DNA of 38,290 nt. It comes from an uncultured Lachnospiraceae bacterium. Lineage in GTDB: Bacteria > Bacillota > Clostridia > Lachnospirales > Lachnospiraceae. The notes beneath the pieces were generated by a model, which worked only from the letters and a program-made list of their open reading frames with translations, was not told the origin of the DNA and ran no database searches. The DNA lies in assembly GCA_946616305.1 (NCBI GenBank), contig CAMOIV010000003.1, forward strand, positions 1 through 38,290, read 5' to 3'. Shown here one piece after another: positions 1 to 38,290 of the stretch (within the stretch, counting starts at the first letter, position 1; each line of letters starts with the position of its first letter). Both the position numbers and the translations under genes were made by a program.

Positions 1-126
1 CTTTCGGATATTGCGAGGGAACTGGAGATGGCCGCTGACGGAGCCGATATTGAAACCATTGTCCGGCTTCATGGCACTTTTACGGCTGATTACGGAAGGC
101 TTGTAGATCAGATAAGGGTTTTGTGA
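1..126 (+). CDS. C-terminal fragment of an HPt-domain-like protein (probably a hybrid histidine kinase), truncated by the window edge
   Basis: Frame 1 is open from base 1 to TGA at 124-126: LSDIARELEMAADGADIETIVRLHGTFTADYGRLVDQIRVL*. The helical pattern resembles an HPt C-terminus. Not in the ORF track. Confidence 0.45.
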   Translation, partial: LSDIARELEMAADGADIETIVRLHGTFTADYGRLVDQIRVL

Positions 127-379
127 CGGCTTAAAAAAAGTGTCTAAAGGCTTGACAGCTTATGCTATATTTTCAACATGTATGGGGCAAGGCGGGAGCA
201 GATGTTTTCTGCGCAGTACTTTTTCGAGGCGTGATGTTACTTGGAAAGTGCTCCTAAAATCAGGGGCTCGCGTACAGGATGTACGCGAGAGGCAGTACTG
301 AACATGGATGTGAATACATGCCGTCAAGCGTAAAGACTACAGCAGCAGCTTCATCGCACCCAACGTACGCCTGCTCATA

Positions 380-769
380 GTGGATGATAACAAGGTCAAT
401 CTCCTGGTGGAAAAGAAGCTGCTTCGGGAAACACAGATTCAGGTTGACACAGCCGAGGGCGGAGAAGAGGCTCTTAAACTAACGATGGAGAAAAGTTATG
501 ATGTCATACTCATGGACCATCTGATGCCGAAAATGGACGGGATCGAGTGTTTTAGAAGGATACGCAATCAGACAGAGGGCAGGTGCGCAGACACTCCCGT
601 GATCATGTTGAGTGCAAACGCGGAAGGGGAGAATGCCGATCTGTATGCGGAAGCCGGATTTGATGACCACCTTATGAAACCGGTTTCAGGAGCCGCCCTG
701 GAGGAGGTTCTCCTAAAGCATCTGCCGAAAGACAAACTGGAAGGATCCGAAGCCGAAGACGTGACGTAA
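380..769 (+). pseudogene. Response-regulator receiver (REC) domain, probably 5'-truncated; the GTG start at 380 cuts into beta-strand 1
   Basis: Protein has VDDNKVN, YDVILMDHLMPKMDGIE, TPVIMLSAN and KPVSG motifs. In-frame sequence upstream (314-379) reads IHAVKRKDYSSSFIAPNVRLLI, a typical inter-domain linker plus beta-1, but has no ATG/GTG/TTG before the TGA at 311-313. Confidence 0.6.
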
Positions 770-838
770 GCATCAGGGAGCGCATGGCATCGGAGTGGCG
801 GCCCGGGAAGAACAAAACAGAAGCCGCCCGGAGGACAT

Positions 839-2818
839 ATGGAATTCAAATTACATTCGGAATATCAGCCTACCGGCGATCAGCCGCAGGCAATAAAGAA
901 ACTGGTAGAGGGTTTCAAAGAGGGCAACCAGTTTGAGACACTTCTTGGCGTGACAGGTTCCGGCAAGACCTTCACCATGGCAAACGTCATAGCCGCCCTG
1001 AATAAGCCCACGCTCATCATCTCACATAACAAGACACTTGCCGGACAGCTTTACTCGGAGATGAAGGAATTCTTCCCCGAGAACGCGGTGGAATACTTTG
1101 TGTCCTACTACGATTACTACCAGCCGGAAGCCTACGTCCCCTCCACGGACACATATATAGAGAAGGACTCTTCAATAAACGACGAGATAGACAAACTGAG
1201 GCTTTCCGCCACGGCGGCACTTTCCGAAAGAAATGATGTCATAGTGGTGGCCTCCGTATCCTGTATATACGGACTGGGATCACCGGATGACTATATGAGC
1301 ATGATGATCTCTTTAAGACCCGGCATGGAAAAGGACAGAGACGAGGTCATCCATGAACTCATAGGCATCAGATACGACAGGGCGCAGACTGATTTTAAGA
1401 GATCCACCTTCAGGGTACACGGAGACGTGCTGGATATCTTTCCCGCAGAATCCGATGATACGGCGGTGAGGATAGACTTTTTCGGGGACGAGATAGAAAG
1501 GATCACGGAATTTGACGTTCTGACAGGCCACCCCAAGGCAGAACTCAAGCACATAGCCATATTCCCGGCATCACATTATGTGGTGACCAGGGAAAAGATG
1601 GAGAAGGGTATAGCTCTTATTGAGGAGGAGCTTAAGGAGAGGGTAGGATATTTTAAGTCCGAGGATAAGCTCATAGAGGCACAGCGCATATCCGAGAGGA
1701 CCAATTATGACATAGAGATGATGAGAGAGACCGGGTTCTGCTCAGGGATAGAGAACTACTCAAGGCCCCTCTCGGGCAGAGCTCCCGGATCGGCACCCAT
1801 GACACTTATGGATTTCTTTCCCGATGATTACCTTGTCATAGTGGATGAGAGCCATATCACGATACCCCAGATAGGAGGCATGTATAACGGAGACCAGGCA
1901 AGAAAGGATTCCCTTGTGGAATACGGCTTCAGACTGCCATCTGCAAAAGACAACAGACCTCTTTCCTTTGAGGAATGGGAGATGCACCTTGATAAGCTGC
2001 TTTTCGTTTCGGCCACACCGTCGGATTATGAGGAGGCGCATGAGCTTCTAAGAGCGGAACAGATCATAAGGCCCACGGGTCTTTTGGATCCCGAGATCAT
2101 CGTGAAGGGTACAAAGGGCCAGGTGGACGACCTTGTAAGTGAGATAAACAAGGAGACCAAAAAGAAGGGTAAGGTCCTGGTGACCACTCTCACAAAAAGG
2201 ATGGCCGAGGACCTTACGGATTACCTAAGAGAGGCGGGCATCAGGGTCAAGTATCTGCATTCGGATGTGGATACACTGGAAAGAGCGCAGATAATAAGGG
2301 ATATGAGACTTGATGTATTTGACGTTCTGGTAGGAATCAATCTGTTAAGAGAGGGTCTTGATATCCCGGAGATAACGCTTGTGGCAGTAATGGATGCCGA
2401 CAAGGAAGGCTTCCTGCGTTCGACCACGTCTCTTATCCAGACCGTGGGCAGGGCAGCCAGAAATTCGGAAGGCCATGTTATAATGTATGCCGATACCGTT
2501 ACCGGATCCATGAAGGAGTGCATAGAGGAGACCGAGAGGAGACGTCGGATCCAGTCGGAGTATAATAAGGAACACGGTATCACACCCCAGACCATCAAAA
2601 AGGCGGTGAGAGACCTTATATCCATTTCAAAATCCGTTGCAAAGAGCGAATACGAACTGGAGAAGGATCCCGAGTCCATGGATCGTAAGGAGCTTATGAA
2701 GCTTACGGAGGATATCGGCAAACAGATGAGAAAGGCTGCGGCAGAACTTGATTTCGAGACAGCAGCCGTTCTACGTGATAAAATGATAGAGTTAAAAAAG
2801 TATCTGATGGATTCATGA
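839..2818 (+). CDS. uvrB: Excinuclease ABC subunit UvrB
   Basis: 659 aa; Walker [26 protein letters not shown] hairpin, [14 protein letters not shown]-terminal UVR motif ([20 protein letters not shown]). GGAGG SD at 830-834. Confidence 0.98.
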
Positions 2819-2891
2819 TCAGGACTGATTACCCGGAGAGCTCCGGGAGAAAGGAAGATCCGCACTGTATTCATGCAGGATCGGATCGAGG

Positions 2892-3671
2892 ATGACAATG
2901 GGAAAGAAGCTGTCCATAGTTGTACCCACATTTAATGAGGCAGGAAATGTAGGAGAACTTGCAAAGCAGGTTGCCGAAGCCATGAAGGGACTGGATTATA
3001 ATATCTGGTTCATAGACGATTCCAATGATGAAACCCCCGGGGTGCTTGAGGAACTGTGTAATAACGATAAGCACTGCCATTACCACCACAGGGAGGGAGA
3101 AGCGCAGACTGGACTTGCCACAGCCGTTATAGAGGGATTCAATATGGCAGACGGCGATTTCCTTGCGTGCATGGATGCGGATCTCCAGCATCCCCCCAGG
3201 GTTTTAAGACCCATGTATGCCGCAATGCTGTCGGGAGCGGACATGTGCATCCCCTCCAGACTTATAAAGGGCGGCTCCGACGGAGGCCTGAACATCGTGA
3301 GGAAGGTTATATCCGGAACTGCAAGATGGATAGGGAAGTTGTCTCTTTCGGCATTAAGGAATATATCCGATCCCACATCGGGGCTTTTTATGTTCCGCAA
3401 GGATATGCTTGAGGGAGCGGATCTTAGGCCTGTGGGCTGGAAGATAATGGTAGAGGTCCTTGCCATGTGTGACTACAGACTTATCGTGGAGATCCCCTAT
3501 GAATTCCAGGACAGGAACTCCGGAGAATCAAAGATATCAAAGTCCGCCACCATAGATTACCTTAAGCAGCTGACGGATCTTCGTACAAGAGGCAGGAACC
3601 ATGATTCCGTGCTTGTTACCAGATGGTCACCGGATTTTACCAAAAGCATGGTGGAGAAGTATTGCCCGTAA
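2892..3671 (+). CDS. Family 2 glycosyltransferase (polyprenyl-/dolichyl-phosphate sugar transferase-like)
   Basis: [15 protein letters not shown]-terminus, DAD metal-binding motif ([11 protein letters not shown]), [11 protein letters not shown]; soluble, with no C-terminal TM helices. The start may be the ATG two codons downstream. Confidence 0.85.
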
Positions 3672-3692
3672 GGATACAGATACAGGTCGATT

Positions 3693-6602
3693 ATGAAGAA
3701 GAGCGATAGCGAGACTGAAAAGAAAAAATACATAAGGATCAGAGGAGCCAAGGAACATAATCTGAAGGGATTGTCGGTTGATATCCCGAGAAATGAGCTC
3801 ATAGTCATGACAGGACTTTCCGGATCGGGAAAGTCCTCACTTGCCTTTGACACCATATATGCGGAGGGACAGCGGAGATATATGCAGTCCCTGTCCAGTT
3901 ATGCCCGTATGTTTCTGGGACAGATGGACAAGCCGGATGTGGAATCCATAGAGGGGCTGCCTCCTGCCATATCCATCGACCAGAAATCCACCAACAGGAA
4001 TCCCAGATCCACGGTGGGCACAGTCACGGAGATATATGATTACCTCAGGCTTCTGTATGCAAGGATAGGAGTTCCCCACTGCCCCAACTGCAAAAAAAAG
4101 ATAGAGCGCCAGACTGCGGATCAGATGGCGGATATCTTAATGAGCCTTCCCGAGAGAACGAAGATACAGCTTCTGTCCCCCATAGTAAGGGGCAAAAAGG
4201 GCAGACATGAGAAGGTCCTTGAGAGAGCGAAAAAGTCGGGATATGCCAGAGTCATGATCGACGGCCTTCTATACGATCTGTCCGAAGAGATCGAGCTGGA
4301 TAAGAACATACGACACAGCATCGAGATAGTAGTGGACAGGCTGGTGATCAAGGAAGGGATAGAGAGCAGGCTTGCGGGCTCCATAGAGAACGTGCTTGAG
4401 CTGTCCCAGGGGCTTATGAACGTGGATATCAATTCGGGAGAAAGGACCATGTCCTTTTCCAATACCTTCTCCTGCCCCGACTGCGGCATTTCCATACCTC
4501 CCATAGAGCCCAGAAGCTTTTCCTTCAACAATCCCTTCGGGGCCTGCCCTGTTTGCTCGGGCCTGGGATATAAGATGGAATTTGACGAGGATCTGATGAT
4601 CCCGGATAAAAGCCTTTCTTTTAATGAGGGATGTGTAAGCTGTATGGGATGGATGAGCTCCAAGGACCCGGGCAGTTATTCCCATGCGCTTTTGGAAGCC
4701 CTTTCAAAGGCCTACGGCTTTTCCCTTGATACACCTTACGAGGAGCTGCCCGAGAAGGTGCGGCATATGTTCATATACGGTACCGGAGGAAGGACAGTGA
4801 GGGTCCATTATAAGGGTATGCATTCCGAGGGCGATTATGAAGATGCCTTCCCGGGGCTTATCAAGAATATGGAACGAAGATACAGGGAGACTGCATCCGA
4901 ATCAGCCAAAGCCGAATACGAACAGTTCATGAGGATAACTCCCTGCGAGGAGTGTAAGGGACAGCGGCTGAAAAAGGAATCCCTTGCGGTAACGGTGGAT
5001 GATAAGAATATATTCCAGCTGACGGAAATGTCGGTAAAGCAGCTTCTGAAGTATTTCGATGAGATACCGGATTCCATAACTCCCCAGCAGCAGCTTATCG
5101 GACAGAACATCATAAAGGAGATATATTCCCGTATCAGGTTCATGAATGATGTGGGTCTTGATTATCTTACCCTTTCCAGGGCAACGGGAACTCTTTCCGG
5201 AGGAGAAGCCCAGAGGATAAGACTGGCAACACAGATCGGCAGCGGTCTGGTAGGAGTGGCATATATCCTGGATGAGCCATCCATAGGGCTGCATCAGCGT
5301 GATAACGACAAGCTGCTGTCCACCCTCAAACACCTGAGGGATCTGGGCAATACCCTGATCGTGGTGGAGCATGATGAGGATACCATGCGGGCAGCGGACC
5401 AGATCATAGATATAGGACCAGGAGCCGGAACCCATGGCGGAAATCTTGTGGCACAGGGCAGAGCAGATGAGATAGCCAAAATACCGGAGTCCATCACAGG
5501 ACAATACCTTGCGGGCAGGCTCTCTATCCCTATGCCGGACAAAAGAAGGAAACCCACGGGATGGATAGAGATAAAAAATGCCAGGGAGAATAATCTAAGA
5601 GGCATCGATGTTAAGATCCCCCTCGGAGTCATGACCATCGTTACCGGGGTTTCGGGATCCGGGAAGTCCTCCCTGATAAATGAGATACTGTATAAGAATG
5701 CGGCAAAGAAGCTTAACAGAGCCAGAGTGATCCCGGGAGCATCGGACGGGGTAAAGGGTCTTGAGCAGCTTGACAAGGTTATAGCCATAGATCAGTCTCC
5801 CATCGGCCGTACCCCCAGATCCAACCCTGCAACATATACCGGTGTGTTCGATCAGATAAGGGACCTTTTCTCCAACACTCCCGAAGCAAAGGCCAGAGGC
5901 TATGGAAAGGGACGTTTCTCCTTTAATGTAAGGGGCGGCAGATGTGAGGCCTGCAGCGGAGACGGTATTATCAAGATAGAGATGCATTTCCTGCCGGATG
6001 TATTTGTTCCCTGCGACGTGTGTCACGGTAAGAGATACAACAGAGAGACCCTGGATGTGACATACAAGGGCAAGACCATATCCGATGTATTGGAAATGAC
6101 GGTTGAGGAGGCTCTGGGATTCTTTGAGAATCTGCCCTCCATAAGGAATAAGATCCAGACCCTGTACGATGTGGGCCTTGGCTATGTAAGGCTGGGACAG
6201 CCCTCAACGGAGCTGTCCGGCGGAGAAGCCCAGCGTATCAAGCTGGCATCCGAGCTGTCCAGAAAAGGCACGGGCAAGACCATATATATCCTGGACGAGC
6301 CTACCACGGGTCTTCATTTCGATGATGTGAAGAAGCTCATCATGATCCTGAGGAGACTTACCGAATCAGGTAATACCGTGGTTGTTATAGAGCATAATCT
6401 GGATGTGATAAAATGCGGGGATCAGATCATAGACATGGGACCTGAAGGAGGAGACGGAGGCGGACTTGTGATAGCCACGGGAACTCCCGAGGAGGTCGCA
6501 AAGAACAAAAAGAGCTATACCGGAAAATATATAGCAAGGATCCTGGAGCAGGGATCGGGAAAAAAACAGAAAAAAAGAGAAACAGGGGTTAAGAAATCCT
6601 GA
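3693..6602 (+). CDS. uvrA: Excinuclease ABC subunit UvrA
   Basis: 969 aa; two ABC modules ([29 protein letters not shown]), ABC signatures LSGGEAQRI, zinc-finger cysteines. Confidence 0.98.
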
Positions 6603-6648
6603 GTTTATGCCGATAACACATATGCATGGATGTAATCTTTAACGGCAC

Positions 6649-6678
6649 GGACGCACTTAAACATGTGCGTCCTTTTTT
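6649..6678 (+). terminator. Rho-independent terminator after uvrA
   Basis: Perfect 8-bp stem GGACGCAC/GTGCGTCC with an 8-nt loop, followed by TTTTTT. Confidence 0.9.
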
Positions 6679-6683
6679 ATACG

Positions 6684-6711
6684 TTGAAACTTTCCTTGTT
6701 TCGTTTATAAT
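6684..6711 (+). promoter_or_regulatory. Sigma-A-like promoter for the mreB/flg cluster
   Basis: TTGAAA - 16 nt - TATAAT, about 45 bp upstream of the mreB/mbl ATG, just after the uvrA terminator. Confidence 0.8.
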
Positions 6712-6755
6712 ATAAGGGTTAATATTTGGCATATTAGATTTGAGACGAGGAAATT

Positions 6756-7751
6756 ATGAGCGGAACGGATATAGGGATAGATTTAGGTACGGCCAGCGTA
6801 CTTGTATATATCAGAGGAAAGGGTGTTGTGTTAAAAGAGCCCTCGGTGGTTGCTTTTGACAGGGACACCAATAAGATCAAGGCCATAGGTGAGGAAGCAA
6901 GGCTCATGCTTGGCCGTACACCCGGTAACATCGTGGCCATAAGGCCCATGAGACAGGGAGTTATCTCCAATTACACGGTTACGGAGAAGATGCTTAAATA
7001 CTTCATCCAGAAGGCTGTGGGCAAGAGGACCTTCAGAAAGCCGCGTATCTGTGTGGGTGTACCCTCGGCAGCATCCGAGGTTGAGAGGAAGGCGGTTGAG
7101 GACGCCGCATACCAGGCCGGGGCCAGAGAAGTATCCATAATAGAAGAGCCTATAGCCGCAGCCATAGGTGCAGGTATAGATATAGTCAAGGCCTGCGGCA
7201 ACATGATAGTAGATATCGGCGGAGGAACGTCGGATATAGCGGTCATATCCCTTGGAGGAGCCGTTGAGTCCACATCCATAAAGGTTGCGGGAGATGATTT
7301 CGACGAAGCCATAGTCAGATATATGAGAAAGAAGCACAACCTCCTCATAGGAGAGCCGACTGCGGAGGATCTTAAGATAAACGTAGGATCGGTCTTCAAA
7401 AGGGACGAGGTTGACTATATGGATGTGAGAGGAAGAAACCTGTTAACGGGACTTCCGGTAACCGTCAAGGTATCCTCCGAGGAAACGGAGGAGGCCCTCA
7501 AGGAAGCCACATCCCAGATAATAGAAGCAATACACAGCGTGTTGGAGCGCACACCACCCGAATTGGCAGCGGATATAGCATCCAGAGGAATAGTGCTGAC
7601 GGGCGGAGGATCTCTGCTAAGAGGTCTCGAGGAACTGATAACCGAAAAAACCGGCATAAATACCATGACTGCCGAGGATCCCATGACTGCGGTTGCAGTG
7701 GGGACCGGTAAATATGTGGACTTTATTGCGGGCTACAGAGAAGAGGACTGA
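6756..7751 (+). CDS. mreB: MreB/Mbl family actin-like rod-shape protein
   Basis: 331 aa; IGIDLGTASVLVY, VDIGGGTSDIAVISLGG, VLTGGGSLLRGL. Located next to flgF/flgG as mbl is next to flhO-flhP in B. subtilis. Confidence 0.95.
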   Translation: MSGTDIGIDLGTASVLVYIRGKGVVLKEPSVVAFDRDTNKIKAIGEEARLMLGRTPGNIVAIRPMRQGVISNYTVTEKMLKYFIQKAVGKRTFRKPRICVGVPSAASEVERKAVEDAAYQAGAREVSIIEEPIAAAIGAGIDIVKACGNMIVDIGGGTSDIAVISLGGAVESTSIKVAGDDFDEAIVRYMRKKHNLLIGEPTAEDLKINVGSVFKRDEVDYMDVRGRNLLTGLPVTVKVSSEETEEALKEATSQIIEAIHSVLERTPPELAADIASRGIVLTGGGSLLRGLEELITEKTGINTMTAEDPMTAVAVGTGKYVDFIAGYREED

Positions 7752-7754
7752 CAT

Positions 7755-8555
7755 ATGGTAAAAGGTCTTTACATCGCACACAGCGCAATGATCAACGAGC
7801 AGCACAGGATGGATACCCTGACCAACAATCTGGCCAATACATCCACCACCGGCTACAAAAAGGAAGGAGCAACATCCCAGACCTTCGCAGATGCGCTTGC
7901 GGTAAAGATCAAGGACTCATCCGAATGGTATCTGTCCAGAAGGATGGGCAACATGCAGCCCGGCGTCAAGATAGGCGAGAACTATGTTGACTGGTCGGAG
8001 GGCGGCTTCAGGGAGACGGAGAACACCTTTGACCTGGCACTGTCCGACTCAGGCTTTTTCAGGATCGAATTCACCGACAAGGCCGGTAACACCAGCGAGA
8101 AATATACAAGAGACGGATCCTTTACCCTCACTCTGCAGGGAACTCTTGTAACCAAGGACGGAGATTATGTGCTGGATACCAACGGCAATCATATAACCTT
8201 AGATCCCACACAGGATGCAACGATAGACAGACAGGGCAACATATTCCAGGGAGCAGGCGCTGCCCCCGTTGCCACCATAGGCATCACGGATTTCCAGAGG
8301 AATGAAACCGGAACGGATTATTATTTCCTTGAGAAATACGGTGAGAATATGTATCAGGCAGTTGAGGGGGCTACCCAGATCCCGTCCAACGCCCAGATCT
8401 ATTCCGGATATCTTGAACAGTCAAATGTCGAAACGGTATCGGAAATGGTCAATATGATCGCTGTCCAGAGACAGTATGAGATCAATCAGAAGATAATCAC
8501 CACGATAGACGATTCGCTTGAGAACTCAGTCAATCAGATCGGTAAGCTTGGCTAA
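7755..8555 (+). CDS. flgF: Flagellar basal-body rod protein FlgF/FlgG family (FlhO-like)
   Basis: N-terminal rod motif NNLANTSTTGYKKEG and C-terminal LEQSNVETVSEMVNMIAVQRQYEINQK. Confidence 0.88.
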   Translation: MVKGLYIAHSAMINEQHRMDTLTNNLANTSTTGYKKEGATSQTFADALAVKIKDSSEWYLSRRMGNMQPGVKIGENYVDWSEGGFRETENTFDLALSDSGFFRIEFTDKAGNTSEKYTRDGSFTLTLQGTLVTKDGDYVLDTNGNHITLDPTQDATIDRQGNIFQGAGAAPVATIGITDFQRNETGTDYYFLEKYGENMYQAVEGATQIPSNAQIYSGYLEQSNVETVSEMVNMIAVQRQYEINQKIITTIDDSLENSVNQIGKLG

Positions 8556-8569
8556 GGAGGAGGTATGAC

Positions 8570-9388
8570 ATGGTAAGATCATTATGGACAGCCGCCACAG
8601 GCATGATCGCGCAGCAGGTAAACGTTGATACCATCGCGAACAATCTGGCAAACGTTAACACCACCGGATACAAAACGGAAGTAAATGAATTCAAGAGCCT
8701 TTTATATCAGACCATGCAGACTAAGACCACTACTGCAAATGCGGAGCAAAAGCCCATAGGCGCTCAGGTGGGACTTGGTGTGAGGAATGCATCCATAACC
8801 TCACAGTTTACCGACGGAGCTCTGCTGGAGTCCGAGAATGCCACAAGCTTTGCCATACAGGGCAAGGGCTTCTTCGCAGTGAGAGGCAATGACGGCAATA
8901 CATATTACACAAGGAACGGCGATTTCAATTTCAATCTGAACGCGGGAGGAGGACTGGCACTGTCAAACTCTGACGGTTTTCCCGTACTGAACACGGCCGG
9001 GCAGCCCATAGTACTTAACGGAGATTATATGGCCAGCAAGATAACAGTGGATGCAGAGGGCAGGATCCTTTATCCTGATGCGCAGAACAACCCCCAGCCC
9101 GTTGGAATGCAGATAGGCCTTACACAGTTTCAGAATCCCAAGGGCCTTAATAAAGTGGGAGATTCCCTGTTCGCTGTGACAGCAGCCTCGGGACAGCCCA
9201 TGAATGAAGCAACCAACGCAAATCTTGAGAAGTCGGTGGTGAGACAGGGATACCTTGAAGGCTCCAATGTACAGGTTGCCGATGAGATGGTCAATCTCAT
9301 AGTCGCCCAGAGGGCATACGAGTTGAATTCAAAAGCCATCACTACCACCGATGAGATGATGCAGACAGCCAATTCCCTTAAGAGGTAA
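8570..9388 (+). CDS. flgG: Flagellar basal-body distal rod protein FlgG (FlhP-like)
   Basis: MVRSLWTAATGMIAQQVNVDTIANNLANVNTTGYK; C-terminus LEGSNVQVADEMVNLIVAQRAYELNSKAI. Confidence 0.93.
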   Translation: MVRSLWTAATGMIAQQVNVDTIANNLANVNTTGYKTEVNEFKSLLYQTMQTKTTTANAEQKPIGAQVGLGVRNASITSQFTDGALLESENATSFAIQGKGFFAVRGNDGNTYYTRNGDFNFNLNAGGGLALSNSDGFPVLNTAGQPIVLNGDYMASKITVDAEGRILYPDAQNNPQPVGMQIGLTQFQNPKGLNKVGDSLFAVTAASGQPMNEATNANLEKSVVRQGYLEGSNVQVADEMVNLIVAQRAYELNSKAITTTDEMMQTANSLKR

Positions 9389-9398
9389 ATAGGATAAT

Positions 9399-9848
9399 AT
9401 GGATATAGATACAAGTTATCTGACCACACTTTCAGAACAGGCAGTTTCAAATGCCAACAGCAGGAAGATCAAGGATACCCTGTCAGGGTTATCCAAATCT
9501 GCCGCCGCAGGGGGATCCAAAGTGGATACGGCGGAGGATGAGAAGCTGCTTGATGCATGCAAACAGTTCGAAAGCTATTTCGTCGAACAGATGTATAAGG
9601 AGATGCTGAAGACCGTTCCCACAGATGAGCTGGAGAACGGATCCAATAAGATGCTGGTAGATTATTACAAGGAGAATCTTGTAAAGGAGTATGCCTCCAA
9701 GACGACTGAGCAGGAGAGCCTTGGACTGGCACAGATGCTCTATGAGCAGATGAAGAGGAATATCGGCGTCACACCCGAGGAAATAGATGCCAGGGCGGCA
9801 GAAGCCGGGGTCAATGCATCCGAAGCCAAAGATGAACAGGCAGAATAA
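9399..9848 (+). CDS. Rod-binding protein (FlgJ N-terminal domain; no muramidase domain)
   Basis: 149 aa; KLLDACKQFESYFVEQMYKEMLKTVP ... YKENLVKEYASKTTEQESLGLAQMLYEQM; position after flgG. Confidence 0.85.
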   Translation: MDIDTSYLTTLSEQAVSNANSRKIKDTLSGLSKSAAAGGSKVDTAEDEKLLDACKQFESYFVEQMYKEMLKTVPTDELENGSNKMLVDYYKENLVKEYASKTTEQESLGLAQMLYEQMKRNIGVTPEEIDARAAEAGVNASEAKDEQAE

Positions 9849-12058
9849 TGCAGCTTGCCGGCGTAATCGACCACATAATCTATTTTAAAGAAGAGAGTTC
9901 ATATACCGTTCTCATACTCAACGCCACCGACGGGGAAGCATATACCTGCGTGGGAGAGCTTCCCGGGCTTTCCCCCGGTGAGGCGGTGATCTTTGAAGGC
10001 GATTTGGCCATCAATCCCAAATACGGAGTACAATTTCAGGTTTCAGGGTTTTCATTCAGTGCCATGGATGATGAGGCATCTGTGTTAAGATATCTGTCCT
10101 CGGGCTTTGTAAAAGGCATAGGTCCGGGCCTTGCAAAAAGGATAGTGGACAGATTCGGACAGGAGACCTTCAGGATCATGGAGGAGGAGCCCGAGCGTCT
10201 TGCAGAGATAAAGGGCATATCATTGAGGATGGCCGTTTCCATGGCAAGATCCTTTGAAGAAAGGGCGGGAAGCCGCCAGGCCATCTCATTCCTCATGCAG
10301 TACAATATAAGCCCGAACCTTGGGAAAAAGATATATGACCGGTACAAAGACGAAGTCTATGAGATCATCCGCAGCAATCCATACAGGCTTATCGAGGATA
10401 TAGACGGCGTAGGCTTTGAAACTGCAGACAGGCTGGCAGAGAGGACCGGTATCGCCAGGGATTCGGAATACAGGATCAGATCCGCCGTAATATATCTGTT
10501 GTCTTCCGCCCTGGCCCAGGGAAGCGTCTGTCTGACCCGGGAGGAGCTTATGGAGCGCGCCCTGGAGATTCTTGATGTGGACAGGGATCTTATCCTTAGA
10601 CAGCTTGACAACCTGTCCGTGGAACGCAAGATCATAAGGGAAGAAGAGGAAGGGACCTCCTACATTTACGGCGAGAATGCCTATTATACGGAAGCAGAGA
10701 TCGCCAGGCTTCTTTTCGACCTTAACCTGGGGGCGGCAAAGGATGAAAAGAAGGCATATGAAGCGGTCTTAAACCTGGAGAAGCAGGAGAGGATAACCCT
10801 TGAGGATATGCAAAGAGAAGCCGTGGTGGGAGCGATCTGTGATACGGTTTCCGTGATAACAGGTGGCCCCGGAACCGGCAAAACGACCATAACAAATCTG
10901 ATAATAAGGTATTTTGAGAGCCTCGGAATGGACATCACACTGGCAGCGCCTACCGGAAGAGCGGCAAAGAGACTGTCGGAAGCCACAGGCTGTGAGGCAA
11001 AGACAATACACAGGCTGCTGGGAGCAGGGGCTGTGGCAGAAGACACGGGCAGGGCGTATTTCATGCATGACAGGGAAAACCCTCTGGAGACCGATGTGAT
11101 AATCGTAGATGAAATGTCCATGGTGGATATGTTTGTATTCAGGGCAATGATAAGAGCGATCGTTCCGGGTACCAGACTGATCCTTGTGGGAGATTCAGAT
11201 CAGCTTCCGTCCGTGGGACCCGGTGCCGTATTGCGGGATATCATAGGGGCAGGCTGTTTCAGGGTGACGAAGCTGAACAGGATATACAGGCAGTCCGAGG
11301 CCTCGGCTATAGTCCGGAATGCCCATCTGATCATAGAGGGCAGGGATGTGGACCTTGATGAGAAGAGTTCGGATTTCTTCTTTCTCGAGAGGAGCGATCC
11401 GGAACGTATCATCATGGGCATGATATATCTTGCACAGAAAAAGCTGTCGGGCCACCTTGGATGTGACCCATTGGAGATACAGATCATGACTCCCATGAGA
11501 AAGGGAGTCCTTGGGGTGGAGAATCTGAACGTGAGGCTTCAGGAGGCAATGAACCCGCCTGATCCAAAAAAGAGGGAGATCGCAACACCAAACGGGATCA
11601 TCAGAGCCGGGGATAAGGTCATGCAGATCAAGAACGATTACGAGATGCCCTGGGAGATATCTAATAAAAGAGGGATGGTGTGCGAGACGGGAACCGGAGT
11701 GTTTAACGGAGACATAGGAAAGGTACTGTCAGTCTCTTTCGATTCATGTTATGTGAGGTTCGATGATGACAGGGAGGCTGTATACAAGGGAGATGCCGTT
11801 TCGGAACTGGAGCTGGCATATGCCATAACGGTGCACAAGTCCCAGGGCAGTGAGTACAAGGGTGTGATCATACCTCTGCTTGGAGGGCCGAAGATGCTGA
11901 TGAACCGCAACCTGCTTTATACGGCAGTGACCAGGGCAAAGGAGCTTGTGTGCATCATGGGTTCGAAACAGGCTGTAAAGGAGATGATAAGCAACGAAAG
12001 AGAGGAAAAAAGATACACGGGTCTTCAGAGGCGGCTATTGGAGATCATGGGTACTTGA
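9848..12058 (+). CDS. recD2: RecD2-type SF1B DNA helicase
   Basis: 736 aa; N-terminal HhH region, Walker A VITGGPGTGKTTITN, DEMSMVD, C-terminal AYAITVHKSQGSEYKGVIIPL. Its start overlaps the preceding stop (TAATG). Confidence 0.95.
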   Translation: MQLAGVIDHIIYFKEESSYTVLILNATDGEAYTCVGELPGLSPGEAVIFEGDLAINPKYGVQFQVSGFSFSAMDDEASVLRYLSSGFVKGIGPGLAKRIVDRFGQETFRIMEEEPERLAEIKGISLRMAVSMARSFEERAGSRQAISFLMQYNISPNLGKKIYDRYKDEVYEIIRSNPYRLIEDIDGVGFETADRLAERTGIARDSEYRIRSAVIYLLSSALAQGSVCLTREELMERALEILDVDRDLILRQLDNLSVERKIIREEEEGTSYIYGENAYYTEAEIARLLFDLNLGAAKDEKKAYEAVLNLEKQERITLEDMQREAVVGAICDTVSVITGGPGTGKTTITNLIIRYFESLGMDITLAAPTGRAAKRLSEATGCEAKTIHRLLGAGAVAEDTGRAYFMHDRENPLETDVIIVDEMSMVDMFVFRAMIRAIVPGTRLILVGDSDQLPSVGPGAVLRDIIGAGCFRVTKLNRIYRQSEASAIVRNAHLIIEGRDVDLDEKSSDFFFLERSDPERIIMGMIYLAQKKLSGHLGCDPLEIQIMTPMRKGVLGVENLNVRLQEAMNPPDPKKREIATPNGIIRAGDKVMQIKNDYEMPWEISNKRGMVCETGTGVFNGDIGKVLSVSFDSCYVRFDDDREAVYKGDAVSELELAYAITVHKSQGSEYKGVIIPLLGGPKMLMNRNLLYTAVTRAKELVCIMGSKQAVKEMISNEREEKRYTGLQRRLLEIMGT

Positions 12059-12062
12059 TCTC

Positions 12063-12758
12063 CTGTTTCCCGTTAGATGCCCCTTTTGCGACGATATACT
12101 GCCCTATGGACTTAAGGGTCTGTGCTTTGACTGCAGGAGGAAGCTGAAGGAGGGTGCCCTTCTGATCGGAAGGGATCACTGCATGAGGTGCGGCAAGCTC
12201 CTGGAAAAAGGAGAGATCGAGTATTGCAGAGACTGTAAAAAGACAGTCCACAGCTTTGACAGGGGAAGAGCGCTGTATGTATATAATGATACGGTAAAAG
12301 CCGCAATAACAAGGTTCAAATTCGGCAACAGACCCGAATACGCCGGGTACTTCGGCGAACAAACGACGTCACATCTTGAGGACTTTATCATGAACAGCCG
12401 ACCCGATGCCATAGTCCCGGTGCCTGTTTCAAAAGAAAAACTGAAGCGGCGGGGATACAATCAGGCAGAGCTTCTGGCACGTCAGATATCATCAAGGACC
12501 GGGATCCCGGTGAATACATCCATGGTAACGAGAATACAGGATACTATACCCATGAAGGAGCTTGGAAGAGCGGAGCGAATGAAAAACCTTAAAGGGGTTT
12601 TCAAAGTGGGTGTTATTGATGTAGAATGTAGGAACGTCTTAGTAGTGGATGATATTTATACTACGGGCAGTACGATGGATGCTATGGCTGATGTATTAAA
12701 GCAGAACGGGGTGGAGAGAGTATTCTTTGTGACTCTGGCTGCCGGTATATCGGTTTAG
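12063..12758 (+). CDS. comF: ComF family protein (zinc ribbon plus phosphoribosyltransferase); start codon uncertain
   Basis: The ORF track begins at ATG 12183, but the same frame is open from 11991 and encodes ...VLDLLFPVRCPFCDDILPYGLKGLCFDCRRKLKEGALLIGRDHCMRCGKL..., the ComF zinc ribbon; PRTase motif NVLVVDDIYTTGSTMD. 12063 is a placeholder (CTG). Confidence 0.85.
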   Translation: MFPVRCPFCDDILPYGLKGLCFDCRRKLKEGALLIGRDHCMRCGKLLEKGEIEYCRDCKKTVHSFDRGRALYVYNDTVKAAITRFKFGNRPEYAGYFGEQTTSHLEDFIMNSRPDAIVPVPVSKEKLKRRGYNQAELLARQISSRTGIPVNTSMVTRIQDTIPMKELGRAERMKNLKGVFKVGVIDVECRNVLVVDDIYTTGSTMDAMADVLKQNGVERVFFVTLAAGISV

Positions 12759-12792
12759 GGCATAAATTCATTATCTTGATAGGAGAATAGCC

Positions 12793-13200
12793 ATGGAAGT
12801 TAAGAATTGTCGTAAGTGCGGAAGGATATTCAACTATATCGGAGGTATGCCGATTTGTCCTATGTGTAAGGAGAACCTGGAGAAGAAATTCGAAGAGGTT
12901 AAGAATTATATCAGAGAGAATCCTCAGTCAGGCATTCCCGACATCTCCAGGGATTGTGAGGTTGAAACGGGACAGATACAGCAGTGGATCCGCGAGGAGA
13001 GGCTGGTATTTGCGGATGATTCACCGGTGGGCATACCCTGTGAGAGATGCGGGACCATGATCCACAGCGGCAGATACTGTGATAAGTGTAAAGCCGAGCT
13101 GGCAAGCGGACTGAACAATTCCATAGCAAAGCCTCAGGCACCGGTCAATGAGCCCAAGAAGAACACAAGGGACAACCCGGCCATGAGGTTCTTAAGATGA
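12793..13200 (+). CDS. YvyF/TIGR03826-like flagellar operon protein
   Basis: 135 aa; two zinc-finger modules (CRKCGRIFNYIGGMPICPMC; CERCGTMIHSGRYCDKC) around a helix-turn-helix-like segment. ComFC-YvyF adjacency matches the B. subtilis comF locus. Confidence 0.8.
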   Translation: MEVKNCRKCGRIFNYIGGMPICPMCKENLEKKFEEVKNYIRENPQSGIPDISRDCEVETGQIQQWIREERLVFADDSPVGIPCERCGTMIHSGRYCDKCKAELASGLNNSIAKPQAPVNEPKKNTRDNPAMRFLR

Positions 13201-13601
13201 GCACCATAGATGGTGACAGAGTGATGCTGATGACCAGGATGGCCTCTTTTGAAGAGAACGAAGGCAAAGAGGCTATCAGGATCTGTAACTATTTCAGGAG
13301 CGATTACGTTACATTGAATGTTGTCAGATCCATTGTTTCCGCCACAGTTTCCTACGGACTTGTCCTGGGACTGTACATCTACTACAACATAGATCAGCTA
13401 CTTCAGGATATATATACGATGGATCTGATCGAAACCGGCAGAAGGCTCATCACCGCATATGTGATATTTGCGGGAGCTTTCGGCATCATAGCCTATGTCG
13501 TGTACTCCTTCAGATACGATAAAGCCAAAAAGCAGCTCAAGGATTATAATTATGCCTTACGGGAGCTGCTTAATATACAGGAAGTAGACATCGATGGATA
13601 A
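13197..13601 (+). CDS. Uncharacterised small membrane protein (about 2 TM helices)
   Basis: 134 aa; ATGA overlap with the upstream stop; hydrophobic segments IVSATVSYGLVLGLYIYY and LITAYVIFAGAFGIIAYVVYSF. Confidence 0.75.
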   Translation: MSTIDGDRVMLMTRMASFEENEGKEAIRICNYFRSDYVTLNVVRSIVSATVSYGLVLGLYIYYNIDQLLQDIYTMDLIETGRRLITAYVIFAGAFGIIAYVVYSFRYDKAKKQLKDYNYALRELLNIQEVDIDG

Positions 13602-14541
13602 TATTTATGAAATAAGAGATTACATAGAAGGATTTGTCAGCCGTTTTGAGATATGGATCAAGGCAGCTTTCAGATTCATTCTTGCCATGATCACCCTTTC
13701 CGTGGTAAACGGCAGATTGGGATATATGGAGAGGCTCGATTCCTCAACCATAGTGGTGGCAGTATCTCTTTTATGCGCACTGATGCCCTCGGGGATGATC
13801 GTATTCTTCGCGGCTGTCTTTGTTGTTCTTCATGCATATGCCCTTTCCCTGGAAGTGGCTATCATAGTTCTGGCATTGTTCCTGCTGATGTTTCTGCTTT
13901 ATTTCAGATTCACACCCAATGATACTCTGGCGGTGATACTGACACCGATTTCATTCCTCGTAGGGATACCCCACACCATGCCTCTCATATACGGCCTTTG
14001 CGGTTCTCCGTTTTCGGCACTTTCTGTAGGCTTCGGTGCGATCTCTTATTTCACGGTGGACTACGTTTCCGATTCCGCGGATAAGATCAAGGGCATGACG
14101 GATGCCACCACGGTGGAGCGTTTCAGGACCATTCTTGACGGGATGATCAAGAACCGTACCATGATGGCCTATGTTATCGCTTTTGCCGCCACCGTGGTAC
14201 TTGTGAGCATAATAAGACGGCTGCCCATTAAGCATGCATGGTCCATAGCCATAGGCCTCGGTGCAGCCACTGAGATAATAATGCTTATGATACTGTCCGT
14301 CAGGCTTAATGCGGATATAAACATCCCGCCGCTCTTTGTGGGGACCATCATAGCCACAGCCATAGCATTCCTGTATAAGCTGTTCGTATTCAGCGTCGAT
14401 TATGCAAGGACGGAGAGAGTCCAGTTTGAGGACGACAGCTATGTGTACTACGTGAAGGCGGTTCCCAAGATCAAGACCTCCGTAAAAAGGAGGATGGCAA
14501 AGGACAGGAAAGAGAAAAAAGAGCAGGAAGAAGACTATTAA
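13594..14541 (+). CDS. Uncharacterised polytopic membrane protein upstream of cdaA
   Basis: 315 aa with many hydrophobic segments and a charged C-terminal tail (KRRMAKDRKEKKEQEEDY); overlaps the previous gene by 8 nt; its stop is immediately followed by the cdaA ATG (TAAATG). Confidence 0.8.
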   Translation: MDNIYEIRDYIEGFVSRFEIWIKAAFRFILAMITLSVVNGRLGYMERLDSSTIVVAVSLLCALMPSGMIVFFAAVFVVLHAYALSLEVAIIVLALFLLMFLLYFRFTPNDTLAVILTPISFLVGIPHTMPLIYGLCGSPFSALSVGFGAISYFTVDYVSDSADKIKGMTDATTVERFRTILDGMIKNRTMMAYVIAFAATVVLVSIIRRLPIKHAWSIAIGLGAATEIIMLMILSVRLNADINIPPLFVGTIIATAIAFLYKLFVFSVDYARTERVQFEDDSYVYYVKAVPKIKTSVKRRMAKDRKEKKEQEEDY

Positions 14542-15402
14542 ATGCAGCAGATCATTGATATGATCAAAAACTTCATAAGCTTCGACTCAATACCGGCGAT
14601 GGGGATCACAGATTATCTTGAGATCCTCATTATAGCATTTCTGGTATATGAGGTGATGATATGGGTCCGCGAGACCAGGGCATGGTCACTGATGAAGGGT
14701 GTGGTTGTGATCATACTTTTCGTGCTGTTTGCATATCTTCTCCAGATGACTACCATACTGTGGCTGGTCCGCAACGGATTCAGCGTACTCATCATGGCAG
14801 CCCTTATCATATTTCAGCCGGAGCTCAGGAGAGCTCTGGATCACCTGGGCAGGAAGAATTTCGTTTCCTCCTTCTTCAGCTTCAATAATTCAAACGTCAA
14901 CGAGCGTTTCTCCGATAAGACCATGAATGAGGTCATAAAGGCCAGCTACGAGATGGGAAGAGAGAGAACGGGAGCCCTCATAGTCATACGCCAGGAGGAT
15001 CCCTTGAATGAATACATCAATACCGGCATAGAGGTAGATGCGGTAGTTACAAGTCAGCTGCTCATCAACATTTTCGAGCATAATACTCCTCTTCACGACG
15101 GAGCAGTGATCATAGAAGGCGACAGGGTGATCTCGGCGACCTGCTATCTGCCCCTTTCAGACAACATGGAGCTTTCCAAGGATCTGGGCACCCGGCACAG
15201 AGCGGGAGTCGGTATATCCGAAGCCACAGATTCTCTCACCATAATCGTATCCGAGGAGACCGGCAGGGTATCCGTAGCTTATGAGGGAAGCTTAAACAGA
15301 AACGTGGATCAGGATACGTTAAGGGATGAGCTCACAAGGCTTCAGAACAAGACGGTTATAGATAATAAGAGAAGCATAATCAAAGGGAGGACGAAGAAAT
15401 GA
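14542..15402 (+). CDS. cdaA: Membrane-bound diadenylate cyclase CdaA (DisA_N domain)
   Basis: Three N-terminal TM helices; DAC motifs LHDGAVII and GTRHRAGVGISE. Confidence 0.96.
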   Translation: MQQIIDMIKNFISFDSIPAMGITDYLEILIIAFLVYEVMIWVRETRAWSLMKGVVVIILFVLFAYLLQMTTILWLVRNGFSVLIMAALIIFQPELRRALDHLGRKNFVSSFFSFNNSNVNERFSDKTMNEVIKASYEMGRERTGALIVIRQEDPLNEYINTGIEVDAVVTSQLLINIFEHNTPLHDGAVIIEGDRVISATCYLPLSDNMELSKDLGTRHRAGVGISEATDSLTIIVSEETGRVSVAYEGSLNRNVDQDTLRDELTRLQNKTVIDNKRSIIKGRTKK

Positions 15403-16751
15403 AAAAACGTCTGACCGACATTTTCCGCTTTTTGACAAAAAACATAGTGGTCAAGCTTCTTTCGCTGTTCCTGGCCTTACTGATCTGGCTTGTGGTGGTA
15501 AGTATAGATAATCCCGTGAAGGATCAGACCTTTACCCAGATACCGGTCACGGTCCTTAACGGCCAGATATTCGAACAGGAAGGGCAGGCCTATGAGCTGT
15601 CAGAGAATTCCCAGACCGTGGCTGTAACGGTCAGGGCAGAAAGAACGGTGCTCTCCCAGCTTTCAAGAGACGATTTCACCGCTACGGTGGATATGAACAA
15701 CTACTCCAACGGCAGAGTACCCATCAATGTTAAGGCAAACAGACTGTCTGACAGGATCGCCAGCATAACCCCCCGTTCTTCGTATGCCACCGTGCATGTT
15801 GAGGAGCTGGGCACCAAGCAGTTCTCAATAGATTATGAGATATCCGGAGAACCGGAGACGGGATATTCCGTAGGAGACGTGGTCCTTGCGAACAACGTGG
15901 TCAGAGTACAGGGACCGGAGTCGGTAGTGAATACCATAGACCGCGCAGTGGTCGTCATATCCGCACAGGGCATGACAAGGGATATGAGAACAGAGGCTCC
16001 CATCGTATTCATCGATCATAACGGTGATGAGGTGGATACAAGCGCACTGGAGCTCTCAAGGACCTCTGTTTCCGCTACAGTGGAGATATGGAAGGATAAG
16101 GAGGTCAGCATAACCTACGGCTATACGGGCACTCCGGCAGAGGGCTTCTCGGCCACAGGCAAGGTTGTGGCTACCATAAACTCTCTTCTGGTAGGCGGAG
16201 ATCCCGAGATCCTGGATGAGCTGACAAGCATCAGTATCCCCGCCAGCGAGATCGATATCACAGGGGCTACGGAAAGCGTTATAAAGACTATAGACCTGGC
16301 AGCTTATCTTCCTTCCAAGGTGCATGTGGCAAACGAGTCCGAGGACACCGTATCCACCATAACCGTGGAGATAGTGGCAATGAGCCTGCTGAATGTTGAA
16401 GTACCTGCTGCAAATATAACCATAAGCAATGTTCCCGAAGGGTTTACTGCAGTCATGGGGGACGGGGCGACAACTGTCGTTACAGGCGTGAGAGGTCTGC
16501 CGGATGTACTGGCAACCGTCAACGGCTCCATGCTCACCGGACATATAGACATGAATGAGGTCAAAGCCAAGAATAATATTGAGGAATGGACCACGGGACT
16601 GTATGATGCAGATGTGGTATTTGCATATCCCGAAGGGGTATACGGAAGCGGCGTTGTGACCACCGTAAAGATATTTGTTCAGGAGGGTGCGTTGATCTCT
16701 GCACCCGACTCGCCGGCTGCCGATAATTCCGGTACAGATAATGAAAGATGA
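15399..16751 (+). CDS. cdaR: YbbR-domain protein CdaR (CdaA regulator)
   Basis: 450 aa; N-terminal TM (IVVKLLSLFLALLIWLVVVSIDNPV) and repeated YbbR-like extracytoplasmic modules; ATGA overlap with cdaA. Confidence 0.93.
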   Translation: MKKRLTDIFRFLTKNIVVKLLSLFLALLIWLVVVSIDNPVKDQTFTQIPVTVLNGQIFEQEGQAYELSENSQTVAVTVRAERTVLSQLSRDDFTATVDMNNYSNGRVPINVKANRLSDRIASITPRSSYATVHVEELGTKQFSIDYEISGEPETGYSVGDVVLANNVVRVQGPESVVNTIDRAVVVISAQGMTRDMRTEAPIVFIDHNGDEVDTSALELSRTSVSATVEIWKDKEVSITYGYTGTPAEGFSATGKVVATINSLLVGGDPEILDELTSISIPASEIDITGATESVIKTIDLAAYLPSKVHVANESEDTVSTITVEIVAMSLLNVEVPAANITISNVPEGFTAVMGDGATTVVTGVRGLPDVLATVNGSMLTGHIDMNEVKAKNNIEEWTTGLYDADVVFAYPEGVYGSGVVTTVKIFVQEGALISAPDSPAADNSGTDNER

Positions 16752-16756
16752 TGGCA

Positions 16757-16785
16757 TTGAATAATTATTGAATATTTGGTATATT
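16757..16785 (+). promoter_or_regulatory. Sigma-A-like promoter for the HPr gene
   Basis: TTGAAT - 17 nt - TATATT, 35 nt upstream of the HPr ATG at 16821. Confidence 0.7.
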
Positions 16786-16820
16786 ATTGTAATAATATCC
16801 ACAGGGGAGACAGATTCAGA

Positions 16821-17084
16821 ATGGTTTCACAAAAAGTTACAATTAAAAACCCCACAGGACTTCACCTACGTCCGGCAGGAATCCTATGCAAGGAAGCTAT
16901 GCAGTACAAATCACTGATCACATTTAAGTTCAGAGAGAATACCGCCAATGCAAAGAGTGTCCTATCGGTTTTGGGAGCGTGCGTCAAGTGCGGTGATGAG
17001 ATCGAGATCTTCTGTGAAGGAGAGGACGAGGAGAAAGCGCTGAGAGCGCTGCTAAATGCCATCGAGTCCGGTCTCGGAGAATAA
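16821..17084 (+). CDS. HPr family phosphocarrier protein
   Basis: MVSQKVTIKNPTGLHLRPAG (phospho-His motif), NAKSVLSVL (Ser-46 region). The ORF-track start at 16776 lies inside the predicted promoter; ATG 16821 has a GGGGAG SD. Confidence 0.92.
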   Translation: MVSQKVTIKNPTGLHLRPAGILCKEAMQYKSLITFKFRENTANAKSVLSVLGACVKCGDEIEIFCEGEDEEKALRALLNAIESGLGE

Positions 17085-17097
17085 GATCAAAGATCGT

Positions 17098-17131
17098 AAA
17101 GTCTCTCTGATGAACATCAGAGAGACTTTTA
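17098..17131 (+). terminator. Rho-independent terminator after HPr
   Basis: GTCTCTCTGATG/CATCAGAGAGAC perfect 12-bp inverted repeat, flanked by AAA and followed by TTTT. Confidence 0.9.
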
Positions 17132-17176
17132 TAGTGTTTAAAGATATAAGATGCTTTACATACAGGAGGAGTGAAA

Positions 17177-18883
17177 ATGCTTAATTACAAAAGATATAAG
17201 AGGAATCCGGTCATAGATTATCCTGAAAGAAAGTGGCCCGGACGCCAGATCGAGAAGGCACCCACATGGGTCTCCGTAGACTTAAGGGATGGCAATCAGG
17301 CTCTGGTGGAGCCCATGGTGGTTTCCGAGAAGATAGAGATGTTCAGCCATCTTGTAAAGCTTGGATTCAAGGAGATAGAGATCGGCTTTCCCGCAGCCAG
17401 TCAGATCGAATTTGATTTCTTAAGAGAGCTTGTGGACAGAAATCTGATACCGGAGGATGTTACGGTCCAGGTGCTGTCGCAGTGCAGGGAAGAGCTCATA
17501 GACCGTACATTTAAGGCAATAAAGGGGATACCCAGGGCCATAGTCCATATCTACAATTCCACCTCCACATTACAAAGAGATGTGGTATTCGGCATGGATA
17601 AGGAGGCGATAAAGGAGCTTGCCGTTTCCGGTACCAGGATGGTAAAGGAAAGAGCCCGAAATTTCCCCGGAGAGATCATACTGGAGTATTCTCCTGAAAG
17701 CTTCACCGGTACGGAACCGGATTATGCCTGTGAGGTCTGCAATGCCGTTACGGAAGAGTGGGGAGCGACTCCCGACAATAAGGTCATCATCAATCTTCCC
17801 GCCACGGTGGAGATGACCACCCCTAATGTCTATGCGGATATCATAGAGTGGGAGAGCAATCATCTTGCCAGAAGGGATTCCGTCATATTGTCCGTCCATC
17901 CCCACAACGACCGCGGTACCGGAGTTGCAGCCACAGAGCTTGCCATGCTGGCGGGAGCCGAGAGAGTAGAGGGCACCCTTTTCGGAAACGGGGAGAGGAC
18001 CGGTAACGTAGATGTGCTCACCGTAGCTTACAACATGTTCTCTCAGGGCATTGATCCCGAACTTAACATCGATAATGTCAATGAGATAATAGATATGTAC
18101 GAGAAATGTACCAAGATGAAGATAGATCCCAGGCATCCTTACGCCGGAAAGCTTGTATTCACAGCCTTCTCCGGCTCTCATCAGGATGCCATCTCCAAGG
18201 GGATCAAGGCGATGATGGAGAGACATCCCGATACATGGGAGGTGCCCTATCTGCCCATAGACCCCGCGGATATCGGAAGGGAATACGAGCCTATCGTACG
18301 TATCAACTCCCAGTCGGGCAAGGGCGGAGTTGCCTTTATCATGGACTCTTATTTCGGCTTCAAGCTTCCGAAGGGGATGCACCGGGAATTTGCCGCCGTC
18401 ATCCAGAGTATCTCGGAGAAGCAGGGTGAGGTGGCTCCTGCTCAGGTTATGGATGAGTTCAGAAGAGAATACCTTAATAAAAAGGAGCCCATCCACTTCA
18501 GAAAGCTGCAGATGGTGGACCTTTCCGTAGAGGAGGACTCGGAATTCGATACTGAGGTCACCGTTAAATATACGGATCACGGAACAGAGAAGGAATTCAC
18601 GGCAACCGGAAACGGACCTATCGATGCGGTGAAGAGAGGACTCACGGAGGAGCTGGGTATCAACATCAAGATCGTGGATTACGAAGAGCATGCCCTTACG
18701 GGAGGCTCAAATGCTCAGGCAGCCGCCTACATCCATATGCTTTCGGTGGATGACAACAAGATAACCTATGGTGTGGGAGTATCCTCCAATATCACCAGGG
18801 CATCGGTCAGGGCTATGTTCTCAGCCGTCAACAGGCTTTTCGGAGAGCGTTTTGACGCCGAACACGCGAGAGACAACCAGTAG
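17177..18883 (+). CDS. leuA: 2-isopropylmalate synthase (LeuA)
   Basis: VDLRDGNQAL HMGL-like motif, HPHNDRGTGVAATELAMLAGAERVEGTLFGNGERTGNVD, C-terminal allosteric domain. AGGAGG SD at 17164-17169 favours ATG 17177 over GTG 17171. Confidence 0.96.
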   Translation: MLNYKRYKRNPVIDYPERKWPGRQIEKAPTWVSVDLRDGNQALVEPMVVSEKIEMFSHLVKLGFKEIEIGFPAASQIEFDFLRELVDRNLIPEDVTVQVLSQCREELIDRTFKAIKGIPRAIVHIYNSTSTLQRDVVFGMDKEAIKELAVSGTRMVKERARNFPGEIILEYSPESFTGTEPDYACEVCNAVTEEWGATPDNKVIINLPATVEMTTPNVYADIIEWESNHLARRDSVILSVHPHNDRGTGVAATELAMLAGAERVEGTLFGNGERTGNVDVLTVAYNMFSQGIDPELNIDNVNEIIDMYEKCTKMKIDPRHPYAGKLVFTAFSGSHQDAISKGIKAMMERHPDTWEVPYLPIDPADIGREYEPIVRINSQSGKGGVAFIMDSYFGFKLPKGMHREFAAVIQSISEKQGEVAPAQVMDEFRREYLNKKEPIHFRKLQMVDLSVEEDSEFDTEVTVKYTDHGTEKEFTATGNGPIDAVKRGLTEELGINIKIVDYEEHALTGGSNAQAAAYIHMLSVDDNKITYGVGVSSNITRASVRAMFSAVNRLFGERFDAEHARDNQ

Positions 18884-20320
18884 TACCGCAAAGAAATAGA
18901 CAGTAAAATACACAGGAAAATAGTATTTGAAATATGAGGCCGGAGCCAGTATGAATACTATGGAGAAGTGAGCAAAAAGACAAAGGGAGAGCATGACAAA
19001 GAATGCTCTCTCTTTTATTCTGCAAAGACTCCATATGAATCCTGCCGTAAGCAGGAGCATGGGTATATACAGGTTGTAAGCGATCATCTTTACGAGACTT
19101 ACAACAAGAGACGGTATACCCTGTCCTATCACCGGATCGTAAACGGTTGCGGCATAATCAAAGGAGCCCCACTTCGTCTTCATCAGTACATCCTTGTTGT
19201 TCAGCATCAGCTCCTTTACACCCTCTATGAAAGCGGCATAATCCTCATCTGTGGCATTCTCCCGCCTTCCGTCATAGCCCTGGTAATACAGGATCAGAGC
19301 GTCCTCGTAGTTGATGTCTCCGAGATAATCGTTTATGGCTGCAATGGTCTCCACATTAAGGTAGCGATCCACCTTTTCAAGGGATGCCGCATTGGCGGGA
19401 TCCTTTACATCAAGCCCGTTTCTGTACATATTGGTTACAGTATATGCATAAAAGGGAAGCATGCGGTTGGCAGCCTTGTCTCCCATGCGGTTGGGGATCA
19501 ATCCGTACTGGGGCACAGCCGTCAGATACTGTATCAGGAAGGAGATGACAACAAGCCGCAGTATGTCCTTTTTATCAAACCGGTAACAGATGATGATCAT
19601 GATGAGACCGAAGAAGGCAAGATATATGCCCTCGGTCCGCCACTGCGTAAGAACAGCCAGAAGGAAAAGCTTCGGTATGAGACGGGGTATTGAGATCCCG
19701 GCTCCCTCCAGCTTGTCCATGTAAATGGAAAACATGAAGTAAACATACAGAAAGATATATATGGGGATCCTGTGAGCGGATGTGGTATATGCGAGTATGG
19801 GAGGCAGAAAGAAGGGGATATACATGAAAAAGGAAAGCCTTCTGCCCGACATGTATCTGTGGGTCCTTGCCACAACATAGCCTGCAGTCAGACACTGTAT
19901 CACGACCTTTATGATTATGGGCCCCATCCAGGAGGGTATGATCATCAGGGATACGATGTAATACCAGGTGGTGATGTAGTAGAACCAGGTGTAGTCGGAC
20001 AAAGCCAGTGCCTCGGCATATATGAGGCTCTCATCATTGGAAAGGAACCCTTCCGGAAGCTTGTAGAAGAGTACAAGGATAATGGGGATAAAATATATCA
20101 GGCCAAATAAGAGAACCTTACGTGAAAAGGAATCTTTTACCAGTACGGCATCCTGTATCATAAGTGCCATAAAGAAAACCGCGGCCATCATGATGATCCT
20201 GCAGGGGATATAATTATGGAGCATCTCCATAACAGGTACGGTAAAGGTTGTTCTGTCGAAGATCACGGAGACAACAGTCCATATCAGGGTGGCAATGGAT
20301 GGTAAAACAAATTTTTTCAT
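18821..20320 (-). CDS. Large polytopic membrane protein (GT-C glycosyltransferase-like topology), function unknown
   Basis: 499 aa with roughly 10 or more hydrophobic segments and a soluble insert near residues 290-390; coding 3' end overlaps leuA. Confidence 0.75.
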   Translation of the reverse strand: MKKFVLPSIATLIWTVVSVIFDRTTFTVPVMEMLHNYIPCRIIMMAAVFFMALMIQDAVLVKDSFSRKVLLFGLIYFIPIILVLFYKLPEGFLSNDESLIYAEALALSDYTWFYYITTWYYIVSLMIIPSWMGPIIIKVVIQCLTAGYVVARTHRYMSGRRLSFFMYIPFFLPPILAYTTSAHRIPIYIFLYVYFMFSIYMDKLEGAGISIPRLIPKLFLLAVLTQWRTEGIYLAFFGLIMIIICYRFDKKDILRLVVISFLIQYLTAVPQYGLIPNRMGDKAANRMLPFYAYTVTNMYRNGLDVKDPANAASLEKVDRYLNVETIAAINDYLGDINYEDALILYYQGYDGRRENATDEDYAAFIEGVKELMLNNKDVLMKTKWGSFDYAATVYDPVIGQGIPSLVVSLVKMIAYNLYIPMLLLTAGFIWSLCRIKERAFFVMLSLCLFAHFSIVFILAPASYFKYYFPVYFTVYFFAVLLVVSRVFGVKTLSEKPVDG

Positions 20321-20347
20321 ATTGGATTATCCTCGGTATGTAGAGTA

Positions 20348-20356
20348 TGGTATGAT
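20348..20356 (+). promoter_or_regulatory. Extended -10 element (TGG TATGAT) abutting nth
   Basis: TGN-TATGAT ends 6 nt before ATG 20363; no SD-like sequence in between. Confidence 0.45.
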
Positions 20357-20362
20357 TATAGC

Positions 20363-21034
20363 ATGGCATCTTTAAGAGAGAAAATAAAAGAGCAATTTGA
20401 CAGGCTGGATCTGGAATACGGAACGGATCCCGAGATATTTCTGCGATATGAAAAGCCCTACGAACTGCTCATTGCCACCATCCTTTCGGCCCAATGCACG
20501 GATAAGAGAGTGAATGAGGTCACAAAGGAACTCTTCGTTCATTACCCCACTCTGGAAAGCTTTGCAAACTGTGATCTTGAGGAATTGCAGGAGGATATAA
20601 AAACCTGCGGACTTTACAGATCAAAGGCAGCCAATATAAAAGCGGCGGCAGCGGCTCTTATCAGCGAGCATAACGGAGAAGTGCCATCGGATATCGATCT
20701 CCTCACAACCCTTCCCGGAGTCGGAAGAAAGACTGCAAATGTGGTCAGGACTCATGTCTTTAATATCCCTTCCATAGTAGTGGATACCCATGTAAAAAGA
20801 GTCAGCGGGAGGCTTGGATGGACATCCTTAAAGGAGCCGAAGGACATAGAGTTTGACCTCATGAAGAAGGTGAGGGAGGATCACTGGTGCCTGATCAATC
20901 AGGATCTTATAAAGCTGGGGCGGACACTTTGCCATGCAAGGAACCCCCGATGCGATGATTGCTTTATGAATACGCTCTGCCCGTGGGCTGCCAAAGGAAA
21001 AAAGGCATCGGCAGGATCCGGAGGCAGACCATGA
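20363..21034 (+). CDS. nth: Endonuclease III (DNA glycosylase/AP lyase)
   Basis: LLIATILSAQCTDKRVN, HhH LPGVGRKTANVV, VVDTHVKRVSGRLGW, 4Fe-4S cysteines CHARNPRCDDCFMNTLC. Confidence 0.96.
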   Translation: MASLREKIKEQFDRLDLEYGTDPEIFLRYEKPYELLIATILSAQCTDKRVNEVTKELFVHYPTLESFANCDLEELQEDIKTCGLYRSKAANIKAAAAALISEHNGEVPSDIDLLTTLPGVGRKTANVVRTHVFNIPSIVVDTHVKRVSGRLGWTSLKEPKDIEFDLMKKVREDHWCLINQDLIKLGRTLCHARNPRCDDCFMNTLCPWAAKGKKASAGSGGRP

Positions 21035-21789
21035 GTACGTATGTGATAAGCGATATTCACGGTGCTCTGGAGCAGTTCATGATATTGCTGTCCACCATAG
21101 GCTTTGATCAGGGCAGCAGGGATGACGAACTGTATCTGCTTGGAGATTACGGAGACTGGGGAATCCACTCCATCGAGACCATGGGCTATGTCATGGATCT
21201 GGACTCCAGTCCCAATGTTCACTGCCTGCTGGGCAATCATGAAGACATGTTCATAGAAGCCATCGAGGCAGATCGAAATATGGAATTCCCCAATCTTGTC
21301 TGGTATCAGATAAATAAAGGATATACGACCTGGGAGGATTACGAGAAGCTGTCACAGAAGAATAAGGACGCGTTGTACGACTGGCTTAAGTCCCTTGAGC
21401 TGGCGGTTGATATAAAGGTGAAGGGGAAGCTTTATATGGCTGCCCATGCATATCCGTATTTCGGCAACAGAGGAAAACTGGGTAGATACTACACCAAAAA
21501 TGAAGCCCTATGGCACAGGATACGCCGCAGGGAAGACCCTTTTGCAAACTACCATGGAAAAAAGAGGTATGATGGTCTTATAATAGGTCATACGCCCACC
21601 TCATACTTTCGAGCCTTAAGAGACGGAGCAGACAGGGATGAGTTCAACACTGTATTCTTCGGGGAGAAGATCATAGCCATAGACTGCGGGGCGAAGGTAC
21701 TTGAGTATCCCGAGATAGGAAGGGAATATAAACAGGCAAGACTTGCCGCACTGAGACTTGATGACGAGAAGTGCTTCTACGTACGGTAA
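21031..21789 (+). CDS. Calcineurin-like metallophosphoesterase (Ser/Thr phosphatase-like)
   Basis: MSTYVISDIHGALEQF, LGDYGDWG, LLGNHEDMF, IGHTPTSYF, IAIDCGA. ATG overlaps the nth stop (ATGA); the ORF-track start at 20959 is too far upstream. Confidence 0.88.
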   Translation: MSTYVISDIHGALEQFMILLSTIGFDQGSRDDELYLLGDYGDWGIHSIETMGYVMDLDSSPNVHCLLGNHEDMFIEAIEADRNMEFPNLVWYQINKGYTTWEDYEKLSQKNKDALYDWLKSLELAVDIKVKGKLYMAAHAYPYFGNRGKLGRYYTKNEALWHRIRRREDPFANYHGKKRYDGLIIGHTPTSYFRALRDGADRDEFNTVFFGEKIIAIDCGAKVLEYPEIGREYKQARLAALRLDDEKCFYVR

Positions 21790-21839
21790 GGGCTGCAGGT
21801 TCGGTAATGAACGGAAATATACAACAGGAGGAATGATCC

Positions 21840-23150
21840 ATGAACATAGTATTATTATCAGGCGGATCCGGTAAGAGGATGTGGCCGCTGTCAAACGACA
21901 TAAGGTCAAAGCAGTTCATAAAGCTTTTCAAGAGGGACGACGGGGAATACGAATCCATGGTCCAGAGAGTGTACCGGCAGATCAAGTCCGTTGACCCTGA
22001 TTCCTGCGTGACCATCGCTACAAGCAAGACTCAGGTATCTGCCATACATAACCAGCTGGGAGAGCAGGTCTCCGTATGTGTGGAGCCCGACAGGAGGGAT
22101 ACCTTCCCTGCCATCGCACTTGCGGCGGCATATCTTCACCATGAGCTGGGGATAGCAGAGGAAGAAGCAGTGATAGTATGTCCTGTCGATCCCTATGTAG
22201 ACAATTCATATTACGAAGCGGTCCTGAGGATGGAGGATATCGTAAAGAACAGTGATAAGAACCTGACTCTTATGGGCATCGAGCCCACATATCCTTCGGA
22301 GAAATACGGATATATCCTGCCCTCAAACTCCGACGAGATATCCGGAGTAAAGGAATTCAAGGAAAAGCCGGATCTTAAGCGTGCACAGGAATACATAGCC
22401 GCCGGAGCCTTATGGAATGCCGGAGTATTTGCGTTCAAGCTGGGATACCTTCTTGACAAGGCCCATAATATCATGGACTTCATCGATTATAAGGATCTTT
22501 ACAATCATTATGATAAATGCACCAAGATATCCTTTGACTATGCCATAGTGGAAAAGGAGCCTTCCATCCAGGTACTCAGGCATAAGGGTGAGTGGAAGGA
22601 CGTAGGCACATGGAACATGATGGCCGAGGTAATGGCAGATGAGGTAAAGGGAAATGCCATACTTGATGACACCACCGAAAGAACCAATGTGGTAAACGAG
22701 CTGGATATCCCTATACTTGTAATGGGCGCAAAGGATATGGTCATAGCAGCCTCGGGAGACGGCATACTGATAGCCGACAAGGAGCAGTCAAGCTATATGA
22801 AGCCCTACGTAGAGAAGATCTCAACAGAGGCAAGATATGCGGAGAAATCCTGGGGATCTTATTCCGTGATAGATGCGGGAAAGGGATATCTCAACAACAA
22901 GGTGGTCTTAAAGCCGGGCAACAGGATGTCATATCACTCCCATGAATTCAGGGATGAGGTCTGGACTGTGCTTTCCGGCAGCGGCAAGGTGATAATCGAC
23001 GGCATGGAACAGATAGTAAATGCCGGGGACGTGGTGACCATGGCGGCAGGCTGCAAGCACACAGTCATCGCCGATACGGAGCTTACCATACTTGAGGCAC
23101 AGCTGGGAGATGTGATCTCCGTAAAGGACAAAAAGAAGTATAATATCTGA
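21840..23150 (+). CDS. manC: Mannose-1-phosphate guanylyltransferase with C-terminal cupin (mannose-6-phosphate isomerase-like) domain
   Basis: LLSGGSGKRMWPLSNDIRSKQF pyrophosphorylase signature; FKEKPDL; C-terminal cupin RMSYHSHEFRDEVWTVLSGSGKVIIDG. Confidence 0.92.
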   Translation: MNIVLLSGGSGKRMWPLSNDIRSKQFIKLFKRDDGEYESMVQRVYRQIKSVDPDSCVTIATSKTQVSAIHNQLGEQVSVCVEPDRRDTFPAIALAAAYLHHELGIAEEEAVIVCPVDPYVDNSYYEAVLRMEDIVKNSDKNLTLMGIEPTYPSEKYGYILPSNSDEISGVKEFKEKPDLKRAQEYIAAGALWNAGVFAFKLGYLLDKAHNIMDFIDYKDLYNHYDKCTKISFDYAIVEKEPSIQVLRHKGEWKDVGTWNMMAEVMADEVKGNAILDDTTERTNVVNELDIPILVMGAKDMVIAASGDGILIADKEQSSYMKPYVEKISTEARYAEKSWGSYSVIDAGKGYLNNKVVLKPGNRMSYHSHEFRDEVWTVLSGSGKVIIDGMEQIVNAGDVVTMAAGCKHTVIADTELTILEAQLGDVISVKDKKKYNI

Positions 23151-23152
23151 TC

Positions 23153-24121
23153 ATGACGGCAATCAAAGAACCCATGCTCCTTAGGCCCTTCGGAAAAGGC
23201 TATATGTGGGGCGGGGAGAGACTGAAAACAGAATACAATATAGACCTTCAGACCACACCCCTGGCTGAGAGCTGGGAGTGCTCCGTTCATCCCGACGGCT
23301 TATGCACCGTGGGGAACGGTCATTTTGCCGGCATGACCTTAAAGGATGTCGTCGAAGAAAACCCCGGATTTCTCGGGGGAAAGAACCCTGATTTTCCCAT
23401 ATTGATCAAATTCATCGATGCGGCCTCCGACCTTTCGATCCAGGTCCACCCGGATGACGAATATGCAAAAAGGGTGGAGAACAGTAAGGGCAAGACCGAA
23501 TTCTGGTATGTGCTTGATGCGACAGAGGATGCAAAGCTTATATACGGGTTTGAGCATCCCATGACGCCGGACAAGATCAAAGAGGCTATAGGTGAGGGCA
23601 GACTGGAGGATGTGCTTCATTATGTGCCTGTAAAAAAGGGAGATAAGTTCCTTGTGACTGCCGGTACAGTGCATGCCATAGGCGAGGGTGTGCTCATAGC
23701 GGAGATACAGGAAAGCTCCAATCTGACCTATCGTCTTTATGATTACGACCGAAGGGACAGGAACGGACAGAAGAGGGAGCTGCACATAGAAAAGGCACTG
23801 GATGTCCTTAACATGGAAGCGGTGGTATCCCTGAAGCAGCCTCAGCGCATGGTCAGATATTTCTACGGCTGTGCCAGGGAGATAATATGCCGCTGCAGAT
23901 ATTTTGAAGTGGAGAGGGTGCAGGTCACCAAGGGCTTCTCCTTTTCCGTGATGGATACATCTTTTCAGGTGCTTTTGTGCATAGACGGAGAAGGGGGAGT
24001 TGAAACTGACGAGACCAACAAACCCTTGAGATTTAATAAAGGCAGCTGCGTTTTCCTTCCTGCGGGAATGGGACGCTGTCATGTCATCGGAGAGTGCTCT
24101 CTCCTGAAAGTAAGATGTTGA
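23153..24121 (+). CDS. manA: Type I mannose-6-phosphate isomerase
   Basis: PFGKGYMWGGERL, SWECSVHPDG, IQVHPDDEYAKR, AGTVHAIGEGVLIAEIQESSNLTYRLYDYDR. Confidence 0.93.
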   Translation: MTAIKEPMLLRPFGKGYMWGGERLKTEYNIDLQTTPLAESWECSVHPDGLCTVGNGHFAGMTLKDVVEENPGFLGGKNPDFPILIKFIDAASDLSIQVHPDDEYAKRVENSKGKTEFWYVLDATEDAKLIYGFEHPMTPDKIKEAIGEGRLEDVLHYVPVKKGDKFLVTAGTVHAIGEGVLIAEIQESSNLTYRLYDYDRRDRNGQKRELHIEKALDVLNMEAVVSLKQPQRMVRYFYGCAREIICRCRYFEVERVQVTKGFSFSVMDTSFQVLLCIDGEGGVETDETNKPLRFNKGSCVFLPAGMGRCHVIGECSLLKVRC

Positions 24122-24136
24122 CTTTGGAGGTTGGTA

Positions 24137-26281
24137 ATGGCTGAACGGGAAAGATATACGGAGATCCGTGAAGAAAATGCGATAAGGATCGATGAGATAT
24201 TCGGGCAGAATGTATTTAATGACAATGTCATGCAGCAGCGTCTCCCGAAAAAATCGTACAGGGAATTAAGACATGTCATAGACGAGGGCAGGACACTGGA
24301 CCCTGTAACGGCAGATGTGGTTGCCCATGCCATGAAGGAATGGGCCATAGAAAAGGGCGCCACTCATTTCACCCATTGGTTCCAGCCCCTCACAGGCATA
24401 ACGGCAGAGAAGCATGATGCCTTCATATCCCACGAGGATGAGGAAGGCAGGGTCATGACCGAGTTTTCCGGCAAGGAGCTTGTAAGGGGAGAAGCGGATG
24501 CATCCTCATTTCCTTCCGGCGGCACCAGGAGCACCTTCGAAGCCAGGGGATATACCACCTGGGATTGCTCAAGCCCTGCATTCATAAAGGAATCCGGCTG
24601 CGGGAAGATACTCTGTATACCCACGGCCTTCAACTCATACACCGGAGAAGCTTTAGACCGCAAGACCCCTCTTTTGAGATCCATGGATGCCCTGTCTGAA
24701 CAGGCTATGAGGATAGTCAGGCTCTTCGGGAATACTGACGCGAAAAAGGTGATCTCCTCGGTAGGCCCCGAGCAGGAATACTTCCTGGTTGATGAGGATC
24801 TTTACAAAAAGAGACCTGATCTCATGTATACCGGCAGGACTCTCTTCGGCGCTCCGGCACCCAGGGGACAGGAGATGGAGGACCACTATTACGGTGTCAT
24901 CAGGGAGAGAGTCGGGGAATTCATGCGGGATCTCAACACCGAGCTCTGGAAGCTGGGGGTTACTGCCAAGACTCAGCATAATGAGGTGGCTCCGGCCCAG
25001 CATGAGCTGGCACCCATATATGAGACCGCCAACATCGCAGCGGATCACAACCAGCTTGTTATGGAGACCATGAAAAGAGTGGCTGTGCACCACGGACTTC
25101 GGTGCCTCCTCCACGAAAAGCCCTACAAGGGAGTCAACGGTTCCGGAAAACACAATAACTGGTCCATTAATACGGACAGCGGCATGAACCTTCTGGATCC
25201 CGGAGAGACCCCCAATGAGAATATACAGTTCCTGCTCATATTGTCCTGTATAATAAAAGCAGTGGATGTCCATGCGGATCTTTTAAGGCAGTCGGCAGCG
25301 GACGTGGGAAACGATCACAGGCTTGGAGCCAATGAAGCCCCTCCCGCTATAATGTCCGTATTCCTTGGAGAGCAGCTGGAGGACGTGGTCTTACAGCTCA
25401 TAGAAACAGGGGAAGCCACCAGCGTAAAGCAGGGAGGCGTACTCAAGACCGGAGTCAGTATACTTCCTGATGTGGAGAAGGATGCCACAGACAGGAACAG
25501 GACATCGCCCTTTGCCTTCACAGGGAATAAATTCGAATTCAGGACAGTGGGAAGCTCCGACAGTATAGCTGCAGCCAATACGGTGCTGAACGCCATAGTA
25601 GCGGAAGCTCTGTGTGATGCCGCCAATGAGCTTGAAGCGGCAGAGGACTTCGATATGGGAGTTCACGACCTGATAAAGAAGAACCTTACGGAGCATCAGA
25701 GGATAATCTTTAACGGAGACGGGTATTCCGAGGCATGGATAAAGGAAGCGAAAAGAAGAGGCCTGCCCAATATACCCTCCATGATCGAAGCCGCACCGGC
25801 TCTGACCACCGATAAGGCTATCAGCCTTTTTGAGAAATTCGGGATATTTACGAAGAAGGAGCTCACCTCCAGAGAAGAGGTGGTATATGAGACATATGCC
25901 AAATCCATCAACATAGAGGCGCTGACCATGATCGACATGGCCTCCAGACAGATACTTCCTGCCTGTATCCGTTATGCATCATCTCTGGCAGCAGGTGTTA
26001 AGGACATGCTTTCCCTTGATATGGATGCCGCTACGGAAAAGGATATACTGAACAGAGTCCAGGAGGAGATATCAAAGCTTAAAAAGGCACTGGATGTCCT
26101 TGAGGAGGATCATGCAAAGGCAGTGACTGTAGCGGATGAAAAGGAGAAGGCTTTCTACTACAAGGATGTGATAAAGAAGGATATGTCCGTACTCAGGGAG
26201 AGTGCAGACAGACTGGAGCTGATGGTAGATAAAAGAATGTGGCCTCTGCCCACATACGGAGAGCTGATGTTTGAAGTATGA
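24137..26281 (+). CDS. glnN: Type III glutamine synthetase (GlnN)
   Basis: About 714 aa; FTHWFQPLTGITAEKHDAF, SVGPEQEYFLVD, QHEVAP-like KTQHNEVAPAQHELAPI, KPYKGVNGSGKHNNWSI. GGAGG SD at 24126-24130 fits ATG 24137. Confidence 0.95.
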   Translation: MAERERYTEIREENAIRIDEIFGQNVFNDNVMQQRLPKKSYRELRHVIDEGRTLDPVTADVVAHAMKEWAIEKGATHFTHWFQPLTGITAEKHDAFISHEDEEGRVMTEFSGKELVRGEADASSFPSGGTRSTFEARGYTTWDCSSPAFIKESGCGKILCIPTAFNSYTGEALDRKTPLLRSMDALSEQAMRIVRLFGNTDAKKVISSVGPEQEYFLVDEDLYKKRPDLMYTGRTLFGAPAPRGQEMEDHYYGVIRERVGEFMRDLNTELWKLGVTAKTQHNEVAPAQHELAPIYETANIAADHNQLVMETMKRVAVHHGLRCLLHEKPYKGVNGSGKHNNWSINTDSGMNLLDPGETPNENIQFLLILSCIIKAVDVHADLLRQSAADVGNDHRLGANEAPPAIMSVFLGEQLEDVVLQLIETGEATSVKQGGVLKTGVSILPDVEKDATDRNRTSPFAFTGNKFEFRTVGSSDSIAAANTVLNAIVAEALCDAANELEAAEDFDMGVHDLIKKNLTEHQRIIFNGDGYSEAWIKEAKRRGLPNIPSMIEAAPALTTDKAISLFEKFGIFTKKELTSREEVVYETYAKSINIEALTMIDMASRQILPACIRYASSLAAGVKDMLSLDMDAATEKDILNRVQEEISKLKKALDVLEEDHAKAVTVADEKEKAFYYKDVIKKDMSVLRESADRLELMVDKRMWPLPTYGELMFEV

Positions 26282-26324
26282 AGCTGAAGGCAGCAGATAA
26301 GGATCTAAGTTAAGGAGGCGTGAA

Positions 26325-27341
26325 ATGTCAATACTTGTAACAGGCGGAGCAGGCTATATCGGTACTCATACATTGGTGGAACTGCTTAACGGCGGCTATG
26401 AAGTGGTCGTCATGGATAACTATACGAACTCTTCTCCCAAGGCCATACAGGCCGTAGAGGAACTTACAGGGAAGAAGATCAGGTTCTACGAGGCGGATAT
26501 AAACAACAGAGAGGATCTTAGGAAGATATTTGATGAGAACCCCGATATCAGGGAATGTATTAATTTTGCTTCTCTCAAGGCAGTGGGGGAATCCGTTGAG
26601 AAGCCCTGGGAGTACTATAACAACAACATAGGCGGAACCCTGACATTACTTGATGAGCTGAGAAAGCACGGCGCCAAGAATTTTGTATTCTCCTCCTCAG
26701 CCACCGTATACGGCGATCCCGAGACGGTTCCCATCACCGAGGACTGTCCCAAGGGAACATGCACAAATCCTTATGGCTGGACCAAGTGGATGCTGGAACA
26801 GATCCTTATGGATATGCAGAAGGCAGACCCTGAGTGGAATATGGTCATACTCAGGTATTTCAATCCCATAGGCGCTCATCCTACGGGACGCATCGGGGAG
26901 AATCCCAACGGACGGCCCAACAATCTCATGCCTTACGTGACACAGGTGGCGGTTGGAAAGCTGCCGGAGCTTGGAGTTTTCGGAGATGATTATGACACAC
27001 CGGACGGTACCGGCGTGAGAGACTATATCCATGTGGTGGACCTTGCCAGAGCTCATGTAAAGGCCATCGACAAACTGCGCACAAAGCCGGGCTGCTTCGT
27101 TTGCAACCTGGGCACAGGACAGGGATATTCCGTTCTTGACCTTGTTAAGACCTTTGAAAAGGTAAACGGGATCAAAGTGCCTTATTCCATAAAGCCCAGG
27201 CGGGCGGGAGATATCGCAGAATGCTATGCCAGCCCCGAAAAAGCCAAGGCGGAGCTTGGCTGGGAGGCGGAATTCGGCATAGAGGATATGTGCAGGGATG
27301 CCTGGAACTGGCAGAAGGATCATCCCAACGGTTATAACTGA
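26325..27341 (+). CDS. galE: UDP-glucose 4-epimerase
   Basis: VTGGAGYIGTHTLVELL, SSSATVYGDPETVPITE, NPYGWTKWMLEQIL (YxxxK), YFNPIGAHPTGRIGE. Confidence 0.96.
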   Translation: MSILVTGGAGYIGTHTLVELLNGGYEVVVMDNYTNSSPKAIQAVEELTGKKIRFYEADINNREDLRKIFDENPDIRECINFASLKAVGESVEKPWEYYNNNIGGTLTLLDELRKHGAKNFVFSSSATVYGDPETVPITEDCPKGTCTNPYGWTKWMLEQILMDMQKADPEWNMVILRYFNPIGAHPTGRIGENPNGRPNNLMPYVTQVAVGKLPELGVFGDDYDTPDGTGVRDYIHVVDLARAHVKAIDKLRTKPGCFVCNLGTGQGYSVLDLVKTFEKVNGIKVPYSIKPRRAGDIAECYASPEKAKAELGWEAEFGIEDMCRDAWNWQKDHPNGYN

Positions 27342-27345
27342 ACGG

Positions 27346-28554
27346 TCATAGCAAAGACAGGATCACATTCCTTATCCTTCTGGTAAGACTGTATGTTCCG
27401 GAATCAGTACGCTGCAGGGCTATGAGCAATGCAGCGTTCTTTTTCGGGAAAGCGGCAAAATAAGGACCCAGCCAGCCGTCCCAGCCGAATTCTCCCGAAA
27501 CGGCGAGGGTATCGCATTTCTCAGGCTCGGTTGCTATCCTTAAGAGATTGGAATAGGTAAAGCCCAAAAGATCGAATCTTTCGTTAAACGTCTTTTTACC
27601 CTTCGGGAAAAGCTCTCCCGATGTCATGAAATCCACTGTGGCAGGAGTAAGGATCTGCTCCCCTGAAGGAGTGCTGCCGCCGTTTAGGAGCATCTGGGCA
27701 AATCTCATATAATCCGTCAGCGTTGAAGCAAGCCCCGCTCCTCCGGACTCAAATGCATTGGGGGAATCCATGCGATTTTTTATTCCCAGATTGTCGCCCA
27801 GATATTCCGGTATATCATCAGTGGTAAAGGGAAGCTCGCCCTCGGAGGGCGATGAGAGATGAGAGGCGGGAACATAGGATCTTGCAAGCCTTGACTGCTT
27901 GTCCTCCGGCACGTAGAATGCGGTATCCGACATACCAAGAGGAGCAAAGATCTCCTTTTCCATGAAATCGGACAGCTTCATACCTGCGGCCTTTTCTATA
28001 ACGGCTCCCAGTACATCGGCGCCGGTCCCGTACAGATAGTCGGTGCCGGGATCAAAGGCCAGAGTGCACCTTCCCAGGGCATCCGCCACCTCCTGGGTAT
28101 CCATTTCATCATCTGTATTAAGTCTGTCGTTTATCTCGGAAAAGACTATATCAGCGTCGACTCCCGCATAGGTGGTCTTATCGGGATATGAAAGTCCCGA
28201 TGTCATGTCCAGAAGATCCCCTATGGTCACGGGCTTTGAAACCGGGAGTTTATTCCCCTTTTCGTCATAGTAGCGGCTGTGCTTAAAGGATGGGATATAG
28301 TCGGAAACCGGATCCAGCCTGTCAAGAAGTCCCCTCTCTATCAGTATCATGGAGGCTGCGGAGGTTATGGGCTTTGACATGGAAAAGAGCCGGATGATGG
28401 TGTCTGTGGAATAGGGTATGTTCCCTCCCACGTCCGCAAGACCTTCATCTACCCTGAGGACCTCCCTGCCGTCCTTATAAAGGAGAACGGAGCCTCCGGT
28501 TATGTCCTTCATTTCAATGTAGTGTTCCAGTACGGATCTGATACGATCTTCCAT
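27346..28554 (-). CDS. Serine hydrolase of the beta-lactamase class C/DD-peptidase family
   Basis: 402 aa; SxxK motif (RLFSMSKPITSAA), GTDYLYGTGADVLGAVIEKAAG, C-terminal FGWDGWLGPYF. Confidence 0.88.
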   Translation of the reverse strand: MEDRIRSVLEHYIEMKDITGGSVLLYKDGREVLRVDEGLADVGGNIPYSTDTIIRLFSMSKPITSAASMILIERGLLDRLDPVSDYIPSFKHSRYYDEKGNKLPVSKPVTIGDLLDMTSGLSYPDKTTYAGVDADIVFSEINDRLNTDDEMDTQEVADALGRCTLAFDPGTDYLYGTGADVLGAVIEKAAGMKLSDFMEKEIFAPLGMSDTAFYVPEDKQSRLARSYVPASHLSSPSEGELPFTTDDIPEYLGDNLGIKNRMDSPNAFESGGAGLASTLTDYMRFAQMLLNGGSTPSGEQILTPATVDFMTSGELFPKGKKTFNERFDLLGFTYSNLLRIATEPEKCDTLAVSGEFGWDGWLGPYFAAFPKKNAALLIALQRTDSGTYSLTRRIRNVILSLL

Positions 28555-28563
28555 AAACCCTCC

Positions 28564-29421
28564 TTATCTTGCGCGCATCTTACGGAACTCCGTGGGGGTG
28601 CATCCCTTGATCTGCTTAAACATCCTTACGAAGGCCGGAAGGCTGGAGTATCCGGAGTGTATCGCCACCTCCGTGACACTTGTGGTGGGATCCACAAGAA
28701 GCTTTTCGGCGTTTTCGATCCTTTTCATATTTACATACCTGTAAAAGGTCCTTCCTGTGAACTGCTTGAAGAGTCTGGTGAAATGGAACTTGGAAAAGCC
28801 TGACATCTCCGAGATCTCGTCAAGGTTAAGATCCTCAGCGAAATGATCATTGATATATTCACATACGGACATGAACTTTTCGGTGTACTCGACCTGCTTA
28901 TCCCTGGAAACGTCAAAGCTGTCGGTAGAGGCACTGTATTTTCTGCCCACTGCCACTATCATCTCTATGAGCATGGAATATATATTTGCTCCCGAAAGGG
29001 GCGTCTTGCCGAAGTACTCCTTCTCGATCTCAAGCATAAGGCTCTCTATGACGGGCTGCAGCTCAGGATCCTTCTCTTTTGTGATGACGGTAGAGGGAGA
29101 AAGCATGGTCATGGCCGAGGACAGCTCGGGAAGGGCGGTCAGCAGAGAATAATCCGGCTGGAATATCAGCCGCTCTCCCACAGGCGGAGCCATGAGATGG
29201 TGTATGGTCCCGGAAGAGATAAAGATGATATCCCCCTCCTTCAGATCAAATGCGTTTGAACCCAGGTCTATGGTATATCCTCCTACAAGAGGCATGATTA
29301 TCTCGGGATTGGAATGCCAGTGAGGGGGATAATCCTCCGCCTCCGTATTATGGTAAAGCCTGAACATGGGCCTTTCCGAAAAGTTGACTATCTCATGGTA
29401 GCCGTTAAGGTTTTCTATCAT
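28564..29421 (-). CDS. AraC family transcriptional regulator (cupin plus C-terminal HTH)
   Basis: N-terminal cupin (HWHSNPEIIMPLVGGY), C-terminal double HTH (LNLDEISEMSGFSKFHFTRLFKQFTGRTFYRYVNMKRIENAEKLL...HSGYSSLPAFVRMFKQIKGCTPTEFRK). Confidence 0.93.
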   Translation of the reverse strand: MIENLNGYHEIVNFSERPMFRLYHNTEAEDYPPHWHSNPEIIMPLVGGYTIDLGSNAFDLKEGDIIFISSGTIHHLMAPPVGERLIFQPDYSLLTALPELSSAMTMLSPSTVITKEKDPELQPVIESLMLEIEKEYFGKTPLSGANIYSMLIEMIVAVGRKYSASTDSFDVSRDKQVEYTEKFMSVCEYINDHFAEDLNLDEISEMSGFSKFHFTRLFKQFTGRTFYRYVNMKRIENAEKLLVDPTTSVTEVAIHSGYSSLPAFVRMFKQIKGCTPTEFRKMRAR

Positions 29422-29460
29422 AACCTGTATCCTTCTGTATTTCTATATTAAATATGAATA

Positions 29461-29703
29461 GTTGCTAAAAATGAGTTATAAACAATTTATATGCAAAAAT
29501 AATTGCTTATGACATGTTAAGATTTTACCATAAAATCATACGGAAACAAGCACAATTTACCATAGATTTCCGCGATCGGCCGGCAAAAGATGGCAGATTC
29601 TGTACATATTGACCAAAAAAATATACCGGCAACCGTAAAAACTGTACAAAAAACCCATAGAATAAAAACAAAAAATAGCAAGATTTTTTATTTACTTAGC
29701 AAC
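29461..29703. promoter_or_regulatory. Candidate AraC-type operator region with inverted GTTGCTAA/TTAGCAAC sites
   Basis: GTTGCTAA at 29461-29468 and its exact reverse complement TTAGCAAC at 29696-29703, one close to each divergent gene. Confidence 0.4.
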
Positions 29704-29802
29704 AATTTTGAGGAATGCAGCCGGCGTTTTTATTATCCTTAAAATTACAGTAAGGCCCCTCTCGGGGCAGTTAACATTCATTCTTTTTAGGAGGGAGTTT
29801 AA

Positions 29803-31236
29803 ATGAAGAAAAAGGTTTTGTCAGTACTGTTAACAGTAGCAATGACAGCAACTCTTCTTGCAGGATGCGGAAGCACCGCAGCAGCTCCTGCAGCTGAGCC
29901 CGCAGCTGAGCCTGCAGCAGACGCAGCAGCAGACAGCGGATCGGCTGATACGGAAGAGGCAGCTCCTGCAGCTGATGAGAAGGCAGACGATGCCGCAGCA
30001 GCAGACGCAGGAAGCGGAGAAGTGCAGGAAATAACTTTCATGGTATGGGATGACCTTGAGGCTTCAGAGGACCTTATCACAAAGGGCTACAAGGATTCCA
30101 TCGACAGATTCAACAAGGATTTCGAGGGCAAGTATCACTGCACACCTATCACAACGAACCTTGAAGAGTACTATGACAAGCTCAACGCTCTCGTTGCAGC
30201 AGGCGAGACACCTGATGTGTTCATCGCATCTCCCGGTGCAAACCTTAACGACTATGCTATGACCGGCGTTGCAGCAAAGCTCGATGATTATCTCAATGAT
30301 GGTTGGAAGAGCGACTTCACATCAGATGCAGTATTCGCAGGCGGCACATATGGTGACGAAGGCGGCGACGGCCCTGGTATCTATGCTATACCTCTTAACA
30401 TCGCAGCAGCATGCGTATTCTACAACACAGAGATGTTCGAAGATGCAGGAGCAGAGGTTCCCAAGACATATTCAGAGCTTCTTGATGCCTGCAAGAAGCT
30501 TCAGGACAAGGGTTACACACCTATCACGATTTCAGCAGGAACAGCTTGGTGTCTGTCAATGGTAGCAGGTTATCTCTGCGACAGAAACGGCCTCAACCTT
30601 CAGGACATCAAGGATCACAAGACAGACTGGATGGATGAGAAGGTTATCAAAGCCGGAAAGCAGATCCAGGAGCTTTCACAGTACTTCCAGAAGACCGCAG
30701 CCGGTGATGACAACGACGTAGCTACAGCAGCATTCTACAACGGTGAGGCTGCTATCCTTATCCAGGGTTCATGGGCTATCGGCCAGATCAACGGTTCATG
30801 CGCAGAAGGATTCGCTGACAAGGTTGGCGTATTCGCATTCCCTGCAGTTGATGGTTCTTCAGCAGATCCTAACAGAGTTATCGCTAAGTCAGACAGCCTT
30901 TGCGTAAGCGCAACAAGCCAGTATCCTGACGCAGCAGTTCAGCTCGTTAAATATTTCGTTGATGACACTGCTCAGAAGTACACAGCAGAAGTCGGCGGAA
31001 AGATCCCTGTAACAAACGTTCAGTACGATGCGTCAGTTGCACCGCCCGAGCTTAAATATGTTATGGATGTATTCAAGAACGCTTCTTCAACATTCGGATT
31101 CTACAACGAGTCTCTTGCTGATACTGAGGCAGGTTCAACATTCGATAACTGCTTCGTAGAGATCTTCAAGGGAGAGGATCCCGCAACGGCTCTTCAGCCT
31201 ATCGAAGATTACTATGAGATGAACGTTTGGGAATAA
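29803..31236 (+). CDS. Extracellular sugar-binding lipoprotein (ABC transporter family 1 SBP)
   Basis: Lipobox LLAGC, Ala/Pro/Glu-rich linker, SBP fold signatures (YYDKLNALVAAGETPDVFIA; NGEAAILIQGSWAIGQI). SD AGGAGGG upstream. Confidence 0.94.
   Translation: MKKKVLSVLLTVAMTATLLAGCGSTAAAPAAEPAAEPAADAAADSGSADTEEAAPAADEKADDAAAADAGSGEVQEITFMVWDDLEASEDLITKGYKDSIDRFNKDFEGKYHCTPITTNLEEYYDKLNALVAAGETPDVFIASPGANLNDYAMTGVAAKLDDYLNDGWKSDFTSDAVFAGGTYGDEGGDGPGIYAIPLNIAAACVFYNTEMFEDAGAEVPKTYSELLDACKKLQDKGYTPITISAGTAWCLSMVAGYLCDRNGLNLQDIKDHKTDWMDEKVIKAGKQIQELSQYFQKTAAGDDNDVATAAFYNGEAAILIQGSWAIGQINGSCAEGFADKVGVFAFPAVDGSSADPNRVIAKSDSLCVSATSQYPDAAVQLVKYFVDDTAQKYTAEVGGKIPVTNVQYDASVAPPELKYVMDVFKNASSTFGFYNESLADTEAGSTFDNCFVEIFKGEDPATALQPIEDYYEMNVWE
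29872..30027 (+). repeat. Low-complexity Ala/Pro/Glu/Asp linker-coding region
   Basis: STAAAPAAEPAAEPAADAAADSGSADTEEAAPAADEKADDAAAADAGSGEVQ with repeated GCAGCTGAGCC(C/T) units. Confidence 0.8.
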
Positions 31237-31270
31237 GCCATAATATGCGGTAACTAAGCGTTTTACAATT

Positions 31271-31338
31271 GGCCAGCACCCTATGTTTGGGTGCTGACCT
31301 TTGTATAAAGGATCCCTAGGATACTTTATACAGAGGTC
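31271..31338 (+). promoter_or_regulatory. Two adjacent strong hairpins between SBP and permease genes
   Basis: Hairpin 1: GGCCAGCACCC/GGGTGCTGACC (31271-31299). Hairpin 2: GACCTTTGTATAAAGGATCC-CTA-GGATACTTTATACAGAGGTC (31296-31338), two imperfect positions in a 20-nt stem. Confidence 0.75.
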
Positions 31339-31377
31339 AACACTACAGGGCAAAGACAGTTTTCAGGGAGGTAATGC

Positions 31378-32286
31378 ATGGATAAGTTAATGAGAAACAA
31401 AAAAGCGATAATCCTTTTTATCGCACCGGCACTGATCCTGTTCACAGGGGTTTTGTTCATACCCGTATGTAAGGCGGTATATTACAGCCTGTGTAATTAC
31501 AAGATCAATTATCAGCCAAAGTTCATCGGGATCAAGAACTACGTGATGCTGTTCACCAAGGACAAGACGATGGCTATAGCCCTCAGGAATTCCATATTCT
31601 TTATGATCTTCTCCATAGTGACCCAGCTCATATGCGGACTTATCCTGGCGGCACTTCTTACCAATATCAAAAAGGGCCGGAACTTCTTCAAGAACGTTTA
31701 CTATCTTCCCTGCGTACTTTCATCCGCAGCTCTGGGTCTTTTGTGGATGTTCGTCTTCATGCCGAGACTGGGTATCAACCAGATGCTGGCATCCTTGGGC
31801 TTCTTCGGCGGCGACTGCACGTTAGGACCTCAGTGGCTGTTTAATACAGAGGGCTATATCATCCTTCCCATATGGGTCATATCCTTCGTGGCTCTGTGGC
31901 AGTATGTGGGACAGTCCATGATGCTCTACATGGCTCAGATATCGGGTATAAGCACGGATGTTTATGAGGCTTCCTATATCGATGGATGCAGTAAGAAGCA
32001 GTCATTCTTCTACATCACGCTGCCTCTTATCAAGCCCATGGTAGCAACGGCAATGTCACTGAATGCCATCGGCTCCCTAAAGTTCTTCGATCTGATCTAC
32101 AACATGATACCTGAAGGCTTCTTAAGCCATAAGGCAGATGTCATAGCAACACATCTGTATACTCAGGCATTTAAGTTCAGCAAATTAGGATACGGCTCGG
32201 CGATAGGTGTCGTACTTCTCGTCCTCTGCCTGATAATGACGGTTCTGATCAACAAGTTCGTGAAGACCGAAAGCTACGATATGTAA
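31378..32286 (+). CDS. Sugar ABC transporter permease (MalF/UgpA-like)
   Basis: 6-TM pattern; EAA motif YEASYIDGCSKKQSFFYITLPLIKP. Confidence 0.94.
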   Translation: MDKLMRNKKAIILFIAPALILFTGVLFIPVCKAVYYSLCNYKINYQPKFIGIKNYVMLFTKDKTMAIALRNSIFFMIFSIVTQLICGLILAALLTNIKKGRNFFKNVYYLPCVLSSAALGLLWMFVFMPRLGINQMLASLGFFGGDCTLGPQWLFNTEGYIILPIWVISFVALWQYVGQSMMLYMAQISGISTDVYEASYIDGCSKKQSFFYITLPLIKPMVATAMSLNAIGSLKFFDLIYNMIPEGFLSHKADVIATHLYTQAFKFSKLGYGSAIGVVLLVLCLIMTVLINKFVKTESYDM

Positions 32287-32299
32287 GGAGGATGGGATA

Positions 32300-33157
32300 A
32301 TGGCAAATACAATGACAATCAGTAAAGAGAAAAAAGAAGCCAGGATAGTTTCCGTTTTCATATACGCATTTCTCATTCTTCTTGCGATCATATACATACT
32401 GCCCCTGCTCTGGGTGGTCATAACCTCGCTTAAGAATGATAACACTCTGATGCTTTCACCCTGGGCTATGCCCGAGCATATAGAGTGGGGCAACTATTCC
32501 TTTGCCTGGACCAAGGGTCATTTGGGCACCGCGATGCTCAACTCACTCATCGTCTGCGGTACTACCCTGATAGTATCCATGCTTTTCGGCTCCATGGCAG
32601 CCTTTGCCATAGCAAAGCTCCGTTGGAAGCTTTCAAAGATTGCGATGTATTATTTCCTTATAGGCATGATGATCCCGATCCATACCATACTGATACCTCT
32701 TTTCGTTCAGTTCTCGGGATGGGGACTTTCCAATTCCCTTATTGGTATCATCATTCCCTATATAACCTTCTCATTGCCTATAACCATCTATATCATGGTG
32801 GGCTTCTTCGAGGGCATACCCAACGAGCTGTTTGAGTCTGCCTGTATCGACGGATGCTCGGTTTATAAGATGTTCGGAACCGTTGCGATACCTCTGGCAA
32901 AGACCGGTCTTATGGTTACGGGCCTTATGTCCTTCGTGGCCAACTGGAATGAGCTGCTTGTTGCCATGGTTTTCATTTCAAACGAGGCAAAGAAGACTCT
33001 TCCCGTGTCACTTACCAAGTTCGTCGGACCTTACCATACGAATTACTGCCAGATGTTTGCGGCCATCATGATCGCCATCATTCCTACGATCATCGCGTAT
33101 GTGGCATTTGCAAATCAGATAGTTGAAGGTCTTACCGCAGGAGCAGTTAAGGGTTAA
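32300..33157 (+). CDS. Sugar ABC transporter permease (MalG/UgpE-like)
   Basis: EAA motif ELFESACIDGCSVYKMFGTVAIPLAKTGL; position after the first permease. Confidence 0.94.
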   Translation: MANTMTISKEKKEARIVSVFIYAFLILLAIIYILPLLWVVITSLKNDNTLMLSPWAMPEHIEWGNYSFAWTKGHLGTAMLNSLIVCGTTLIVSMLFGSMAAFAIAKLRWKLSKIAMYYFLIGMMIPIHTILIPLFVQFSGWGLSNSLIGIIIPYITFSLPITIYIMVGFFEGIPNELFESACIDGCSVYKMFGTVAIPLAKTGLMVTGLMSFVANWNELLVAMVFISNEAKKTLPVSLTKFVGPYHTNYCQMFAAIMIAIIPTIIAYVAFANQIVEGLTAGAVKG

Positions 33158-33160
33158 AAC

Positions 33161-35272
33161 ATGGATAATAATAAATTCAGAAAACAGGCAGAAGAGCTGG
33201 TAGGGAAGATGACCCTTGCCGAGGCGGCAAGCCAGCTTCTGCATCATTCACCTGCCATCGAAAGGCTCGGAATACCGGATTACAACTGGTGGAGCGAGGG
33301 CCTGCACGGAGTTGCAAGGGCCGGTATCGCCACGGTATTCCCTCAGGCAGTGGGTATGGCATCCGCCTTCGATCCAAAGTTTCTGCAGGAAGAAGCGGAT
33401 ATAATCTCCACCGAGGCGCGGGCCAAATATAATGCAGCAAGAGAATATAACGATACGGATATATACAAGGGTCTTACTTATTGGAGCCCAAATATTAACA
33501 TTTTCAGGGATCCCAGATGGGGAAGGGGGCACGAAACCTACGGAGAGGATCCGTATCTTACCAAAACTCTCGGGTGTGCTTTCATCAGGGGACTTCAGGG
33601 CGATACAGAGAATGAAGAATACATGAAGATAGCCGCCTGCGCAAAGCATTTTGCCGTTCATTCCGGACCGGAGGCCATAAGACACGAATTTGACGCCAAG
33701 GCCACGGAGAAGGATCTGTTTGAGACTTATCTTCCGGCTTTTGAGGCCGCAGTAAAGGAAGCTAAGGTGGAAACGGTTATGGGTGCTTATAACCGTACTA
33801 ACGGCGAGCCCTGCTGTGCCAGTGAGAGACTTCTGGTAAAACTTCTTCGGGGAGAATGGGAGTTCAAGGGACATGTAGTATCGGATTGCTGGGCTGTAAG
33901 GGATTTCCATGAGAACCATCATGTTACCCATACACCGGCCGAGTCTGCTGCTCTGGCCGTGAGCAAGGGATGTGATCTTAACTGCGGATGCACATATGAA
34001 GCCCTGCTTGATGCATATCAGGAAGGCCTCATATCGGAGGAGGAGATCAGGACTGCCGCCATACATGTATTTACCACCAGATTTAAGCTGGGTGAATTCG
34101 CAGGGGACTGCGAATATGACAAGATACCCTACAGCGTTGTGGCATGCCGCAAACACAGGGATGCAGCGCTCAAAGCCGCTGAGGAGTCAATGGTCCTTCT
34201 GATGAATAAGGGCATCCTGCCGCTTGACAAGGGCTCCCTTAAGAGCATCGCCGTCATAGGGCCCAATGCATACAGCGATAAGGCCCTTTACGGAAACTAT
34301 AACGGTTTCTCAGCCGAATGGATCACCAATCTTGACGGCATAAGGCAATATGTCGGCGAGGATGTGAGGATCTATTATTCAGTCGGATCCGATATCGTTC
34401 AGGATAAGGAAGACCCCCTGGCAAGAGAAGGCAAATACTATTCGGAAGCCAAGATGTGTGCCAAGATGTCCGACGTTGTGGTAGTTTGCGTGGGACTGAA
34501 CGGAGACCTTGAAGGAGAAGAAGGAGATACGGGCAATGCGTTTGCCTCCGGAGACAAGCTGGATCTCCTGCTTCCCAAAACCCAGAGAAGGCTGCTTGAC
34601 GAGGTGCTTTCTGTTGGGAAACCTACGATCATCGTGATAAACTCCGGCTCATCCCTGGATCTGTCGGAATATGAGGACAGAGCAGAGGCGATACTGCAGG
34701 CGTGGTATCCCGGAGAAAGAGGAGGAGAGGCTCTTGCAAGGATCCTTTTCGGAGAGGTTTCTCCCTCGGGCAAGCTCCCCCTGACCTTTTATCATAACAG
34801 TGATGCCCTGCCGGATTTCACGGATTATCACATGAAGGGACGGACATACAGGTATTTTGAGGGAACACCCTGGTATCCCTTCGGATACGGACTGTCCTAT
34901 ACGGAATTCGGATATGATGATCTGTCGGTGGAGGTCACGGAGGACAAGGGCCTTAGCATTTCCTTTGATCTTGAGAACAAAGGAAACATGGATGGCGCAG
35001 AGATCACTCAGATATATCTCACATATGACCAGGATGCCTTTGAGAAGCCCATCCGTACCCTTGTGGCATTTAGCAGAAATGAATTAAAGAGCGGCGAGAA
35101 GAAACACATAACCCTGTCGGTGGGCCCGAAGGAGCTTATGTCCGTTATGGAGGACGGCAGCAGGAAGCTTCTCGAGGGCAGGTATACCGTATATGCCGGT
35201 TCATCCCAGCCTGACCCAAGGAGCGTAGAGCTTACCGGCAGAAAACCTTTGGAAAAAGCCTTTTTCATATAA
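33161..35272 (+). CDS. Glycoside hydrolase family 3 (beta-xylosidase/beta-glucosidase-like)
   Basis: WWSEGLHGVARAG, SPNINIFRDPRWGRGHETYGEDP, KHFAVHSGPE, nucleophile region GHVVSDCWAV, C-terminal fibronectin-III-like domain. Confidence 0.94.
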   Translation: MDNNKFRKQAEELVGKMTLAEAASQLLHHSPAIERLGIPDYNWWSEGLHGVARAGIATVFPQAVGMASAFDPKFLQEEADIISTEARAKYNAAREYNDTDIYKGLTYWSPNINIFRDPRWGRGHETYGEDPYLTKTLGCAFIRGLQGDTENEEYMKIAACAKHFAVHSGPEAIRHEFDAKATEKDLFETYLPAFEAAVKEAKVETVMGAYNRTNGEPCCASERLLVKLLRGEWEFKGHVVSDCWAVRDFHENHHVTHTPAESAALAVSKGCDLNCGCTYEALLDAYQEGLISEEEIRTAAIHVFTTRFKLGEFAGDCEYDKIPYSVVACRKHRDAALKAAEESMVLLMNKGILPLDKGSLKSIAVIGPNAYSDKALYGNYNGFSAEWITNLDGIRQYVGEDVRIYYSVGSDIVQDKEDPLAREGKYYSEAKMCAKMSDVVVVCVGLNGDLEGEEGDTGNAFASGDKLDLLLPKTQRRLLDEVLSVGKPTIIVINSGSSLDLSEYEDRAEAILQAWYPGERGGEALARILFGEVSPSGKLPLTFYHNSDALPDFTDYHMKGRTYRYFEGTPWYPFGYGLSYTEFGYDDLSVEVTEDKGLSISFDLENKGNMDGAEITQIYLTYDQDAFEKPIRTLVAFSRNELKSGEKKHITLSVGPKELMSVMEDGSRKLLEGRYTVYAGSSQPDPRSVELTGRKPLEKAFFI

Positions 35273-35295
35273 ACTGTTTCTCCATTATTTACAAG

Positions 35296-35336
35296 AGCTG
35301 TGTTCGCATCGTTTACCGATCCGGACACAGCTTTTG
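35296..35336 (+). terminator. Rho-independent terminator after the GH3 gene
   Basis: AGCTGTGT(TCG)...(CGG)ACACAGCT stem with an inner ATCG/CGAT extension, followed by TTTT. Confidence 0.75.
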
Positions 35337-35351
35337 TGTGCAAAGGAATCC

Positions 35352-35380
35352 TTGTAAAAGGATGAACGTCATCTTATAAT
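35352..35380 (+). promoter_or_regulatory. Sigma-A-like promoter abutting ftsH
   Basis: TTGTAA - 17 nt - TATAAT; the -10 ends 9 nt before the ftsH ATG. Confidence 0.65.
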
Positions 35381-35389
35381 GTAGAAGTT

Positions 35390-37609
35390 ATGAGTGATAT
35401 AAACGGATACAACAATTACAACGGACAGAATAACGGACAAGGCGGTAATAACGGCTACAACGGCGGCCCGGGTAACGGCAGGAAGAACGGAGGAGACCGC
35501 AGGGATCCCAGGAACAGCCAGACTATCTTTGTACTGATCATCGCCACCGTTATAACGATCCTTGGGATGAGCTTCATGACGAGGGCGCTGTCCCAGTCTA
35601 CCACCCAGGAGATCTCGTACAGCCAGTTTCTGCAGATGCTTTCCGAAAACAAGGTGGCAGAGGTTGAGATCACCGAAGATCAGATCAACATCACGCCCAA
35701 GTCGGAGTCGGGCTCGGCAGTTCTTCTGATGACGTATTATACGGGTATAGTGGCGGATCCTTATCTGGTTGAAAGACTGGAGGAGGCGGATGTCAAGTAT
35801 TCACATACGATACCTGACCGGTCCGGCACCATCATATCCGCTATTGTGAATTTCGTGATCCCTCTTCTTCTGGTCTGGGGACTCCTGGCGCTTTTCATGC
35901 GAAGGATGGGAGGATCCGGAGGTGGCATCATGGGGGTCGGCAAGAGTGCCTCCAAAGCATATGTCACAAAGGATACAGGAGTGACCTTCAAGGATGTGGC
36001 AGGACAGGAAGAGGCCAAAGAGAGCCTGCAGGAGATGGTGGACTTTCTCCATAATCCTCAGAAATATGCCAGAATAGGTGCAAAGCTTCCGAAGGGAGCA
36101 CTGCTCGTGGGACCTCCCGGTACAGGTAAGACCCTGCTTGCAAGAGCAGTTGCGGGAGAGGCTCACGTACCCTTTTATTCCCTGGCCGGTTCGGATTTCG
36201 TTGAGATGTTCGTGGGCGTGGGAGCTTCAAGAGTAAGAGACCTGTTTAACGATGCGGAGAAGAATGCACCCTGTATCATCTTCATAGATGAGATCGATGC
36301 CATAGGTAAGAGCAGGGATTCCAGATACGGAGGAGGCAATGACGAGAGGGAGCAGACCCTTAATCAGCTCCTTTCCGAGATGGATGGTTTTGATTCTTCA
36401 AAGGGTATACTTGTGCTCGGTGCTACCAACAGGCCCGAGACACTGGATAAAGCCCTTCTTAGACCCGGCAGGTTTGACAGGAGAGTCATAGTAGACAAGC
36501 CGGACCTTAAGGGAAGGATAGACACCCTCAAGGTTCATGCAAGAGATGTCAAGCTTGATGAGAGCGTGGATTTTGAGGCGGTAGCCCTTGCCACATCCGG
36601 AGCGGTAGGTTCGGACCTGGCAAATATGGTGAATGAAGCCGCCATAAACGCGGTAAAGTCCGGGAGACAGTATGTGAATCAAAAAGACCTCATGGATTCC
36701 GTTGAGGTGGTGCTCGTGGGTAAGGAAAAGAAGGACCGGATCATGAGCAAGGAGGAGAGAAGGATAGTCTCCTACCATGAGATCGGGCATGCGCTGGTTT
36801 CAGCCCTGCAGAAGAATTCCGAGCCCGTACAGAAGATAACCATCGTACCCAGGACCATGGGAGCCTTAGGGTATGTCATGAACGTACCCGAAGAGGAGAA
36901 GTACCTTAATACGGAGGCAGAGCTCCATGCCATGCTGGTTGAGACCCTGGGCGGAAGAGCTGCCGAGGAGCTTGTATTTGACACTGTGACCACAGGTGCT
37001 GCCAATGATATTGAAAAGGCGACCAAGATGGCAAGAGCCATGGTAACTCAGTACGGTATGAGCAAGAAGTTCGGGCTTATGGGACTTGAGACCATACAGG
37101 ATCAATACCTGGAGGGCCGTACGGTTATGAACTGTTCCGACGAGACGGCCGCCGCTGTGGACGAAGAGGTCATGAAGATCCTGAAGGAAGCATACAAGGA
37201 AGCCAAGGGTCTTCTTAAGGAAAACCGTAAACTCATGGACAAGCTGGCGCAGTTCCTTATAGAGAAGGAAACCATAACCGGTAAGGAATTCATGGAGATA
37301 TACCGTAAGGAAAAGGGACTTACCGAGGAGGAAACCTCGGGGAAAAACCGCGAGCGCATCTCCATGAAGGGTAAGGATAAGAGATCTGAGAAAAAGGAGG
37401 AGGAACCCGTACGCCACAGCTTTGAGGCTGAGGTCAACGACGAGACAAAAGTCCTTGGGGAAGAACCAAAGGAGCAGATCACACTTCCAAAGCCTCAGGT
37501 GACATCAGATGCATCCTCAAACAACGGTCAAACAGGCGATAAAGAAGAAACGCCTGCGCCGTACGAAGGAATGGGGGCAGTGGTGCGCGGAAGAAAACAT
37601 GAGCAATAA
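35390..37609 (+). CDS. ftsH: ATP-dependent zinc metalloprotease FtsH
   Basis: 739 aa; GPPGTGKTLLARAVAGEA, SRH region GGGNDEREQTLNQLLSEMDGF, HEIGH zinc motif; N-terminal Asn/Gly-rich extension. Confidence 0.97.
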   Translation: MSDINGYNNYNGQNNGQGGNNGYNGGPGNGRKNGGDRRDPRNSQTIFVLIIATVITILGMSFMTRALSQSTTQEISYSQFLQMLSENKVAEVEITEDQINITPKSESGSAVLLMTYYTGIVADPYLVERLEEADVKYSHTIPDRSGTIISAIVNFVIPLLLVWGLLALFMRRMGGSGGGIMGVGKSASKAYVTKDTGVTFKDVAGQEEAKESLQEMVDFLHNPQKYARIGAKLPKGALLVGPPGTGKTLLARAVAGEAHVPFYSLAGSDFVEMFVGVGASRVRDLFNDAEKNAPCIIFIDEIDAIGKSRDSRYGGGNDEREQTLNQLLSEMDGFDSSKGILVLGATNRPETLDKALLRPGRFDRRVIVDKPDLKGRIDTLKVHARDVKLDESVDFEAVALATSGAVGSDLANMVNEAAINAVKSGRQYVNQKDLMDSVEVVLVGKEKKDRIMSKEERRIVSYHEIGHALVSALQKNSEPVQKITIVPRTMGALGYVMNVPEEEKYLNTEAELHAMLVETLGGRAAEELVFDTVTTGAANDIEKATKMARAMVTQYGMSKKFGLMGLETIQDQYLEGRTVMNCSDETAAAVDEEVMKILKEAYKEAKGLLKENRKLMDKLAQFLIEKETITGKEFMEIYRKEKGLTEEETSGKNRERISMKGKDKRSEKKEEEPVRHSFEAEVNDETKVLGEEPKEQITLPKPQVTSDASSNNGQTGDKEETPAPYEGMGAVVRGRKHEQ

Positions 37610-38290
37610 ACCGATCCCAGCAGGTGTTGATATACATATGGAGCCGCTTGATGTGATAAACGGCTTTCAAGTCCGACCGGGCTTCTATGATATGAACGGT
37701 GCCACGGCCATACCGACGGGGGTTAATTTCACGGTTCATTCAAACCAGGCGACATCGGTGGAGCTTCTTCTCTTTCATTCGGAAGAGAAGAAGCCTTTTG
37801 GTGTCCTGAGATTTCCCGATCATTATAAGATAGGGAATGTATATTCCATGATAGTCTTTGATCTGGACATCGAAGACCTTGAGTACGCATACAGGATGGA
37901 TGGCCCCACGGATATAAAAAAAGGCGTGATATTCAATAAGGACAAGATACTTCTTGACCCCTACGCCAAGGCAGTGACCGGTCAGGCCGAATGGGGGGTA
38001 AAGACCGATTACGTCTATCATGCCAGGGTAGTAAGAGACAATTTTGACTGGGGTAACTGCAAGCAGCCCCTGACTCCCACCGAGGACCTGATCATATACG
38101 AAATGCATGTCAGGGGATTTACCAAGGACAAGAGCAGCCATACAAAGCACCCGGGAACCTTCGATGCCATCATGGAAAAGCTTCCCTACCTTAAGGAACT
38201 GGGGGTCACAGCGGTTGAGCTCATGCCGATCTTTGAATTCGACGAGATGCTCTCGAGACGGGATTACTACGGCAGAGAACTGATGGATTA
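37599..38290 (+). CDS. Glycogen debranching enzyme/isoamylase-type GH13 (GlgX-like), truncated at the window edge
   Basis: Open from ATG 37599 to the end: MSNKPIPAGVDIHMEPLDVINGFQVRPGFYDMNGATAIPTGVNFTVHSNQATSVELLLF...DLIIYEMHVRGFTKDKSSHTKHPGTFDAIMEKLPYLKELGVTAVELMPIFEF. Missing from the ORF track because it has no stop in the window. Confidence 0.88.
   Translation, partial: MSNKPIPAGVDIHMEPLDVINGFQVRPGFYDMNGATAIPTGVNFTVHSNQATSVELLLFHSEEKKPFGVLRFPDHYKIGNVYSMIVFDLDIEDLEYAYRMDGPTDIKKGVIFNKDKILLDPYAKAVTGQAEWGVKTDYVYHARVVRDNFDWGNCKQPLTPTEDLIIYEMHVRGFTKDKSSHTKHPGTFDAIMEKLPYLKELGVTAVELMPIFEFDEMLSRRDYYGRELMD

Follow-up and report, generated by a model that had tools for sequence, protein, structure and literature searches.

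The comF gene described here, a DNA-uptake gene of a rumen-type Lachnospiraceae bacterium, probably starts at a near-cognate codon other than AUG, most likely the ACG at 11994-11996 within the end of recD2, and discrimination by IF3 against this codon would keep the level of ComF low. All positions are those of the window, the whole stretch of 38,290 nucleotides that was analysed. The observation on comF is real and not an artefact of frame reading, and its interest grows across the family.

The comF frame and its product

The following features were considered:

9848-12058, forward strand: recD2, encoding the SF1B helicase RecD2 (TIGR01448, E 3.5e-242), with an ATG start and its last 21 codons overlapping comF
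11977-11983, forward strand: AAAGGAG, Shine-Dalgarno (SD)-like, its core 9 nt upstream of the ACG; of the 13 clade members tested, the window has the best SD match at this site
11994-11996, forward strand: ACG, proposed comF start codon, since 10 of 13 relatives have ATG at the aligned position and the overlap is under constraint in relatives
11994-12058, forward strand: recD2/comF overlap in +1 relation, present in 14 of 14 genomes of the clade
11994-12758, forward strand: comF with the proposed start, 254 codons and a stop (TIGR00201, PF18912, PF00156)
12040-12063, forward strand: hairpin GGAGATCA/TGATCTCC, a perfect 8-bp inverted repeat enclosing the recD2 stop; GGAG is hidden in it, as is the first base of CTG 12063
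12183-12758, forward strand: truncated comF from the first ATG, the expected output of a standard gene caller

The open frame of comF spans 11991-12758 on the forward strand and is immediately preceded by TAA (11988-11990). When the whole open stretch 11991-12183 was scanned, no ATG, GTG or TTG was found in this frame before ATG 12183, as the first-pass annotation had already read. The codons upstream of this ATG encode VLDLLFPVRCPFCDDILPYGLKGLCFDCRRKL, which contains the first CxxC pairs of the ComF zinc ribbons; this had also been proposed, and was borne out by the Pfam match of the double zinc ribbon PF18912 to residues 21-83 (44.8 bits against a cut-off of 27). A PRTase domain (PF00156) lies C-terminal of the zinc ribbon, and the protein matched TIGR00201 with an E value of 5.1e-35 and 121 bits, below the cut-off of 233.55. 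All four CxxC pairs are intact, and so is the PRPP motif VVDDIYTTGST. Thus, both hallmarks of the ComF family are found, namely the C-terminal PRTase domain with its PRPP motif and, provided that translation starts before 12078, the N-terminal Cys zinc finger.

ATG 12183, at which gene callers were rightly expected to truncate the protein, was rejected as the comF start since both zinc ribbons would break, the third CxxC pair (CMRC) losing its first Cys as well. ComFC of Helicobacter pylori consists of a zinc finger and a PRTase domain, and its zinc-finger mutant fails in transformation, which makes ATG 12183 unlikely as the serving start, although that protein has a single four-Cys finger from residue 3 whereas the ComF of the window has two ribbons and a longer N-terminus (PMC9005727).

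Downstream of comF, a YvyF-like flagellar-region protein is encoded at 12793-13200, and a gene for a FlgJ-like rod-binding protein lies upstream of recD2; recD2-comF therefore stands within a flagellar cluster.

The recD2/comF junction in relatives

The recD2 gene ends ACT TGA and, in agreement with the earlier reading, comF is in the +1 frame relative to this stop, the recD2 frame being one base behind. The named relatives found by sequence were rumen Lachnospiraceae metagenome-assembled genomes; the genus of the window was represented by 48 genomes. Comparison of the junction, which had been suggested as a check, revealed the same arrangement in 13 genus members with ComF identities of 53-60%, in which recD2 ends within or just upstream of the VLDL region of comF in the +1 relation, so that the overlap is conserved in 14 of 14 genomes. 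The two nearest relatives (L002 and L003, about 60% ComF identity) share both the GGTACTTGAT junction and the +1 relation. A sequencing indel, one of the explanations offered at first, was consequently rejected, and the identity of these junctions also led us to discard a RecD2-ComF fusion.

The presence of the +1 relation throughout the clade might also be expected of a programmed +1 frameshift, or of transcript slippage at an A6 run directly downstream of GAGG (about 12004-12011), either of which would yield such a fusion. We regard this as extremely improbable. The codon preceding the recD2 stop varies among relatives (ACT, AAT, GAC, GCT, AGC, GGT, ATT, GAA or ATG) and the stop itself shifts in position (8, -1 and -4 relative to V1), leaving the frameshift formerly suggested at ACU-UGA unsupported. 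The conserved slippery codon, stop context and SD-like stimulator that characterize prfB were not found, the A-run is missing from several relatives, and in other family members comF is a separate gene with an SD of its own.

Start codon candidates and constraint on the overlap

The idea of a non-AUG start, put forward in the first-pass annotation with CTG 12063 as an example, was retained, but not that codon. CTG 12063 has no SD at usable spacing, corresponds to the unconserved codon +4 and lies in the stable hairpin 12040-12063. This hairpin was not seen in relatives on inspection of the junction alignment, and no T-run follows its inverted repeat. ACG 11994-11996, which had been overlooked, is a better candidate. 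It is a near-cognate codon at the head of the open frame behind AAAGGAG, in an almost unstructured translation initiation region (-1.5 kcal/mol), and it aligns with a comF-frame ATG inside recD2 in 10 of 13 relatives. There the ATG is formed by the Asn codon AAT and the Glu codon GAR of a conserved Met-Ile-x-Asn-Glu, and the Asn codon AAC gives ACG in the window and in L008, L011 and L036, so that ATG and ACG are equivalent at this site. Up to four ATG/ACG changes are required on the tree, in which the window stands beside an all-ATG clade with modest fork support (84/79). AAT at the Asn codon (10 of 14, against 47% over recD2) is only slightly in excess; therefore the ATG is not clearly kept by selection, and AAT conservation was unconvincing as proof of the start. 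The seven-base SD match at the Asn-Glu site is unique to the window in the clade. L008, L011 and L036 have no SD match at their ACG and carry AUA at codon -4, or TTG or GTG elsewhere.

According to the mechanism that we propose, ribosomes would be placed by AAAGGAG and the initiator tRNA would begin translation at ACG 11994-11996 within the last part of recD2, giving a ComF of 254 residues with both zinc ribbons. Most relatives keep an ATG here, from which the ACG would have arisen when AAT was silently replaced by AAC in recD2. Judging from sequence, ACG is the probable codon used in this organism.

Base 11995 could be T, restoring ATG, if a base-call or strain-mixture error had occurred. The source is contig C3 of a metagenome-assembled genome of 1.99 Mb in 156 contigs and 84.5% complete, and a search for another genome of the species found none. 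However, AAC is also present in three other assemblies, the estimated contamination is 0.09% and transitions are a rare kind of assembly error, which makes such an error very unlikely.

The comF of the window might instead have lost its start and be little or not translated, in an early stage of gene decay. The window alone of the 14 genomes lacks any ATG, GTG or TTG before the first Cys, and, of 13 ComF proteins compared, its own is on average the least similar (mean identity 57%, against 58-64% for the rest). However, recD2 of the window is likewise the most divergent, 255 codons run without stop or frameshift, neither the four CxxC pairs nor the PRPP motif is damaged, and the SD at the ACG surpasses that of every other clade member. 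Decay is thus considered improbable.

Constraint on the comF frame within the overlap was studied by redrawing recD2 codons synonymously in each genome and calculating the probability that the comF frame stays open. This was 0.11-0.61 per genome, and the frame was open in all, while 13 of the 14 clade genomes had the +2 frame closed. The risk of closure is confined to comF codons -13 to -2; openness of the first 11 overlap codons, where closure is impossible, was discarded as uninformative. Upstream of codon -4 the joint probability of openness was about 2e-6 with genomes taken as independent, a value weakened by shared descent. The window has no risk positions before codon -4 and hence is uninformative for stop avoidance. 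In addition, recD2 codons 726-736, upstream of every later start candidate, are synonymously conserved (observed/expected 1.51, a ratio reached by 0 of 449 same-length upstream windows), Leu726 being CTT in 13 of 13 genomes having Leu. No synonymous constraint was detected at codons 716-725. The constraint sets in around comF codon -13, so that translation in relatives must begin at this codon or earlier, and since no candidate other than the Asn-Glu site is shared and the constraint lies upstream of the later ones, relatives would start at about that site. By extension from these relatives, the window would also start near the Asn-Glu site.

These results bear on another explanation, in which ribosomes terminating on recD2 would reinitiate close to its stop at a weak codon, either CTG 12063 or GTA 12051 behind GGAG (12040-12043), which would give a shorter N-terminus. 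ComF in other family members typically starts 3-10 codons upstream of the VLDL motif, in the three ACG relatives the AUA at -4 follows GGAG or a less good match, and in a further clade (L159, L305, L320, L322 and L325) comF likewise overlaps recD2 and lacks a good start. However, stop avoidance and synonymous conservation in relatives are located upstream of codon -4, codons +4 and 0 are unconserved and the hairpin covers the region, so that we consider reinitiation unlikely, if the most credible of the alternatives. AUA at -4 was also considered as the start of the clade; it is attractive in six relatives, but the constraint lies upstream of it and it is absent from the window.

comF starts in the Lachnospiraceae and known non-canonical starts

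Among 193 distinct Lachnospiraceae comF loci, 97 had ATG with an SD match of at least 4 and 41 had GTG or TTG with SD; ATG without SD was found in 31, GTG or TTG without SD in 14, and 10 had no canonical start. These ten include L322, in which zinc-ribbon Cys residues are lost, and L321, with a long repetitive open frame and no canonical start. In L321 (G449, 1-230) the comF frame is open for 110 codons upstream across a tandem array with a unit of about 27 bases, AGAAAGGAAACAGCAAATATCAGTAAT. Ten of 193 comF against 0 of 46 distinct recD2 are too few to decide, and the argument rests on genera in which the pattern is conserved.

Non-canonical starts recur in the family. A canonical comF start is absent in 5 of 5 species of genus g42, in which AUA stands 7-10 nt downstream of a strong SD ranging from GGAGG to AAAGGAGG; the AUA lies at -6, -9 or -13 and shifts together with the SD at ComF identities of 55-84%, the codon being conserved as in infC. 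In three of the five species of genus g300, ACG follows AGGAGG or AAAGGAGG; of the other two, one has AUA (an ATG there is too near the SD) and the other possibly AUU. In the window's own genus, a sister species (genomes G064 and G032, the latter a near-complete assembly of three contigs) has AGGAGGT followed by ACG at -8; the two genomes are counted as one case as their comF DNA is 98% identical. Finally, AUU follows GAGGTG in G198, CUG or AUA follows AAGGAGG in G221, and AUA follows AGGAGG in G039, from another family. SD-defined starts at 188 loci were ATG (21), TTG (13), GTG (1), ATA (9), ACG (6) and ATT (6), together with 21 SD-like sequences without a near-cognate codon; therefore, single cases may be due to chance.

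In a second genus group (L137, L159, L305, L320, L322 and L325), comF overlaps the recD2 end in a different frame, usable canonical starts are mostly absent and ATT is found at codon -23 in 6 of 6. A class-wide scan for AGGAGG followed by ATH or ACH and comF, a pattern unable to match ACG, gave mostly chance matches. One plausible comF (L272 of G756, from another family of the class) has ATA 7 nt behind AGGAGG, its start being ambiguous because of an in-frame ATG further upstream, whose SD is poor.

As positive control, all 21 genomes examined for infC had its known AUU downstream of an SD, among them the genome of the window (L247, contig C79 of G000, ATT behind GGAGG), indicating that the method recovers a true non-canonical start. 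As negative control, recD2 started canonically in all 30 family genomes examined; the same held for all 19 testable genomes with an unusual comF, the twentieth being interrupted by a contig end.

The infC gene, encoding IF3, is the closest parallel. Its AUU or AUA is a conserved near-cognate start behind a strong SD, missed by gene callers. Similarly, full-length ComF of the window has no ATG, GTG or TTG, and a near-cognate ACG lies 9 nt from AAAGGAG, but the codon is not conserved in the window's clade (ATG in 10 and ACG in 4 of 14). In addition, infC is autoregulated by its own product, whereas the comF codon differs among lineages, and we know of no link between comF and IF3. ACG is a poor start codon in E. 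coli reporters, which speaks against the proposed start. By analogy with infC, IF3 would discriminate against the ACG of comF, and low, possibly IF3-sensitive, ComF synthesis would be the likeliest consequence.

IF3 represses near-cognate starts in infC and in sigR of Streptomyces, whose rare GTC start keeps the protein level low (PMC5472188); for sigR the regulatory stoichiometry with RsrA is known, and nothing comparable is known for ComF. In Staphylococcus aureus, ccpN (AUA) and cvfC1 (AUU) have conserved non-canonical starts with extended SD and lowered initiation as measured with reporters, as also holds for infC AUA; these are different genes, and comF is unmentioned in the text of that study (PMC13009471). 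The comF pattern fits the reported compensation between strong SDs and weak start codons (PMC5622118). No report of non-canonical comF or comFC starts was found in the limited collection of literature searched.

It is conceivable, and we propose it tentatively, that comF in the Lachnospiraceae is selected for weak starts, UUG, AUA, AUU, ACG and CUG being swapped while strong SDs are kept; DNA uptake would be set, perhaps under IF3 regulation, at this step, and ACG would be a natural, reused start. To our knowledge, very few bacterial genes start other than with ATG, GTG or TTG, and comF would join infC, pcnB, sigR, ccpN and cvfC1 among them. As the pattern recurs in many species, selection for weak initiation can readily be tested by comparison; a connection of competence with the level of IF3 is also opened to testing. 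Standard annotation is blind to such starts, and our results suggest that ComF of rumen and gut Lachnospiraceae is systematically truncated in databases, with loss of the zinc ribbon.
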